Shown in pieces: positions 1-64,000 of a stretch of DNA of 64,000 nt; the stretch's first letter is position 1; each line of letters begins with the position of its first letter. The translations under genes were made by a program, and so were the position numbers. The DNA lies in the NCBI RefSeq assembly GCF_001514065.1, contig NZ_KQ948424.1, forward strand, positions 903,568-967,567. Reading direction: 5' to 3'. The notes beneath the pieces are model-generated. The model saw only the letters and a list, made by a program, of their open reading frames with translations, had not been told where the DNA came from and made no database searches. Origin of the DNA: Streptomyces antibioticus. GTDB taxonomy: Bacteria > Actinomycetota > Actinomycetes > Streptomycetales > Streptomycetaceae.

Positions 1-458
1 CCCTGCGCGAACACGGCACCGTCACCAACGAGGTGCGCACGATGGGCCCGGCCCCGGCACCGCACCCGGTCGCCGAACGCCTCCATGTCCCACCCGGCAC
101 CGATGTCCTCTACATCGAACGCCTCCGCCGCCTCAACGGCCTCCCCCTCTCCCTCGACCTCACCTACATCCCGCTCGACATCGGCACCGCCCTGCTCGGC
201 GCCGACCTGGAGAACACCGACGTCTTCCGGCTCCTGGAGTCGATCACCGGCCAGGGACTCGGCCATGCCGAGATCACCCTGGAGGCGGTGAACGCGGACG
301 CCCACTCCGCCGCCGTGCTCGAAGCCCCGCGCGGCGCGGCCGTCCTGATGCTGGAGCGCCTGACGCATCTCGCCGACGGCCGCCCCGTCGACCTGGAGTT
401 CATCCGCTTCCGCGGCGACCGCATCACGATGAGCGGCCTGCTGCACCGGTCCCTCTGA
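1..458 (+). CDS. GntR-family transcriptional regulator, C-terminal UTRA part (5' end outside window)
   Basis: The reading frame is open from the first bases of the window, so only the C-terminal part is present. What is visible is a UTRA ligand-binding fold: the stretch ending VAERLHVPPGTDVLYIERLR, then LPLSLDLTYIPLD, and a final DLEFIRFRGDRITMSGLL. This is the usual tail of HutC-type GntR repressors, which bind DNA through an N-terminal winged helix (missing here) and release it on binding a small effector. It lies 62 bp upstream of the ferredoxin/ABC/flavoprotein operon on the same strand, so it is the likely local regulator; the effector cannot be told from sequence. Confidence 0.85.
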   Translation, partial: LREHGTVTNEVRTMGPAPAPHPVAERLHVPPGTDVLYIERLRRLNGLPLSLDLTYIPLDIGTALLGADLENTDVFRLLESITGQGLGHAEITLEAVNADAHSAAVLEAPRGAAVLMLERLTHLADGRPVDLEFIRFRGDRITMSGLLHRSL

Positions 459-520
459 CCACCCCTCTCCTTTCCGAGCCGAACTTTTCCCTTCCGAGCT
501 GGACCTTCCTGGAGACAGCC

Positions 521-748
521 ATGCCCTTGGCGCCCCAGCGGGCCGACGTGCCCGTGACCATCGACGAGTCGAAGTGCATCGACGGCTGCACGCTCTGCGT
601 CGACATGTGCCCGCTGGACTCCCTCGCCATCGACGAGAGCAGCGGCAAGGCCTACATGCACGTCGACGAGTGCTGGTACTGCGGCCCGTGCGCGGCCCGC
701 TGTCCCACCGGAGCCGTCACGGTCAACATGCCCTATCTGCTCCGCTGA
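521..748 (+). CDS. Two-cluster [4Fe-4S] ferredoxin, AprB-like
   Basis: A 75-residue protein with two cysteine sets for [4Fe-4S] clusters: CIDGCTLCVDMCP (a C-x3-C variant of the first spacing) and CWYCGPCAARCP. The overall plan, with KAY just before the second cluster and a short hydrophobic tail, resembles the electron-transfer beta subunit of adenylylsulfate reductase (AprB) more than a simple bacterial ferredoxin. GGAGA five bases upstream supports the ATG. It is the first gene of an operon ending in an AprA-like flavoprotein, and by analogy would pass electrons to or from the FAD of that protein. The partner assignment is inference. Confidence 0.8.
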   Translation: MPLAPQRADVPVTIDESKCIDGCTLCVDMCPLDSLAIDESSGKAYMHVDECWYCGPCAARCPTGAVTVNMPYLLR

Positions 749-763
749 GAGGTCCCGACTCCC

Positions 764-2107
764 ATGAAGAACAAGGCAGTTGCCGCAGCCGCCCTCCTGC
801 TGCTCGCACCCCTGACGGCCTGCGGCGGCAACGCGGCAGCCGGTGACGGCTCCACGGTCACCGTGACCGTCGGCTACCAGTCCAGGACCATCAACACCGT
901 CACCGCCGGAACCCTCCTCCGCTCCCTCGGCTCCTTCGAGAAGGAGCTGAACGCCCTCGGCGACGGCAAGACCTACAAGGTCGACTGGCAGGACTACGCG
1001 ACCGGCGCCCCGATCACCGCCCAGATGACCGCCGGGAAGATCGACATCGGTTCGATGGGCGACTTCCCGCTCCTCATCAACGCGGCCCGCGGCAAACAGC
1101 TCGGCAAGCCGACCCACCTGGTCTCCGTCACCGGCTACAACCTCCGCGGCGGCCTCAACACCATCGTCACCCCGCCCGGCTCCAAGCTGGCCACGCTGAC
1201 CGACCTGCGCGGCAAGAAGGTCTCCACCAGCGTCGGCTCCGCCGCCGACGGCACCCTCGTACGGGCCCTCCAGCGTGCCGGCCTCGACCCGGACAAGGAC
1301 GTCGAGAAGCTCAACCAGCAGCCCGCGGTGGGCGCTTCGGCCCTGTCGGCGGGCAGCGCGGACGCGCTCTCCCAGTTCGTCGCCTGGCCCGGCCTGCTCA
1401 CCTACCAGCGCAAGGCCAAGGCCCTCTACGACGGCGCCCAGTTGAACCTCCCCACCTTCCACGGCGTCACCGCCCGCGAGGACTTCGCGCGGCAACGCCC
1501 CACCGTCCTGGAGGCCTTCCTCAGGGCACAGGCCGAGGCCACGGACTACCTGAACGACCACCCCGTCGACGCCGCCGAGAAGGTCGCGAAGGCCACCGGC
1601 CTGCCCGCCGAGGTCGTCTACCTCTACAACGGCGCCCACGGCATCGCCACCTTCGACCCCGCGATCAAGCCCCAGCTGGTCTCCGCCCTCAAGGACGACG
1701 TCACGATCCTGAAGTCGGCCAAGCTGACCGGCGACATCGACGTGGACGCCTTCGTCGACGACCGGTACGTCAAGAAGGCCCTCGGCACGTCGTACGCCGA
1801 GCACCTCACCGCCGCTCCGCCCGCCGCCGCGAGCGAGGTCTGGCCGAAGGGCGCCTCCGCGACCCGCTCCTTCAAGACGCCCGCCCGACTCCTCGCGTAC
1901 GTCTCGGCCCACCAGGACGGCATCCGCGCCGCCTACGTCCCCGACGCCACCACCGGCACTCTCTGGTTCGCCGACAAGGCGGTCTGGGTGGCCGACGGCG
2001 ACGAGCTGCTGCCCTTCGTCGCACCGGCGACCGCGAAGGCGTACGTCGCCGAGCACGGCGGCGCCCGCGTGGTGACGTACGCCGACGCGCTGGAGCGGGC
2101 GTCGTGA
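764..2107 (+). CDS. ABC transporter substrate-binding lipoprotein with NosL-like C-terminal domain
   Basis: 447 residues. The N-terminus is a lipoprotein signal with lipobox LTAC (Cys20), so the protein should be anchored outside the membrane. Residues about 30-350 form a periplasmic-binding fold of the NrtA/SsuA/TauA type (TAGKIDIGSMGDFPLLIN and the PGSKLATLTDLRGKKVSTSVGS hinge region), typical of nitrate, sulfonate, taurine or thiamine-precursor uptake. The last 80 residues are extra: AAYVPDATTGTLWFADKAVW and PFVAPATAKAYVAEHGGARV resemble the C-terminal half of NosL, a copper lipoprotein. I see no obvious metal ligands there. The gene overlaps the permease by 4 bp (GTGA). Substrate is unknown; an organosulfur compound is a guess from the AprBA-like partners. 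Confidence 0.8.
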   Translation: MKNKAVAAAALLLLAPLTACGGNAAAGDGSTVTVTVGYQSRTINTVTAGTLLRSLGSFEKELNALGDGKTYKVDWQDYATGAPITAQMTAGKIDIGSMGDFPLLINAARGKQLGKPTHLVSVTGYNLRGGLNTIVTPPGSKLATLTDLRGKKVSTSVGSAADGTLVRALQRAGLDPDKDVEKLNQQPAVGASALSAGSADALSQFVAWPGLLTYQRKAKALYDGAQLNLPTFHGVTAREDFARQRPTVLEAFLRAQAEATDYLNDHPVDAAEKVAKATGLPAEVVYLYNGAHGIATFDPAIKPQLVSALKDDVTILKSAKLTGDIDVDAFVDDRYVKKALGTSYAEHLTAAPPAAASEVWPKGASATRSFKTPARLLAYVSAHQDGIRAAYVPDATTGTLWFADKAVWVADGDELLPFVAPATAKAYVAEHGGARVVTYADALERAS

Positions 2108-3000
2108 GCCGCCCGCTGCCCACCGCCGGCCGGTATGCCCTGCGGGTGGCGTCCCTGGTGGTCGCCCTCGGGGTGTGGCAGGCGCTGACCGGCCTCGACA
2201 TCGACCTGTGGCTGCGCTTCTCGCAGTTCCCCACGGTCACCGACGTGGCCCACGCCTTCGCCGACCGGCTGGCCGGGCCCGACTACTGGACCGACCTCAC
2301 CGACAGCCTGACCCGCATCCTCAGCGGCTTCCTGCTGGCGGCGGTGCTCGGGGTGGCGACGGGCGTGCTCGTGGCGCGCTCGCGGCTCGCCGAGGACCTG
2401 CTCGGGCCGGTGCTGGAGGTCGTCCGCCCGATCCCGGCCATCGCCCTCGTCCCCGTCGCGATCCTCCTCTTCCCCTCCAATGAACAGGGCATCGTCTTCA
2501 TCACCTTCACCGCCGCCTACTTCCCCGTCCTGGTCTCCACCCGGCACGCGGTCCGCGCGCTGACGCCGGTGTGGGAGGAGGCGGTGCTGACGATGGGCGG
2601 CGGCCGGTGGCGGATCCTCGGCTCGGTCGTCCTGCCGGGCGCGCTGCCCGGCATCTTCGGCGGACTGTCGGTGGGCATCGGCGTCTCGTGGATCTGTGTG
2701 ATCTCCGCCGAGATGATCTCCGGCCAGTACGGCGTCGGCTACCGCACCTGGCAGGACTACACGGTCGTCGACTATCCGGGCGTCTTCGTCGGCATGGTCA
2801 CCATCGGCGTCCTCGGCTGGCTCACCTCCACGGCCGTGGAGCTGCTGGGCCGCCGCCTGACCCGCTGGCTGCCACGGACGTCGTACGACACCGGAGCCCG
2901 CCGCCCGAGAGCCGTCCGCGCAGTTGCTTCCGCGCGGGTGCCCAAGTCCGCCGCGCCCGCTGCGAAGACCAAGGAGGCACGCGATGAGCACCTCGTCTGA
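2104..3000 (+). CDS. ABC transporter permease, SsuC/TauC/NrtB type
   Basis: 298 residues with about six hydrophobic segments of the BPD_transp_1 family. The cytoplasmic EAA loop that contacts the ATPase is visible as EEAVLTMGGGRWRILGSVVL. A GTG start overlaps the stop of the binding-protein gene by 4 bp, indicating translational coupling. The C-terminal 35 residues are polar and Ala/Lys/Arg rich, longer than usual, and overlap the start of the ATPase gene. The protein would form the membrane channel of the importer encoded here. Confidence 0.88.
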   Translation: MSRPLPTAGRYALRVASLVVALGVWQALTGLDIDLWLRFSQFPTVTDVAHAFADRLAGPDYWTDLTDSLTRILSGFLLAAVLGVATGVLVARSRLAEDLLGPVLEVVRPIPAIALVPVAILLFPSNEQGIVFITFTAAYFPVLVSTRHAVRALTPVWEEAVLTMGGGRWRILGSVVLPGALPGIFGGLSVGIGVSWICVISAEMISGQYGVGYRTWQDYTVVDYPGVFVGMVTIGVLGWLTSTAVELLGRRLTRWLPRTSYDTGARRPRAVRAVASARVPKSAAPAAKTKEARDEHLV

Positions 3001-3763
3001 GACAGCCACCACCTCCACCGGGGCGATGGCCCGCGGCACCCGGCTCACCCTCCGCGCCGCCACCCTCGGCCGCCCCGGCGCGCCCGCCGTCAGCGGCGTC
3101 GACCTCGACGTGGCCCCCGGCGAGATCCTCACCGTCGTCGGACCGTCCGGCTGCGGCAAGTCGACGCTGCTGCGCACGCTGGCTGGCCTGCTGGCCCCCC
3201 TCGACGGCGAGGCCGACCAGGACGGCCGACCGCTGACGGGCCCTTGCGCCGACCGCGCCCTGGTCTTCCAGGAGGACGCCCTGCTGCCCTGGCGCACCTT
3301 GCGCGCGAACGTGGAACTCCCCCTCGCCATCAAGGGATTGGCCCGCGCCGACCGCAGGCGGCAGGCCGAGTCCTGGCTCGCCCGCGTCGGGCTCACCGAA
3401 CAGTCCGGGCAGCTGCCGCACCGCGTCTCCGGAGGCCAGCGCCAGCGCGCCCAGCTGGCCCGGGCCCTGGCCGGCCGGCCGCGCGCGGTGCTGATGGACG
3501 AACCGTTCGGCGCGCTCGACGCCCAGACCCGCGCGGGCATGCAGGACCTGCTCGTGGAGGTGCTGCACGGCACCGGCGCGACCGTCGTCTTCGTCACCCA
3601 CGACGTCGACGAGGCCCTCTTCCTCGGCGACCGCGTCGCCCTCCTCGGCAACGGCCGCCTCACCGCCGTACGCGAGGTGCCGCGGCCCCGCGACCGCACC
3701 GCGCGCGACGACCCGGCGCGGCTCGCGCTGCGGCGCGACGTCCTGTCCTCCCTCGGTTCCTGA
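2984..3763 (+). CDS. ABC transporter ATP-binding protein, SsuB/TauB type
   Basis: 259 residues with all nucleotide-binding motifs: Walker A GPSGCGKST (residues 53-61), the Q-loop in VFQEDALLPW, signature VSGGQRQR, Walker B VLMDEPFGALD and the switch histidine in VFVTHDVDEA. The chosen ATG is preceded by AAGGAGG seven bases upstream; an in-frame upstream ATG at 2924 lies inside the permease gene and lacks such a site. The gene overlaps the permease by 17 bp. It would energise the importer of this operon. Confidence 0.9.
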   Translation: MSTSSETATTSTGAMARGTRLTLRAATLGRPGAPAVSGVDLDVAPGEILTVVGPSGCGKSTLLRTLAGLLAPLDGEADQDGRPLTGPCADRALVFQEDALLPWRTLRANVELPLAIKGLARADRRRQAESWLARVGLTEQSGQLPHRVSGGQRQRAQLARALAGRPRAVLMDEPFGALDAQTRAGMQDLLVEVLHGTGATVVFVTHDVDEALFLGDRVALLGNGRLTAVREVPRPRDRTARDDPARLALRRDVLSSLGS

Positions 3764-3774
3764 AAGGCCCCTCG

Positions 3775-6558
3775 GTGACCAGCCCCGCGAACACCCCCCT
3801 GGCGATCCCCGCCCTCACCGACGCCGAGGAACTCTCCTGCGACGTCCTCGTCATCGGCGGCGGCACCGCCGGCACCATGGCCGCGCTGACCGCCGCCGAG
3901 CACGGCGCCGACGTGATCCTCCTGGAGAAGGCCCACGTCCGGCACTCCGGCGCCCTCGCCATGGGCATGGACGGCGTCAACAACGCGGTCGTCCCGGGCC
4001 GCGCCGAGCCCGACGACTACGTCGCCGAGATCACCCGCGCCAACGACGGCATCGTCGACCAGTCCACCGTCCGCCAGACCGCCACCCGCGGCTTCGCCAT
4101 GGTGCAGCGCCTGGAGTCGTACGGCGTGAAGTTCGAGAAGGACGAGCACGGCGACTACGCGGTCCGGCAGGTCCACCGCTCCGGCTCCTATGTGCTGCCG
4201 ATGCCGGAGGGCAAGGACGTCAAGAAGGTCCTCTACCGGCAGTTGCGGCGGCGCGAGATGCGGGAGCGGATCCGCATCGAGAACCGGGTGATGCCGGTGC
4301 GGGTGCTGACGGCCGACGGGCGGGCCGTGGGGGCTGTCGGCTTCAACACCCGCACGGGCGCCTTCGTGACGGTCCGCGCGGGCGCGGTCATCCTCGCGAC
4401 CGGCGCCTGCGGCCGCCTCGGCCTGCCCGCCTCCGGCTACCTCTACGGCACCTACGAGAACCCCACCAACGCGGGCGACGGCTACGCCATGGCCTACCAC
4501 GCGGGTGCCGAGCTCACCGGCATCGAGTGCTTCCAGATCAACCCGCTGATCAAGGACTACAACGGCCCCGCCTGCGCCTACGTCGCCAACCCCTTCGGCG
4601 GCTACCAGGTCAACCGGCACGGCGAACGCTTCGTCGACTCCGACTACTGGTCCGGCCAGATGATGGCGGAGTTCGCGGCGGAGGTGGCGTCCGACCGGGG
4701 GCCGGTCTACCTGAAGCTCAGCCACCTCCCCGAGGAGTCGGTCTCGGCGCTGGAGTCGATCCTGCACTCCACCGAGCGGCCCACGCGCGGCACCTTCCAC
4801 GCGGGCCGGGGCCACGACTACCGCACCCACGACATCGAGATGCACATCTCCGAGATCGGCCTGTGCGGCGGCCACTCGGCTTCCGGGGTACGAGTCGACG
4901 ACCACGCCCGGACGACCGTCCCCCGCCTCTACGCCGCCGGCGACCTGGCCTGCGTCCCGCACAACTACATGATCGGCGCCTTCGTCTTCGGCGACCTCGC
5001 GGGCGCGGACGCGGCCCAGTACGCGGCCTACGAAGGGGAGTTGCCCGCCGACCAGCTCCGCGAGGCGCACGAACTGATCTACCGCCCGCTGCGCAACCCG
5101 GACGGGCCGCCGCAGCCCCAGGTCGAGTACAAGCTGCGCCGCTTCGTGAACGACTACGTGGCCCCGCCGAAGTCGGGAGCCCGGTTGTCGCTCGCCCTGG
5201 AGTCCTTCGAGCGGATGCGGGACGACATCGCCGCAATGGGCGCGCGCACCCCGCACGAGCTGATGCGCTGCGCCGAGGTCTCCTTCATCCGCGACTGCGC
5301 GGAGATGGCCGCGCGCGCCTCCCTGGCCCGCACGGAGTCCCGCTGGGGCCTCTACCACGACCGTCTCGACCACCCTCATCGCGACGACGCCTCCTGGTTC
5401 CACCACCTCGATCTGCACAAGTCCCCCTCTGGTGCGATGGAGTTCACGGCCCGTCCCGTGGCTCCCTATCTGGTCCCGGTCGAGGAGTTCACCCCGACCG
5501 GCGGCGCCTCCCGGCACCTCGGCGAGGTGCATCCGGAAGAGGTGGCGACGGCCGGGTCCCGGGACCGGGCGCCGGTGGCGGCGGGGGCCGGGGACGGCGT
5601 GCCGGAGCCTTCCGGCCACGACGCCGGTGCCGGCCGCACCGGACACGGCTCCCGTCCCGCCGCCGAGCAGTCGGCCACTCGGCTCCTGGAGCTGGTGGCC
5701 CTCGCCGAGGAGGAGCCGGAACTCGACGCCCTGCGGCCCTACTTGACCGACCCGGCGGCCACGGTCCGGCGTGAGGCCGTCGCCGTGCTCACCGAGACCC
5801 TGCCCCCGGGCACCGGCCCCGCCCTGGCCGAGGCGCTCCGCGACCCCGCCGCCGAGGTCCGTGCCGCCGCCGCGGCCTCGCTGCGCGAGCTGGTCGAGAC
5901 GCTCCCGCCCGAACCCGCCCTGCGCGAGGGCCTCGCCGTCGCCCTCCGCGAACCCGACCCTGTCGTACGCGCTGCCGCCCTCGATGTCCTGCGCGCCCTG
6001 CGGCTGGGCGACACCGCGCTGTTCACGGGCTCCCTGACGGACGACGACATCGCCGTCCGCATCGAGACCGTACGTGCCCTCGTCTCCGTCGACGCCGCCG
6101 GGGAACTGGCCCGCGCGGCGACGTCCGACCCGTCCCGCGAGGTCCGCGTCACCTTCGCCAAGGCCCTGGCGACGGTGTCCACAGGGCGCCCCGAGGTCGT
6201 CCTGCCCGCCCTCTCCACGCTCACGGCGGACGCCGACGCCCTGGTTCGAGGCGCCGCCTACGCCGCCCTGGGCACCACCGGTTGCCCCGGATCGCTCGCC
6301 GAGCGGGCCGTCGCCGCCCTGGGAGATGCGACCTGGCAGGTGCGGTCCGGAGCAGCGACCGCCCTCTCCGGAGCGGAGGCCGACACCGCCGTCCCCGCCC
6401 TGGCCAAGGCCCTCGCCGACCCGAACGCCGACGTCCGCAAGGCTGCGGTCCTGGCCCTGACCCGGCACACGGCCACCGAGGGCGCCCGCGCCGCCCTGGC
6501 CACGGCCACGGCCGACTCGGACGCGGACGTCAGGGCGTACGCGTCACGAGCGCTGTGA
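3775..6558 (+). CDS. FAD-dependent AprA/fumarate-reductase-like flavoprotein fused to HEAT repeats
   Basis: 927 residues from a GTG start 11 bp after the ATPase stop. Residues 20-570 are a flavoprotein of the succinate dehydrogenase/fumarate reductase/APS reductase superfamily: the dinucleotide fold VIGGGTAGTMAALTAAEHGA (about 26-45), LLEK ending the second strand, TNAGDGYAMAYHAGAEL, and the late FAD motif RLYAAGDLACVPHNYMIGAF. The GGHSASG and PHNYMIGAFVFG segments look closer to AprA than to fumarate reductase. After a Gly/Ala-rich linker (about 571-637) come roughly 290 residues of alpha-helical HEAT repeats (ADPNADVRKAAVLALTRH and similar). With the AprB-like ferredoxin and the importer it suggests uptake and redox processing of one substrate. 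The reaction is not known. Confidence 0.8.
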   Translation: MTSPANTPLAIPALTDAEELSCDVLVIGGGTAGTMAALTAAEHGADVILLEKAHVRHSGALAMGMDGVNNAVVPGRAEPDDYVAEITRANDGIVDQSTVRQTATRGFAMVQRLESYGVKFEKDEHGDYAVRQVHRSGSYVLPMPEGKDVKKVLYRQLRRREMRERIRIENRVMPVRVLTADGRAVGAVGFNTRTGAFVTVRAGAVILATGACGRLGLPASGYLYGTYENPTNAGDGYAMAYHAGAELTGIECFQINPLIKDYNGPACAYVANPFGGYQVNRHGERFVDSDYWSGQMMAEFAAEVASDRGPVYLKLSHLPEESVSALESILHSTERPTRGTFHAGRGHDYRTHDIEMHISEIGLCGGHSASGVRVDDHARTTVPRLYAAGDLACVPHNYMIGAFVFGDLAGADAAQYAAYEGELPADQLREAHELIYRPLRNPDGPPQPQVEYKLRRFVNDYVAPPKSGARLSLALESFERMRDDIAAMGARTPHELMRCAEVSFIRDCAEMAARASLARTESRWGLYHDRLDHPHRDDASWFHHLDLHKSPSGAMEFTARPVAPYLVPVEEFTPTGGASRHLGEVHPEEVATAGSRDRAPVAAGAGDGVPEPSGHDAGAGRTGHGSRPAAEQSATRLLELVALAEEEPELDALRPYLTDPAATVRREAVAVLTETLPPGTGPALAEALRDPAAEVRAAAAASLRELVETLPPEPALREGLAVALREPDPVVRAAALDVLRALRLGDTALFTGSLTDDDIAVRIETVRALVSVDAAGELARAATSDPSREVRVTFAKALATVSTGRPEVVLPALSTLTADADALVRGAAYAALGTTGCPGSLAERAVAALGDATWQVRSGAATALSGAEADTAVPALAKALADPNADVRKAAVLALTRHTATEGARAALATATADSDADVRAYASRAL

Positions 6559-6577
6559 CGGGTGCCGGGGCCCACGG

Positions 6578-8584
<2,007 letters not shown>

Positions 8585-8655
8585 AGTCCTGTCCCCCGTA
8601 CGTCGTCCCTCGACCACTGCGTCCACGATAGGGGCCCGCACCGACAGCGCCGGAG

Positions 8656-8664
8656 TTATCCACA
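8656..8664 (+). promoter_or_regulatory. DnaA-box-like sequence upstream of recQ
   Basis: TTATCCACA, a perfect match to the general bacterial DnaA box, lies 72 bp upstream of the recQ start in the divergent promoter region shared with the secreted-protein gene. A single box can arise by chance; a regulatory role is only a possibility. Confidence 0.3.
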
Positions 8665-8823
8665 GGCTCACCGCGTGACGCTGTGCGTTCACTCCAATGG
8701 TCTGCGTCACATGGAGACGCCCCGGCCTCCGGGGACATGCTGCTCAGGCGGGCAGGGGAGGCCCGCCTCCCGGACAGCGCGCCTCGACCGGTGCGCGCCA
8801 CTTCCGCTTCAAGGAGCCCCCGC

Positions 8824-9318
8824 ATGTTCTCTCGGCCCCTCAAGGCCGCCGTCGCCGCGGCGATAGCCGGTGCCTTCTCCCTGACCGCCGCGCCCGCGCA
8901 GGCCGCGCCCACGGCCGACGCCGACCCCTGGTCCGCCCTGGTCCCCACGTACACGGCGACGGGCAAGTACGCGTACGAGCCGTTCGCTCCCGGCGGGGGC
9001 TACGCCCGCACCAACACGTGCGTGCCCCAGATGGGCTACCACTACGTCAACGCCACGCTGCTGGCCGACCCCGCCGTCGACCCGGCCAAGCCCGAGGCCC
9101 TGCTGTACGAGGGCGGGGCCGTCACGAGCACCCGCAAGCTGGTCGGGGTGGAGTGGATCGTTCCGGACACGGCCGTGACCGCGGCGCCGACGCTGTTCGG
9201 CGAGACCTTCTCCCACGACACGGCCCTGCACGTCTACTCGCTCCATGCGTGGATCTACAAGACCAACCCCAACGGGCTCTTCGTGGCCCTCAACCCGAGG
9301 GTGACCTGCCCGGCCTGA
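8824..9318 (+). CDS. Small secreted protein of unknown function
   Basis: 164 residues with a clear signal peptide (basic MFSRPLKA start, hydrophobic Ala-rich core, likely cleavage after APAQA). AAGGAG lies 8 bases upstream of the ATG. The mature part contains PQMGYHYVN, a VGVEWIVPD segment and LHAWIYKTNPNGLFVALNP, a pattern I recognise from secreted proteins of actinomycetes without a known function. Two cysteines (in TNTCVPQM and RVTCPA) could form a disulfide. It is transcribed towards nuoN and ends just before a strong hairpin. Confidence 0.75.
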   Translation: MFSRPLKAAVAAAIAGAFSLTAAPAQAAPTADADPWSALVPTYTATGKYAYEPFAPGGGYARTNTCVPQMGYHYVNATLLADPAVDPAKPEALLYEGGAVTSTRKLVGVEWIVPDTAVTAAPTLFGETFSHDTALHVYSLHAWIYKTNPNGLFVALNPRVTCPA

Positions 9319-9330
9319 GCGCACGCGAAA

Positions 9331-9363
9331 GGGCCCCGGTCTCCCGAGGGGAAACCGGGGCCC
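9331..9363. terminator. Bidirectional hairpin terminator between secreted protein and nuoN
   Basis: GGGCCCCGGT pairs perfectly with ACCGGGGCCC across a 13-base loop. It lies 12 bp after the secreted-protein stop and 15 bp after the nuoN stop, so it can end transcription from both sides, including the long nuo operon. There is no U-tract, as is common in Streptomyces. Confidence 0.75.
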
Positions 9364-9378
9364 GCCTGACGACGGAGC

Positions 9379-11028
9379 TCAGCGCACGAACACTCCCGCC
9401 TGGTTGGCCAGGTCCAGGAAGTACTGCGGCGCCACACCGAGCACCAGCGTGACCGCGACGCCGACGCCGATCGCCGTCATCGTCAGCGGCGACGGCACGG
9501 CGACCGTCGGGCCCTCGGGCCGCGGCTCGCTGAAGAACATCAGCACGATGACGCGGATGTAGAAGAACGCGGCGATCGCGGACGAGATCACACCGACCAC
9601 GACCAGCGGGGCCGCGCCGCCTTCCGCCGCCGCCTTGAACACGGCGAACTTCCCGGCGAACCCGGAGGTCAGCGGGATGCCGGCGAAGGCCAGCAGGAAC
9701 ACCGCGAACACGGCCGCGACCAGCGGTGAACGGCGGCCGAGCCCCGCCCACTTGGACAGGTGCGTGGCCTCGCCGCCGGCGTCGCGGACCAGCGTGACCA
9801 CCGCGAACGCGCCGATCGTCACGAACGAGTACGCCGCCAGGTAGAAGAGGACGGACGACACCCCGTCCGGCGTGGTCGCGATGACGCCCGCCAGGATGAA
9901 GCCCGCGTGCGCGATCGACGAGTACGCCAGCAGCCGCTTGATGTCGGTCTGCGTGATCGCGACGATCGCGCCGCCGAGCATGGTGACGATGGCGACGCCC
10001 CACATGACCGGCCGCCAGTCCCAGCGCAGGCCGGGCAGCACGACGTACAGCAGCCGCAGCAGGGCGCCGAACGCGGCCACCTTCGTCGCCGCCGCCATGA
10101 ACCCGGTCACCGGCGTCGGCGCGCCCTGGTAGACGTCCGGCGTCCACATGTGGAACGGGACCGCGCCGACCTTGAACAGCAGGCCCATCACGATCATCGC
10201 GCCGCCGACCAGCAGCAGCGCGTCGTTGCCCATGGTGTCCGCGAGCGCCGGGGCGACGTTCGTGACCGTGCCGTCGACGACCTGGGCGATCGCGGAGTAC
10301 GACACCGAGCCCGCGTAGCCGTAGAGCAGCGCGATGCCGAACAGGGTGAACGCCGAGGCGAAGGCGCCGAGCAGGAAGTACTTGACCGCGGCCTCCTGCG
10401 ACATGAGCCGCTTGCGGCGGGCCAGGGCGCACATGAGGTACAGCGGCAGGGAGAAGACCTCCAGGGCCACGAACAGCGTCAGCAGGTCGTTGGCCGCGGG
10501 GAAGATCAACATGCCGGCGACGGCGAAGAGCAGCAGCGGGAACACCTCGGTGGTGGTGAACCCGGCCTTCACGGCCGCCTTCTCGCTGTCGCTGCCCGGC
10601 ACGGAGGCGGCCTGGGCGGCGAAGGAGTCGACCCGGTTGCCGTGCGCCTCGGGGTCGAGCCGGCGTTCGGCGAAGGTGAACAGGCCGACCAGGCCCGCCA
10701 GCAGGATGGTGCCCTGAAGGAACAGCGCCGGTCCGTCGACGGCGATGGCGCCCATCGCCGCGATCCCGGCCTTCGTCGTCGCGTACCCGTCGGCCGCGAG
10801 GGCGACGACCGCGGCGAAAGCGGCGGCCAGTGCCACGGCGGACAGGAACACCTGGACGTAGTACCGCTGCTTGCGCGGGACGAACGCCTCGACGAGCACC
10901 CCGATGATCGCCGCACCGACGACGATCAGCGTGGGCGACAATTGTCCGTATTCGATCTTCGGCGCGTCGATCTTCGAGATCGGGTCGGCCGCGGTTGTCC
11001 ACAGGCTGTGGACGGCTGTTGCGCTCAC
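9379..11028 (-). CDS. nuoN: NADH-quinone oxidoreductase subunit N
   Basis: 549 residues with about 14 membrane segments; an antiporter-like proton-pumping subunit of complex I. Family features are the conserved lysine segment around HMWTPDVYQGAPTPVTGFM and IKRLLAYSSIAHAGFIL. The GTG start overlaps the nuoM stop by 4 bp. It is the last gene of the operon and is followed by the hairpin at 9331-9363. The N-terminus is about 50 residues longer than in short NuoN proteins. Confidence 0.95.
   Translation of the reverse strand: MSATAVHSLWTTAADPISKIDAPKIEYGQLSPTLIVVGAAIIGVLVEAFVPRKQRYYVQVFLSAVALAAAFAAVVALAADGYATTKAGIAAMGAIAVDGPALFLQGTILLAGLVGLFTFAERRLDPEAHGNRVDSFAAQAASVPGSDSEKAAVKAGFTTTEVFPLLLFAVAGMLIFPAANDLLTLFVALEVFSLPLYLMCALARRKRLMSQEAAVKYFLLGAFASAFTLFGIALLYGYAGSVSYSAIAQVVDGTVTNVAPALADTMGNDALLLVGGAMIVMGLLFKVGAVPFHMWTPDVYQGAPTPVTGFMAAATKVAAFGALLRLLYVVLPGLRWDWRPVMWGVAIVTMLGGAIVAITQTDIKRLLAYSSIAHAGFILAGVIATTPDGVSSVLFYLAAYSFVTIGAFAVVTLVRDAGGEATHLSKWAGLGRRSPLVAAVFAVFLLAFAGIPLTSGFAGKFAVFKAAAEGGAAPLVVVGVISSAIAAFFYIRVIVLMFFSEPRPEGPTVAVPSPLTMTAIGVGVAVTLVLGVAPQYFLDLANQAGVFVR
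10995..11015. promoter_or_regulatory. Inverted pair of DnaA-box-like sequences inside the nuoN 5' end
   Basis: TTGTCCACA (the preferred Streptomyces DnaA box) is followed after 3 bp by TGTGGACGG, whose complement CCGTCCACA fits a relaxed box. They fall inside codons 5-12 of nuoN. No other boxes cluster here, so this is not an origin. A role is unproven. Confidence 0.3.
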
Positions 11029-12596
11029 TTGGCCGCCTCCACCTCGGGCTGGGGGTCCTTCTTCTGTACGTCGGACAAGGTCGACTTGACCGCCGGGTTG
11101 ACGATGTCCGTGACCGGCTTCGGGTAGACCCCGAGGAAGATCAGCAGGACGATCAGCGGCGCGACGACCACGAGCTCACGGACCCGCAGGTCCGGCATCG
11201 CGGACACCTCGGCCTTCACCGGGCCCGTCATCGTCCGCTGGTAGAGGACGAGCGTGTAGAGCGCGGCGAGCACGATGCCGAAGGTGGCGATGATGCCGAC
11301 CACCGGGTAGTTCGAGAACGTGCCGACGAGCACCAGGAACTCACTGACGAACGGCGCGAGTCCGGGCAGCGACAGGGTCGCGAGGCCACCGATCAGGAAC
11401 GTGCCGGCGAGCACCGGGGCGACCTTCTGCACACCGCCGTAGTCGGCGATGAGCCGCGAGCCGCGCCGCGAGATCAGGAAGCCGGCCACCAGCATCAACG
11501 CGGCCGTGGAAATACCGTGGTTGACCATGTAGAGCGTCGCGCCGGACTGGCCCTGGCTGGTCATCGCGAAGATGCCCATGATGATGAAGCCGAAGTGCGA
11601 GATCGACGCGTACGCCACCAGCCGCTTGATGTCCCGCTGGCCGACGGCGAGCAGCGCCCCGTAGATGATGCTGATCAGCGCCAGGACGAGGATCGCGGGC
11701 GTGGCCCACTTCGACGCCTCCGGGAAGAGCTGGAGGCAGAAGCGGAGCATCGCGAAGGTGCCGACCTTGTCGACGACCGCCGTGATGAGGACGGCGACCG
11801 GGGCGGTGGCCTCGCCCATCGCGTTGGGCAGCCAGGTGTGCAGCGGCCACAGCGGCGCCTTCACCGCGAACGCGAAGAAGAAGCCCAGGAACAGCCAGCG
11901 TTCGGTGTTGGTCGCCATGTCGAGCGAGCCGTTGGCCCGCGCCTCGGCGATCTCCTGGAGGCTGAAGTTCCCCGCCACCACGTACAGGCCGATCACCGCG
12001 GCCAGCATGATCAGGCCGCCGACCAGGTTGTAGAGCAGGAACTTCACGGCGGCGTACGACCGTTGCGTGGACGCCGCCTCTTCACCGTGCTCGTGAGCCC
12101 GGTCCCCGAAGCCGCCGATGAGGAAGTACATCGGGATCAGCATGGCTTCGAAGAAGATGTAGAAGAGGAAGACGTCGGTGGCCTCGAAGGAGATGATCAC
12201 CATCGCCTCGACGGCCAGGATCAGGGCGAAGAAGCCCTGCGTCGGCCGCCACCGCTTGCTGCCGGTCTCCAGCGGGTCGGCGTCGTGCCAGCCCGCCAGG
12301 ATGATGAACGGGATCAGCAGGGCGGTGAGCGCGAGGAGCGCCACCCCGATGCCGTCCACGCCCAGTTCGTAGCGGACTCCGAAGTCCGCGATCCAGGAGT
12401 GGGATTCGGTGAGCTGGTAGCGGTCGCCGTCCGGGTCGAAGCGGACCAGGACGACGATCGCGAGGGCGAGCGTGGCGAGCGAGACGAGCAGCGCCAGCCA
12501 CTTGGCGGCGGTGCGCTGCGCGGCCGGTACAGCGGCCGTGACGACCGCCCCGATCGCGGGGAGCGCCGCCGTCGCTGTCAGCAGAGGAAAGGACAT
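11025..12596 (-). CDS. nuoM: NADH-quinone oxidoreductase subunit M
   Basis: 523 residues, antiporter-like membrane subunit of complex I, with the characteristic PLWPLHTWLPNAMGEATAPV half-channel segment and IKRLVAYASISHFGFIIMG. It pumps protons in the membrane arm next to NuoL and NuoN. It starts 5 bp after the nuoL stop and its own stop overlaps nuoN. Confidence 0.95.
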   Translation of the reverse strand: MSFPLLTATAALPAIGAVVTAAVPAAQRTAAKWLALLVSLATLALAIVVLVRFDPDGDRYQLTESHSWIADFGVRYELGVDGIGVALLALTALLIPFIILAGWHDADPLETGSKRWRPTQGFFALILAVEAMVIISFEATDVFLFYIFFEAMLIPMYFLIGGFGDRAHEHGEEAASTQRSYAAVKFLLYNLVGGLIMLAAVIGLYVVAGNFSLQEIAEARANGSLDMATNTERWLFLGFFFAFAVKAPLWPLHTWLPNAMGEATAPVAVLITAVVDKVGTFAMLRFCLQLFPEASKWATPAILVLALISIIYGALLAVGQRDIKRLVAYASISHFGFIIMGIFAMTSQGQSGATLYMVNHGISTAALMLVAGFLISRRGSRLIADYGGVQKVAPVLAGTFLIGGLATLSLPGLAPFVSEFLVLVGTFSNYPVVGIIATFGIVLAALYTLVLYQRTMTGPVKAEVSAMPDLRVRELVVVAPLIVLLIFLGVYPKPVTDIVNPAVKSTLSDVQKKDPQPEVEAAK

Positions 12597-12601
12597 CGGT
12601 A

Positions 12602-14566
12602 TCAGACCGCCCTCATCAGCAGGGTCGCGGCGATCAGCACTGCCGCACCGCCGAACATCGAGACCGCGTACGACCGCGCGTAGCCGTTCTGGAGCCTGCG
12701 CAGCCGTCCGGAGAGGCCGCCGACCGAGGCCGCCGTGCCGTTGACGACTCCGTCGACCAGGGTGTGGTCGACGTAGACCAGGGACCGCGTGAGGTGCTCG
12801 CCGCCGCGGACCAGGACCACGTGGTTGAAGTCGTCCTGGAGCAGGTCGCGCCGGGCGGCCCGGGTGAGCAGCGACCCGCGCGGGGCGACGACCGGGACCG
12901 GGCGGCGGCCGTACTGGAGCCAGGCGAAGGCGACGCCGAGGACCATCACGGTCACCGTGGCCGCCGTGACAGTGCCCGCACTGATGGGCGCGTCACCGTG
13001 GTCGTGCCCGGTGATGGGCTCCAGCCAGTGCAGGAAGCGGTCGCCGATGCTGAAGACACCGCCCGCGAAGACCGAGCCGAAGGCCAGCACGATCATCGGG
13101 ATCGTCATGGACCTGGGCGACTCGTGCGGGTGCGGCTCGGCGTGTTCGCCCTGGTGCTCGGCGGCCGGTTCCGCGCTGGGCGCCTCCGGGGAGCGCGTCG
13201 GCTGGTTGCGCCAGCGCTCCTCCCCGAAGAACGTCATCAGCATCACGCGCGTCATGTAGAAGGCGGTGATGGCCGCGCCTAGCAGGGCGCAGGCGCCGAG
13301 GATCCAGCCCTCGGTGCCGCCCTTGGCGAAGGCCGCCTCGATGATCTTGTCCTTGGAGAAGAAGCCGGACAGACCCGGGAAGCCGATGATCGCGAGGTAG
13401 CCGAGGCCGAACGTCACGAAGGTGACGGGCATGTACTTGCGCAGGCCGCCGTACTTGCGCATGTCGACCTCGTCGTTCATGCCGTGCATGACCGAACCGG
13501 CGCCGAGGAACAGCCCGGCCTTGAAGAAGCCGTGCGTCACCAGGTGCATGATCGCGAAGACGTAGCCGATGGGGCCGAGGCCCGCGGCGAGGACCATGTA
13601 GCCGATCTGCGACATGGTCGAGCCGGCCAGCGCCTTCTTGATGTCGTCCTTCGCGCAACCGACGATCGCACCGAACAGGAGCGTGACGGCACCGACGACG
13701 GTGACGACGAGCTGGGCGTCCGGGGCGAGGTTGAAGATGTTGGCGGAGCGGACGATCAGGTAGACGCCCGCGGTCACCATCGTCGCGGCGTGGATGAGGG
13801 CCGAGACCGGGGTCGGGCCCTCCATCGCGTCCCCGAGCCAGGACTGCAGCGGCACCTGGGCGGACTTGCCGCAGGCGGCGAGCAGCAGCATCAGGGCGAT
13901 GCCGGTGAGCGTCGCCTCGGAGGCGCCGGTGACGAGTCCGGGCTCCTCGTGCGAGCCGAGGACCGGGCCGAAGGCGAACGTCCCGAACGTCGTGAACATC
14001 AGCATGATGGCGATGGACAGGCCCATGTCGCCGACGCGGTTGACCAGGAAGGCCTTCTTCGCGGCGGTGGCGGCGCTGGGCTTGTGCTGCCAGAAGCCGA
14101 TGAGCAGGTAGGACGCGAGACCCACGCCCTCCCAGCCGACGTACAGCAGAAGGTAGTTGTCGGCGAGGACGAGGATCAGCATCGCCGCGAGGAACAGGTT
14201 CAGATAGCCGAAGAAGCGGCGGCGCCGCTCGTCGTGCTCCATGTACCCGACCGAGTACAGGTGGATCAGCGAGCCGACGCCCGTGATCAGCAGCACGAAC
14301 GTCATCGACAGCTGGTCGAGGCGGAAGGCGACGTCCGCCTGGAAGCCCTCGACCGGGACCCAGCTGAACAGGTGGCTCGTCAGGGTCCGGTGTTCGGCGT
14401 TCTTGCCGAGCAGGTCGGCGAAGAGGACGAGGCCGAGCACGAAGGAGACGGCCGCGAGCAAGGTACCGATCCAGTGGCCGACGCGGTCCAGGCGCCGGCC
14501 GCCGCACAGCAGCACGGCCGCTCCGAGCAGGGGCGCCGCCACCAGCAGCGCAATCAGGTTCTCCAC
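12602..14566 (-). CDS. nuoL: NADH-quinone oxidoreductase subunit L
   Basis: 654 residues, the largest membrane subunit of complex I. Visible family segments include [36 protein letters not shown] and [21 protein letters not shown] His/Glu-rich cytoplasmic loop (about 460-490) precedes the long C-terminal helix region that braces the membrane arm. It follows nuoK by 15 bp. Confidence 0.95.
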
Positions 14567-14581
14567 GATTCTTCCGACCCC

Positions 14582-14881
14582 TCAGAGCTTCATCAGGCTG
14601 GCGTCGTCGACCGAGGCCGAGTGGCGGGAACGGAACAGGGACACGATGATCGCGAGCCCGACCACGACCTCGGCGGCGGCGACGACCATCGTGAAGAACG
14701 CGATGACCTGGCCGTCGAGGTTGCCGTGCATCCGGGAGAAGGCGACGAACGCGAGGTTGCAGGCGTTGAGCATGAGCTCGATGCACATGAACACGACGAT
14801 CGCGTTGCGCCTGATGAGTACGCCGGTGGCGCCGATCGTGAACAACAGGGCCGCGAGATAGAGGTAGTTGACGGGGTTCAC
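14582..14881 (-). CDS. nuoK: NADH-quinone oxidoreductase subunit K
   Basis: 99 residues with three membrane helices; the conserved glutamate of the proton path is in [17 protein letters not shown]. Length is normal for the family. ATG start overlapping the nuoJ stop by 4 bp. Confidence 0.95.
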
Positions 14882-15720
14882 TTCGACGCCTCCTCGGCCC
14901 GCTTGAGGTTGGCCGGCTCGACCGCGGTGCGCTCCAGGCGTTCCTCGGAGCGCTGCTCCAGCGCCTTGAGGTCGTTGAGCGCCTCGGTCGACACGTCCCG
15001 GATCTGGCCGCGCTCACGGAGCGTCTTGCTGACCGTGAGCTCCGACGGGGTGCCGTCGGGCAGCAGGCCCGCGATGTCCACGGCGTTGTGCCGGGCGTAG
15101 ACGCCGGGGGCCGGCAGCGGCGGTACGTGCTTGCCCGCGCGGACGCGCTCCTCCGCCAGCTCACGCTGGGTCTTGGCCCGCTCGGTGCGCTCGCGGTGGG
15201 TGAGCACCATGGCGCCGACGGCGGCGGTGATCAGCAGGGCGCCGGTGATTTCGAAGGCGAAGACGTACTTGGTGAAGATGAAGGTCGCGAGGCCTTCCAC
15301 GTTGCCGTTCGCGTTCGCCTGCGCCAGGCCGTTGAACTCCTTGAGCGAGGCGTTGCCGATGCCCGCGATCAGCAGGATGCCGAAGCCGAGCCCGCAGAGA
15401 AGGGCCAGCCAGCGCTGGCCCTTGATGGTCTCCTTCAGGGAGTCCGCGGCCGTGACGCCGACCAGCATCACCACGAACAGGAACAGCATCATGATCGCGC
15501 CGGTGTAGACGACGATCTGCACGATGCCCAGGAAGTAGGCGCCGTTGGCGAGGTAGAACACCGCCAGGATGATCATGGTTCCGGCGAGCGACAGCGCGCT
15601 GTGCACGGCCTTCTTCATGAACACGGTGGACAGGGCGCCGATCACGGCGACGGTGCCGAGCACCCAGAACTGGAAGGCCTCGCCGGTGGAGGTGGAGTAG
15701 GCGGCGAGCTGCGGGCTCAT
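14878..15720 (-). CDS. nuoJ: NADH-quinone oxidoreductase subunit J
   Basis: 280 residues. The first 190 residues carry the five-helix NuoJ fold with the [16 protein letters not shown] segment that forms part of the proton path. The remaining 90 residues are a charged cytoplasmic tail ([20 protein letters not shown] onwards), longer than in E. coli NuoJ but common in actinomycetes. The start overlaps nuoI by 4 bp. Confidence 0.95.
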
Positions 15721-16346
15721 GCCTCCACCTCCTCTTCTTCAGCCGCGCCCGAAGGGCTTGCCAATGGATGCAGCTCGCCCTTGGAGACGGCGACTTGCTG
15801 GACCGTGCCGGGTGCGGCCTCCGTGACCAGACCCCGGTAGTAGTCCTGCTCGTCCGTCCCCGGGTAGATCGCGTGCGGGGAGTCGACCATGCCGTCTTCC
15901 AGACCGGCGAGCAGCTGCTCCTTGGTGTAGATCAGGTTCGCGCGGCTGGAGTCGGCGAGCTCGAACTCGTTGGTCATCGTCAGCGCGCGCGTGGGGCACG
16001 CCTCGATGCACAGACCGCACAGGATGCAGCGGGCGTAGTTGATCTGGTAGACGCGGCCGTACCGCTCGCCCGGCGAGTAGCGCTCCTCGTCCGTGTTGTC
16101 GGCGCCCTCCACATAGATGGCGTCGGCGGGGCAGGCCCAGGCGCACAGCTCGCAGCCGACGCACTTCTCCAGTCCGTCCGGATGGCGGTTGAGCTGGTGC
16201 CGTCCGTGGAAGCGGGGAGCGGTGGTCTTCTGCTGCTCCGGGTACTGCTCGGTCAGCCGCTTCTTGAACATGGCCTTGAAGGTCACGCCGAAGCCGGCGA
16301 CGGGGTTCATGAAACCGGGCTTGGTCTCCTTGGGCTCCTCAGCCAT
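15717..16346 (-). CDS. nuoI: NADH-quinone oxidoreductase subunit I, 2x[4Fe-4S]
   Basis: 209 residues with two 8-Fe ferredoxin motifs, [12 protein letters not shown] and [12 protein letters not shown], that hold clusters N6a and N6b and carry electrons to NuoB. AAAGGAGG sits 8 bases before the ATG at 16346; the frame is open 12 codons further upstream without a site. The start overlaps the nuoH end by 8 bp. The tail beyond about 190 is acidic. Confidence 0.95.
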
Positions 16347-17700
16347 CGGACGCCTCCTTTCCATCCAGAGATCCGTCGTCACTCTGAGTATTCACGCCGC
16401 CACTGACAATCAGCTCCCGCTCCTGCCGCGAGCGACGCCTCGGCACGGCCGGCAACTCCTGTCCGGGCAGCGGCGGTACGGGGAATCCGCCGGCCAGCGG
16501 GTCGAATCCGACGGCCGCCGCGGGCTCCTCCTCCTTGGACCTGCCGCGGAACATGTCGGCGACGAAGGAGAGCAGCAGCAGGGCCAGGACCCCGCCGCCG
16601 ATGTAGAGGGCGATGTCGGCGAAGTCGTAGTTCTCGTTGCGCAGGGTCCGTACGGTCGCGACGAGCATCAGCCACACCACGGAGACCGGGATGAGGACCT
16701 TCCAGCCGAGCTTCATCAGCTGGTCGTAGCGGACGCGAGGGAGGGTGCCGCGCAGCCAGATGAAGAAGAACAGCAGCAGCTGGACCTTGATGACGAACCA
16801 GAGCAGCGGCCACCAGCCGTGGTTGGCGCCCTCCCAGAAGGTGCTGACCGGCCAGGGGGCCCGCCAGCCGCCGAGGAAGAGCGTGGTCGTCACGGCCGAG
16901 ACCGTCACCATGTTCACGTACTCGGCGAGCATGAACAGCGCGAACTTGATGGACGAGTACTCGGTGTTGAAGCCGCCGACCAGGTCTCCCTCGGACTCCG
17001 GCATGTCGAAGGGGGCACGGTTGGTCTCGCCGACCATGGTGATGACGTAGATGATGAAGGAGACCGGCAGCAGGACGATGTACCAGCGGTCCTGCTGCGC
17101 CTCGACGATCGCCGACGTCGACATCGACCCCGAGTAGAGGAAGACGGAGGCGAAGGCGGCGCCCATGGCGATCTCGTACGAGATCATCTGCGCGCAGGAG
17201 CGCAGGCCGCCGAGGAGCGGGTAGGTCGATCCGGAGCTCCAGCCCGCGAGCACGATGCCGTAGATGCCGACCGAGGCGACCGCGAGGATGTAGAGCATCG
17301 CGATCGGCAGGTCGGTGAGCTGCATCGTGGTGCGCTGGCCGAAGATCGAGATTTCGTTGCCGGCCGGGCCGAAGGGGATCACCGCGATCGCCATGAAGGC
17401 CGGGATGGCCGCGACGATCGGCGCGAGGATGTAGACCACCTTGTCCGCGCGCTTGACGATGACGTCTTCCTTGAGCATCAGCTTCACGCCGTCGGCGAGC
17501 GACTGGAGCATGCCCCAGGGGCCGTGCCGGTTGGGGCCGATGCGCAGCTGCATCCAGGCGACGACCTTGCGCTCCCAGACGATGGAGAACAGCACGGTCA
17601 CCATCAGGAACGCGAAGCAGAAGACGGCCTTGACGACGACGAGCCACCAGGGGTCGGTGCCGAACATCGAGAGGTCTTCCGCCGCGAGGGACGGGCTCAT
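16339..17700 (-). CDS. nuoH: NADH-quinone oxidoreductase subunit H
   Basis: 453 residues with eight or so membrane helices. NuoH forms the quinone entry channel at the join of the two arms; conserved segments are [39 protein letters not shown] and [18 protein letters not shown]. The polar C-terminal extension of about 70 residues (Pro- and Arg-rich) is typical of Streptomyces. ATG start overlaps the nuoG stop. Confidence 0.95.
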
Positions 17701-20201
17701 GCCTCCACCTCCTTGGGGGCTTCGGCTGCGGGCGTCGCCGGGCCGATGCGGACGAGAGAGCCGGGCAGCGCACCGGCGTCGGAGGCGACGCCCCCGCCCA
17801 CGGAGTTCAGCGGCAGCCAGACCACGCGGTCGGGCATCTCGGTGACCTGGAGCGGCAGTTCGACGATCCCGGAGGAGCCGATGACGGCAAGAACGTCGCC
17901 GTCCTTGACTCCGGCCTCCGCGGCGGTCGCGGCGGACACGCGCGCGTGGGCCGCGTGCCGGGTCCCGGCCAGCGCCTCGTCGCCCTCCTGGAGGCGGCCC
18001 TGGTCCAGCAGCAGCCGGTGTCCGGCGAGGACGGCCTCTCCGGCGGCGGGCCGCGGCAACTGGGCGCCGGTCTCCAGCGGTTCGGTGGCCCGCGGGCCGT
18101 CCCAGGCGCCGAGCCGGTCGATCTCGCCGCGCACGGTCCGCAGGTCCGGCAGACCCAGGTGGACGTCCATGGCGTCGGCCAGCATCTGCAGCACGCGCGC
18201 GTCGGTCGGCGCGAGGCGGCGGGTCATCTGGTCGGGCTTGAGAGCGGCCTCGAAGAAGCGCACCCTGCCCTCCCAGTTGAGGAAGGTGCCGGCCTTCTCG
18301 GCGACCGCGGCCACCGGCAGGACGACGTCCGCGAGCTCGGTGACCTCGCTGGGCCGCAGCTCAAGCGACACCAGGAAGCCGACCTCGCCGAGCGCCTCAC
18401 GCGCGCGTGCCGGGTCGGGCAGGTCGGCGACCTCGACACCGGCGACGAGCAGCGCCTGGAGTTCGCCGGTGGTGGCGGCCTCGATGATCTGCGTGGTGTC
18501 CCGGCCGTAGCGGTGCGGGAGTTCGGCGACGCCCCAGGCGGCGGCGACCTCCTCACGCGCGCGCGGGTCGGTGGCCGGACGGCCGCCCGGCAGCAGCGTC
18601 GGCAGCGCACCGGCCTCGACGGCACCGCGCTCCCCCGCCCTGCGCGGGATCCACACCAGTTGAGCGCCGGTCGCGGACGCGGCCCGTACGGCGGCGGTCA
18701 GTCCGCCCGCCACCGCGGCCAGCCGCTCGCCGACGACGATGACGGCGCCCTCGGCCCGCAGCGCCTCGGCGGCCTGCGCGCCGCCCGCCTCCAGGCCGAC
18801 GCCGCTCGCGAGCGCGTCCAGCCACTCGGTCTCGGTGCCGGGAGCCGCCGGCAGCAGCGTGCCGCCCGCCTTCTCCAGACCGCGCGTGGCGTGGGTCGCC
18901 AGCGAGAAGACCTTCTGTCCGTGCTTGCGCCAGGCCTTGCGCAGCCGCAGGAAGACGCCGGGCGCCTCCTCCTCGGCCTCGAACCCGACCAGCAGGACCG
19001 CGGGCGCCTTCTCCAGTGCGGTGTACGTGACGCCCGTACCGTCGAGGTCCCGGCCGTGGCCGGCGATCCGGGCGGCCAGGAAGTCGGCCTCCTCGCCGCT
19101 GTGCACGCGCGCGCGGAAGTCGATGTCGTTGGTGTCGAGCGCCACGCGCGTGAACTTGCTGTACGCGTAGGCGTCCTCGATGGTGAGCCGGCCGCCGGTC
19201 AGCACACCGGTCCGGCCGCGCGAGGCGAGCAGCCCCTGCGCGGCGATCTCCAGCGCCTCCGGCCAGGAGGCCGGGACGAGATCGCCCTCGGGGTTACGGA
19301 CCAGGGGCGTCTCCAGCCGGTCGCGCTGCTGCGCGTACCGGAAGGCGAACCGCCCCTTGTCGCAGATCCACTCCTCGTTGACCTCGGGGTCGTTGGCGGC
19401 GAGCTTGCGCATGACCTTGCCGCGCCGGTGGTCGGTGCGGGTGGCGCAGCCGCCGGAGCAGTGCTCGCACACCGACGGCGAGGAGACGAGGTCGAAGGGG
19501 CGGGAGCGGAAGCGGTACGCCGCCGAGGTGAGCGCGCCGACCGGGCAGATCTGGATGGTGTTGCCGGAGAAGTACGACTCGAACGGGTCGCCCTCACCGG
19601 TGCCGACCTGCTGGAGCGCGCCGCGCTCGACCAGCTCGATCATCGGGTCGCCCGCGACCTGGTTGGAGAACCGGGTGCAGCGGGCGCACAGCACGCACCG
19701 CTCGCGGTCGAGCAGCACCTGCGTGGAGATCGGGACCGGCTTCTCGTACGTACGCTTCTTGCCCTCGAAGCGGGACTCGGCCTGCCCGTGGGACATCGCC
19801 TGGTTCTGCAGCGGGCACTCGCCGCCCTTGTCGCAGACCGGGCAGTCCAGCGGGTGGTTGATGAGGAGGAGCTCCATCACACCGTGCTGTGCCTTCTCGG
19901 CGACCGGCGAGGTGAGGTGGGTCTTCACCACCATGCCGTCGGTGCAGGTGATGGTGCAGGAGGCCATCGGCTTGCGCTGGCCCTCGACCTCGACGATGCA
20001 CTGGCGGCAGGCGCCGGCCGGGTCGAGCAGGGGGTGGTCGCAGAACCGGGGGATCTCGATGCCGAGCTGCTCGGCGGCCCGGATGACCAGGGTGCCCTTG
20101 GGCACGCTGATCTCGGCGCCGTCGATGGTCAGCGAGACGAGATCTTCCGGCGGGACCGCCGCCTCTCCCCCACCCGAGGGGGAACTGGTGGTCACCGTCA
20201 T
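17697..20201 (-). CDS. nuoG: NADH-quinone oxidoreductase subunit G
   Basis: 834 residues. The N-terminus binds the [2Fe-2S] cluster N1b ([15 protein letters not shown] and a later Cys), then N4 and N5 ([17 protein letters not shown] and [12 protein letters not shown]). It also carries CEHCSGGC followed 27 residues later by the Cys of ICDKGRF, which is the C-x2-C-x3-C-x27-C ligand set of the extra cluster N7 known in some menaquinone-using complexes. The rest is a degenerate molybdopterin-oxidoreductase fold. GTG/ATG overlaps couple it to nuoH and, 3 bp away, nuoF. Confidence 0.95.
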
Positions 20202-21547
20202 GCGTTCACCTCCGTGCGGGAGTCGGCCCAGACCGTGGACTTGGCCGGGTCGAAGGGGCAGCCGCGGCCCGTGATGTGCTGCTCGTACTCCTCGCGGAAG
20301 TACTTCAGCGAGGAGAAGATCGGCGAGGCGGCGCCGTCGCCGAGGGCGCAGAACGACTTGCCGTTGATGTTGTCGGCGATGTCGTTCAGCTTGTCGAGGT
20401 CGGACATGACGCCCTTGCCGGCCTCGATGTCACGGAGCAACTGCACGAGCCAGTACGTGCCTTCGCGGCAGGGTGTGCACTTGCCGCAGGACTCGTGGGC
20501 GTAGAACTCGGTCCAGCGGGTGACGGCGCGGACGACGCAGGTCGTCTCGTCGAAGCACTGGAGAGCTTTGGTGCCGAGCATGGAACCCGCGGCACCCACT
20601 CCTTCGTAATCAAGAGGGACGTCGAGGTGCTCGTCGGTGAACATCGGCGTCGAGGAGCCGCCCGGCGTCCAGAACTTGAGCCGGTGCCCGGGTCGCATGC
20701 CGCCGCTCATCTCAAGCAGCTGGCGCAGCGTGATGCCGAGCGGGGCCTCGTACTGGCCGGGGCTGGCGACGTGGCCGCTGAGCGAATAGAGCGTGAAGCC
20801 CGGGGACTTCTCGCTTCCCATCGACCGGAACCATTCTTTGCCCCGGTGCAGAATCGCGGGAACCGACGCGATCGATTCGACGTTATTCACCACAGTCGGG
20901 CAGGCATAGAGGCCTGCGACCGCAGGAAAGGGGGGACGGAGCCGCGGTTGACCACGGCGGCCTTCGAGCGAGTCGAGGAGTGCGGTCTCCTCACCGCAGA
21001 TGTACGCGCCCGCACCCGCGTGCACGGTGATGTCGAGATCGAGCCCGCTGCCCAGGATGTCCTTCCCGAGGTAGCCGGCCGCGTAGGCCTCGCTCACGGC
21101 CGCATGCAACCGCCGCAGCACTGGCACCACTTCACCGCGCAGATAGATGAAGGCATGCGACGACCTGATGGCATAACACGCGATGATCATGCCCTCGATG
21201 AGGCTATGCGGGTTCGCGAAGAGGAGCGGAATGTCCTTGCAGGTTCCGGGCTCCGATTCGTCGGCGTTGACAACTAGATAGTGCGGCTTTCCATCTCCCT
21301 GGGGAATGAACTGCCATTTCATTCCGGTGGGGAATCCGGCGCCGCCGCGGCCTCGCAGACCGGAGTCCTTGACGTACGCGATCAGGTCGTCCGGTGACAT
21401 CGCGAGCGCCTTGCGCAGGCCCTCGTATCCCTCGTGCCTCTTGTAGACGTCCAGCGTCCAGGACCTGTCCTCGTCCCAGAAGGCCGACAGCACGGGTGCG
21501 AGCAGCTTCTCGGGGCTGGTGTCTTTCAGCTCGGGTGCCAAGGTCAT
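20198..21547 (-). CDS. nuoF: NADH-quinone oxidoreductase subunit F (NADH and FMN site)
   Basis: 449 residues. [13 protein letters not shown] binds FMN and [24 protein letters not shown] follows, and [14 protein letters not shown] with a later Cys binds cluster N3. The ATG at 21547 overlaps the nuoE stop by one base (TGATG). Codon use in the middle of the gene (about 20560-21330) is odd for this genome: codons such as CTA, TAT, TGT, AAA, GGA and ATT appear repeatedly, unlike the flanking nuoG and nuoE genes. The protein itself looks intact. Confidence 0.95.
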
Positions 21548-22455
21548 CACTCCCCCTCCTCGGCGACAGGCCCCGCCGGGTGGGTCGGGTCGGAGGCCGA
21601 CGTGTCCTGCGGCGCGTCGTGCGAACTCAGGTGCTCGGTCGGTGACGGCTCGTGCACGGCCCGGTCCTGCGGCGCCCTGTCCTGCGGACCGGCGTCGGGC
21701 GAGCCGGCGGCGTCGTGCGGACCGCCGTCGCGCGGATGGACCACGCGCGCGGGTGCGGCCTCTCCCCTGGCCAGGCGGAGGCCCACCAGCGAAGCGGGTC
21801 CTGCCGCGCCGCTTGCCTCGACGGCCCCTGGCCGCTCGTCGGGGAAGCCGGCGAGAATCCGCGCGGTCTCCTTGAAGGTGCACAGCGGCGCCCCGCGCGT
21901 GGGCTGCACCGGACGGCCCGCGATGAGGTCGTCGACGAGGCGCTTGGCGCTGCCCGGGGTCTGGTTGTCGAAGAACTCCCAGTTGACCATCACGACCGGC
22001 GCGAAGTCGCAGGCCGCGTTGCACTCGATGTGCTCCAGCGTGACCTTGCCGTCCTCGGTGGTCCCGCCGTTGCCGACGCCCAGGTGCTCCTGGAGGGACT
22101 CGAAGATCGCGTCGCCGCCCATCACCGCGCACAGCGTGTTGGTGCAGACGCCGACCTGGTAGTCACCGCTGGGCCGGCGCCGGTACATGGTGTAGAAGGT
22201 GGCGACCGCGGTGACCTCGGCCGTGGTCAGGCCGAGGACGTCCGCGCAGAACTGCATGCCGGTGCGCGTGACATGGCCTTCCTCCGCCTGCACGAGGTGC
22301 AGCAGCGGAAGGAGCGCGGACCGGGAGTCGGGGTAGCGGGCGATGATCTCGCGCGCGTCCGTCTCGAGGCGGGCTCGGACGTCGTCCGGGTAGCCGGGCG
22401 CGGGCAGTTCGGGCATGCCCAGGCTGACGCCCCGCTCCGAAGAAGAGGTGGTCAC
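21547..22455 (-). CDS. nuoE: NADH-quinone oxidoreductase subunit E
   Basis: 302 residues. The thioredoxin-like core holds cluster N1a with CTNTLC and CNAAC. After about residue 190 there is a low-complexity extension rich in Pro, Asp, Ala and Gly (for instance [18 protein letters not shown]) of some 100 residues that the E. coli protein lacks. GTG start overlaps the nuoD stop by 4 bp; the open frame extends further upstream but into nuoD. Confidence 0.93.
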
Positions 22456-23774
22456 CGGTCGACGCCTCCCATCACGGGGTCGATGGACGCGACGGCGACG
22501 ATGACGTCGGCGACCTGGCCGCCCTCGCACATCGCCGCCATGGCCTGAAGGTTGGTGAAGGACGGGTCACGGAAGTGGACCCGGAAGGGGCGGGTGCCGC
22601 CGTCGGACACCGCGTGCACCCCGAGTTCGCCCTTGGGCGACTCGACGGCCGCGTACGCCTGTCCCGGCGGTACGCGGAAGCCCTCGGTGACCAGCTTGAA
22701 GTGGTGGATCAGGGCCTCCATGGAGGTGCCCATGATCTTCTTGATGTGGTCGAGGGAGTTGCCGAGACCGTCGGGGCCGAGCGCGAGCTGGGCGGGCCAG
22801 GCGATCTTCTTGTCGGCGACCATGACCGGGCCGGGCTGGAGCCGGTCCAGGCACTGCTCGACGATGTGCAGCGACTGGCGCATCTCTTCCAGGCGGATCA
22901 GGAACCGCCCGTAGGAGTCACAGGTGTCGGCGGTCGGGACCTCGAAGTCGTAGGTCTCGTAGTCGCAGTAGGGCTGCGACTTGCGCAGGTCGTGCGGCAG
23001 GCCGGTGGAGCGCAGGATCGGGCCGGTGGCGCCGAGGGCCATGCAGCCGGCCAGGTCGAGGTAACCGACGTCCTGCATACGGGCCTTGAAGATGGGGTTC
23101 CCGGTGGCGAGCTTGTCGTACTCCGGGAGGTTCTTCTTCATCTTCTTCACGAACTCGCGGATGTGGTCCACCGCGCCGGGCGGCAGGTCCTGCGCGAGTC
23201 CGCCGGGGCGGATGTACGCGTGGTTCATCCTGAGGCCCGTGATGAGCTCGTAGATGTCGAGAATCATTTCACGATCACGGAATCCGTAGATCATGATCGT
23301 GGTGGCGCCGAGTTCCATGCCGCCGGTGGCGATGCACACCAGGTGCGAGGAGAGCCGGTTCAGCTCCATGAGGAGCACCCGGATGATCTTGGCGCGCTCG
23401 GTGATCTGGTCCTCGATGCCGAGGAGCTTCTCGACGGCGAGACAGTAGGCGGTCTCGTTGAAGAAGGACGTCAGGTAGTCCATGCGCGTCACGAACGTGG
23501 TGCCCTGCGTCCACGTGCGGAACTCGAGGTTCTTCTCGATGCCGGTGTGGAGGTAGCCGATGCCGCAGCGGGCCTCGGTGACCGTCTCGCCCTCGATCTC
23601 CAGGATCAGGCGCAGCACTCCGTGGGTGGACGGGTGCTGGGGGCCCATGTTGACGACGATGCGCTCGTCGTCGGCGCGGGCCGCGGACTGGACGACCTCG
23701 TCCCAGTCGCCACCGGTGACCGTGTAGACGGTGCCCTCGGTGGTCTCGCGAGGGGTTGCGTGCGAAGTACTCAC
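22452..23774 (-). CDS. nuoD: NADH-quinone oxidoreductase subunit D
   Basis: 440 residues, the 49-kDa subunit that shapes the quinone site with Nuo[21 protein letters not shown] contains the quinone-site histidine, and the C-terminal DPVMGGVDR is the family signature end. In this actinomycete NuoC and NuoD are separate proteins. Overlaps nuoC by 4 bp. Confidence 0.96.
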
Positions 23775-24514
23775 GAGTACGACCTCCGCTGGTCCGGAGC
23801 CGGGATCTGGGCGCCCTTGTACTCGACGGGGATGCCGCCGAGGGGGTAGTCCTTGCGCTGCGGATGGCCCTGCCAGTCGTCCGGCATCATGATCCGCGTC
23901 AGGGCCGGGTGACCGTCGAAGACGATCCCGAAGAAGTCGTAGGTCTCGCGCTCGTGCCAGTCGTTGGTCGGATACACGGAGACCAGGGACGGGATCTTCG
24001 GGTCGGCGTCCGGGGCGCTGACCTCAAGGCGGATCAGCCGGTTGTGGGTGATCGAGCGCAGGTGGTAGACGGCGTGCAGCTCGCGGCCTTTGTCGTGCGG
24101 GTAGTGGACGCCGCTGACGCCGGTGCAGAGCTCGAAGCGCAGGGCCGGGTCGTCGCGCAAGGTCTGTGCGACGCGCAGCAGATGCTCGCGCTCGATGTGG
24201 AAGGTGAGCTCGCCCCGGTCGACGACCGTCTTCTCGATGGCGTTGTCGGGCAGGAGGCCCTGCTCCTCCAGGGCGCCCTCCAGCTCGTCGGCGACCTCGT
24301 CGAACCAGCCGCCGTAGGGGCGGGTGGCCGCCCCCGGGAGCCGGATGGAGCGGACCAGGCCGCCGTAGCCGGAGGTGTCGCCGCCATTGTTGGCGCCGAA
24401 CATGCCGCGCTGGACGCGGATCTCCTCGCCGCCCTCGCCGCGCTGGCCGGGGAGGTTGGAGCCGCTCAGCTCTTTCTCCGGGTTGGCTCCGTTGGTGCCG
24501 TTCGCGTCGCTCAC
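23771..24514 (-). CDS. nuoC: NADH-quinone oxidoreductase subunit C
   Basis: 247 residues with the 30-kDa signature around [20 protein letters not shown] and [16 protein letters not shown]. The GTG start at 24514 overlaps the nuoB stop by 4 bp, and the first 35 residues are a polar Gly/Asn-rich extension. The longer open frame upstream is a shadow of nuoB. Confidence 0.94.
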
Positions 24515-25065
24515 CGCAGCAGCCCCTTCATCTCGATCGTGGGCAGGGCCTTGAGCGCCGCTTCCTCCGCCTCCCGGGCCGCTTCCTCGGCGTTCACGCC
24601 GAGCTTGGAGCCCTGGATCTTCTGGTGGAGCTTGAGGATGGCGTCCATGAGCATCTCCGGCCGCGGCGGGCAGCCGGGGAGATAGATGTCGACCGGGACG
24701 ATGTGGTCGACGCCCTGGACGATCGCGTAGTTGTTGAACATGCCGCCCGAGGAGGCGCAGACCCCCATGGAGATGACCCACTTGGGGTTCGGCATCTGGT
24801 CGTAGACCTGCCGCAGCACCGGCGCCATCTTCTGGCTGACCCGGCCGGCGACGATCATGAGGTCGGCCTGGCGGGGTGAGCCGCGGAAGACCTCCATGCC
24901 GAAGCGGGCCAGGTCGTAGCGTCCGGCGCCGGTGGTCATCATCTCGATGGCGCAGCAGGCCAGGCCGAACGTGGCCGGGAAGACGGACGCCTTGCGCACC
25001 CAGCCCGCGGCCTGCTCGACGGTGGTCAGCAGGAAACCGCTCGGCAGCTTTTCTTCGAGTCCCAT
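24511..25065 (-). CDS. nuoB: NADH-quinone oxidoreductase subunit B (cluster N2)
   Basis: 184 residues. Ligands of the terminal cluster N2 are visible: the tandem cysteines in [10 protein letters not shown], then [10 protein letters not shown] and [10 protein letters not shown]2 passes electrons to menaquinone. The ATG starts 14 bp after the nuoA stop. Confidence 0.96.
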
Positions 25066-25079
25066 GAGTTAAAGGCCCC

Positions 25080-25439
25080 TCAGTCCCATTCCAGGCCGCC
25101 GCGCCGCCATACGTACGCGTACGCGACGAAGACGGTGAGCACGAAGAGCAGCATCTCCACGAGCCCGAAAACACCCAGGGCGTCGAAGGTGACGGCCCAG
25201 GGGTAGAGGAAGACGATCTCGATGTCGAAGACGATGAAGAGCATCGCCGTCAGGTAGTACTTGATGGGGAAGCGCCCGCCGCCGGCCGGCGTGGGGGTCG
25301 GCTCGATCCCGCACTCGTAGGCCTCGAGCTTGGCCCGGTTGTACCGCTTCGGACCGATCAGCGTGGCCATGACCACGGAGAAGATCGCAAAGCCTGCCCC
25401 GAGGGCTCCCAGTACGAGGATGGGCGCATACGCGTTCAC
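25080..25439 (-). CDS. nuoA: NADH-quinone oxidoreductase subunit A, first gene of the nuo operon
   Basis: 119 residues with three membrane helices and the conserved acidic segment [20 protein letters not shown] and [14 protein letters not shown] start with AGGAG 5-10 bases upstream. First of 14 tightly packed genes in the order A to N, all on the minus strand; spacing and overlaps indicate one transcript. A Rex-operator-like palindrome lies about 110 bp upstream. Confidence 0.95.
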
Positions 25440-25546
25440 CGCTCCTCGCTCCTCTCAGTCGGCACTGACTGCTGGCGATGGCGTCGGGTTCACTTCCCCC
25501 TCACGTGCCCCACGAGCCCCGTTCGTCCCGACGAAGATCGCGAACA

Positions 25547-25562
25547 TGTGAAGCAGGTCACA
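25547..25562. promoter_or_regulatory. Candidate Rex operator upstream of nuoA
   Basis: TGTGAAGCAGGTCACA matches the published Streptomyces Rex consensus TGTGAAC-N3-TTCACA at 11 of 13 defined positions. Rex senses the NADH/NAD+ ratio and is known to control nuo in Streptomyces coelicolor. The site lies just downstream of a possible -10 element, where binding would block transcription. The start codon region itself also reads GTGAACGCGT, half of a Rex site, but lacks the other half. Confidence 0.65.
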
Positions 25563-25578
25563 AGCCCAACTGACCCGC

Positions 25579-25584
25579 ATCTTA
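25579..25584 (-). promoter_or_regulatory. Possible -10 element of the nuo promoter
   Basis: On the minus strand TAAGAT fits the TANNNT pattern of vegetative Streptomyces promoters. It would start transcription near 25572, leaving a leader of about 130 bases that begins just before the Rex-like site. No good -35 hexamer is seen at the proper distance, so this is tentative. Confidence 0.3.
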
Positions 25585-25986
25585 TGCCCGCCGGTCTGTG
25601 ATCTGCGACACGGGGTATTGCACAAGCTTTGTGATCTCCACCACCTGACGAAGGATCATGAAGTCGGATGAGCGGTGATCTTCGCACGTGAAGCGTCCGA
25701 GCGATCACGAGAGGTGACATTTTGGCTCGTCGGCGCAGTTGAGGAGGGGTGCCGGAGTGACGTCTCCATATCAAGAGTCTTCACGTGCATGCAAATTGGT
25801 GCTGGACGCCGCCGCTTGATAATGCGCGGCGTTCACACCCAGGAGGGGGGTGCGGGGCGCGATGTGGACGCGTGCACGCGTTCACGAGCGGGTGACGGCG
25901 AGGGGTGCGCGCGTGACGCAGCCGCTGCCGTAACCGTTGCGTGACCTCTACCACATCGATGAGAGACCTCTGAGAACCGGGCTTGG

Positions 25987-26006
25987 CCACCGGTCCCAAC
26001 CGGTGG
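25987..26006 (+). other. RNA hairpin in the NlpC/P60 leader, stem 8, loop 4
   Basis: CCACCGGT and ACCGGTGG pair perfectly around a CCCA loop, about 190 bases upstream of the start codon. With the second hairpin it suggests a structured leader RNA, though either could instead be a DNA operator. Confidence 0.4.
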
Positions 26007-26048
26007 TAAGCGCGGGGCAATTCGGGCGTAACGATGAAAGACCGTGAT

Positions 26049-26068
26049 CACGGCCATGATGGGCCGTG
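26049..26068 (+). other. RNA hairpin in the NlpC/P60 leader, stem 7, loop 6
   Basis: CACGGCC pairs perfectly with GGCCGTG around ATGATG. A weaker GGCGT/ACGCC stem follows at 26086-26104. Together with the hairpin at 25987 they make an ordered set of stems ahead of the gene. Confidence 0.4.
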
Positions 26069-26194
26069 CCCGCAATGTCCGTTACGGCGTCAATAAAGAA
26101 CGCCACGCCCGGAATTCGAGGGGCTGGTTGAACAACTGTGGCGCAAGCCACGTTTCTTGAAGGTATGGAGGAGCCCCTGATACCGGTTGTTCTC

Positions 26195-26983
26195 ATGTCC
26201 CACACCGCTCACATACGCAGCCACCGGAAACCCCGCCGCAGCGCGACGACTTCGCTCGCCGTGCGCGCCGGAGTCGCCGGTGGCGTTCTCAGCATGGCGG
26301 CGGCGGGCGCGTCGGCCTCGGCGAGCGCCGCCGAGACGACGCAGACGCTCGAACTGCCCACGCTCACGGCCGACCTGGCCGCTCAGGTCGCCCAGTCCGC
26401 GGACGCCACGCAGCAGACCGCCGCGAACTACGAGCTGCAGGCCGAGCGTGACGCGGCCGCCGCCGCGGCCGCCAAGGAGGCCAAGAAGGACCTCGCCGAG
26501 GCGAAGAAGAAGGCGGAGGCCAAGAAGAAGGCCGAGGAGGCCCGCAAGGCCGCCGCCGAGGCCGCCGCCTCGCGTTCCTCGACCCGGACCACCCTCTCCG
26601 CGTCCACGACCGCCTCGGCGCCCGCCAGCGGCTCCGTCGCGACCGTCATCGCCTTCCTCAAGGCCCAGGTGGGCGACGCCTACGTCATGGGTGGCACCGG
26701 CCCCAACGCGTGGGACTGTTCCGGCCTGGTCCAGGCCGCGTTCCGGCAGGTCGGCGTCGACCTGCCGCGCGTCTCCCAGGACCAGTCGATGTCCGGCACC
26801 CCGGTGTCGCTGTCCAACCTCCAGGTCGGCGACATCCTCTACTGGGGCGCGAGAGGTTCCGCGTACCACGTGGGCGTCTACATCGGTAACGGCCAGTACC
26901 TGGACGCGGCCAACCCGTCCAAGGGCGTTGTCATCCAGGACCTGTCGGGCTACCCGGCGACGGGTGCCGTGCGCGTACTCTGA
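26195..26983 (+). CDS. Secreted NlpC/P60 (C40) peptidoglycan endopeptidase
   Basis: 262 residues. A basic SHRKPRR start and a hydrophobic stretch ending in SASASAAE make a signal peptide. Residues 70-125 form an Ala/Lys/Glu-rich coiled coil (KEAKKDLAEAKKKAEAKKKA), and residues 145-262 are the C40 domain with catalytic Cys in WDCSGLVQAAF and His in YHVGVYIGNGQYLDAANP. It cuts stem peptides of the cell wall. Start choice is uncertain: the ATG at 26195 fits related proteins, but an in-frame ATG at 26165 is possible and no ideal ribosome site is seen for either. Confidence 0.88.
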   Translation: MSHTAHIRSHRKPRRSATTSLAVRAGVAGGVLSMAAAGASASASAAETTQTLELPTLTADLAAQVAQSADATQQTAANYELQAERDAAAAAAAKEAKKDLAEAKKKAEAKKKAEEARKAAAEAAASRSSTRTTLSASTTASAPASGSVATVIAFLKAQVGDAYVMGGTGPNAWDCSGLVQAAFRQVGVDLPRVSQDQSMSGTPVSLSNLQVGDILYWGARGSAYHVGVYIGNGQYLDAANPSKGVVIQDLSGYPATGAVRVL

Positions 26984-27024
26984 CAAAACGCGCACACAAA
27001 ACGCCCACGGGCGCACAGAACGTC

Positions 27025-27061
27025 GGAAGGGCCGCAGCCGCTCGGGGGCAGCGGCCCTTCC
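27025..27061 (+). terminator. Strong hairpin terminator after the NlpC/P60 gene
   Basis: GGAAGGGCCGC pairs perfectly with GCGGCCCTTCC (11 bp) around a 15-base loop, 41 bp after the stop codon. It separates this gene from the deformylase gene downstream. Confidence 0.8.
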
Positions 27062-27145
27062 GCTTGCGCCGAAACCGGTCTGGCCCTCGGCGGCCGGGTG
27101 TGATCTGTTGCTGTCGTCCCTCCGCAGACGACAGGAGACTCACTC

Positions 27146-27769
27146 ATGCCCAGCGTGTTCGTACAAGGCAGGCCCGTTGACTCGTATCCGCGCCTCGCGC
27201 CCGACGCCCGCCGCGGAAAGGTGCGGCGCGTCACGGAGGTCGGCGAGCAGGTGCTGCACAAGCCGTGCCGGGACGTGACCGAGTTCGGGCCGGATCTCGC
27301 CGCCCTGATCGACGACATGTTCCTGACGATGTACATCGCGGACGGGGCCGGACTCGCCGCGAACCAGGTCGGCGTCGAATTGCGGCTGTTCGTCTACGAC
27401 TGCCCGGACGACGACGGCAACCGGCACGTCGGTCACCTCGTCAATCCCGTGCTCGACGAGGCCCCGGCCGGACGCCGGCTCCTCGACGACCACGAAGGCT
27501 GCCTGTCCGTCCCCGGCGCCGTGATGGATGTACCGCGCCCGGAACGGGCCGTCGTGCGCGGGTACGACAAGGACGGCGAGCCGATCACCATCGAGGGCAC
27601 GGGATACTTCGCCCGCTGCCTCGCCCATGAGACCGACCACACCAATGGGCACGTCTACCTGGACCGTCTGTCGAAGCGCGAACGCAGGGAGGCGCTGCGG
27701 CAGGTGGCGGACCGGCGGGACGAGGTGTTCGCGCGCCGGGCCGCCAACATCGAGGCCCTCAGGGGCTAG
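27146..27769 (+). CDS. def: Peptide deformylase
   Basis: 207 residues with all three motifs of the metalloenzyme that removes formyl groups from new proteins: GAGLAANQVG, EGCLSVPG (metal Cys) and the HETDH form of HExxH. The ATG follows ACAGGAG. Streptomyces genomes usually have several deformylases; this one has an N-terminal extension of about 30 residues. It is flanked by a terminator and converges with the reductase gene with no gap. Confidence 0.93.
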   Translation: MPSVFVQGRPVDSYPRLAPDARRGKVRRVTEVGEQVLHKPCRDVTEFGPDLAALIDDMFLTMYIADGAGLAANQVGVELRLFVYDCPDDDGNRHVGHLVNPVLDEAPAGRRLLDDHEGCLSVPGAVMDVPRPERAVVRGYDKDGEPITIEGTGYFARCLAHETDHTNGHVYLDRLSKRERREALRQVADRRDEVFARRAANIEALRG

Positions 27770-29080
27770 TCACGCCTTCGGGGCCACCTTGCTCAGCCCG
27801 TTGATGATCCGGTCCATCGCGTCGCCGCCCGTCGGGTCGGTGAGGTTGGCCAGCATCTTCAGGGTGAACTTCATGAGCAGCGGGTGCGTCAGACCGCGCT
27901 GGGTCGCGATCTTCATGACCTTCGGGTTGCCGATGAGCTTCACGAAGGCGCGGCCCAGCGTGTAGTAGCCGCCGTAGGTGTCCTTGAGGACCTGCGGGTA
28001 GCGCTGGAGCGCGATCTCGCGCTGGGCCGGAGTCGCCCGCGCGTGGGCCTGGACGATGACATCGGCGGCGATCTGGCCGGACTCCATGGCGTAGGCGATG
28101 CCCTCGCCGTTGAAGGGGTTCACCAGGCCGCCGGCGTCGCCGACGAGCAGCAGCCCGCGCGTGTAGTGCGGCTGGCGGTTGAAGGCCATGGGGAGGGCAG
28201 CGCCGCGGATCGGGCCGGTCATGTTCTCCGGCGTGTAGCCCCACTCCTCCGGCATCGAGGCGCACCAGGCCTTCAGCACCTCGCGCCAGTCCAGCTCCTT
28301 GAAGGAGTCGGAGGTGTTGAGGACGCCGAGGCCCACATTGGACGTGCCGTCGCCCATGCCGAAGATCCAGCCGTAGCCCGGCAGGAGACGCGGCTCGGGG
28401 CCGCGGCGGTCCCACAGCTCCAGCCAGGACTCCAGGTAGTCGTCCTCGTGGCGCGGCGACTCGAAGTACGTGCGTACGGCGACGCCCATCGGGCGGTCCT
28501 CGCGGCGGTGCAGGCCCATCGCCAGGGAGAGGCGGGTGGAGTTGCCGTCGGCGGCGACGACCAGCGGCGCGTGGAAGGTGACCTCCCGCTTCTCCCCCGA
28601 GTCACCGAGCTTGGCGTGGACGCCGGTGATGCGGCCGGTGCGGTCGTCGATGATCGGGGCGCCGACGTTGCAGCGCTCGTACAGCCGGGCGCCCGCCTTC
28701 TGGGCCTGCCGGGCGAGCTGCTCGTCGAAGTCGTCGCGCTTGCGGACGAGGCCGTAGTCCGGGAAGGAGGCGAGTTCCGGCCAGTCGAGCTGGAGCCGGA
28801 CGCCGCCGCCGATGATGCGCAGGCCCTTGTTGCGCAGCCAGCCGGCCTCCTCGGAGATGTCGATGCCCATGGCGACGAGCTGCTTGGTGGCGCGCGGGGT
28901 GAGGCCGTCACCGCAGACCTTCTCGCGCGGGAACGCCGTCTTCTCCAGCAGGAGGACGTCGAGACCGGCCTTGGCGAGGTAGTACGCGGTCGTGGAGCCG
29001 GCCGGCCCCGCGCCGACGACGATGACGTCGGCGGTGTTCTCGGAAAGGGGCTCGGAGTGGGGCTCGGTCTCGGCGGTCAC
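27770..29080 (-). CDS. Geranylgeranyl reductase family flavoprotein, MenJ-like
   Basis: 436 residues. VIVVGAGPAGSTTAYYLAKA is the FAD fold and FPREKVCGDGLTPRA is the family signature; GYGWIFGMGDGTSNVGLG and LVGDAGGLVNPFNGEGIAYA complete the FAD site. Family members reduce isoprenoid double bonds. In mycobacteria MenJ saturates the menaquinone side chain, and Streptomyces make partly hydrogenated menaquinones, so with menG, mqnC and nuo nearby the same role is likely here. GTG start with GGAGA upstream. Confidence 0.85.
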   Translation of the reverse strand: MTAETEPHSEPLSENTADVIVVGAGPAGSTTAYYLAKAGLDVLLLEKTAFPREKVCGDGLTPRATKQLVAMGIDISEEAGWLRNKGLRIIGGGVRLQLDWPELASFPDYGLVRKRDDFDEQLARQAQKAGARLYERCNVGAPIIDDRTGRITGVHAKLGDSGEKREVTFHAPLVVAADGNSTRLSLAMGLHRREDRPMGVAVRTYFESPRHEDDYLESWLELWDRRGPEPRLLPGYGWIFGMGDGTSNVGLGVLNTSDSFKELDWREVLKAWCASMPEEWGYTPENMTGPIRGAALPMAFNRQPHYTRGLLLVGDAGGLVNPFNGEGIAYAMESGQIAADVIVQAHARATPAQREIALQRYPQVLKDTYGGYYTLGRAFVKLIGNPKVMKIATQRGLTHPLLMKFTLKMLANLTDPTGGDAMDRIINGLSKVAPKA

Positions 29081-29177
29081 GGCGGGATCTCCCCAAGTTC
29101 GAAATCTGCGTGCCGACTAGCACTGGACATGGGCAGTCTATTCAGCAGGATTGATCACCCGGCTGAAGGGCTGCCCC

Positions 29178-29702
29178 GTGAACCGAGCTCTCCCCGTAGT
29201 AAGGCTGCGCGTCCCCACCGACGAGGACGCCGTCGCCTGGCACCGGATCTTCGACGACCCGGACGTCATGGAGTTCCACGGCGGCCGTTCCGCGGAGCTG
29301 TACGTCTACGAGGAACTCACCGCCCGCCAGCGCCGGCACGACGCCGAGCTGGGCTTCTGTCTGTGGACCATGCTCGACGAGGACGATCGGGTCATCGGCT
29401 TCACCGGCGCCCAGCCGTGGCCGCAGGAGTGGGGGCCGAAGGGCGAGATCGAGATCGGCTGGCGGCTCGGGCGGGCGTACTGGGGCAAGGGGTACGTCAC
29501 CGCCGCCGCGCGGGAGACGCTGGAACGGCTCCGGGCGGCGGGCGTGCCGGACGTGGTGGCGATGGTCAGACCGGGCAATGAGCGCTCGGTCGCGGTCGCC
29601 CGGCGCCTCGGGATGGAGCTCGCGGAGACCTTCCCGCACCCGCGGCTCCCGGAGGACGCGCTCTGCTTCCGGCTCGATCTGCAAGATGGTCACGCAGAGT
29701 AA
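29178..29702 (+). CDS. GNAT family N-acetyltransferase
   Basis: 174 residues of the RimJ/RimL-like group: LRVPTDEDAVAWHRIFDDPD near the start, IEIGWRLGRAYWGKGYVTAA for acetyl-CoA binding, and NERSVAVARRLGMEL near the end. The GTG at 29178 has GAAGGG seven bases upstream and is preferred to the ATG at 29151. Divergent from the reductase gene. The acceptor is unknown. Confidence 0.85.
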   Translation: MNRALPVVRLRVPTDEDAVAWHRIFDDPDVMEFHGGRSAELYVYEELTARQRRHDAELGFCLWTMLDEDDRVIGFTGAQPWPQEWGPKGEIEIGWRLGRAYWGKGYVTAAARETLERLRAAGVPDVVAMVRPGNERSVAVARRLGMELAETFPHPRLPEDALCFRLDLQDGHAE

Positions 29703-29785
29703 CTTACTGTCACAGATAGCCACTTGACGCTTCCGGACGGCACCCCCGGGCGGTTACCCTTCAGATACCGCTGGGGGTGACATCT

Positions 29786-30127
29786 GTGCGCATAACACCG
29801 CAAAAAACACCCGAAGTGCGCGTACCGCGACTGGTCGGCCTGATGGCCATGGACGCGCGCCGGACGGCAGAGGCGACCGGCCTCTTCCTGAACGCTCCGG
29901 ACCGGCCCGACTTCCGTCAGACCGTGGTCGAATACGTCGTACGGCAGTATCCACAGCCCAACGCCGAGGTGCCCCGTGATTCCGTGATCTACGTGTGGTT
30001 CGACTTCGGCGAAGGGGAAGGCGGCGGCGGAGTGCGCGAGCCGCGCGTCCCCAGGCCCCCCACGGGAGGCCTCCAGCATGAGCTGGACGAGCCGGGCGAC
30101 CCGTACGTGACGGTCAGCTCTGCTTGA
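29786..30127 (+). CDS. Small orphan PASTA-domain protein
   Basis: 113 residues. VRVPRLVGLMAMDARRTAEA is a PASTA start (P-x-L-x-G-x-x-x-x-x-A) and VRQYPQPNAEVPRDSVIYVW closes the fold. PASTA modules usually bind muropeptides at the outside end of Ser/Thr kinases or penicillin-binding proteins, but here there is no signal peptide, membrane helix or kinase. GTG at 29786 with GGGGGTGA upstream; a GTG three codons earlier is also possible. The C-terminal third is Gly/Pro rich. Confidence 0.7.
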   Translation: MRITPQKTPEVRVPRLVGLMAMDARRTAEATGLFLNAPDRPDFRQTVVEYVVRQYPQPNAEVPRDSVIYVWFDFGEGEGGGGVREPRVPRPPTGGLQHELDEPGDPYVTVSSA

Positions 30128-30225
30128 AGCGGGCCGTCAGTTCCGCTTGAAGCCGGCCGTCAGACCTGCCTGAAGCCGGCCGTCAGACCTGCCTGAAGCC
30201 GGCCGTCAGACCTGCTTGAAGCCCC
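30121..30225. repeat. 23-bp tandem repeat, four copies plus a partial, between convergent genes
   Basis: Units start at 30121, 30144, 30167 and 30190, with a partial one at 30213. The two central units are identical (TGCCTGAAGCCGGCCGTCAG plus ACC). The first copy overlaps the end of the PASTA gene and the last one overlaps the menG 3' end (encoding FKQV-stop), so the array appears to be built from the menG terminal codons. Each unit carries a TGA on the plus strand and a TCA (stop on the minus strand). Confidence 0.9.
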
Positions 30226-30901
30226 GGTGCAGGGCCACGACCCCGCCCGTCAGGTTCCGCCACGCCACCTTCGACCAGCCGGCCTTCTGCAGATGCCCGG
30301 CGAGTGCGGCCTGGTCGGGCCAGGCGCGGATCGACTCGGCGAGGTAGACGTACGCCTCGGGGTTCGAGGAGACCGCGCGCGCGACCGGCGGGAGGGCGCG
30401 CATCAGGTACTCGGTGTAGACCGTGCGGAAGGGCGCCCAGGTCGGGTGCGAGAACTCGCAGATCACCACCCGGCCGCCGGGCTTGGTCACCCGGTACATC
30501 TCGCGCAGCCCGGCGTCGAAGTCCTGCACGTTGCGCAGCCCGAAGGAGATGGTGACGGCGTCGAAGGTGTCGTCCTTGAACGGCAGCCTGGTCGCGTCGC
30601 CGGCCGTGAGCGGCAGCCACGGATGGTTCCGCTTGCCGACCTTGAGCATCCCCAGCGAGAAGTCGCAGGGGACGACGTACGCACCGGTCCGCGCGAACGA
30701 CAGCGACGAGGTCGCCGTGCCGGCCGCCAGGTCCAGGATCTTCTGGGCGGGCCGGGCGTCGACCGCCTTGGCGACCTCCTTGCGCCACACCCGGTCCTGG
30801 CCGAGCGACAGCACATCGTTCGTCAGGTCGTACCGTTCCGCCACGTCGTCGAACATCGAGGCGACTTCGTGCGGCTGCTTGTTCAGGGAAGCGCGGGTCA
30901 C
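30206..30901 (-). CDS. menG: Demethylmenaquinone methyltransferase
   Basis: 231 residues of the UbiE/MenG family: [23 protein letters not shown] motif [14 protein letters not shown], and [20 protein letters not shown]. It makes the last step of menaquinone formation by methylating the ring. GTG at 30901 chosen because the protein aligns from [20 protein letters not shown]; the open frame extends 11 codons upstream. Its stop lies within the 23-bp repeat array. Confidence 0.93.
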
Positions 30902-30923
30902 GGGCCCATTCTTGCAGCCGCCC

Positions 30924-32021
30924 TCAGGGAACAAGCCTCGGCCTCTTCTTCGCCGCCACGTCCTCCACCCATCCGCACGCCGGCACGAACACCGCGATCA
31001 GCACCCAGCCGATCCCGAACATGAACCACTGGCTCTCCAGCGGCAGGTACTTCTCGAAGGCCGGGACGTCCCAGAACCGGTCGATCAGCGGTACGGCGAG
31101 GATCAGCGCGATCTCGTGCCAGAGGTAGATCGTCACGGCCCGCGCGTTGAAGATCGTGACGACCCTGTCCAGCCGCTTGAAGCGGGTCAGCCAGGCGAAG
31201 TCGATCCCGAAGTACGCCTTGGCCCAGAACAGCAGCATCACGAACCCGGCCGACCAGAAGGCCTGGGCGAGCGGGATCTCGTCGAGGTCGTACGTCCCGG
31301 CCTCGCCCTGGTGGGTGAAGGCATACCAGCCGCCGTACCCGAGCGCGGCCGACGACAGGACCAGGACCACCGCGGGCCGCAGCCGCTCCAGCACCCCGTC
31401 GCGGTGCGCGAAGCCGAGGATCCAGCAGAAGAGGTACGTCGAGAAGTCCCAGAGCTCCTCGCCGAGCCGCCCCTCGGGTCCTGACCACACGAAGGTGAGG
31501 ACCAGGATCGGGGCGAGGGACAGCAGCAGCACCGGCACCCGCGCCGACCGGAAGAGCCTCAGCAGGAGCGGGGACAGCAGCACGAACCACAGGTAGGTCC
31601 GCAGGTACCAGAGGATCTCCCAGGCCTGGACGCCCCACTTGCTGCCGGGTGGGTCACCGAACGGGACGATCCAGAAGACGATGTCGTAGTGCCTCGGCAT
31701 CCAGCCGTGGATCAGCATCGCCAGCACCACGAAGAAGCCCCAGAACCAGAACGGGGGCAGCAGGCGCCGCAGCCTGCTGTTCACCACCCCGAGCGCGGGG
31801 CGCTCCAGCGACTTCGCCATGAGCGTGCCGGCGAGCCCGAACATGATCCCCATGGAGGGGAAGACCAGGCCGCACCAGGCCCACCCGAAGGTGTGATAGG
31901 TGACGACACGGATCAGGGCGACCGCGCGGAGGGTATCGAAGTAGCGGTCGCGGACCGGGCGTTGAGGCCGAATGAGCGGCGCCCGCTCGGCGGTCGGTCC
32001 GCCTCTGCGGTGCGCGCCCAT
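30924..32021 (-). CDS. Acyltransferase 3 (OafA/NodX-like) membrane protein
   Basis: 365 residues with about ten membrane segments. [20 protein letters not shown] is the acyltransferase-3 start, with the catalytic-type His in VVTYH. Such enzymes O-acylate surface sugars. It starts one base after the stop of the deacetylase/glycosyltransferase gene, so it probably decorates the polymer made by that protein. Confidence 0.85.
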
Positions 32022-32022
32022 C

Positions 32023-34239
32023 TCAGCTCACCCCCGTCGGCGTCCCGACCTCGCCGGTCCGCTTCAGCTTCTGCCACCTGAGCCGACCGCCGGTCAGCGC
32101 CGTGATGCAGGAGTGGATGAGGACGAGGTACATCATCTGCCGGTAGGCCAGCTGCTGGAGCGGCATCATCAGGAGGTAGCGGTACTTCTCCCTGTCCAGC
32201 CGGAACGCGTAGGCCGCGCACACCAGTTGGATGCCCAGCACCGCAAGCCACGCCAGCAGCGCGGCCCGGAAGTCGATGAAGATCATCGAGTACGCGGTGA
32301 ACACGTCGATGAGCGGGGCGAAGACCGGCGTGACGATCTGGAAGATCACCACCAGCGGCATGCCGACCCGTCCGAAGCGGCCCGAAGGCCCCCTGTCCGT
32401 CAGGGACTTGCGGTGCTTCCACAGCGCCTGCATGGTGCCGTACGACCACCGGTAGCGCTGCGACCAAAGCTGCTTCAGCGAACCGGGCGCCTCCGTCCAG
32501 GCCTTGGCGTGCTCCTGGTAGACGACCCGCCAGCCCGCGCGGTGCATGGCGATGGTGATGTCGGTGTCCTCGGCGAGGGTGTCCTCGCTCATGCCGCCGG
32601 CCTGGAGCACCGCGTCGCGGCGGAAGGCGCCGATCGCGCCCGGGATGGTCGGCATGCACCGCAGCAGGTCGTACATGCGGCGGTCGAGGTTGAAGCCCAT
32701 CACGTACTCGATGTGCTGCCACGCCCCGATGACGGTGTCGCGGTTGCCGACCTTGGCGTTGCCCGCGACCGCGCCCACCTCGGGGTCGGCGAAGGGCTGC
32801 ACCAGCTGGTGCACGGCGTCCGGTTCGAAGACGGTGTCACCGTCCATCATGACGACGATGTCGTGACTCGCTTTGCGGACACCGTTGTTGAGGGCGGCCG
32901 GTTTGCCCGCGTTCTCCTGGCGGACGACCCGGACGTTCGTCATGCCGAGTTCGTACGCGGCGTCGCGCGCGATCTCCGACGTACCGTCCGTGGAGCCGTC
33001 GTCGACGACGATGATCTCGATCGGATGGGTGCTCCGCGCCAGCGACTTGAGGGTGTTGGCGATGCACTCCTTCTCGTTGTACGCCGGGACGATCACGCTC
33101 ACCGGGCGGGTGACGGTCGGGCCCCAGCTGAAGCGGCGTCTGTTGCGCTGTCTGTAGTGGCGGCGGGCGAGGATCAGCATCATCCCGAAGCGGCCCATGA
33201 CGGCGACGCCGACGACCATGAGTCCGACCGACAGCGCGGGCACCGCCCACTCGGCGACGGCGACGGCGACGATGAGGGCCTTGCCCTCGTAGAGGGTGGC
33301 GCCGGTGGCCTCGCGGTGGGCGGCCTGGAGATTGTGGGCACCGCCGGCCGACCGCTGCTCTTCCAGCACCCCGCTGATGGTGGTGAAGGTGTACCCCTTC
33401 GCCTTCATCTTCTCGATGTACTTCGGCAGCGCCTCGATGGTCTGCGACCGCTCGCCGCCGGCGTCGTGGAAGAGAACGGACGCGCCCTCGCTCTTGGACG
33501 GCGTCGCCCACTGCACGATCTTCGCGGCGCCCGGCTTCTTCCAGTCGTCGCTGTCGGTGTCGACGAAGACGCTGGTGTAACCGTCCTCGCCGAGCTTCTG
33601 GTAGACGGGCCAGCTGTAGTTGTCGATGGCGTCCGTCTCCGAGGAGTAGGGCGCCCGGAACAGCGTGGTGGTGATGCCGGCCGCGCCTGCCAGCGCCAAC
33701 TGGGTCTGCTGCATCTCGCGGTCGACGCGGGCGTCGCTCTGGTAGGAGAGGTCGACGTGCGTGAAGGTGTGGATGCCCACCTCGTTGCCCTGCTCGACCA
33801 TGTCCTGCACGATGCCGGGGTAGCGCGACACCATCGAGCCGACCACGAAGAACGTGGCGGGGACGTCGTACTTCTCCAGGATCTCCAACACCTGTGGGGT
33901 GTAGGTGGGGTTGGGGCCGTCGTCGAAGGTCAGGGCGATGGTCTTGTCCGGCACGGAGACGGTCGTGGCCTGCCCGCCGCGGAAGCTGAGGATCGGCCCG
34001 CCGTCGAGGATCGTGTCGGGGACCTTGCTGGAGCCGGCCCCGTCACGGACGCGCTGGTCGCCGCCGACCTCGGCGCGCAGATAGCCGTCGAGCAGCATCA
34101 CGCTGGTGAGTGCCAGCAGAAGCAGCAGGGCGAGCAGGACACGCGGTTTCTGGAGCGCCGCGGCCTTGCCCGCCGCCCGCCCGATACCGGAGGGGGCGCG
34201 GCGTCGGCCCCGGCCGGGGGATGTCGTGGTCGTCGTCAT
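32023..34239 (-). CDS. Bifunctional polysaccharide deacetylase / family 2 glycosyltransferase
   Basis: 738 residues. After a cytoplasmic start and one membrane helix (LLALLLLLALTSVMLLDGY) comes a NodB-type deacetylase, outside the cell: TFDDGPNP, GIHTFTHVDL, RAPYSS and LFHDAGG are the metal and catalytic motifs. More helices follow, then a processive GT2 domain: VPAYNE, VDDGSTDGT, DGDTVFEP, EDTD and QRYRW, then helices at the end. This NodB-NodC-like fusion resembles MatB, which makes the poly-N-acetylglucosamine-like coat of Streptomyces hyphae. ATG at 34239; GTG three bases earlier also possible. Product is inferred. Confidence 0.85.
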   Translation of the reverse strand: MTTTTTSPGRGRRRAPSGIGRAAGKAAALQKPRVLLALLLLLALTSVMLLDGYLRAEVGGDQRVRDGAGSSKVPDTILDGGPILSFRGGQATTVSVPDKTIALTFDDGPNPTYTPQVLEILEKYDVPATFFVVGSMVSRYPGIVQDMVEQGNEVGIHTFTHVDLSYQSDARVDREMQQTQLALAGAAGITTTLFRAPYSSETDAIDNYSWPVYQKLGEDGYTSVFVDTDSDDWKKPGAAKIVQWATPSKSEGASVLFHDAGGERSQTIEALPKYIEKMKAKGYTFTTISGVLEEQRSAGGAHNLQAAHREATGATLYEGKALIVAVAVAEWAVPALSVGLMVVGVAVMGRFGMMLILARRHYRQRNRRRFSWGPTVTRPVSVIVPAYNEKECIANTLKSLARSTHPIEIIVVDDGSTDGTSEIARDAAYELGMTNVRVVRQENAGKPAALNNGVRKASHDIVVMMDGDTVFEPDAVHQLVQPFADPEVGAVAGNAKVGNRDTVIGAWQHIEYVMGFNLDRRMYDLLRCMPTIPGAIGAFRRDAVLQAGGMSEDTLAEDTDITIAMHRAGWRVVYQEHAKAWTEAPGSLKQLWSQRYRWSYGTMQALWKHRKSLTDRGPSGRFGRVGMPLVVIFQIVTPVFAPLIDVFTAYSMIFIDFRAALLAWLAVLGIQLVCAAYAFRLDREKYRYLLMMPLQQLAYRQMMYLVLIHSCITALTGGRLRWQKLKRTGEVGTPTGVS

Positions 34240-34258
34240 CACAGTGGCTGCGCTCCGG

Positions 34259-34660
34259 TCAGCCGGCGTTCGCCGACGCGGACGGCGTGGGGAAGCCCGA
34301 GGGCAGCGCGGGCGGGCTGCCGCTGGGCTGGACGACGTCACCGACACCGCCCTGCTCGCGGGCGCCCGGGCCGGTGCCGCTCTGGCCGGCGGGACCGCCT
34401 TGGCCGCCCTGGCCTCCTTGTGCGCTGCCGAAGGGCAGCAGCGAGGACGGGCTCGACGTGCCGATTCCCAGGAAGGCCAGGCCCAGGACGACGGCGTACC
34501 CGAGACACAGGACGCCGACGAGGAGGCCGATCCGGCGCAGCAGCTTCGAGCGGCGCCCGGAGTTGTCGACGAACACGGGTCCCTCGTCGGCGGCCCCGTT
34601 GCCACGTTTGCGACGGCGACCACGCGGGGCGCGGTTTTCGATGACAGGCTCGGAATGCAT
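34259..34660 (-). CDS. Small single-pass membrane protein in the polysaccharide operon
   Basis: 133 residues: basic N-terminus (GRRRKRG), one membrane helix (about 43-66, GLLVGVLCLGYAVVLGLAFL), and an outside tail rich in Gly, Gln, Pro and Ser. No family recognised. It lies 19 bp before the deacetylase/glycosyltransferase gene and is likely cotranscribed and perhaps part of the synthase. No ribosome site is seen; a TAATAT element 7 bases before the ATG suggests a leaderless mRNA. Confidence 0.65.
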   Translation of the reverse strand: MHSEPVIENRAPRGRRRKRGNGAADEGPVFVDNSGRRSKLLRRIGLLVGVLCLGYAVVLGLAFLGIGTSSPSSLLPFGSAQGGQGGQGGPAGQSGTGPGAREQGGVGDVVQPSGSPPALPSGFPTPSASANAG

Positions 34661-34667
34661 TCCCCGG

Positions 34668-34673
34668 ATATTA
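34668..34673 (-). promoter_or_regulatory. Candidate -10 element giving a leaderless transcript
   Basis: Minus-strand TAATAT fits TANNNT and ends 7 bases before the ATG at 34660, which would place the transcription start on or beside the start codon. No matching -35 is evident. Leaderless mRNAs are common in Streptomyces. Confidence 0.35.
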
Positions 34674-34707
34674 GGGAGGCTTTATGTGTCGAAAACTCGG
34701 CTTCCCA

Positions 34708-34793
34708 TGTGAGACGCGTATGAGAAACGCCTTTTTCTGTCTCTTTTATGAGAGTTCGCCACTTTCCTCATGAAGCACAGCCGCGTGTGAGAC
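34708..34793. repeat. Four TRTGAGA boxes in a divergent promoter region
   Basis: TGTGAGAC at 34708-34715 and 34786-34793, TATGAGAA at 34719-34726 and TATGAGAG at 34747-34754, all in the same direction. The stretch is AT-richer than its surroundings and lies between the polysaccharide operon and the GH18-like gene, so the boxes may be operator sites for either. Confidence 0.4.
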
Positions 34794-34834
34794 ATTTCCC
34801 CTTCACGGACATCACGAGAGCGGGTGCATACGCG

Positions 34835-35839
34835 ATGCGACATTTCCTGAGGTCGGCGGCGGGGCTGAGTTGCCTGTTCGCCCTGGCAACGGCGGGGTGT
34901 TCGGCTGACACCGACGCGGCGGCCGACGCGGCGCCGGCCAAGAGCTCCGCGGCACCGTCGCAGACGTCGTCCGTCACCTCGTACGCCCCCTACGTCAGCG
35001 CCACCGAGGCCTCCGACAACGACTCCGCGGGGTCGCCGGCGACGTACAACCTGGCCTTCGTGATCTCGGACGGGAGCAGCTGCACCCCGAAGTGGAACGG
35101 CACGACGGCGATCGGCAACTCGGCCGTGGCGTCCCGGATTTCGGCACTCAAGGAGGACGGGGCGAGCGTGCGCGTCTCCTTCGGCGGGGCGTCCGGTCCG
35201 GAGCTGGCGGAGGTCTGCGACAGCGCGGAGGAACTGGCCAAGGCCTACGGCGACGCCCTCGACGCGGCCGGTTCCACGCAGGCCGACTTCGACATCGAGG
35301 GCGACACGCTCAGCGACTCCGACTCGGTGGAGCTGCGGTCGGAGGCGATAGCGCTGCTCCAGGAGGAGCGCGGCGACGTGACCGTCGCCTTCACGCTGCC
35401 CGTGATGCCGGCAGGGCTCGACGAGGACGCCCTCGCGTTGCTGGAGTCCGCCAACAACAGCGCGGTGCAGGTCTCGACGGTCAATCTCATGACCATGAAC
35501 TACGCGGAGTCGTACGACGGTGACATGGGCGACTACGCGATCACCGCGGCGAAGGCCGCGCACACGCAGTTGCGGGACGTCTTCGGTACGTCCGCAGCGA
35601 CCGCGTGGGGTGGGATGGCGCTCACGTCGATGATCGGCACGAATGATGTGGACGGCGAGACGTTCACGCTGGCCGATGCCGCTCAACTGCGGGAGTTCGC
35701 GGAGGAGAAGGGGGTGGGGTGGGTGTCGATGTGGGCGACGTTCCGGGATCAGGAATGCGCCGGGGACGAGGATGCGCTGGTCAACTGCAGTGGGGTGGAG
35801 CAGAGTTCGGGGGCGTTCGGGGAGGCGTTGGCGGGTTAG
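34835..35839 (+). CDS. GH18 (chitinase-like) lipoprotein
   Basis: 334 residues with a lipoprotein signal (lipobox ATAGC, Cys22), a Ser/Ala/Thr linker, and a TIM-barrel-like domain: VRVSFGGASG, then ADFDIEGD in the place of the GH18 motif DGxDxDxE, then VNLMTMNYAESY and GWVSMWATFRD. The catalytic Glu is present in DIE, but the motif is shorter than usual. Such proteins hydrolyse or bind chitin-like polymers outside the cell. Its divergent neighbour makes an amino-sugar-type polymer. Its stop codon shares three bases with that of the convergent gene. Confidence 0.75.
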   Translation: MRHFLRSAAGLSCLFALATAGCSADTDAAADAAPAKSSAAPSQTSSVTSYAPYVSATEASDNDSAGSPATYNLAFVISDGSSCTPKWNGTTAIGNSAVASRISALKEDGASVRVSFGGASGPELAEVCDSAEELAKAYGDALDAAGSTQADFDIEGDTLSDSDSVELRSEAIALLQEERGDVTVAFTLPVMPAGLDEDALALLESANNSAVQVSTVNLMTMNYAESYDGDMGDYAITAAKAAHTQLRDVFGTSAATAWGGMALTSMIGTNDVDGETFTLADAAQLREFAEEKGVGWVSMWATFRDQECAGDEDALVNCSGVEQSSGAFGEALAG

Positions 35840-36285
35840 CGGCGTCTGTGCACAAGGCGGCCGGAACAGACCGTTGCGATGCACTCGCCGGCCTCGGTGA
35901 ATACGGCGAGATCAGCGCGGCCGGTCTCGTGGATCGCCGTGGACTGCACCCGCGGCAGCAGGACCACGTCGTTCCGCTCGGCCGCCGCCCGGAGTTCGGG
36001 CGTATCGGCGTACTCCTCCAGGACCGCCACCGCACCCGACTTCAGTACGGCGTGGATGCGTTCGCGCGGGCTCGGGGCGTCGGGAAGCGGGCCCTCGTGG
36101 ACAGGGGCCGGGCCCAGCACGCCCGGCCACCTCCGCACCCGGGCGTCCGGGAAACGCTCGCGGAGCTCCGCCAGCGTGCCCACGGCGGCGATCCGGTCCC
36201 GCTCCACCGCTACGGCGCCGTCCTTGACCGGCTCAGAACCGGTCCACGTCAACCGCACCTCGTCGGCGGCGTGCAGCGTGCGCAC
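35836..36285 (-). CDS. Imidazolonepropionase-like small protein in the mqnC operon
   Basis: 149 residues. The first part (RTLHAADEVRLTWTGSEPVK) resembles the N-terminal beta-sandwich of amidohydrolases such as imidazolonepropionase, and the end (RADLAVFTEAGECIATVCSG) the matching C-terminal sandwich. The whole metal-binding barrel between them is missing, so it is not an active amidohydrolase of that type. The GTG start overlaps the mqnC stop by one base (TAGTG), indicating coupling. Function unknown. Confidence 0.65.
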   Translation of the reverse strand: MRTLHAADEVRLTWTGSEPVKDGAVAVERDRIAAVGTLAELRERFPDARVRRWPGVLGPAPVHEGPLPDAPSPRERIHAVLKSGAVAVLEEYADTPELRAAAERNDVVLLPRVQSTAIHETGRADLAVFTEAGECIATVCSGRLVHRRR

Positions 36286-37484
36286 TAGTTGGACGCGAGG
36301 ATCTTCAGCTCGGGATGGGCCGTGCCGCCCTCGATCGCCGTGGACGAGATGTGGGACTGGACGCGCACGTCGACCGGGTCGTTCGCCGGGTCGTCGTGGA
36401 CGACGAGGTGCTCGTACGTCGTGGAGCGCTGGGCCGGGGTCCGCCCCGCCGTGCGGATCATGTCGATCATTTCCTGGAGGTTGGAGCGGTGCTTGGCACC
36501 GGCCGCCGAGACGACGTTCTCCTCCAGCATCACCGAGCCGAGGTCGTCCGCGCCGTAGTGCAGCGTCAGCTGCCCCGCGTCCTGGCCGGTGGTCAGCCAG
36601 GAGCCCTGGATGTGGGCGATGTTGTCCATGAAGAGCCGGGCGACCGCGATCATCCGCAGGTACTCGAAGATCGTGGCCTGGGTACGGCCCTTGAGGTGGT
36701 TGTTCATCGGCTGGTAGAGGTACGGGATGAAGGCCCGGAAGCCCCCGGTCCGGTCCTGCACGTCACGGATCATCCGCAGGTGCTCGATGCGCTCGGCGTT
36801 CGTCTCGCCCGTGCCCATGAGCATGGTGGAGGTGGACTCGACGCCCAGCCGGTGGGCGGTCTCCATGATCTCCAGCCAGCGCTCGCCGGACTCCTTCAGC
36901 GGCGCGATGGCCTTGCGCGGCCGCTCCGGCAGCAGCTCCGCACCGGCGCCGGCGAAGGAGTCGAGACCGGCGGTGTGAATCCGCTGGATGGCCTCCTCCA
37001 CACTCACCTTGGAGATGCGGGCCATGTGCTCGACCTCGCTCGCCCCCAGGCTGTGGATGACGAGCTGCGGGAACGCCTCCTTGATGGCGGCGAAGTGCTT
37101 CTCGTAGTACTCCACGCCGTAGTCCGGGTGGTGCCCGCCCTGGAACATGATCTGCGTGCCACCGAGCTCGACGGTCTCGGCACAGCGCCGCAGGATGTCG
37201 TCCAGGTCGCGCGTCCAGCCGTTCTTCGTGTCCTTCGGCGGCGCGTAGAAGGCGCAGAACTTGCACGCCGTGACGCACACGTTCGTGTAGTTGATGTTCC
37301 GCTCGATGATGTACGTCGCGATGTGCTCCGTACCCGCGTACCGCCGGCGGCGTACCGCGTCCGCTGCGGCGCCCAGCGCGTGCAGCGGGGCGTCGCGGTA
37401 GAGGTCGAGCGCCTCTTCAGGGGTGATCCGCCCACCGGCGGCGGCGCGGTCGAGGACGGACTGAAGGTCGGCCTTCTCGGTCAC
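36285..37484 (-). CDS. mqnC: Cyclic dehypoxanthinyl futalosine synthase (radical SAM)
   Basis: 399 residues. CVTACKFCAFY is the C-x3-C-x2-C radical-SAM motif, preceded by NINYTNVC, and MFQGGHHPDYGVEYYEKHF is typical of MqnC. It closes the futalosine ring in the menaquinone route used by Streptomyces. GTG at 37484 with AAAGGGA upstream is preferred over the ATG 13 codons earlier. With menG and the MenJ-like reductase it places menaquinone synthesis next to complex I. Confidence 0.93.
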   Translation of the reverse strand: MTEKADLQSVLDRAAAGGRITPEEALDLYRDAPLHALGAAADAVRRRRYAGTEHIATYIIERNINYTNVCVTACKFCAFYAPPKDTKNGWTRDLDDILRRCAETVELGGTQIMFQGGHHPDYGVEYYEKHFAAIKEAFPQLVIHSLGASEVEHMARISKVSVEEAIQRIHTAGLDSFAGAGAELLPERPRKAIAPLKESGERWLEIMETAHRLGVESTSTMLMGTGETNAERIEHLRMIRDVQDRTGGFRAFIPYLYQPMNNHLKGRTQATIFEYLRMIAVARLFMDNIAHIQGSWLTTGQDAGQLTLHYGADDLGSVMLEENVVSAAGAKHRSNLQEMIDMIRTAGRTPAQRSTTYEHLVVHDDPANDPVDVRVQSHISSTAIEGGTAHPELKILASN

Positions 37485-37574
37485 CGGAGCGTCCCTTTCG
37501 TCAAGGGTTGTGGACGGAAGCATCCATGTGCGCGGACCCGGCCAGCCTACGCCAGGCCGTCTTCCGCACCGACG

Positions 37575-38303
37575 TCAGGCCGCGTACGCCCCGATCAGCA
37601 CGCCCAGGAACGCCCCCATGATCAGGAACGGGCCGAAGGGGATCGCCGTCTTCCGCCCCGCTTTCCGTACGACGATCAGCGCGCCCCCGTACAGCGCCCC
37701 CAGCAGGAACCCGGCGAACGTCCCGAGCATGACCGTCGCCCACCCGTACCAGCCGAGCACCGCGCCCGTCCCGAGCGCCAGCTTCACGTCGCCGAAGCCC
37801 ATGCCGGCCGGGTTGATGAGGAAGAGCACGAAGTAGCCGCCGCCGAGGGCGAGGGAGCCGTAGAGGGCGTGGAGCCAGTCGCCGGTGTGCTCGGGGACGA
37901 AGGAGAGCGCGCCGAGCAGGGTGAGCGCGGCCGCGGCGAAGGGGAGGGTCAGCGGGTCGGGCAGCCGCTGCACCTTCAGGTCCACGACCGCGAGCAGCAC
38001 GCCGACCGGCGCCAGCAGCAGCCAGACACCGATCTCCGGCCGGGTGCCGGTGGCGGCGGCGAGGGCGGCGCAGACGAGGGCGGTGACGAGGGAGAGAAGG
38101 GGGGTGGAGGGGCCGTAGGACCCGGGGCAGAGGGGGCAGCGGCCGCGGCCGAGCCACCCCCGTACCGGATGCCCGCCGTCCGGACAGGCCTCCCGCCATG
38201 GCTCCCCCGCGGGTGCCGAGAACCGGTAGGCCGCTCTCGGCAGCAGCGCGCCCGCCGCCGCGCCCCACAGCGCGGCGGCTGCCACGAGGACCCAGGTGCT
38301 CAT
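37575..38303 (-). CDS. Prepilin peptidase (A24 family)
   Basis: 242 residues, about seven membrane helices. The two catalytic aspartates are D108 in AVVDLKVQRLPD and D172 in GFGDVKL. A zinc-type cysteine loop (C40, C56, C59) precedes them, less one of the usual four. It should cut the leader of the Flp pilin made 18 kb away at 56269-56529. The ATG overlaps the stop of the LysM-BTAD gene by 4 bp, so the two are coupled. Confidence 0.88.
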   Translation of the reverse strand: MSTWVLVAAAALWGAAAGALLPRAAYRFSAPAGEPWREACPDGGHPVRGWLGRGRCPLCPGSYGPSTPLLSLVTALVCAALAAATGTRPEIGVWLLLAPVGVLLAVVDLKVQRLPDPLTLPFAAAALTLLGALSFVPEHTGDWLHALYGSLALGGGYFVLFLINPAGMGFGDVKLALGTGAVLGWYGWATVMLGTFAGFLLGALYGGALIVVRKAGRKTAIPFGPFLIMGAFLGVLIGAYAA

Positions 38304-41290
38304 CCCACGGCCGCGACGCCGTCGCGCCACGTCGGCAGCAGCTCGTCGAGCAGCGCCTCGGTGCGCGGCGGCAGCCCGCGAGCGCCGCTGCGGGAGATGA
38401 GGTCCGCGGCGAGGGCCTGGAGACGGGCGGTGTCGCCGGTGGAGTGGGTGGCGCGGAGCAGCTCGTGCCACAGGCGCTCGTCGCCCGGCGCGGAGTTGAG
38501 GGCCGCGTTCAGCGCCTCGATGGCCTTCTCCGCGCGGTCCTTGACCAGGTGGAACTCGGAGAGCGCGAGGCCGATGTCCGCGACCAGCAGCGGGAGTTGG
38601 GCGTCGATGATCTCGTGGGTGAGCCAGCGGTAGCGGCCCTCGGGCCGGTCGGCGAGGAGCGGACCGCGCACCAGCACGAGCGCGTCGGTGAGCAGCCGGC
38701 CGCGCACCACCCGGCTGTCGACGCCGCGCCCCTGCGTGGCCTCGTGATAGAGCGAGCGCAGCACGTCGAGGTCGGAGACGACGGACTTGGCGAGCGTGAG
38801 CCGCCCGGTCGAGTCGGTGCGGAGCCGCGGGCTGCCGTCGGGGTCGGTGCCGAGCCAGGCGCGCAGCCGGTCGAGCAGGGCCTCGCGCACGTCGTCGGTG
38901 ACACCGCGCGGCCACAGCGCCGAGGACAGCACGCGCGGGTGGACGCCCTCGCGGTGCAGGAGGAGCAGGGCGAGCGCCTCGTGGAGGAGGGCGCTCCGGT
39001 CGCCGTCGGGGGTGTCGAGGCCGATGATCTCGTACGGCCCCACGAGTCGCGCGTAGACGGCCGGCCGCCCTTGCTCGCTGATGTCGACGAGGAACGGCGG
39101 TGCGGTGGCCGGTCCCTGCGGATCGCGCTCGGGGTCGGACTCGACGAACAGCTCGACGACCGCGCGCTGCAACGGCACGGGCAGCAGCTGGGCTTCGAGT
39201 TCGAGGCCGAGCAGCGGGGCGAGCAGCTTGCCCTCGCCGGTGACCTCCATCTCCCAGGCGGCGCCGGGCAGATCGCCGCTCTCGGTGCCGACGAGGTAGC
39301 CGATGCCGAGGCGGCTGGCGTCGGCGGCGAGTTCGGCGAGCTTCATCGCGTCGTCGGCGGCGGGCTCGGCGGCGAGGAGGACGAGGTGCGGGGCCCAACG
39401 GGTGTGCTGGGCGGGCCCGGTGCGCCCGGTGAGCACGGAGTCATGACCCGCGGCGCCGAGCGCCCCCCGCCGCTGCCGGGTCTCGGCGTCCATCGTCTCG
39501 ATGAGGTCGTCGATGGAGTCGAGATGGCGGAGCCGGTTCGGGGCGAGCGACGTGAGGTCCTCGCCGAAGCCGACGAGGGTGATGGTCATGCGGTCCGACC
39601 AGCCGTTGGTGGCGAGTTCGGCGGCGACGGAGGCGAAGACGGCGGCGCGGTCGTCCTCACTGCCGGAGAGGGAGACGAGGCCGGGCACGGATTCCAGGTT
39701 CAGGAGCAGCCGGGAGTCGTCCATGGTGCCGAGGCTGACGAGGCCCGGGTACGGGGCGGCGGCGTCGGTGTCCTCGTACCGCTCGGCGTCGGTGCGGGCG
39801 AGCATCCAGAACGTCTGGTCCTGCCCGAGCTGCCAGGGCGCGGGCGGGTTCCCGGAAGGCTGGGCGAGCTGGAGGTGCAGATCGCCGTTGCCGCTGAGCC
39901 AGGCCGCGTACGCGGTGGGCAGCGGGCGGGACTCGGCACCGAGGGACGCGGCGAGTCCGCGCAGGGAGCGGTCGAGCAGTCGTACGCCCTCGGGGTCGGC
40001 GCCCACGAGGAGGGCGTCCTGCGCGTCGGCGGCGTCCCCGGTCGGCGTGGGCGGCTCCATGCCGCGCCGCCCGCCGACGGCACCGAACGCCGACTGCCAC
40101 AGGGCCTGACGGCGACGCCGGCCGAGAGCGCCGAGGAGGCCGGCGGCGAGGAGGGGGGCGCCGACGAGGGCTTGGGGCAGGCCGAAGGAGAATTCTTCTG
40201 CGGCTGCGGTGGCGTGCCGCTCAGGCTGATGCTGGTGGCTGGGCTGCTGGTCGGGGGCGGGGCGCTGTTCGGGGAGGGAGACCTGGGAGGCGTCGCCGCT
40301 GCCCTGCTGGTGGCCTCCGCCTTGGGCGTGGTCACCGCCTTGGGCGTGGTCACCGGTCTTGCCGTAGTCGTGGAGCTGCTGCTGGGCGGCGGAGCCACCG
40401 GCGGCCTCCGGCATCTCCACGAGGTCCCCGCCGCGTGCGTCGCCCGGCATCTCCATGATCCAGCCGGGCCGGATGAGGCTGGCCTCGGACAGCTTGGAGC
40501 CGTCGGGCTGCACACGGTCCTTGTTGAGCTCGAAGATCTCCTTGTACCGGCGGCCGTCGCCGAGGTGACGCTCGGCGATCTCCCAGAGGGAGTCGTGGTG
40601 CCGGCCCTCCGGGGGCTGGATCCGGTAGTACTTCGTGTCGTCGGACTTGGCGGTGCTGCCGCCCTGGGCGTCCGCGTGGGCGGCGGCCTGGGAGGCCTGC
40701 TCGGCGAGGGCGGCGGCGGTGGAGGCCGCCTGCTCCTGCTGCTGGGCGAAGAGGCCGGGGGTCTGCTGGGCGGCGGCGACGGTACCGCGCTGGTTCCCGT
40801 CGAGACTGTGCTGCCCGATCTGCGACAGCCCCGGTGTGAGGCTGGCGGCGGTGGCGCCGACGAGGAGGAGCGCGGCGACGAGCTGCCGGGCGAGGATCTG
40901 ACTGGGCCCGGCACCCGGGACGCGCCCCGGTACCCCGACTCCGGAGACGGCGGCCTTTATCTCCACGAGCACACAGGCGGTGAACTGCGCCCAGGCGAGC
41001 CAGACGATGACGGTGAGGATGCGGAGGAAGGTGCCGGTGGTGATCGGCTGCTGCAACCACTCCACCTTCGGCATCCCGCTCGGCAACGGCCACCCGACCG
41101 TCACGGCGAGCGCGCCAGGGACTCCGACGACCAGGACGGCGAGCGCGACGAACGCGAAGAACGCCTTCACGAAGTCCCCGAACGTACGCCGCCGGATCCG
41201 CACGGGCTGCGGGGTGCGGTTGCGGGGCGTGGCCGGGGTGGTGGTGTTTCCCGTCGAGCTTGACGAGCTTGAGCTGCGGCGTCGTGCCAT
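38300..41290 (-). CDS. Large membrane protein with LysM and BTAD domains
   Basis: 996 residues. A Ser-rich start and basic stretch lead into three membrane helices (about 43-68, 86-110, 132-152). A Gln/Ala coiled region and a LysM domain (RIQPPEGRHHDSLWEIAERH to RPGWIMEMP, about 225-290) follow, then a Gly/His/Gln repeat tract, another helix (APLLAAGLLGAL), and a long region ending in an AfsR-type bacterial transcriptional activation domain with TPR-like repeats (ending GARGLPPRTEALLDELLP). There is no evident DNA-binding helix before the BTAD. Coupled to the prepilin peptidase gene. A role as a pilus-associated membrane sensor is conjecture. Confidence 0.75.
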   Translation of the reverse strand: MARRRSSSSSSSTGNTTTPATPRNRTPQPVRIRRRTFGDFVKAFFAFVALAVLVVGVPGALAVTVGWPLPSGMPKVEWLQQPITTGTFLRILTVIVWLAWAQFTACVLVEIKAAVSGVGVPGRVPGAGPSQILARQLVAALLLVGATAASLTPGLSQIGQHSLDGNQRGTVAAAQQTPGLFAQQQEQAASTAAALAEQASQAAAHADAQGGSTAKSDDTKYYRIQPPEGRHHDSLWEIAERHLGDGRRYKEIFELNKDRVQPDGSKLSEASLIRPGWIMEMPGDARGGDLVEMPEAAGGSAAQQQLHDYGKTGDHAQGGDHAQGGGHQQGSGDASQVSLPEQRPAPDQQPSHQHQPERHATAAAEEFSFGLPQALVGAPLLAAGLLGALGRRRRQALWQSAFGAVGGRRGMEPPTPTGDAADAQDALLVGADPEGVRLLDRSLRGLAASLGAESRPLPTAYAAWLSGNGDLHLQLAQPSGNPPAPWQLGQDQTFWMLARTDAERYEDTDAAAPYPGLVSLGTMDDSRLLLNLESVPGLVSLSGSEDDRAAVFASVAAELATNGWSDRMTITLVGFGEDLTSLAPNRLRHLDSIDDLIETMDAETRQRRGALGAAGHDSVLTGRTGPAQHTRWAPHLVLLAAEPAADDAMKLAELAADASRLGIGYLVGTESGDLPGAAWEMEVTGEGKLLAPLLGLELEAQLLPVPLQRAVVELFVESDPERDPQGPATAPPFLVDISEQGRPAVYARLVGPYEIIGLDTPDGDRSALLHEALALLLLHREGVHPRVLSSALWPRGVTDDVREALLDRLRAWLGTDPDGSPRLRTDSTGRLTLAKSVVSDLDVLRSLYHEATQGRGVDSRVVRGRLLTDALVLVRGPLLADRPEGRYRWLTHEIIDAQLPLLVADIGLALSEFHLVKDRAEKAIEALNAALNSAPGDERLWHELLRATHSTGDTARLQALAADLISRSGARGLPPRTEALLDELLPTWRDGVAAVG
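40319..40354. repeat. 18-bp tandem duplication in the LysM-BTAD gene
   Basis: GCCTTGGGCGTGGTCACC occurs twice without gap, encoding the repeated GDHAQG segment in the linker after the LysM domain. The number of copies may vary between strains. Confidence 0.8.
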
Positions 41291-41628
41291 GGCGGGTGTC
41301 CTGTGGTCGTGTGAGGAGGGGGTGGATACGAGGGAGTTACGAGGGAGTACGGAAGTGCACTGAGCGTACAGAGATCTTATGTACGGCGTCGAAGAGCGGG
41401 CAGGCCCTGTGGAAAACCCCGCTCGCGCTCCCCGCTCAGTTCCTCACGACCTGCCGGACAGGCCGGAGTTGCCCCGCTTTCACCCGCGAACCATGTGCAG
41501 GGTTCGCAACTGCCACGCGACACCCTCACGCTCCCCACACAATCCCCCGCAGCCCGGCAGGGGTTCATTACCCGCCCCTGATAGCTTCGTTGCCTATTGC
41601 ACACGCCGAACCTCGGGGGAGATCCATC
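41291..41628. other. 338-bp divergent intergenic region
   Basis: No gene seen. It contains an 11-bp tandem repeat TACGAGGGAGT at 41327-41337 and 41338-41348, and on the minus strand a TAAGAT element (41374-41379) that could be the -10 of the LysM-BTAD gene, giving a leader of about 75 bases. GGGGGAGA at 41615-41622 is the ribosome site of the lipoprotein gene on the plus strand. Confidence 0.4.
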
Positions 41629-42279
41629 GTGTCCCGCCGCACCCTGCCCGCCACCGCCGCCGCGTTCGCCATGACGGCGGCGCTTCTGCTCTCCGCGTGC
41701 GGTGGGGGTGACGACTCGTCGTCGGATGACATCAAGGGGGCGGGGTCGGGGTCGAGCAGTCCGTCGACGCCGGCTTCCGCGTCGCCGTCGCCCGGCGTCG
41801 AGCGCCCGAAGATCACCATCCCCAGCAGCTTCCAGCTCACCTTCGAAAACTGGTCGAGCGGCGACCCCGTCGAGCAGGCGGTGCTCGACGACGCCAAGGA
41901 AGAGGTCCGGGCCGGATACGCGGCGATCATCGCGAACGACCCTGACAGCGCGGCCGTCGCCTTCTACGACACGGAGGGCGTCGTCGGGCAGACCAGGCAG
42001 TGGATCAAGTCCTACACGGACAAGCACCTCACCGTCATCGGCAAGCTGCCCGCCTTCGCGCCCGAGGTCAGTGTGGCCAAGACCGGCAGAGGAGCGTCAC
42101 TCAGTTACTGCACGGACGAGAGCGCCGCACAGACCAGGAACCTCAAGACCGGCAAGGTCGAGGGGAATCCGGCGGGCACGAACCCCTACGTCTCCTACAC
42201 GGTCTCCCTGGCGAAGAACGCCCAGGGCATCTGGCAGAACGCTTCCGTGCACTCCGAGCGAGGCGGGTGCTCCAAGTGA
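41629..42279 (+). CDS. Lipoprotein of unknown function
   Basis: 216 residues from a GTG start with GGGGGAGA 6 bases upstream. The signal ends in lipobox LLSAC. After a Ser/Pro linker comes a compact domain (LTFENWSSGDPVEQAVLDDA, then AAIIANDPDSAAVAFYD) resembling small NTF2-like folds of actinomycete lipoproteins. Overlaps the next gene by 4 bp. Confidence 0.75.
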   Translation: MSRRTLPATAAAFAMTAALLLSACGGGDDSSSDDIKGAGSGSSSPSTPASASPSPGVERPKITIPSSFQLTFENWSSGDPVEQAVLDDAKEEVRAGYAAIIANDPDSAAVAFYDTEGVVGQTRQWIKSYTDKHLTVIGKLPAFAPEVSVAKTGRGASLSYCTDESAAQTRNLKTGKVEGNPAGTNPYVSYTVSLAKNAQGIWQNASVHSERGGCSK

Positions 42280-43331
42280 GCCCGCGCTACCCGCTCACAC
42301 CCTTGATCGCCGGATCACTCGCTGCGGCCCTATGGGGCTCGCCGCCCGCAGAAGCGATCGGCGGAGCAGGCACCGACACGCGAGGCCAGGCCGACGGCAC
42401 CGAACTGGCCGCCTCCGCCTCGTACTCCAGGATCAGGGTCACCCAGAAGAGCGGTCCGACCGGCGGGAGGCAGGGCACCCTGTCGTCCACGGACGTGAAC
42501 GGGGAGCCTCCGCCCTGCTGGTACGAACCCCTCTTCACGCCGGAGCAGTTGAAGAACTTCGCCGAGACCGACGGCAGTGGCCAGGTCAGCATCCGGCAGG
42601 GGTGGATCGGACCGAGCCTGTGGACGGACCACTTCAAGGACGAGAAGGACGCCGTCAACTACTTCGGCGCTCCGGCGACCGTGACGGGCTACAAGGACTA
42701 CAACATCGGCAAGAAGGGCTACTTCTGGCACGGCGTCGCCCCGGACGTCGCCGGCATCGACGACACATCGCTCTGCAACCGCCTCATGTTCTGGCAGAAC
42801 GCCGGCGAGATCCCCGACGACCCGAACGCCCCCACGCCGGAGACCCTCGCCGACTACGCCTACGACAAGGTGAAGGTCCCCGAGACGAAGATCGAGCTGA
42901 AACCGACCACCAAGTCCACGGTGAACCTGCCGACCTGGATCTGGCTGGACAAGGGCACCTTCCAGGAGGTCAAGGTCCGCGCCGAGCTCCCCGACACGGG
43001 CCTGTGGGCGGAGACGACGGCCAAGCCGGTCGCGCTGCATCTGAACCCCGGCACGGAGAACGCGCAGACCTTCCCCGCCTCCGGCGACTGCGAGATCAAC
43101 GCGGACGGCTCGATCGGCACCCCGTACTCCACGGGCGACGCCGACAAGAACCCGCCCTGCGGCATCCGTTACCTGAAGGCCACGAACGGCACGCCGTACC
43201 GCCTCTCCGCGTCCGTGACCTGGCAGATCACGTGGGAGGGCTCGGGCGGCACCGGCGGCGACCTCCCCGACGGCACGTTCGAGACGACGCAGGACATGAA
43301 CGTCCAGGAGATTCAGGCGATCAACCGCTGA
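42276..43331 (+). CDS. Secreted protein of unknown function
   Basis: 351 residues. GTG start overlapping the lipoprotein stop (GTGA). A signal peptide (PLTPLIAGSLAAALWGSPPA) is predicted. The mature protein is beta-rich with GEPPPCWYEPLF, CNRLMFWQNAG and paired cysteines (CEINADG, PPCGIRY), and a likely immunoglobulin-like region around VNLPTWIWLDKG and VTWQITWEGSGG. I do not recognise the family. Confidence 0.72.
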   Translation: MSPRYPLTPLIAGSLAAALWGSPPAEAIGGAGTDTRGQADGTELAASASYSRIRVTQKSGPTGGRQGTLSSTDVNGEPPPCWYEPLFTPEQLKNFAETDGSGQVSIRQGWIGPSLWTDHFKDEKDAVNYFGAPATVTGYKDYNIGKKGYFWHGVAPDVAGIDDTSLCNRLMFWQNAGEIPDDPNAPTPETLADYAYDKVKVPETKIELKPTTKSTVNLPTWIWLDKGTFQEVKVRAELPDTGLWAETTAKPVALHLNPGTENAQTFPASGDCEINADGSIGTPYSTGDADKNPPCGIRYLKATNGTPYRLSASVTWQITWEGSGGTGGDLPDGTFETTQDMNVQEIQAINR

Positions 43332-43380
43332 CCTGGAAGAAACCGACTGTGCCCCGCCCGCTGAGGAGAAAAGAACCCCG

Positions 43381-44403
43381 ATGACGCCCCCGTCCCGCAC
43401 CCGCCGCCTGATCAAACCCGCGCTCGGCATGGTCACTGCGGTCACCCTGGCCGCCCTCACCGCATGCGACGGCGGCTCGGACGCCGACGGCGCGAACGGT
43501 GACGCGTCCGCGAGCGCCGCCGCGCCTCAGGGCGTGCTGACCGCGAAGGCCGCCGCCGCGGTGGTCGACAACTACGAGAAGGTCAACAACAAGGCGAACG
43601 CGGCGTTGGACAAGGACCTCCTGGGCACCGTCGAGGCCGGGCAGCTCTACGCCATGGACAAGGCGACGTACACCCTCGTACCGACCTTCTCGGAGAAGGA
43701 CCAGAAGGCCCACCGCTCGCCTTTCACCTACCAGGACCGGCAGTACGTGATCCCGGCGAAGGGCACGGCCACCTGGTTCGCCGTCCAGGCCAAGTCCAGC
43801 GACGCCGGCCACAACTCGTTGGTCATGGTCTTCGACAAGGTGGACGGCGCCTACAAGTTGGTGCTGACCGTGTGGGCCGAGGAGGGAGAAGCGATTCCGA
43901 AGCTCGCGGTCGACAAGAACGGTCTCGCCGAAGCGGTGGACCCCGACGCGAAGGTCGGCAAATTCGCCCCGTCCGACGTCGGCGCCGCCTACGAGGACCT
44001 TCTCGAGACGGGAGGCGCGAAGGCGGGCAGCAACCTCGCCGCCACGGCACCGGTGAAGGAGGCCGAGAAGACGTACAAGGACAGCAGCACCAACGGCACG
44101 GCGGACGGCATCGCGACCAAGAAGTTCTTCGCCAAGACCCCGGCCGACCCGAGCGTGTACGCGCTGCGGACCGCTGACGGTGGGGTCCTCGCCCTCTTCC
44201 CGCTCGCGCACACCCAGGAAATCCTGGTGAAGGAGGCCTACCGCTCCAGCCGGTCACTCGTGCCCAGCGAGGAGCAGTCCGCGCTCGGCGCCGTCAGGGG
44301 CGACCTGATCACCGACCGGTTCGAGGGGAAGGGGATGGCACAGCTGACACCAAAGGCCGCGCGGATCACGGCTCTTGGCTGGCGGCATGTCGATTCCCGG
44401 TGA
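43381..44403 (+). CDS. Lipoprotein of unknown function
   Basis: 340 residues with a lipobox LTAC after MTPPSRTRRLIKPALGMVTA. The mature part begins with an Ala/Ser linker, then helices around AAAVVDNYEKVNNKANAALD and a repeated alpha/beta pattern. GAGGAG precedes the ATG. Third gene of an exported-protein operon; the three probably act together outside the membrane, but nothing shows how. Confidence 0.72.
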   Translation: MTPPSRTRRLIKPALGMVTAVTLAALTACDGGSDADGANGDASASAAAPQGVLTAKAAAAVVDNYEKVNNKANAALDKDLLGTVEAGQLYAMDKATYTLVPTFSEKDQKAHRSPFTYQDRQYVIPAKGTATWFAVQAKSSDAGHNSLVMVFDKVDGAYKLVLTVWAEEGEAIPKLAVDKNGLAEAVDPDAKVGKFAPSDVGAAYEDLLETGGAKAGSNLAATAPVKEAEKTYKDSSTNGTADGIATKKFFAKTPADPSVYALRTADGGVLALFPLAHTQEILVKEAYRSSRSLVPSEEQSALGAVRGDLITDRFEGKGMAQLTPKAARITALGWRHVDSR

Positions 44404-44862
44404 AGGGGGTGGGTGGGTACGACGGCGGCGCATCTCGTCCGTCACCGACAGAGAACGAGCTGGAGCATCACGCCCGCTACCGCTGGGACGTGGACTTCCT
44501 GCACGTCCCGGGCCTGTTGGAGACGCGGGACTACGCACGGGCGCTCTTCCCCTACGTCAATCCGGAGCACCCCGCGACCGAGCTGGACCGCTGGGTGGAG
44601 CACCGCATGCGGCGCAAGGTCATCATCGAGCGCCCCGACCCGATCCCCTACCGGGCCGTGCTGCACGAAGCGGCGCTCCGCATCCGCGTCGGCGACCGCA
44701 CCGCCACGCGGGCTCAGCTCACCCGCATCATCGAACTCTCCGAGACCGACCACGTCACCGTACGCGTCATCCCCTTCGACCTGGATGGTTTCGGCGGAGC
44801 CGGAAGCGACATGGTGTACGCGGGAGGCCCCGTGCCCGCACTGGACACGGTGGTGCGGGACG
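44404..44862 (+). pseudogene. Remnant of an XRE-family regulator, DUF5753 part only
   Basis: The frame encodes the DUF5753 ligand-type domain: FLHVPGLLETRDYARALFPY, VEHRMRRKVIIERPDP, RAVLHEAALRIRVG and VTVRVIPFD. The helix-turn-helix half expected upstream is gone, replaced by the end of the lipoprotein gene, and the C-terminal 60 residues after VPALDTVVRDGP are missing. Beyond that point the frame is unrelated. Confidence 0.75.
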
Positions 44863-44865
44863 GCC

Positions 44866-45024
44866 CCAACGGCCGGCGGAGGCGAGGGCAACGCCTGTGT
44901 GGAAATCAGCGACCGCCACACCCACATAGCCATCCGCGACTCCAAGGCCCCGACCCGGGCCGCCCTCACCTCCCCGACCGCCACCTTCGCCGCTCTCCTC
45001 CAGGCCGTCAAAGCCCAACGGTGA
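44866..45024 (+). pseudogene. Remnant of a DUF397 gene joined out of frame
   Basis: One base frame apart from the DUF5753 remnant, the sequence encodes GGGEGNACVEISDRHTHIAI and RDSKAPTRAALTSPTATFAA, the typical core and end of DUF397 proteins, which are normally encoded right after XRE-DUF5753 regulators. Its N-terminus (WxKSSYS motif) is missing. A deletion seems to have joined the two genes. Confidence 0.75.
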
Positions 45025-45030
45025 CCTTTC

Positions 45031-45675
45031 TCAATCAGCCGCCAGCAGCTCTTCCAGCCACTGATCGTAAGCTCGGAAACCCGCTTTGCCGTATTCCGGC
45101 GCATCCGAGTCCGGACGGAGAATGTCGGGCAAGTGGGAGACCCGCCACATTCTGAAAATGTCCGTCGGCATGGTTCTGCTCGACGGGCCGGCCAAATCGG
45201 AAGCGATTCCGAGTACCTCAGCAATCTGAGCCGCCCCTTGTCGGGCCTCCGTTCCGGCCGAGATGGCGGCTGTGATCAGTGCCTGCAAGAAGTACGTCAG
45301 TTGCAGGTCCGCCGCCATGCGGCACATGCGCCTCACCACAGCGGGCTCTTCGAGGCGTTCAAGGGGCTGTGGAACTCCCGTGACGCCGGCGGACCACAGC
45401 AGCAGGAACGCCGCGGGCACGTCGTGATCACGGAATCGGCCCAGCTCGTCGACGATCGCCATGGCCGCGTCGCCGAACCGGCAGACCGAACGGATGCCAT
45501 CGAGCAGTCGTTCCACATCGGGCTGACGGCGCGCCAGGAAGTCGCCCACCGAGACCTTGGAGAGCTCCCAGGTGCCGGTGGAGTTGACCGCGCCGACCTC
45601 CACCACACCTCCCAACGGCCCGAAGACCGCTCGCGCGAGCCTGTCTTCCGGGATGGGAGTGATCTGCTCGGACAT
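45031..45675 (-). CDS. Hypothetical protein, candidate immunity protein for the Rhs toxin
   Basis: 214 residues, no signal peptide, mostly helical (DVERLLDGIRSVCRFGDAAM, QLTYFLQALITAAISAGTEA). No family recognised. Its start lies 42 bp after the stop of the Rhs toxin gene on the same strand, the usual position of a cognate immunity gene. ATG at 45675 chosen for the GAGG about ten bases upstream; a GTG five codons earlier is possible. Confidence 0.65.
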   Translation of the reverse strand: MSEQITPIPEDRLARAVFGPLGGVVEVGAVNSTGTWELSKVSVGDFLARRQPDVERLLDGIRSVCRFGDAAMAIVDELGRFRDHDVPAAFLLLWSAGVTGVPQPLERLEEPAVVRRMCRMAADLQLTYFLQALITAAISAGTEARQGAAQIAEVLGIASDLAGPSSRTMPTDIFRMWRVSHLPDILRPDSDAPEYGKAGFRAYDQWLEELLAAD

Positions 45676-45716
45676 GTCGATCCGCCTCACAACTTCGAAC
45701 TTTCGAACTATGGAAA

Positions 45717-48700
45717 CTAGAACTGGCCCATCATGTGCTGGATGATCGCATCTCGCTGCGGCAGGGCTCTGGGCGACCCGGCATTCAGAATGTCCACGCC
45801 CTCCTCGGTGTCCACGAAATACTCCGGCTGCCGTCCGGCCGGTCCGCTGTGCTCCCGCAATACCGAGTCCGCGAATGACCTGGGCACTTCCGTGCGCACC
45901 ACCACGCCCTCGGGTCCGGCGTACTGTGTGGCAGCCCTATTGAAATCGTCCGTCAGGTAGACACCGGCGTCCGGAGTGTATTCGCGCTGGAGGTCGTTGG
46001 AACGCCCCAGCGAAAATTCGTCCCCGCTCCAGTTACGCGATCCGTGATAGAGCGTCACCATGTCCTCGTCGCAGGACATGAGGCCGAAGGGGTCGATCTG
46101 CCGCCACGGGTTGGTCACGTACCCGTACGGGTTCGGAGCGGGACTCAGGCCGAGCGGGTCGAGCGTGGTGTAACGGGCAGTCTCGGGGTCGTAGTGCCGC
46201 TGATAGTTGTAGTGCAGGGCCGATTCCAGGTCGTGGTACTGACCGGGGAACCTCAGCGGCGTGTACGTACTGCTCTGCTTGGGCCAGGCCGTGGCCCCCC
46301 ACACAGTGCGCCGGGCCCGCCAGGCCACGTCGCCCTGTGGGTCGACCAGTTCGGTGGGCGTTCCGATCAGGTCGGTGACTACCGCGAAGAACCTGGAGTC
46401 GATCTCCTCCTGCGTCGCGGAGTCGATCAGCCGCTCGGTCTGGGTGATCGGCCGCAGCCCGTCGTACTCCCAGGTGAGGGTGACCGGATGCGGCATTTCA
46501 GGGCCGATGGTGGTCTGCTCGGTAAGGGTCGGGCCGTCCCAGGTGAAGTCGGTCCTCTCCACGATGGTGCAACCGTCGTCGGCAAGGCGTTCCTTCGCGA
46601 TACGACGACCGAGGGGATCGTAGACGTAGCGCCACACCGTGCCGTCCGGCGTGACCACTGACATCAGCCGGTCTTCCGCGTCCCACGTGTAACGCCATAC
46701 GTCGGGCTTGCGGGACAGCCTCGTCCTGCGCCGCTCGACCACGCGCCCGGCCGAGTCGTACGTGTAGCGCACGGCCCCCGCGTGATCCAGCCGCATGCCG
46801 GAGTACGAGCGTTCCCCCGCGGCCTCTTCGACGCCCCGGTAGCCCGACCAAGACGCCGACGAAATCTGCCCGGCCGAGTCGTATGTGTAACTCTCCGAGC
46901 GGCCCTCGGCTTCGACTCCGCGAATGCGTCCCATCGCGTCGACGTCCAGGTCCACCAGGCCGTCGAAGGCGTCCTGAAGTCGGACGAGATGGCGATGTGG
47001 GCCGTACTCGTAGGTGCGGCTCTGCACCGGCCTGCCCGCCGCCGTCCAGTGCTGGCCCACGGGCCGCCCTGCCGAGTCCCAGACCTGGTCGAAACGCAGG
47101 ACGTCGTCGATCAAACGCGCCGTCTCCTGCCCGGACGGGTCATGGTCGAAGTCGATGGTGTGGCCGAAAGTGCTCAGGCGCCCGGTACGGCCGAGGGCGT
47201 CACGGTCGTACGTGGCCCGCACCCCGGTCGGCGTGACCCGCTCCGTCCGGCGGCCCGTCGCATCGTACGCCGATGCCATTCGGCGTCCGTTCACGTGCTC
47301 GCCGACGGTCCGTCCGAGGCTGTCCCGCTCCAGACGGAGGTCGCAGTCGGGGCTCTCGGCGCGGATCAGCCGACCCATGGCGTCGTACGCGTACCTGGTG
47401 GTCTCGTCGCCGGTCGTCCTGGCGAGGAGCCGTCCCATGCTGTCGTACGCGTAACCGACGCTCTGCCCGGCTTGGTTGACCTTACGCTCGAGTCGGCCGG
47501 CGCGGTCGCGTTCGTACACCGTGCGCCGCTCGTCGAAATCCGTCTCGGCGACGAGGCGTCCGGCGGCGTCATAGGCGTACTGCCAGTTCAACCCAAGCGG
47601 GTTGGTCACCTGGGTCAGGCGCAATGATGTGTCGTAGGCGAACTCGTACCGGGCTCCGTCGGGTCCTGTCTGTGCCGTCAGGAGGTCGAAGGGCCCGTAC
47701 TCGAAGGTCGTCCGCGCGCCTCCCGAGGCGCTATGGGACGTGCAGTTGCCCTCACCGTCGTAGGTCCAGGTCTCCTGCGAGCCGTCTGGCGCGACGATGC
47801 GGGACACCCGGCCATCGACGGCCCACAGCAGGCTGGTGGTATTGCCCAGCGGATCGGTGACCCTGCTGAGCCTGCCGAACGGATCGTAGGCGCGGGTCGC
47901 CTGGTCGCCCAGCGCGCTGACCGTCCTGGTCCGCAGGCCCGCAGGGTTGCACTCGACGCGTGTGGTGGCACCAAGGGAATCGGTGACGGAGACGACGGCG
48001 CCGCGCTCGTCGTAGCCGAACCGGGTCAGGGCGCCGTCCGGAGCGGTCGTCGACACCCGGTTACCGCGCTCGTCGTAGCAGTGCTCCCAGACCCCGCCGT
48101 CCGGTTGGACGATGCGGGTCGGCAGGCAGAGCGCGTTGTACTCCACCGTGGCGACATCACCGTCGGGCAGCGAGACGCGAACCGGCCTGCCGAGGTCGTC
48201 GTTTTCGTAGCAGGTGGTGTTGCCGAGCGGATCGGTGCGCGAGAGGAGGTGATGATGTTCGTCGTACACGCTGCGTGCGACGCCCCCGAGGGGGTCGATC
48301 GTGGCGACGACCTGGCTGTGGTCGTTGACAACGAATCGGGTGACCGCGCCGTCGGCGGCGGTGTAGGCGGTGATACGGGAGTCGGACCGGACCGGATCGG
48401 ATCCCTCGTAGACGAAGGTGCCGCCGAGGTAGCCGTGTTCACCGGTCTGGGAGACGCATCGGTTCTGATCGTCGTAGGTGTACGTGTAGCGGACGCCGTT
48501 GCGATCGGTCCACGAGGTGAGGCGCAGTCGCTCGTCGTACGCGAACTTCAGAGGCAGACCGGAGGAGTTGACGACCTCACTGAGGTTGCCTTCGATGTAT
48601 CCGTAGCGCCTGATCGAGACGTCGGAGCCGTCGTCCGCAGCGCCCGCCAGTTTCAGCTCGGTGACGAGGCCGTCCTCCGTGGCGACGGTGAGGACGTAGC

Positions 48701-50252
48701 CACCGGAGTGCCGGATGGCCAGCGGAATGCCCGACTCGTCGTACTCGAAGGTGATGCAGTTGCCGTTGCGGTCGGTGACCTCCGCGATGGCGGCCGTGCC
48801 GTCCGAGGTCGGCGCGCGGAAGCGGCGGGACCTGCCGGTGAGCGGGTCTTCGAGCAGGTAAGTGCCGTCGTCCAGGCGGAAGAGCGGCATGCGCGGGCCG
48901 TTCACGGGTAGCCAAGGGCCCGTCGCGGCATCCGCGTTCCGGTAGACGAGCAGCATTCCGTCTTCCGTGACGAAGACGGTCTCGTCGTCGTGGATCTCGA
49001 GACGCTGATCGAGCGTGGAGGCCCACGTAGGCCCGAACCACCAGCCGCAGCGGTAGCCCGACGTCACCCGGCGGGTGAACTCCAGGGGCAGAGTGCCGGG
49101 AAGGAGGACATCGGTCTCTGAGAGGAACACCTCACCGGTCGCCACGTCGACGGGGTCGCCACATCCGGTGATCTTGCTCTTGAGCCGGTTGTACGCGCCC
49201 CTTGCGCCGTCGGCCACAGCGGTCTTGGCGCTCTTTCCCAGCCCCTTGACGCCCTGAGCCATGCCCTTGAGCCCCAACTTGCCGAAGGTCTTCATCCCCT
49301 TGGCAAGGCCTCCGAGGGTGGTCAGGCCCTTCATGCCGGGTATGCAGTCGAGCGCGGCCAGGCCTACGTCCCATAGGGAGGCTTGGCCCTTGGAATATTT
49401 GTAGAGGGTGTCGGCGAGGACGACGAGGGCCGCGATGAGCACGATCGCGCCGAGGATCGGCCCGCCGATGATCATCGCGATCACACCGACGACCGCTACG
49501 ACGATCTTGCAGACGGCGACGATGTTGTCCCAGTTGTCCGTGAACCAGTCGCCGACCTCCTCCCACCACGACCGGTTCTGAATACCCGCGTCGGATGCCT
49601 CGTCGATCTTCGACTTCGCGGTGTGCGCGGCCTCCTCACGCATCTTGCGCGCGTCCTCGGCCATCTTCTTCGCCGCGGCCAACGCACCCTGAGCGCTGTC
49701 CACGTCCGACTGGGCACTGGTCCGGGCCGACTTGGCATGCTGGGCATCGCGGGTGGCGGCCCGGACTTTCGACTCGTCCGGCTTGTCGCCGCCCGACTTG
49801 CTGCCGGTCGGGTCGTCCTTGTACTTGTCGGCTTCCTTGTTCGCCCGCGTCACCCACGAATCGGCCGAGGCGAGGCGGGAGTTGGCGGAGGAGAGATCGC
49901 TCTGCGCCTCACGGCCCTTGGCCAGCGCCCGGTCCGCGAGCGCCTGAGCGCGCTCCAGCTTCGGCCAGAAGTCCGCCAGCGCGTCGCCGCACAAGTCATA
50001 GGACTTCTTCAGCTTCTTGAGGTTCTTGGGGACGTCCCCGAACTCGTCCTTGAAGACCTCCGCCGACTTGCCCGCCCACTCCAGCAGGGTGTCCTCACCC
50101 GCCATGCCATTGACCAGACGGAGGGCATCGGACACGTCATCGGCGAAGTCGTGAAGTGTCTTGGCCAGAAGCTTGATCCGGTCCGGATCACCCGGCGTCG
50201 GATCCTTCTCCAGATCCAGGACATGCCAGTCCGTGGGCCGATGCCCCGCCAT
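45717..50252 (-). CDS. Rhs-repeat polymorphic toxin with WXG100-like head and ART-like tip
   Basis: 1511 residues. Residues 1-100 are helical and WXG100-like (FADDVSDALRLVNGMAGEDT, LLEWAGKSAEVFKDEF), suggesting type VII export; then a coiled coil (to 210) and membrane helices (about 240-285). DUF6531 (CGDPVDVATGEVFLSETDVL) opens a long run of YD repeats (YDERGNRVSTT, YDPFGRLSRVTDPLGN). The core ends at YDPETARYTTLDPLGL and DPFGLM. The final 120 residues (LYHGSRNWSGDEF, then DAGVYLTDDFNRAATQYAGP) look like a DUF3990/ADP-ribosyltransferase toxin with the H-Y-E type start YHGS. Toxic activity and target are inferred. Confidence 0.85.
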   Translation of the reverse strand: MAGHRPTDWHVLDLEKDPTPGDPDRIKLLAKTLHDFADDVSDALRLVNGMAGEDTLLEWAGKSAEVFKDEFGDVPKNLKKLKKSYDLCGDALADFWPKLERAQALADRALAKGREAQSDLSSANSRLASADSWVTRANKEADKYKDDPTGSKSGGDKPDESKVRAATRDAQHAKSARTSAQSDVDSAQGALAAAKKMAEDARKMREEAAHTAKSKIDEASDAGIQNRSWWEEVGDWFTDNWDNIVAVCKIVVAVVGVIAMIIGGPILGAIVLIAALVVLADTLYKYSKGQASLWDVGLAALDCIPGMKGLTTLGGLAKGMKTFGKLGLKGMAQGVKGLGKSAKTAVADGARGAYNRLKSKITGCGDPVDVATGEVFLSETDVLLPGTLPLEFTRRVTSGYRCGWWFGPTWASTLDQRLEIHDDETVFVTEDGMLLVYRNADAATGPWLPVNGPRMPLFRLDDGTYLLEDPLTGRSRRFRAPTSDGTAAIAEVTDRNGNCITFEYDESGIPLAIRHSGGYVLTVATEDGLVTELKLAGAADDGSDVSIRRYGYIEGNLSEVVNSSGLPLKFAYDERLRLTSWTDRNGVRYTYTYDDQNRCVSQTGEHGYLGGTFVYEGSDPVRSDSRITAYTAADGAVTRFVVNDHSQVVATIDPLGGVARSVYDEHHHLLSRTDPLGNTTCYENDDLGRPVRVSLPDGDVATVEYNALCLPTRIVQPDGGVWEHCYDERGNRVSTTAPDGALTRFGYDERGAVVSVTDSLGATTRVECNPAGLRTRTVSALGDQATRAYDPFGRLSRVTDPLGNTTSLLWAVDGRVSRIVAPDGSQETWTYDGEGNCTSHSASGGARTTFEYGPFDLLTAQTGPDGARYEFAYDTSLRLTQVTNPLGLNWQYAYDAAGRLVAETDFDERRTVYERDRAGRLERKVNQAGQSVGYAYDSMGRLLARTTGDETTRYAYDAMGRLIRAESPDCDLRLERDSLGRTVGEHVNGRRMASAYDATGRRTERVTPTGVRATYDRDALGRTGRLSTFGHTIDFDHDPSGQETARLIDDVLRFDQVWDSAGRPVGQHWTAAGRPVQSRTYEYGPHRHLVRLQDAFDGLVDLDVDAMGRIRGVEAEGRSESYTYDSAGQISSASWSGYRGVEEAAGERSYSGMRLDHAGAVRYTYDSAGRVVERRRTRLSRKPDVWRYTWDAEDRLMSVVTPDGTVWRYVYDPLGRRIAKERLADDGCTIVERTDFTWDGPTLTEQTTIGPEMPHPVTLTWEYDGLRPITQTERLIDSATQEEIDSRFFAVVTDLIGTPTELVDPQGDVAWRARRTVWGATAWPKQSSTYTPLRFPGQYHDLESALHYNYQRHYDPETARYTTLDPLGLSPAPNPYGYVTNPWRQIDPFGLMSCDEDMVTLYHGSRNWSGDEFSLGRSNDLQREYTPDAGVYLTDDFNRAATQYAGPEGVVVRTEVPRSFADSVLREHSGPAGRQPEYFVDTEEGVDILNAGSPRALPQRDAIIQHMMGQF

Positions 50253-50347
50253 ACCGCAACCCCCGTCACGCGTGCATCACGTTCAACAGCTATGTGCACA
50301 CGCGAACCTACAGGGAACGGTCGTTCGACGCGACAAACAGCATGTCA

Positions 50348-50818
50348 TCAGGTCCGACGGCGTTCGCGCATGGCGCGCCACGCTTCACCGACCGTCTCCA
50401 ACGGCCGCAGCCACCAGCTCAGCAGCGTCTCCCGGACGGTCACGTACACCCACCGCCGCTTCAGCCACGGCGGCAGGTCCCGGAACGGTACGAACGTCAG
50501 CGTGTCGTCGATCGCGTGGTCGGCGGCGCCCCCGAGGCCCTCCGCGCGCAGAGCCTCGTACAGCTCCGGAGTCAGGCGGCCGTCGAGGCGGGCCAGGTGG
50601 GCGGTCGCGGTGAAGGGGAAGTCCCGGCCGGGGCCGGGCAGCTGCTCCAGGGCGCGGATGATCCGCGGGGACACCACTTCCGGCGGGCAGTTGAGGGCGA
50701 GGCCGATCACCGCGGCGCCCAAGCGGTCGTCGTTGCGGTCGAGCGCGGCGTCGACCTCGGCGGGGTCGTCCATGCCGAGCAGGCCTTTGCCGGTCTCCCA
50801 GTCCCACCTCGACGTCAT
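50348..50818 (-). CDS. Hypothetical protein upstream of the Rhs toxin
   Basis: 156 residues, soluble, acidic start and basic end (WRAMRERRRT). No family recognised. ATG at 50818 with GAGGGA 8 bases upstream. It lies 95 bp before the Rhs gene on the same strand. Confidence 0.6.
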   Translation of the reverse strand: MTSRWDWETGKGLLGMDDPAEVDAALDRNDDRLGAAVIGLALNCPPEVVSPRIIRALEQLPGPGRDFPFTATAHLARLDGRLTPELYEALRAEGLGGAADHAIDDTLTFVPFRDLPPWLKRRWVYVTVRETLLSWWLRPLETVGEAWRAMRERRRT

Positions 50819-50870
50819 GCCGATCCCTCGCCCGCCGTGCTTTCCCCCGTAACCCACACCTTCATCCTGC

Positions 50871-51134
50871 TCACAGCCCACGCAAGCTGCCCGGCATCCG
50901 CAGTTCCAGCACCTCGTCGGTCACCTCGCCGCCGGCCACCTCGGCCAGCTGGAGGTGCGCCTCCCCGCTGTCCCAGACGGTCAACGCGCCGATGCGATCC
51001 GTGCCGTCGAGGCTGAGGCACGCGCTCTGTTTGGGGCGGTTCGGGATCGGTGGCTGCCAGATCAACTCGAACCGCGAGCCGTCCAGCTCCGCGCGCAGGC
51101 GGTCGTACCACGTACGCAGTTCATCCAGGTCCAT
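50871..51134 (-). CDS. Small protein resembling TriTu-type immunity proteins
   Basis: 87 residues: LDELRTWYDRLRAELDGSRF, ACLSLDGTDRIGALTVWDSG and LQLAEVAGGEVTDE. The WDSGE and short acidic layout recall a small family of immunity proteins in toxin loci (TriTu); this is from memory and uncertain. The ATG at 51134 is preferred; an in-frame start eight codons earlier exists. Confidence 0.5.
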   Translation of the reverse strand: MDLDELRTWYDRLRAELDGSRFELIWQPPIPNRPKQSACLSLDGTDRIGALTVWDSGEAHLQLAEVAGGEVTDEVLELRMPGSLRGL

Positions 51135-51194
51135 CGAGCAGCGCACCCCCCAGGTCATGGGCGTACGCCCTCATGCCCGCCTTCGCCACCACCG

Positions 51195-51842
51195 TCAACC
51201 GGTGAACCGGAACGTCGACGTGATCGCGTCGAAGATGTCGAAGAAGGAGTCCGCGAGGTCCAGGACCTGGCTGCTGCCGCCCACCAGCGCGACCTTGCCC
51301 TCCTGGCCGGGTACGGGGATGTACGTCTGCATCAGGACCGCCCGGATCGTGCGGTTCAGGGCGTCGCCGGGTACGGCGATGTCCTCGATGCCGTAGGTGC
51401 GGGCCGCCGGGCCGACCCCCGGGATGTCCACCGTCGTCACCTTGCGCCAGGAGTCGCCCTCCTTCTTGGCTTCCTTCACGGCGAGTTGGCTCGCGATGAC
51501 GGACGGGTCGGTGGAGAGGGGCTCGCCGCGTTCGTTGCGGCCGCCGACCATCGACACCGTCACCGATCCCGTGATCGGGGTGTCGCCGCCGAAGTTCTCC
51601 GCCATGCAGCCGCAGTACAGCGCGCCCGACTTCCAGGCGTCCGCCGCGGCCTTGCGGAGGAAGTCCATGTACACGTCCTTGTACTGGGACAGCTCCGGGT
51701 GCTGGGCCATGCGCTCGTTCACCATGCGGCGGATCGAGTCGTCCCGGGATTCAGGGCGTACGTCGAACTCCCACCACGACTCGGGGACCTTGATACGGAA
51801 ACCCCCGCGCTCGACCGTGAGCGCCTCCATGTAGCGGGCCAT
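51195..51842 (-). CDS. Hypothetical protein, possible Mog1/PsbP-like fold
   Basis: 215 residues without signal peptide. ERGGFRIKVPESWWEFDV at the start and a final SFFDIFDAITSTFRF resemble the Mog1/PsbP/DUF1795 fold, which includes chaperones of membrane-active effectors. GAAGG lies about seven bases before the ATG. It is divergent from the WXG100-like gene and heads the block leading to the Rhs toxin. Confidence 0.55.
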   Translation of the reverse strand: MARYMEALTVERGGFRIKVPESWWEFDVRPESRDDSIRRMVNERMAQHPELSQYKDVYMDFLRKAAADAWKSGALYCGCMAENFGGDTPITGSVTVSMVGGRNERGEPLSTDPSVIASQLAVKEAKKEGDSWRKVTTVDIPGVGPAARTYGIEDIAVPGDALNRTIRAVLMQTYIPVPGQEGKVALVGGSSQVLDLADSFFDIFDAITSTFRFTG

Positions 51843-51870
51843 GACGTCGCCTTCCCCGTTGTTCCCCGTG

Positions 51871-51899
51871 GTTCGGAAGTACTGCAGTTCGGAAGTACT
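51871..51899. repeat. 13-bp direct repeat in a divergent promoter region
   Basis: GTTCGGAAGTACT occurs at 51871-51883 and 51887-51899, one and a half helical turns apart. A GCAAC-C-GTTGC palindrome follows at 51923-51933. Both lie between the divergent starts at 51842 and 51989 and could be regulator sites. Confidence 0.5.
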
Positions 51900-51988
51900 A
51901 CGCCTTTGCACGATCGCTCGCTGCAACCGTTGCGTTGTACCGTGCACGTCAGACTACGAGATCCAGATCGGCACCGGGGGACGGGGAC

Positions 51989-52324
51989 ATGGGACAGAAC
52001 GGCAAGAGTGACCTCTCGCTCCCGCTCAGCGAGCTGGAGGACTACGGGCGCCGGCTGCGGTCGATCAAGACCCGCCTCAACCACACCAAGAAGCTCTTCG
52101 AGCAGTACAAGGACGACATCGGCGACGGCAGCGTCAACGACGCCCTCGACGACTTCGAGTCCAACTGGGAGGACGGACGCGAGGACATCACGCAGCAGCT
52201 CGACGCGCTGTCGAAGATGTCGGACGCCGTTGTCCGGGAGTTCAAGAAGCTCGACGACGAGCTGGCCAAGCAGGTCAACGACAAGATGAAGACCGAGGAC
52301 AAGCGGCCGAAGAAGGAGAAGTAG
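51989..52324 (+). CDS. Small WXG100-like helical protein
   Basis: 111 residues, nearly all helix: LPLSELEDYGRRLRSIKTRL, a turn at NWEDGR, then ITQQLDALSKMSDAVVREFK. Two helices with a W-x-x-G turn and a charged end (EDKRPKKEK) resemble ESX/WXG100 substrates, though the exact W-x-G motif is off by one. ATG at 51989 after GGGGGACGGGG. Next to a toxin with a similar head. Confidence 0.6.
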   Translation: MGQNGKSDLSLPLSELEDYGRRLRSIKTRLNHTKKLFEQYKDDIGDGSVNDALDDFESNWEDGREDITQQLDALSKMSDAVVREFKKLDDELAKQVNDKMKTEDKRPKKEK

Positions 52325-52338
52325 CCGCGCATTCGGCC

Positions 52339-52752
52339 TTACACGCCGCCCAGCAGAGCGGCCAGGCCCTCGTCGACGACCGGTTCCAGCGGCTCACCGC
52401 CCGGCTCGGTGATCGTGTACGTGCGGAGCAGGAAGCGGTTCAGCGTCCTCGTGTCGAAGAGGACGATCGCCACGCCCTCCGGGGCGCGGAACTCCACCGC
52501 CGTGCGCGCCCCGTCGTACGGGCGGACGTGTACGCTCCCCACGCCCGCCGGGCTGCCCAGGCCCTCCTCCAGGAGGCTGCGGGCGAACGTCCAGGTCAGT
52601 TCCTCTCCGTCGAGCGAGATCCACGCCGGGAAGAGGAGGTGGACGGCCAGCGGGTCCGCCGAGAGGTAGCGGAGGGTCAGGGTGACCGCCAGCTCCTCGT
52701 CGTCGGGGGTGAGCAGGCTGGCGCCGGTGGTCTGTTCCAGGGTGATCGACAT
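52339..52752 (-). CDS. SsgA-like sporulation/cell-division protein
   Basis: 137 residues of the SALP family, found only in sporulating actinomycetes: LTLRYLSADPLAVHLLFPAW, ELTWTFARSLLEEGLGSPAG, VEFRAPEGVAIVLFD and LLRTYTITEPG. SALPs steer septum placement and spore-wall events. Which of the several paralogues it is cannot be decided. Converges with the WXG100-like gene (14 bp gap). Confidence 0.9.
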   Translation of the reverse strand: MSITLEQTTGASLLTPDDEELAVTLTLRYLSADPLAVHLLFPAWISLDGEELTWTFARSLLEEGLGSPAGVGSVHVRPYDGARTAVEFRAPEGVAIVLFDTRTLNRFLLRTYTITEPGGEPLEPVVDEGLAALLGGV

Positions 52753-52899
52753 GGCGAGCGGTCTCCGTTGTGGGGTGGGGTACAGCGGGGTGGGCGGCGG
52801 CGGGTTGGCCGACGTACCTGTATGAGCACGCGAGTGGCCTGTGAATTACGCCGGTTACGCAAGATGTTGATGTGACGTGCACCACTTTCCGTCACCTTT

Positions 52900-52920
52900 G
52901 AAACTTTGATTGAAAGTTTC
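52900..52920. promoter_or_regulatory. Perfect palindrome upstream of the sigma-factor gene
   Basis: GAAACTTT-GATTG-AAAGTTTC, 8-bp arms, 65 bp before the ATG at 52985 and 148 bp upstream of the divergent SsgA-like gene. It is AT-rich against the local background and looks like a dimeric repressor site. A possible -10 (TACGCT) follows at 52927-52932, so binding would cover the -35 region. Confidence 0.5.
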
Positions 52921-52984
52921 GCCATCTACGCTGACAAACCTTCCCTGCATCTCCCTCCCCACGCAGGCCCTGGAGCGTTCCGCC

Positions 52985-54775
52985 ATGTCCGACGGTTCCA
53001 CTGCTTCGAATGCTTCGACTGCCTCGACTGCCTCGGCCTTCTCCTACGCCCGGGTGTACGAGGAGCAGCAGCCACGCCTCATCGCGTATGCCCGCTCCCT
53101 CACGCGGAACTCCTGGACCGCCGAAGACCTCGTCGCCGAGGCCCACTTCAGGGTGTGGCGGCGGCTGGCCGAGGGGAACGAGATCGAGAACGTGCCCGCG
53201 TATCTGATGACGACGGTGCGGCATCTCGCGAGCGCCGCCGCCGGAACCGCCGTACGGGAGACGCCTCGGGACCCGCAGAGCGACGAGCGGGTCGTGGTCC
53301 CCGCGCAGGCGCAGGCGCAGGCATCGGAGGGCGGCGATCCTGCCGAGCAGGTGTCCGCCGTCGATCTACTGGTGCGGGTGCTGGGGCAGTTGCCCGAGCG
53401 GTGGGTCAAGGCGTTGTGGCTGGCGGAGGCGGAAGGGCAGCCGTTGGCGGCCATCGGGCCGCAGTTGGGGACGAAGGACGGGGCGACGGCGGTGCTGTTG
53501 CACCGGGCACGGGAAGGAATGCGGCAGGCGTTTCTCCGCACGCAGACCGGGGCGCCGGACGATCCCGCCTGCCAGGTGCACTGGGCGCGGATGCCCGCGT
53601 ATGTGCGGGGTGCCGCCACGGAACGGCAGTCCGCGCGGCTGCTCGGGCACGTGGACGCGTGCGACGACTGCCGGGCGCGGCTGGCGGCGCTGATGAGCGC
53701 CAACGACCGGTTGCCGGCGCTGGTCGGGCCCGCGTTGCTGGTGTTCGCGGTGGGGGGCGCGGGCAAGTACCTGCTCACCGCTGCTGCCGTGGGGGCCGGC
53801 GGGGTCAAGGGCGGGGTGCTCGACGGGGTACGTCATGTCACGGCCGGGGGCGCCAAGACGGCGGTGGCGGCCGGTGCGGTCGTCACTAGCGCCGCCCTGC
53901 TCATCCTCGCCCTCGGGCCGGGCTACTCCACACCGACCGCGCGGACACCTGTGGCGGAGGCTCCGGCCGCTCAGGTGCCGGTGGCGGAAGGGCCGGTGGC
54001 CGGTACGCCGGTGGCGGGCGCGCGGAGTGACAACGACGGTCGTGACAGTGACAGTGGCGGTGGCAGTGGCGGTACGCCGGTGCAGGCGGCCAGTGCCGAG
54101 CGAGGTGGTGGGGCGTCGGTCGGCACGCGTACGCGGGGCGGCGATGAGCCCGCCGAGGCTCCGAGGGTGCCGGGGGACGACTCCGTTCCGCCGTCGACCG
54201 AGCCGGCCCCGGAACTGCCGGCGCCTCCGGCCGACGACACTCCGGAGAAGCCCGAGCCTCCGGCACAGCCCCAGCCTCCGGCGCAGGGCACCCCCGAGGA
54301 GCCGGCACCGCCCGCCGACAACACCCCTGAGCAGCCCGCGCCTCCTGCCGACGACACCCCGCAGCAGCCCGCGCCTCCCGCCGACGACACCCCGGCTCCC
54401 GGCGCGCCGACCACACCAGCGCCCGACCCCGTGCCCGCCCCCGTGCCTGATCCCGCCCCCACGCCGGACCCCACGCCCCCAGCGAGCCCGACACCCACCC
54501 CAGAGGACCCCGCACCCACGCCCCCGACCCCCGTGAATCCCCCGCCCGTTGAGGACCCGGCCCCGGTCGATCCCCCGGCGTCCACCCCGCCCCCGGCCAC
54601 CCCGCCCCCGGCCACGCCACCGCCGACCACGACAACACCCGAGCCGACCGAGCCCACCGAACCCCCGGTCACGGGAGACCCCGCCCCCGACCCTGCGCCG
54701 AGCGCCCCCGAGCCCCCCGCCCCCGGAGGCGGCTGCTCCGCCCCAGAAGGCCCTGACTCACCCGTCCAGGACTGA
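52985..54775 (+). CDS. ECF-type sigma factor fused to anti-sigma-like zinc finger, membrane helix and Pro-rich tail
   Basis: 596 residues. Region 2 (about 20-85: SYARVYEEQQPRLIAYARSL, AEDLVAEAHFRVWRRL) and region 4 (125-186: LGQLPERWVKALWLAEAEGQ) are sigma-70. Then CQVHWARMPAYVRGA and HVDACDDC (H222-x3-C226-x2-C229) match the zinc-binding anti-sigma (ZAS) layout. A membrane helix (about 294-311) and about 280 mostly Pro/Asp/Ala/Thr residues follow, with an 11-residue repeat PAPPADDTPQQ. Sigma, anti-sigma and membrane parts are thus in one chain. GGAG 10 bases before the ATG. Confidence 0.8.
   Translation: MSDGSTASNASTASTASAFSYARVYEEQQPRLIAYARSLTRNSWTAEDLVAEAHFRVWRRLAEGNEIENVPAYLMTTVRHLASAAAGTAVRETPRDPQSDERVVVPAQAQAQASEGGDPAEQVSAVDLLVRVLGQLPERWVKALWLAEAEGQPLAAIGPQLGTKDGATAVLLHRAREGMRQAFLRTQTGAPDDPACQVHWARMPAYVRGAATERQSARLLGHVDACDDCRARLAALMSANDRLPALVGPALLVFAVGGAGKYLLTAAAVGAGGVKGGVLDGVRHVTAGGAKTAVAAGAVVTSAALLILALGPGYSTPTARTPVAEAPAAQVPVAEGPVAGTPVAGARSDNDGRDSDSGGGSGGTPVQAASAERGGGASVGTRTRGGDEPAEAPRVPGDDSVPPSTEPAPELPAPPADDTPEKPEPPAQPQPPAQGTPEEPAPPADNTPEQPAPPADDTPQQPAPPADDTPAPGAPTTPAPDPVPAPVPDPAPTPDPTPPASPTPTPEDPAPTPPTPVNPPPVEDPAPVDPPASTPPPATPPPATPPPTTTTPEPTEPTEPPVTGDPAPDPAPSAPEPPAPGGGCSAPEGPDSPVQD
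53002..53037. repeat. 9-bp tandem repeat at the start of the sigma gene
   Basis: Four near-identical units (TGCTTCGAA, TGCTTCGAC, TGCCTCGAC, TGCCTCGGC) encode the STASNASTASTASA stretch at residues 5-18. The reading frame stays intact when whole units change. Confidence 0.75.
54289..54396. repeat. 33-bp degenerate repeats in the Pro-rich tail of the sigma protein
   Basis: About three units encoding PAPPADNTPEQ, PAPPADDTPQQ and PAPPADDTPAP follow each other, likely grown by slippage or unequal exchange. The tail would lie outside the membrane if the helix before it spans. Confidence 0.75.
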
Positions 54776-54808
54776 GCGACCCGGCGTCAAAGGCAGCCCG
54801 GAACGCCT

Positions 54809-54839
54809 CGGGCGCCGAAGCTCCCAGCCTCGGCGCCCG
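54809..54839. terminator. Hairpin terminator between sigma gene and pilus operon
   Basis: CGGGCGCCGA pairs perfectly with TCGGCGCCCG around an 11-base loop. It stands between two convergent stop codons (54775 and 54868) and can serve both. Confidence 0.75.
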
Positions 54840-54867
54840 TACCTGTATCGGCGTCTACAACAGGGCC

Positions 54868-55338
54868 TCAGCCCACCTCGTTCTCCGCAACCGCCTGCCC
54901 ATGCACCACCACATCCCCGCCGTAGAACATCCCCGTGAACACCGGCGAGTACGTCAACTGCACCTCGACCTCGACCTGTTCCGCGTCCGCCGCCACGCAG
55001 TGCGTCGCGGCGATGTCCGGGCCGGACATGTCCATCTCGCGGGCGAACGCCTTCACGCGGGCGTCGCAGTTGCCGAAGTTGATCGGGGCGGGGCCGTTCT
55101 CGTCGTCGTAGAGGGATTCGAGGTCGATGTCCTGGGCGGCGTACCGGGCGGCCTGTTCGGCGATGTCGGCGGCACGCTCGCGCTTGCTGATGGAGAGGCC
55201 GCCGTCGATCACGAAGGCGGAGAGGGAGAGGAAGACGAGGGCGAAGATGATGACCGCGCCGGCTCCCGAGCCCCGGTCGTCCATCGCGGCCGCCCGGGAG
55301 GACAGCCAGCTTCGCAGGACGTCTCTCATACCTGTCAC
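54868..55338 (-). CDS. TadG-like pilus protein
   Basis: 156 residues. DRGSGAGAVIIFALVFLSLS is the type-III-signal-like start (Gly before a hydrophobic run) of TadE/TadG pseudopilins, followed by IDGGLSISKRERAADIAEQA. The outer part has Cys in FGNCDAR and ATHCVAA. GTG start overlaps the previous gene by 4 bp. Last gene of the pilus operon. Confidence 0.8.
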   Translation of the reverse strand: MTGMRDVLRSWLSSRAAAMDDRGSGAGAVIIFALVFLSLSAFVIDGGLSISKRERAADIAEQAARYAAQDIDLESLYDDENGPAPINFGNCDARVKAFAREMDMSGPDIAATHCVAADAEQVEVEVQLTYSPVFTGMFYGGDVVVHGQAVAENEVG

Positions 55339-55775
55339 GCCGTCCTCCGGAACGGATCCAGTGGGGAGCTGAAGCTCGCGGTCAGGGTCGTCGGGACGTC
55401 CAGGCCGAGCATCGCCAACCCCCTTACCTCGCAGCTCACTTCCACCGTGAAGAACGTGGCGGCCTCGAAGCCCGCGCTGGTCTGGTTGACCGTCACCGGG
55501 CCCGAGCAGACGTCCGCGAGGTCGGCCTCAGCCGCCTTGCGGGCCTCGGACATCGCCGTCGCGTGGTCCTTCTGGATCGACCCGGCACGCGCCGCGTCGC
55601 GCGCGGCACCGTCGATCGCGCCGCGGCCGTCGACGAGTTGCCCGAAGGCGACCAGGACCAGGATGAACAGGATCATCACGGGGGCGAGGATCACGACCTC
55701 GACCGTGGACAACCCTCTGTCGTCGTTGGAGAGCTTGGAGAACTTGGAGAGCTTGGAGAGCCTGGAGAACGTCAT
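55335..55775 (-). CDS. TadE-like pseudopilin
   Basis: 146 residues. After a repetitive start (RLSKLSKFSKLS) comes DRGLSTVEVVILAPVMILFI, the TadE signal with Glu at +5 after the Gly. The rest is an extracytoplasmic domain with two cysteines (DVCSGPV, EVSCEVRG). Overlaps its neighbour by 4 bp. Confidence 0.82.
   Translation of the reverse strand: MTFSRLSKLSKFSKLSNDDRGLSTVEVVILAPVMILFILVLVAFGQLVDGRGAIDGAARDAARAGSIQKDHATAMSEARKAAEADLADVCSGPVTVNQTSAGFEAATFFTVEVSCEVRGLAMLGLDVPTTLTASFSSPLDPFRRTA
55725..55769. repeat. 9-bp tandem repeat at the start of a tadE gene
   Basis: Five units of the CTTGGAGAG type (as read on the plus strand) code for the Leu/Phe-Ser-Lys repeats at residues 3-16, just before the pseudopilin signal. 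Confidence 0.8.
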
Positions 55776-55778
55776 CTT

Positions 55779-56234
55779 CTAGTTCCCCTCCTCCTGGACG
55801 AACCTCTCCACCGGCCCCTGCGACTGCGCGTGCACCGTCAGGTCCAGGCCCGGAAACACCGTCGGCACCTTCGCCGTGATCTCCACGCCCACCGTGTTCT
55901 GCTCGGGCTGGAGCATCGTCACCCGCGGCGACAGCACCAGCTGCGGGCCGAGTTGGCTGATGTAGCTGTCGACGACGTCCTGCGCCTCCCCGCGCCAGCC
56001 GCCCGGCTGGGCGTCGGCCGTGGCGCGGGCCTTGCGGGCGCCCGCCTGGGCCGCCGCCTGGGCGACGTGGTCGGCGAAGAAGTACAGCGCGAACTGGACC
56101 GTCGCGAAGATCATGAAGAACAGGACCGGGGTGAGCAGCACGAACTCGATCGCGGTCATGCCGGAGTCGCCGCGGGCGGACGCCTCTTCCCGAGCCGTCC
56201 GCACCCTGCGGCGCACCCATCTGCCTACGCGCAC
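55779..56234 (-). CDS. TadE-like pseudopilin
   Basis: 151 residues. ARGDSGMTAIEFVLLTPVLF carries the Gly-x-x-x-x-Glu cleavage site and the hydrophobic helix; AQAGARKARA follows. The GTG at 56234 is chosen because the family region starts soon after; the open frame continues upstream, so the start is uncertain. Third pseudopilin gene of the cluster in gene order from the pilin. Confidence 0.78.
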   Translation of the reverse strand: MRVGRWVRRRVRTAREEASARGDSGMTAIEFVLLTPVLFFMIFATVQFALYFFADHVAQAAAQAGARKARATADAQPGGWRGEAQDVVDSYISQLGPQLVLSPRVTMLQPEQNTVGVEITAKVPTVFPGLDLTVHAQSQGPVERFVQEEGN

Positions 56235-56268
56235 GTGCAACCCCGTCCGCCCCGTCGTGTCCGTACGG

Positions 56269-56529
56269 TCAGCAGGTCTTGCCCGCGTCGGCGCCCTTGA
56301 TGCAGTCGCCGACCTTGTTGGCACCGTCGCTCAGGGCGGCGTTGATGATCGCGGCGACGACGCCGACGATCGCCACGACGACCGCGGAGATGATGACCCA
56401 CTCGACCGCGGAGGCACCGCGGTCCAGTTCGCCGGAGCGGGCGCGCTCGACGCGCGCGCTCAGGAAGGTGACCAGGAAGTCCACCGCCGGGATCCCGGTG
56501 CTGAAGTTCCGTCCGTTCAGTCCGCTCAT
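56269..56529 (-). CDS. Flp-type major pilin
   Basis: 86 residues. DRGASAVEWVIISAVVVAIV is the Flp prepilin site: cut after Gly, Glu at +5, then a hydrophobic helix. It ends with two cysteines (DCIKGADAGKTC) that may form a loop. The leader of about 50 residues is long for the family. GAGAGG 10 bases before the ATG. Confidence 0.85.
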   Translation of the reverse strand: MSGLNGRNFSTGIPAVDFLVTFLSARVERARSGELDRGASAVEWVIISAVVVAIVGVVAAIINAALSDGANKVGDCIKGADAGKTC

Positions 56530-56616
56530 GATGTGTTGTCCTCTCGGTACAGCGGTTGGCAGCAGTTGTGGAGACGGCCCAGAGGGCTTCAAGGGTTTCA
56601 GGGGCTCCAGGGAGGT

Positions 56617-57540
56617 TCAGGAGACCTGGAAGACCCGCATGGCCGCCGGGAAGATCAGGAACACCAGGAAGCCGGCGCACAGCAGCAGCTGGGCCACGAG
56701 CATCGACTGCGACTTCTCGCCCGCGCTGCCCTCGATCTCGGCGAGTTCGCGGTGCCGCATGGTCTCGGCGCGGGAGGCCAGGGACTCGCGGACCTTCGCG
56801 CCGTCGTCCGCCACCAGGGCGAGCGAGGCCGACAGGTCCTTGAGCTCCTCCACGCCCAGCTCCTCACCGAGCGCGCCCAGCGCCTGCCACTGGCTGATGC
56901 CGGTGATGCGGGCGTCGGCGAGGGCGTTGCGGATGCGCTGGGTGGCCCAGCCGTCGGAGACCTCCGCGGCCGCCATCAGGGCCTCCGGGAGGCCGCGGCC
57001 GCCGGCGAGGCTCATCGACACCAGGTCCAGGTACGCCCCGATCACGCGCCGCAGGTCACGACGCTTCTCGGCGGCGTCCCGTCGTACCTCCAGGTCGGGC
57101 AGGAAGAAGAAGACCGCCGCGAAGGTGAGCGCCAGCCAGACCGGGATGATCGGGCTGCTGCCCAGGCTCAGCGTCCAGGCCACCGCGAACAGGAACGGAC
57201 CGAAGAACAGGCCCGCGACCCCGAGCAGCACCTTCGTGGCGAGGAACTTCTCCCAGCTGCGGTCCAGGACGGCGAGGTCCGCGCGCAGCGACCGCTGCTC
57301 CCAGCCCTGCTGCAGGTAGAACTCGGCGACGCGCATGCCGACATCGGCCCGCAGCGAGCCGAGCCGGCCCTGGTCGGCGGCGGTGCGGGCGGACTCGTAC
57401 GACGCCCCGCGCGCCCGCATCGCGTCGATCCGCGCCACCTGCGCGATCGCGCTCCGCTTCGACGGCATCAGGGCGCGGACGAGGACGTAGATGCCCAGGC
57501 CGATGACGGCGCCGACGGCCAGCGGCATGGTCAGGTTCAT
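56617..57540 (-). CDS. TadC-like pilus membrane platform protein
   Basis: 307 residues of the type II secretion F family: YLDLVSMSLAGGRGLPEALM, SLALVADDGAKVRESLASRA, and membrane helices at both ends. With TadB it forms the inner-membrane base that the ATPase turns. ATG overlaps the tadB stop by 4 bp. Confidence 0.88.
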   Translation of the reverse strand: MNLTMPLAVGAVIGLGIYVLVRALMPSKRSAIAQVARIDAMRARGASYESARTAADQGRLGSLRADVGMRVAEFYLQQGWEQRSLRADLAVLDRSWEKFLATKVLLGVAGLFFGPFLFAVAWTLSLGSSPIIPVWLALTFAAVFFFLPDLEVRRDAAEKRRDLRRVIGAYLDLVSMSLAGGRGLPEALMAAAEVSDGWATQRIRNALADARITGISQWQALGALGEELGVEELKDLSASLALVADDGAKVRESLASRAETMRHRELAEIEGSAGEKSQSMLVAQLLLCAGFLVFLIFPAAMRVFQVS

Positions 57541-58520
57541 CGACGTACCCCCTCTTCCTGCTGGAGCGTCTGGGGCGACTGGGACGACGGGTTGCGCGGC
57601 CGGACGAACTGGACCGACGACTCGTCCTTGATCAGGAACCGTTCGGGCGTCTCGATGGTCGACAGCTTGCGCAGCCACCAGAAGCCGAGCGCGAACAGGC
57701 CGCAGACGCAGGCGAGTACGAGCTGGCCGACGGCCGTGCCGTACGGCTCCACGAAGTCGCGGTTGAAGATGGACAGGCCCAGCACGAAGGCGATCGAGAC
57801 GGCGACGACGATCTGCACCGAGCGGCGCGTCGAGGACCGCTGCGCCATCACGCGCTGCCGCATGTCGACCTCTTCACGGGCCGACTTGGCGAGCGCGCCG
57901 AGGACCTGCCGCAGACCGGGGCCGCGCAGACGGGCGTTGAGGATGAGCGCCGCGACGATGATGTCGGCGGACGCGTCGTCGATCTCGTCGGCGAGGTGCT
58001 GGAGCGCGTCGGGCAGCGGGGTGCGGGAGCGCAGCCGGTCGACCAGGGCGTCCAGGTGCGGACGCAGCACGGGGGCGGACGCTCGTGCGGATGCCGGGAT
58101 CGCCTGCTCCAGGCCGACGGCGCCGGCGATGGTGTCGCGCAGGGACTCCGTCCAGGAGGCGAGCGCCTCCACCCGGCGCATGGCGGCCCGCTCCTCCGCG
58201 GCGCCGCCGAACAGCCGGTCCCAGAAGAAGACCAGGACACCTGCCGCGATACCGGCGACGGCCCAGCGGGTGAGCAGGAGGACGACGAGACCGACGATGG
58301 CGGCGAGCGAGCCCCGCTGTCCGGCGAACCGGATCAGCTCGCTCGCCCGCTCGGCGGCCTTCTGCTTCTCGTGCTCGGGCTTGGCCGGCAGGCCGCGTAC
58401 GGCGACCAGGAACAGCGCGAGCCCGCCGCCGACGGCGACACCGCAGGCCAGTGAGTAGAGGACAGTGGTGGAGAAGAGCCCGCCCATGGAGCCGAGAGAG
58501 CCCAAAGCTGCAAGATTCAT
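57537..58520 (-). CDS. TadB-like pilus membrane platform protein
   Basis: 327 residues, also a T2SF family protein: AVGLEQAIPASARASAPVLR, LQHLADEIDDASADIIVAAL, with helices at about 15-40, 75-110, 240-260 and 275-295. ATG at 58520 with GGGGGT close upstream, 2 bp after the tadA stop. The tail (VQFVRPRNPSSQSPQTL) is polar. Confidence 0.88.
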   Translation of the reverse strand: MNLAALGSLGSMGGLFSTTVLYSLACGVAVGGGLALFLVAVRGLPAKPEHEKQKAAERASELIRFAGQRGSLAAIVGLVVLLLTRWAVAGIAAGVLVFFWDRLFGGAAEERAAMRRVEALASWTESLRDTIAGAVGLEQAIPASARASAPVLRPHLDALVDRLRSRTPLPDALQHLADEIDDASADIIVAALILNARLRGPGLRQVLGALAKSAREEVDMRQRVMAQRSSTRRSVQIVVAVSIAFVLGLSIFNRDFVEPYGTAVGQLVLACVCGLFALGFWWLRKLSTIETPERFLIKDESSVQFVRPRNPSSQSPQTLQQEEGVRR

Positions 58521-58522
58521 GA

Positions 58523-59830
58523 TTACCCCCACGTCCCCGTGGGCCGGTAGCCCTGTGCGATCAGGTCTTCCACGCAGGCGATCGGCGCGTGCGGCACGAT
58601 CCGGCCGTCGGGTGTCTCGGCGAAGATCTCGCTGGACAGCACCCGGCCGTCGACGCCGTTCACCTCGCGGACCGAGGTGACCATGCGCTGGAGGCGGCCG
58701 CCCGTCTGGTAGTTGTTGCGCCGCTGGATGAAGACGACGAAGTTCACGGCGCCCGCGATGAGCATCTGGCTGGCCTCGATGGGCAGTCGCTCGGAGGCCT
58801 GGAGCGCGTACGTGGAAATACGGTTGAAGACCTCGTGCGAGCTGTTGGCGTGGATCGTGGACAGCGAGCCGTCGTTGCCCTGCGACATCGCGTTGAGCAT
58901 GGTCACGATCTCGTCGCCGAGCACCTCACCGACGATGACGCGGGAGGGGTTCATACGGAGCGAACGGCGGACCAGCTCGGCCATCGAAATCATGCCCTGG
59001 CCCTCGGAGTTGGGCAGGCGTTCCTCGAAGGCGACGACGTTGGGGTGCAGGTCGGGGAAGGTGTCGAGGCCGAGCTCCAGCGCACGTTCGACGGTGATGA
59101 GTCGCTCGTGCGGCGGGATCTCGTTGGCAAGGGCCCGCAGCAGCGTCGTCTTACCGGCGTTCGTGGCGCCCGCGATCATGATGTTCTTGCGGGCACGGAC
59201 GGCGCAGGCCAGGAAGTGCGCCACTTCCGGGCTCAGTGTGCCGTTCCCGACGAGGTCGGAGATGAAGACCTTGCCCATGCGGGCGCGGCGGATGGAGAGG
59301 GCCGGGCGCCGGGTGACGTCCATGACCGCCGACAGACGCGAGCCGTCCGGGAGGCGCAGGTCGAGCTGGGGGTTGGCGGAGTCGAAGGGGCGGGACGACA
59401 GACCCGAGTACGCGCCGAGCACCTGGATGAGCTCGATGAGTTCCTCGTCGGACTCGGCGACCGGATCGCCCTTGACCTCGCGGCCGTCCGAATAGCCGAC
59501 GAAGACCTGGTCGTACCCGTTGATGTCGATGTTCTCGACGTCCGGGTTGTCGAGGAGGGGCTGGAGCCGCCCGACGCCGAAGAGCGCGGCGTGCACGGCG
59601 GCGGCGTACTGCTCCTCGGTCTCCGCGTCGAGCGGGGTGCGCCCGGCGTTGATCTCGGTGCGCGCGTAGTCCTCGAGGATCTGGGCTATGACCGCGCGGG
59701 CGTAGTGCCGTTCGTCCTCGCCCGACATCGGTGTGACCCCGGCGACCTGGTCCTGACGCCGCTGCTCGGCGATCCGGTCGCCGGCGTCCTGCCGGAACCG
59801 CTTGACCAGTTGATGGTCGACAGCGGTCAT
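58523..59830 (-). CDS. tadA: TadA/CpaF pilus assembly ATPase
   Basis: 435 residues of the secretion ATPase VirB11/PilT family. Walker A GATNAGKTT, the Asp box and Walker B (VIVGEVLGDE), and the His box GSLSTIHANS are present. It powers Flp pilin polymerisation at the membrane base. Its start overlaps the cpaE/tadZ stop by 4 bp. Confidence 0.93.
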   Translation of the reverse strand: MTAVDHQLVKRFRQDAGDRIAEQRRQDQVAGVTPMSGEDERHYARAVIAQILEDYARTEINAGRTPLDAETEEQYAAAVHAALFGVGRLQPLLDNPDVENIDINGYDQVFVGYSDGREVKGDPVAESDEELIELIQVLGAYSGLSSRPFDSANPQLDLRLPDGSRLSAVMDVTRRPALSIRRARMGKVFISDLVGNGTLSPEVAHFLACAVRARKNIMIAGATNAGKTTLLRALANEIPPHERLITVERALELGLDTFPDLHPNVVAFEERLPNSEGQGMISMAELVRRSLRMNPSRVIVGEVLGDEIVTMLNAMSQGNDGSLSTIHANSSHEVFNRISTYALQASERLPIEASQMLIAGAVNFVVFIQRRNNYQTGGRLQRMVTSVREVNGVDGRVLSSEIFAETPDGRIVPHAPIACVEDLIAQGYRPTGTWG

Positions 59831-60696
59831 CGCCCGGCCTCCGCATGGCCGTTCATCTGGCCGAGCGGCTGACCGTGCTGTGCCTGGGTGGGTACGGACC
59901 AGGCGGCGCCGTACTGCTGGTACAGGTCGGCGGTGACCTTGCGGGCGGAGCGGATGAGCAGCGACTTGTCGAGGCGCCCGCGCTTGCGGCCGGCCAACTG
60001 GTCGGCGCCGGCGGGGTCGTCGGCGATGGTGCCGACGACGCGGGCGCCGGTCTGGGCGTGCACGAGCATGTCGTTGACCTGGCCCGCGATCTTCGCCGCG
60101 TTGTTGGTGTCCGCGACGAGGACGACACCGATCATCGGGTTGCCCATGGTCGCGACGCCACGCTGACCGCCGTGCAGCCTGTTGCCGAGGGCGGCGGCAC
60201 GGTCGCGGACGCGGGCGATGGCCTCGGGCTCGGTGCGGGAGATGAGCAGCACGAGGGAGGCGTGCGGGAAGAGGTCCACGACGGGGGTCTCACCGGCGAT
60301 GCGGCCGCAGTCGGCGATGACGTCGGCGGCGGCGTGCGGGGACTCGGCGAGGGAGGCGAAGGAGTGGCCGAGGGTGGGCCAGAGCCCGGCGAGACCGGCG
60401 GCCTGCTCGGCGTTGCCGAGACCGACGAGGACTTCGAGTCCGCCGCTCAACGGCTGGACGTGGTCCCAGATCTGGTCGGGGACCAGGCCGCGGCGCGCGG
60501 TGGCGGCGATGGACAGCATGCCGGTGTTCGGGTTGAGCGGGCCTCCGTGCGCGGCGGCACTGCGGTACACGAGGTCGCCGCCCGCCGGGTCGGTCTCGGC
60601 GAGCAGGACACGCCGCGGCCAGACCGCCGCGAGGGCGACGGCCGCGGTGGTGACGCCGGGGGAACCCTTGTCGGCGGCGAGAGCGATGAGCGCCAT
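59827..60696 (-). CDS. TadZ/CpaE-like ParA-type ATPase
   Basis: 289 residues. The deviant Walker A DKGSPGVTTAAV near the N-terminus, LLAETDPAGGDL, and GVVLVADTNNAA place it in the ParA/MinD group. In Tad systems TadZ/CpaE places the pilus machine in the cell. The Pro/Gln/Gly-rich tail is short. Overlaps tadA by 4 bp. Confidence 0.82.
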   Translation of the reverse strand: MALIALAADKGSPGVTTAAVALAAVWPRRVLLAETDPAGGDLVYRSAAAHGGPLNPNTGMLSIAATARRGLVPDQIWDHVQPLSGGLEVLVGLGNAEQAAGLAGLWPTLGHSFASLAESPHAAADVIADCGRIAGETPVVDLFPHASLVLLISRTEPEAIARVRDRAAALGNRLHGGQRGVATMGNPMIGVVLVADTNNAAKIAGQVNDMLVHAQTGARVVGTIADDPAGADQLAGRKRGRLDKSLLIRSARKVTADLYQQYGAAWSVPTQAQHGQPLGQMNGHAEAGR

Positions 60697-60711
60697 GGGT
60701 GGGGCCGCCTT

Positions 60712-61437
60712 CTAGTTGCTGCTGGTGTTGTTGGGGACGAGGACGAGGACGACTTGACCGTTGGCGGCGGCCTGGGCGAGGTCGGCGGCGACGTCGGAGT
60801 CGACGGCGAGGGTGTAGGCGGAGTTGGCGCTGCCGACGATCTCGTCGCTGTCGGCCTTCGGCACGTTGGTCACGGTCGCCCTGTCGACGAGCACCGAGTC
60901 GCTGTTGCCGGACGTGGAAGCGGAGCTGTTGCCGCGGGAGCCGCCGTCGGCGACGCGGTAGGCGGCGACGGTGTCGCCCACCTTGATGCCCGCCGGGAAC
61001 TGGCCCGCCTTGAGGGAGAGACCGACGAGGGTCTTGCCCTCGGAGGCGCCCGCCTTGTCGCCGAACATCTGGCCCATGACGACCGTGTCCTTGGGAATGG
61101 TCGTGACGGCCTTCAGCGTCTTCAGGGTGCCCAGCTGGGACCACTTGACGTAGTTGATGGCGGAGTCCTCGGCGACCATCACCGACGTCACGTCGCTGTC
61201 GGTGACCTTCCCGCCGACGGGAATCTCCTCGGTCACCTTGACGACCTCGATCCGGTCCCCGGCCTGCAACACCAGCATGGTCGCGCCGAGCGCCCCCACC
61301 AGAATCAGCAGCACCGCCAACGCGGCCAACGCCGGTTTGCGCTCGCGAGGCGGCGTGGGAAGGCGGTCACCGACCGACGGCTGAGCCGGAGCGGCGGAAC
61401 GACCCTGACCCGCCCCCGTACGCTCTTGGATCTTCAC
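60712..61437 (-). CDS. CpaB/RcpC-like SAF-domain pilus protein
   Basis: 241 residues: Pro/Arg-rich start, one membrane helix (LAALAVLLILVGALGATMLV), then a SAF domain (EIPVGGKVTDSDVTSVMVAE) and an RcpC-type end. It sits at the outside of the membrane and links the pilus to the cell wall. GTG start; first gene of the operon, downstream of the promoter at 61522-61550. Confidence 0.85.
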   Translation of the reverse strand: MKIQERTGAGQGRSAAPAQPSVGDRLPTPPRERKPALAALAVLLILVGALGATMLVLQAGDRIEVVKVTEEIPVGGKVTDSDVTSVMVAEDSAINYVKWSQLGTLKTLKAVTTIPKDTVVMGQMFGDKAGASEGKTLVGLSLKAGQFPAGIKVGDTVAAYRVADGGSRGNSSASTSGNSDSVLVDRATVTNVPKADSDEIVGSANSAYTLAVDSDVAADLAQAAANGQVVLVLVPNNTSSN

Positions 61438-61803
61438 GCAACCGCTCCCCGTACACCCAAGAAAAAGTCTGCCAAATAAGCTGGAAATTAGGACACTTCA
61501 CCCAGGTCCACTCGACTCATGCGAATAGCCATCGGTGGGGTGAGTGTCAAGCCATGGCACCGTATCAGCCGCACATAAGCCCCTCAAGGCGCGTTCGAGG
61601 TCACGCATCTCACCCCGCACCCTGTTATCCATCTGCAACTTCAGGCGCGCGCAGCCCAGTTATCCGGGTGCCCGAAAGGGCTTGCCACCTGTGCGCGAGC
61701 GAACCGTGGACTCCCGCCCCGTCCGGCCCGTGACGCGACGTTCGTCACCACCCGCCCATGAGGCCTGCACGATTCACTCACGAAGGCCGACAGGGGCCAT
61801 GCC
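61438..61803. other. 366-bp intergenic region between the pilus operon and a membrane-protein gene
   Basis: Apart from the pilus promoter I see no gene, strong hairpin or clear repeat. TTATCC occurs twice (61624 and 61660) but not as full DnaA boxes. The promoter of the plus-strand gene at 61804 is not evident. Confidence 0.4.
61522..61550 (-). promoter_or_regulatory. Candidate vegetative promoter of the pilus operon
   Basis: On the minus strand TTGACA (complement of 61545-61550), a 17-bp spacer and TATTCG (complement of 61522-61527). The -35 is a perfect match to the vegetative consensus, the -10 weaker. A start near 61515 gives a leader of about 78 bases. Confidence 0.5.
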
Positions 61804-62751
61804 ATGATCTTTGCTCGGTTTCACGGACACGGGGGCGTCGGACAAGTGGCAGACGTGAGCGCAGACCTTCTTCCGATCGGCGGGACGGCACTGGCGTCCG
61901 ACCCCCGGGTCCTGGCGGCGGCCCAGGCGATCGGCGCCCGCACCGGCGTCGACTACACGAACGATGCGGTGGTGTCGGCGCTGCTGATGGAGCGGCGCAA
62001 GGCGGCGAGCCGGGCCCAGCACAGGCCGCTGGCTTGGGTGGCCGGACTACTGCTGGTAGTAGGCGCGGTCTGGGCCGTCGTGGCGGTGGACGTCCCGTCG
62101 TTGGGCCCGAAGAAGGCACTGGCGGCAGTCCCTGTCTTCCTCCTCGCGATCGCCATGCTCGTACTGGTCCGGAAGGGGTGGAAGCGGGAGCTGATGCACC
62201 CCGCGCTGGCCGGCTACCGCGAGCTGCTGGGCGTGGCCGTGGCCCACGGCATGCCGCTGGCGCATGTGCCGCCGTGGCTGGAGGGGCGGTCGGAACTGCC
62301 GTCCGGGGCCGCTCACGAGCCGGGGAAAGGGGCGACGCCGATCCCGTCGTTCCGGAAGGTGGATCCGCCCACCGCACCCACCTCCGCCGCACGCGTCCCC
62401 ACCTCCGTCCCCGTCCCCCCGAAGCCCCCCGCCGTCGCCGAGTACGAGCGCATCGCCGACGCCGGCGGCTGGCACGACGAGGCGGGCTGTCTGCTGATCT
62501 TCGCGGGCGCCATCGGCGCAGGGTGGGCCTGGCAGGAGACCGAGCCGCTCGGTTACGGCGCCCTGGCCCTGGTCCCGCTGGCGATCATCGTCTGGCTGGT
62601 CGGCAGCAGGCAGGGCGACGAGAAGACCCGGCTGCGGGCGGAGGCGACGGAGTACGTCAGGGCGATCGCGGCGGCACAGGCGGCGGGGGCACAGGTGCCT
62701 GAACTGTCGCCGCAGCTCAGGAAGTTGCTGCACGGCACGTACGCCCCGTGA
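61804..62751 (+). CDS. Membrane protein of unknown function
   Basis: 315 residues with membrane helices at about 74-94 and 105-123 and again at 228-270, and a Pro-rich cytoplasmic or outer linker (about 180-215). No family recognised. The ATG at 61804 has only a weak site; a GTG at 61846 is a possible alternative. Confidence 0.65.
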   Translation: MIFARFHGHGGVGQVADVSADLLPIGGTALASDPRVLAAAQAIGARTGVDYTNDAVVSALLMERRKAASRAQHRPLAWVAGLLLVVGAVWAVVAVDVPSLGPKKALAAVPVFLLAIAMLVLVRKGWKRELMHPALAGYRELLGVAVAHGMPLAHVPPWLEGRSELPSGAAHEPGKGATPIPSFRKVDPPTAPTSAARVPTSVPVPPKPPAVAEYERIADAGGWHDEAGCLLIFAGAIGAGWAWQETEPLGYGALALVPLAIIVWLVGSRQGDEKTRLRAEATEYVRAIAAAQAAGAQVPELSPQLRKLLHGTYAP

Positions 62752-62843
62752 GCGCGGCAGGCCACCCCGAAGGTTTCGCACTAGCGAACCACCCCAGTAG
62801 AGTGCCGCGCGGGAAATCAGGCGAGGAGCAGGGGGACTCGGCG

Positions 62844-64000
62844 ATGCGGACGGCACCGAAGAAGGCGGACGGAACCACCCGTACGGAACTCCTCGCGGTC
62901 CTCGCGATCCTCGCCTTCCTCGTCACCCTCTTCGCGACCGCCACGCCAACGGCCCAGGCATCACCTTCTTCCCCCGACACCCAAGCCGCCTACCTCGCGG
63001 AGCAACTCCGCGCCAACCCGGTCTACGTCACCGACCAACTCCCCCGCGAGATCCCGAAGTCCACCACCCCCGCCTTCACCAAGCTCGCGAAGCGCACCGG
63101 CGTCCCGACCTACGTCCTCGTCCTCCCCATGGAGGCCACCGACGGCGAGGCCCTCCTCGGCACGGTCCACGACCGTCTCGGCAAGGACGGCCTCTACGTC
63201 CTCATCGACGACTCGTCGGTCACGGACGCCACCGCGTACGGCGTGAGCGCCCCGGCAGACGACGCGGTCACCACCGCCCAGTACGAACTCCCCTTCGACG
63301 CAGGCCCGTTGCGCAGCTTCGAGCGCTTCGTCGACGTCATCGCGGAGGGCGGCGAGAAGGCCGCCGCACGTGCGGAGGCGGCCCGCGAGAAGTACGACTC
63401 CGACGGCGAACCGGCCGACATGTACATCGGGCCGAGCGACCGCGACAACCAGTCGTTCCTCACGGGCATGGCGATCACGGGCGTACCGCTGGCGATGCTG
63501 CTCCTGATCCCGTACGTACGACGCTGGTGGCGCCGCAGGCCGGGAGCGCCGGTGTCCCTCAACAAGAGGGCGCAGCACCGACGTTGGCGCCGCTGGCTGC
63601 TTCCAGCCGCCGCCGTCGCCACCGCCGCCGCGATCGCCGCGGCCGCCCCCCAGGTCTTCGACCAGACGACGTCGAGCGCCTCCCCACGCCCCCGCGCGAT
63701 CGACCTGAACGCCCGTCTCGACCGGGTCGCCGAGGGCCTGTCCCAGGACCCGATCTACCAGGACCCGGAGAGCCCGCGCGCCCTCGACAAGACGCAACTG
63801 GGGCAACTCCACGCCCGCATCGCGAAGTTCAAGACCTCGGAGGGCGGCGGCCCGGTCTTCATGGCCCTCGTCCCGCAGCTGTACGAGGACGAGTCCGGCA
63901 ACGACGAGGAGTACTTCGCGTACGCCGTCCACGACAAGCTGGGCAAGGACGGCGTGTACATCGTCGCGGACCCGCTGGACGGCTACATCGACGTCTTCAA
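62844..64000 (+). CDS. Membrane protein with duplicated TPM-like domain, cut by the window end
   Basis: The frame is open from the ATG (with GGGGGA 7 bases upstream) to the end of the window, 385 codons. A signal-type helix is followed by a domain ending VHDRLGKDGLYVLIDD, a membrane helix (ITGVPLAMLLLIPYVRRW), a basic loop and a second helix (LLPAAAVATAAAIAAAAP), then a second domain ending VHDKLGKDGVYIVADP. The two domains look like copies of each other. No function known. Confidence 0.7.
   Translation, partial: MRTAPKKADGTTRTELLAVLAILAFLVTLFATATPTAQASPSSPDTQAAYLAEQLRANPVYVTDQLPREIPKSTTPAFTKLAKRTGVPTYVLVLPMEATDGEALLGTVHDRLGKDGLYVLIDDSSVTDATAYGVSAPADDAVTTAQYELPFDAGPLRSFERFVDVIAEGGEKAAARAEAAREKYDSDGEPADMYIGPSDRDNQSFLTGMAITGVPLAMLLLIPYVRRWWRRRPGAPVSLNKRAQHRRWRRWLLPAAAVATAAAIAAAAPQVFDQTTSSASPRPRAIDLNARLDRVAEGLSQDPIYQDPESPRALDKTQLGQLHARIAKFKTSEGGGPVFMALVPQLYEDESGNDEEYFAYAVHDKLGKDGVYIVADPLDGYIDVF

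Follow-up and report, generated by a model that had tools for sequence, protein, structure and literature searches.

Gene content and layout

The window, a 64,000-nucleotide stretch of the 10.1 Mb genome of Streptomyces antibioticus, contains a compact group of genes near its start. Open reading frame positions and profile scans place five genes on the + strand between positions 521 and 6558, in the tight order ferredoxin, substrate-binding protein (SBP), permease, ATPase and flavoprotein. They follow the 3' part of a gene for a GntR/HutC-type regulator with a UTRA domain (1..458, + strand; Pfam UTRA, 122.6 bits). The regulator gene is cut by the start of the window; its true start is located about 340 bases upstream (L006:6658 or 6670), and the full open reading frame is present in L006. 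Alignment of the regions upstream of this gene revealed two conserved direct repeats, and no clear palindrome was found in it as a regulator site. The ferredoxin gene begins 62 bases after the regulator gene. Gaps of 15 and 11 bases separate the ferredoxin and SBP genes and the ATPase and flavoprotein genes, respectively. The permease start overlaps the SBP stop by 4 bases, and the ATPase and permease genes overlap by 17 bases. An earlier note on this DNA had described a tight operon under a GntR gene, and the open reading frame positions and the Pfam and NCBIfam scans confirmed it.

The first of the five genes (521..748, + strand; Fer4_7, 44.6 bits) encodes a 2[4Fe-4S] ferredoxin of 75 amino acids. 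Its eight cysteines are invariant in 11 of 11 homologues, indicating a partner protein with two [4Fe-4S] clusters. Trp52, in the motif DECWYC, adjoins a cluster cysteine and is also invariant in all 11. By score the ferredoxin is no nearer to AprB than to other two-cluster ferredoxins, and the partner ferredoxins of the family are 75 to 81 residues long. Trp52 sits about where AprB-type subunits have a tryptophan thought to carry electrons. Aligned ranges, taken as ranges and not as letters, place it at 41-42 of the β subunit of MtPAPSR, the AprBA-like PAPS reductase of Methanothermococcus thermolithotrophicus, and at 47-48 of AprB. The MtPAPSR β subunit contains Trp42 (PMC10322725, in excerpt).

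The next three genes appear to encode an ABC importer. The SBP (764..2107, + strand) is a lipoprotein of the SsuA/TauA/NrtA type (NMT1/SsuA-type in the Pfam and NCBIfam scans) with the lipobox LTAC. The permease (2104..3000, + strand; BPD_transp_1, 70.1 bits) has an EAA-like loop visible in its sequence. The ATPase (2984..3763, + strand) is of the TauB/SsuB/NrtD type, and reaches 214 bits with the taurine ATPase model, under the equivalog cut-off of 357. The parts of the transporter are of importer type: its SBP is a lipoprotein and its permease belongs to BPD_transp_1, both hallmarks of import. The coupling to an SsuABC-type importer described in the earlier note was supported.

The top NCBIfam match of the SBP is SsuA_fam (TIGR01728), with 141 bits and below the cut-off of 163.5. 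Structural comparison of the SBP model gave Z scores of 29.9 for X. citri SsuA, 27.7 for E. coli SsuA, 26.9 for TauA, 26.4 for CmpC, and 25.5 each for the SsuA structure 3uif, NrtA and CmpA. As modeled, the fold has its best matches among solved sulfonate binders, and CmpC ties with TauA.

Unlike the sulfonate importers SsuABC and TauABC, the window SBP has an additional NosL-like domain (1856..2086, + strand; PF05573, 25.0 bits against a cut-off of 24 with the C-terminal piece alone). C-terminal SBP pieces scanned alone matched NosL in seven of seven cases, and four of these were above the gathering score. With full-length SBPs, NosL was not detected at E 0.01 in L113 and L117, and scored under the cut-off in L118 and L121. 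A NosL entry was not among the structural matches of the SBP model, a comparison that barely covered this domain. A copper site of the NosL type is unlikely in the window SBP, because its NosL-like stretch contains neither Cys nor Met.

The aerobic enzymes best known for acting on sulfonates, such as SsuD and TauD, belong to the monooxygenases or dioxygenases. Neither was found in the window operon by the Pfam and NCBIfam scans, a second difference from the SsuABC and TauABC systems. A PADLOC scan gave HEAT- and ATPase-type matches only.

The last gene (3775..6558, + strand) has a GTG start and encodes an FAD flavoprotein (FAD_binding_2) of the family PRK13800/PRK08275. Residue numbers given here for it count from codon 3772, so one has to be subtracted for the GTG start at 3775. 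The whole protein scores 1663.4 bits with NCBIfam NF010374 (PRK13800; curated cut-off 1196) and 870.4 bits with NF006131 (cut-off 587). Its last third is a HEAT-repeat domain (5656..6558, + strand; HEAT_2, 94.7 bits), which the structure model shows as helical repeats over residues 629-927. The mean pLDDT of this model is 60.8; much of the FAD core is below 50, and the HEAT part is reliable. The HEAT domain and the NosL-like domain of the SBP are absent from the earlier note.

Relationships and active site of the flavoprotein

The earlier note had compared the operon to AprBA. That architecture is indeed present, with an AprA-class flavoprotein and a two-cluster, eight-cysteine ferredoxin. A true AprA function did not hold up. 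The NCBIfam runners-up after NF010374 and NF006131 are NF005331 (269 bits), fumarate reductase TfrA (155), Sdh/Frd (144) and TIGR02061 (127). Both APS-reductase alpha models score far under their cut-offs (126.9 against 641.75 bits for TIGR02061, 268.8 against 557 for NF005331), and key residues differ. The model of its own family carries only a generic name, ‘fumarate reductase/succinate dehydrogenase flavoprotein subunit’, and no settled role was found for the family.

The top solved relative by sequence is the α subunit of MtPAPSR (PDB 8a8o), with 195 bits, followed by A. fulgidus AprA (105), SdhA (83) and D. gigas AprA (64). Searching with a family profile instead gives 283, 204, 136 and 123, in the same order. 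In a tree with columns projected from alignments, of which AprA spans 427 of 583, the 11 family members are located apart from all outgroups (0.972), with their sister outgroup left unsettled. MtPAPSR and AprA are joined (1.000). Sdh and the PF02910 proteins of the own genome form another group, distinct from the family. The phylogeny that the earlier note had called for thus separates the family from both the MtPAPSR/AprA and the Sdh groups.

The residues were compared at two known active sites. AprA Asn74, Glu141, Trp234, Phe261 and Arg265 are presumably AMP/sulfite-site residues. Gln145 of AprA is another (PMC10322725, excerpted text). Among these six, Asn74 is the one kept, as Asn70 in 11 of 11 family members. 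Trp234 is substituted with Tyr, Phe261 with Gln and Gln145 with Val, and Glu141 by varied residues that are never Glu. Arg265, which is conserved in MtPAPSR, is replaced by Leu259 in all 11. Because this arginine is lost, a sulfur group, if bound at the FAD, would be held otherwise than in AprA. Two histidines are retained: His368, which is present in MtPAPSR at a position where AprA is unaligned, and His397, which is present in AprA. AprA His398 falls outside the aligned AprA columns. The Lys120-Arg121-Ser122 loop of MtPAPSR reads His-Arg-Ser in the window protein and is variable across the family. All 11 family members have Asn, Ala and Gly at the positions of Sdh His242, Thr254 and Arg286, which we take to be the catalytic residues.

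The flavoprotein shares with MtPAPSR the combination of an FAD α subunit and a 2[4Fe-4S] β subunit, and with AprBA a C-terminal RxESRWxxYxxRxDxP-like region, Asn74 and the eight-cysteine ferredoxin. It is 29.5% identical to MtPAPSR over 528 columns and 34.9% identical to AprA over 427 aligned columns. It differs from AprA in the five lost site residues, and from MtPAPSR in that the family adds an importer and HEAT repeats. MtPAPSR is used in assimilation (PMC10322725, in excerpt). ATP sulfurylase or APS kinase was not annotated near any of 19 annotated distant loci described below. The flavoprotein forms, as far as its sequence indicates, a branch of its own with AprBA architecture; by membership it is not an APS reductase and not a PAPS reductase, though of their build. 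Identification as a true APS or PAPS reductase was rejected on profile scores and residues, and so was succinate dehydrogenase. The database name of the family is misleading, because of the profile scores, the tree and the residue changes.

Occurrence of the operon in other bacteria

Within the genus, a flavoprotein above the NF010374 cut-off is encoded by 21 of 61 genomes, the own genome counted. In a sample of the phylum, 8 of 296 are above the NF006131 cut-off, again with the own genome counted. Among the matches listed, those nearest to the flavoprotein core are from Streptomyces, with S. justiciae first at 99%. We analyzed 80 loci, the best 80 of at least 577 confirmed relatives in GTDB contigs and thus close relatives by construction. 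The genes for GntR, ferredoxin, SBP, permease, ATPase and flavoprotein-HEAT are found in the same order and on the same strand in 75 of them. Among the other five, three (L059, L091, L101) are truncated where their contigs end, L084 is without GntR, and in L107 the GntR gene runs into the ATPase gene, through a deletion or an assembly collapse. Because 75 of 80 related loci keep all genes, their order and their strand, conservation of the operon is far beyond chance.

The earlier note had linked the gene set to an aerobic actinomycete. It is not special to such bacteria, as the set also occurs in Pseudomonadota and Cyanobacteriota. Homologues 56-60% identical are located on plasmid records from these two phyla, and one in Tsukamurella is 79% identical. 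We examined 20 of 53 matched plasmid records, a non-random choice; gene counts in them combine homology searches with annotations, L120 being unannotated. Flavoprotein, ferredoxin and HEAT genes are present in all 20 distant loci, and cognate SBP, permease and ATPase genes in 17, the set being incomplete in L112, L114 and L115. The neighbors are therefore kept together in near and distant loci alike. Neither this refuting condition of the earlier note, a lack of joint conservation, nor its other one, a known family with another settled role, was borne out. HEAT is a separate gene in the 19 non-actinomycete loci (18 by annotation, L120 by tblastn) and is fused in L113. The fusion suggests that HEAT belongs to the flavoprotein complex.

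A GntR homologue accompanies 8 of the 20 distant copies. DUF971 genes are found with 11 and Mrp genes with 4, so that 15 have one or the other. YeiH plus TauE/SafE occur in 3 of the 20, and sulfite/sulfate-exporter-type genes adjoin three of four cyanobacterial copies. For the count of flanking genes, 8 of the 19 annotated loci had a control stretch and were used. Genes of the operon core, GntR, DUF971 and Mrp among them, do not enter this count, and its keywords were picked after the flanks had been read.

A copy of the operon has been described in A. baumannii. A1S_1717-1722 was published in April 2026 as a ‘GntR-ABC efflux’ system that is co-transcribed, activated by its own GntR and among the genes induced by H2O2 (PMC13104710, in excerpt). 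Its ferredoxin gene is among the genes expressed only in biofilm by RNA-seq (excerpt of PMC3758355). In gene order the plasmid copy L121 matches A1S_1717-1722, and its GntR, SBP, permease and ATPase are as long as those published (247, 476, 284 and 279 residues). Intergenic distances agree in three of five cases (28, 19 and 34) and differ in two, with 20 against 74 and 1 against 16. The L121 genes are homologous to those in the window, and the flavoproteins are 57% identical. The A. baumannii operon is, judged from these comparisons, orthologous to the window operon. It differs in that the flavoprotein and ferredoxin genes come first and HEAT is a gene of its own. In the excerpt of PMC13104710, no enzymatic role is assigned. 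Searches of the open-access literature, with subscription papers mostly outside their scope, yielded no function for the operon besides that report, and excerpts of PMC7661421 and PMC8557817 contain nothing about it. ‘Undescribed’, the term of the earlier note, is thus apt for the function and no longer so for the operon, which recurs in distant bacteria and has no function that is agreed upon.

Proposed function and alternatives

The analysis suggested a sulfur-scavenging module in which an importer-fed flavo-iron-sulfur complex frees usable sulfur from an organosulfonate-like acid, a proposal that we regard as evenly balanced. The SsuA-type lipoprotein with its NosL-like domain, the permease and the ATPase would import the acid. 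In the cytosol, HEAT may join the flavoprotein and the 2[4Fe-4S] ferredoxin in a complex whose build resembles that of AprBA and of the methanogen PAPS reductase. Ferredoxin and FAD would exchange low-potential electrons, and splitting or reduction of the substrate at the flavin would give sulfite or another form of sulfur that the cell can use directly. The released sulfur may then enter cysteine synthesis. DUF971 and Mrp genes could contribute to Fe-S delivery to the complex; HCF101 unites DUF971 and Mrp domains. We infer what class of substrate is used, which way the electrons flow, that sulfite is the product and that the complex forms, and at this level an organosulfur acid is, as in the earlier note, the likeliest cargo.

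A more specific version is tentative. The complex may be a new class of ferredoxin-linked desulfonase, common to Actinomycetota, Pseudomonadota and Cyanobacteriota, that combines AprBA architecture and HEAT repeats with a rebuilt active site and its own SsuA-NosL importer, and that needs no flavin monooxygenase to free sulfite from the organosulfonate taken up. For this conserved module, in which a variant form of the AprBA-type enzymes is joined to an importer of the sulfonate type, sulfur scavenging is a promising but unproven role. If true, the pairing of such an importer with an AprBA-like reductase would be an additional route for soil and aquatic sulfur. It would also give a function to a protein family misnamed as fumarate reductase, and recast the A. 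baumannii ‘efflux’ operon as a nutrient uptake system.

The module could instead import and reduce another small anion or a nitrogen compound, such as nitrate, bicarbonate, a pyrimidine or a phosphonate, which we consider rather unlikely. Against this, the top SsuA exceeds CmpC by 3.5 Z units and NrtA and CmpA by 4.4, SsuA_fam is the top family match, and sulfite/sulfate-type exporter genes adjoin three loci.

An indirect role in sulfur use is improbable. Here the complex would give electrons or serve Fe-S clusters, and another enzyme, for example an LLM monooxygenase, would cleave the substrate. The DUF971 or Mrp genes adjoining the 15 distant copies are consistent with this, as are LLM monooxygenase genes near L144 and L147. 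However, no cleaving enzyme recurs in the 20 loci, where the recurrent genes are those for the importer, flavoprotein, ferredoxin, HEAT, and DUF971 or Mrp.

About as improbable is that the operon is the known asfRABC cluster for arylsulfonate desulfonation in Pseudomonas and relatives. In the excerpt of PMC4267179, asfRABC is described as a substrate-binding protein, an ABC transporter, a reductase/ferredoxin pair and a LysR regulator, a parts list resembling the window operon except that the regulator here is GntR. According to the same excerpt, asfA is required for aromatic but not aliphatic sulfonates, and asf genera (Variovorax, Cupriavidus, Paraburkholderia) overlap with the hosts of the family. 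C. metallidurans CH34 has AsfA/AsfB as Rmet_4334/5 (PMC2864759, in excerpt). However, its 2.58 Mb megaplasmid NC_007974.2, on which Rmet_4334 is assumed to lie, contains no NF006131 member (top score 83.8 bits against the cut-off of 587), and this record, part of the searched collection, is missing from the 53 matched plasmid records. A TcuA/TcuB pair is found near the place of Rmet_4334/5 as estimated from gene numbering, the record being unannotated. Identity with asfAB was not supported in the one strain tested, which has no family member on this replicon.

It is quite improbable that the operon is a system for oxidative stress and drug efflux. The orthology of L121 and A1S_1717-1722 (gene order, four lengths, three of five distances) would extend to the window operon the role in H2O2 tolerance and drug resistance reported for A. 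baumannii (PMC13104710, in excerpt). However, the lipoprotein SBP and the BPD_transp_1 permease point to import, and efflux leaves the flavoprotein, ferredoxin and HEAT genes unexplained. COG0715/0600/1116 are, we assume, importer families. These are the very assignments made in the excerpt of PMC13104710. Finally, an ordinary succinate dehydrogenase/fumarate reductase that stands beside an importer by accident, as the automatic name would have it, is so improbable that it can be dismissed: the presumed catalytic residues are replaced, the annotations of the 19 distant loci list nothing like SdhB, SdhC or SdhD, the flavoprotein is partnered by a ferredoxin of 75-81 residues, and the own genome has other PF02910 proteins.

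NosL-like domain of the binding protein

The SsuA-type substrate-binding protein is joined to a NosL-like domain (positions 1856-2086 of the window). NosL was matched by all seven C-terminal pieces of the binding protein from the family, four of them above the Pfam cut-off. Two full-length relatives of the protein gave no NosL match in a full-length scan.

Region upstream of the GntR gene

The sequence GCAACAC occurs twice as direct repeats 5' of the GntR start, about 384 bases ahead of window position 1 (L006:6616-6637, in the stretch carrying the full GntR reading frame). These repeats are mostly kept across related loci in a 33-row alignment. They are possibly an operator.

Operon relatives and their surroundings

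In S. bikiniensis, the GntR gene leads straight into the ATPase gene, and the ferredoxin, binding protein and permease genes are absent (L107:7018-7947). Their absence reflects either a deletion or an assembly collapse. On the A. caldus plasmid, both permease and ATPase are present (L115:16065-18099); no binding protein gene is annotated close to them, and tblastn yields just a weak 55-bit piece. Defence-type genes are located close to two other plasmid copies of the operon, ThiF/Mov34/SAVED genes in Tsukamurella (L113:15281-19567) and QatC/QatD in Methylobacterium (L117:2784-4831). In Mesorhizobium sp. AR07, two overlapping coding sequences are annotated for the HEAT gene (L145:11957-12914).

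On the C. metallidurans megaplasmid, a TcuA/TcuB pair (L123:33508-36226) lies close to the position, as estimated from gene numbering, of the genes published under the names AsfA/AsfB. The asf label in this strain may need to be re-checked.
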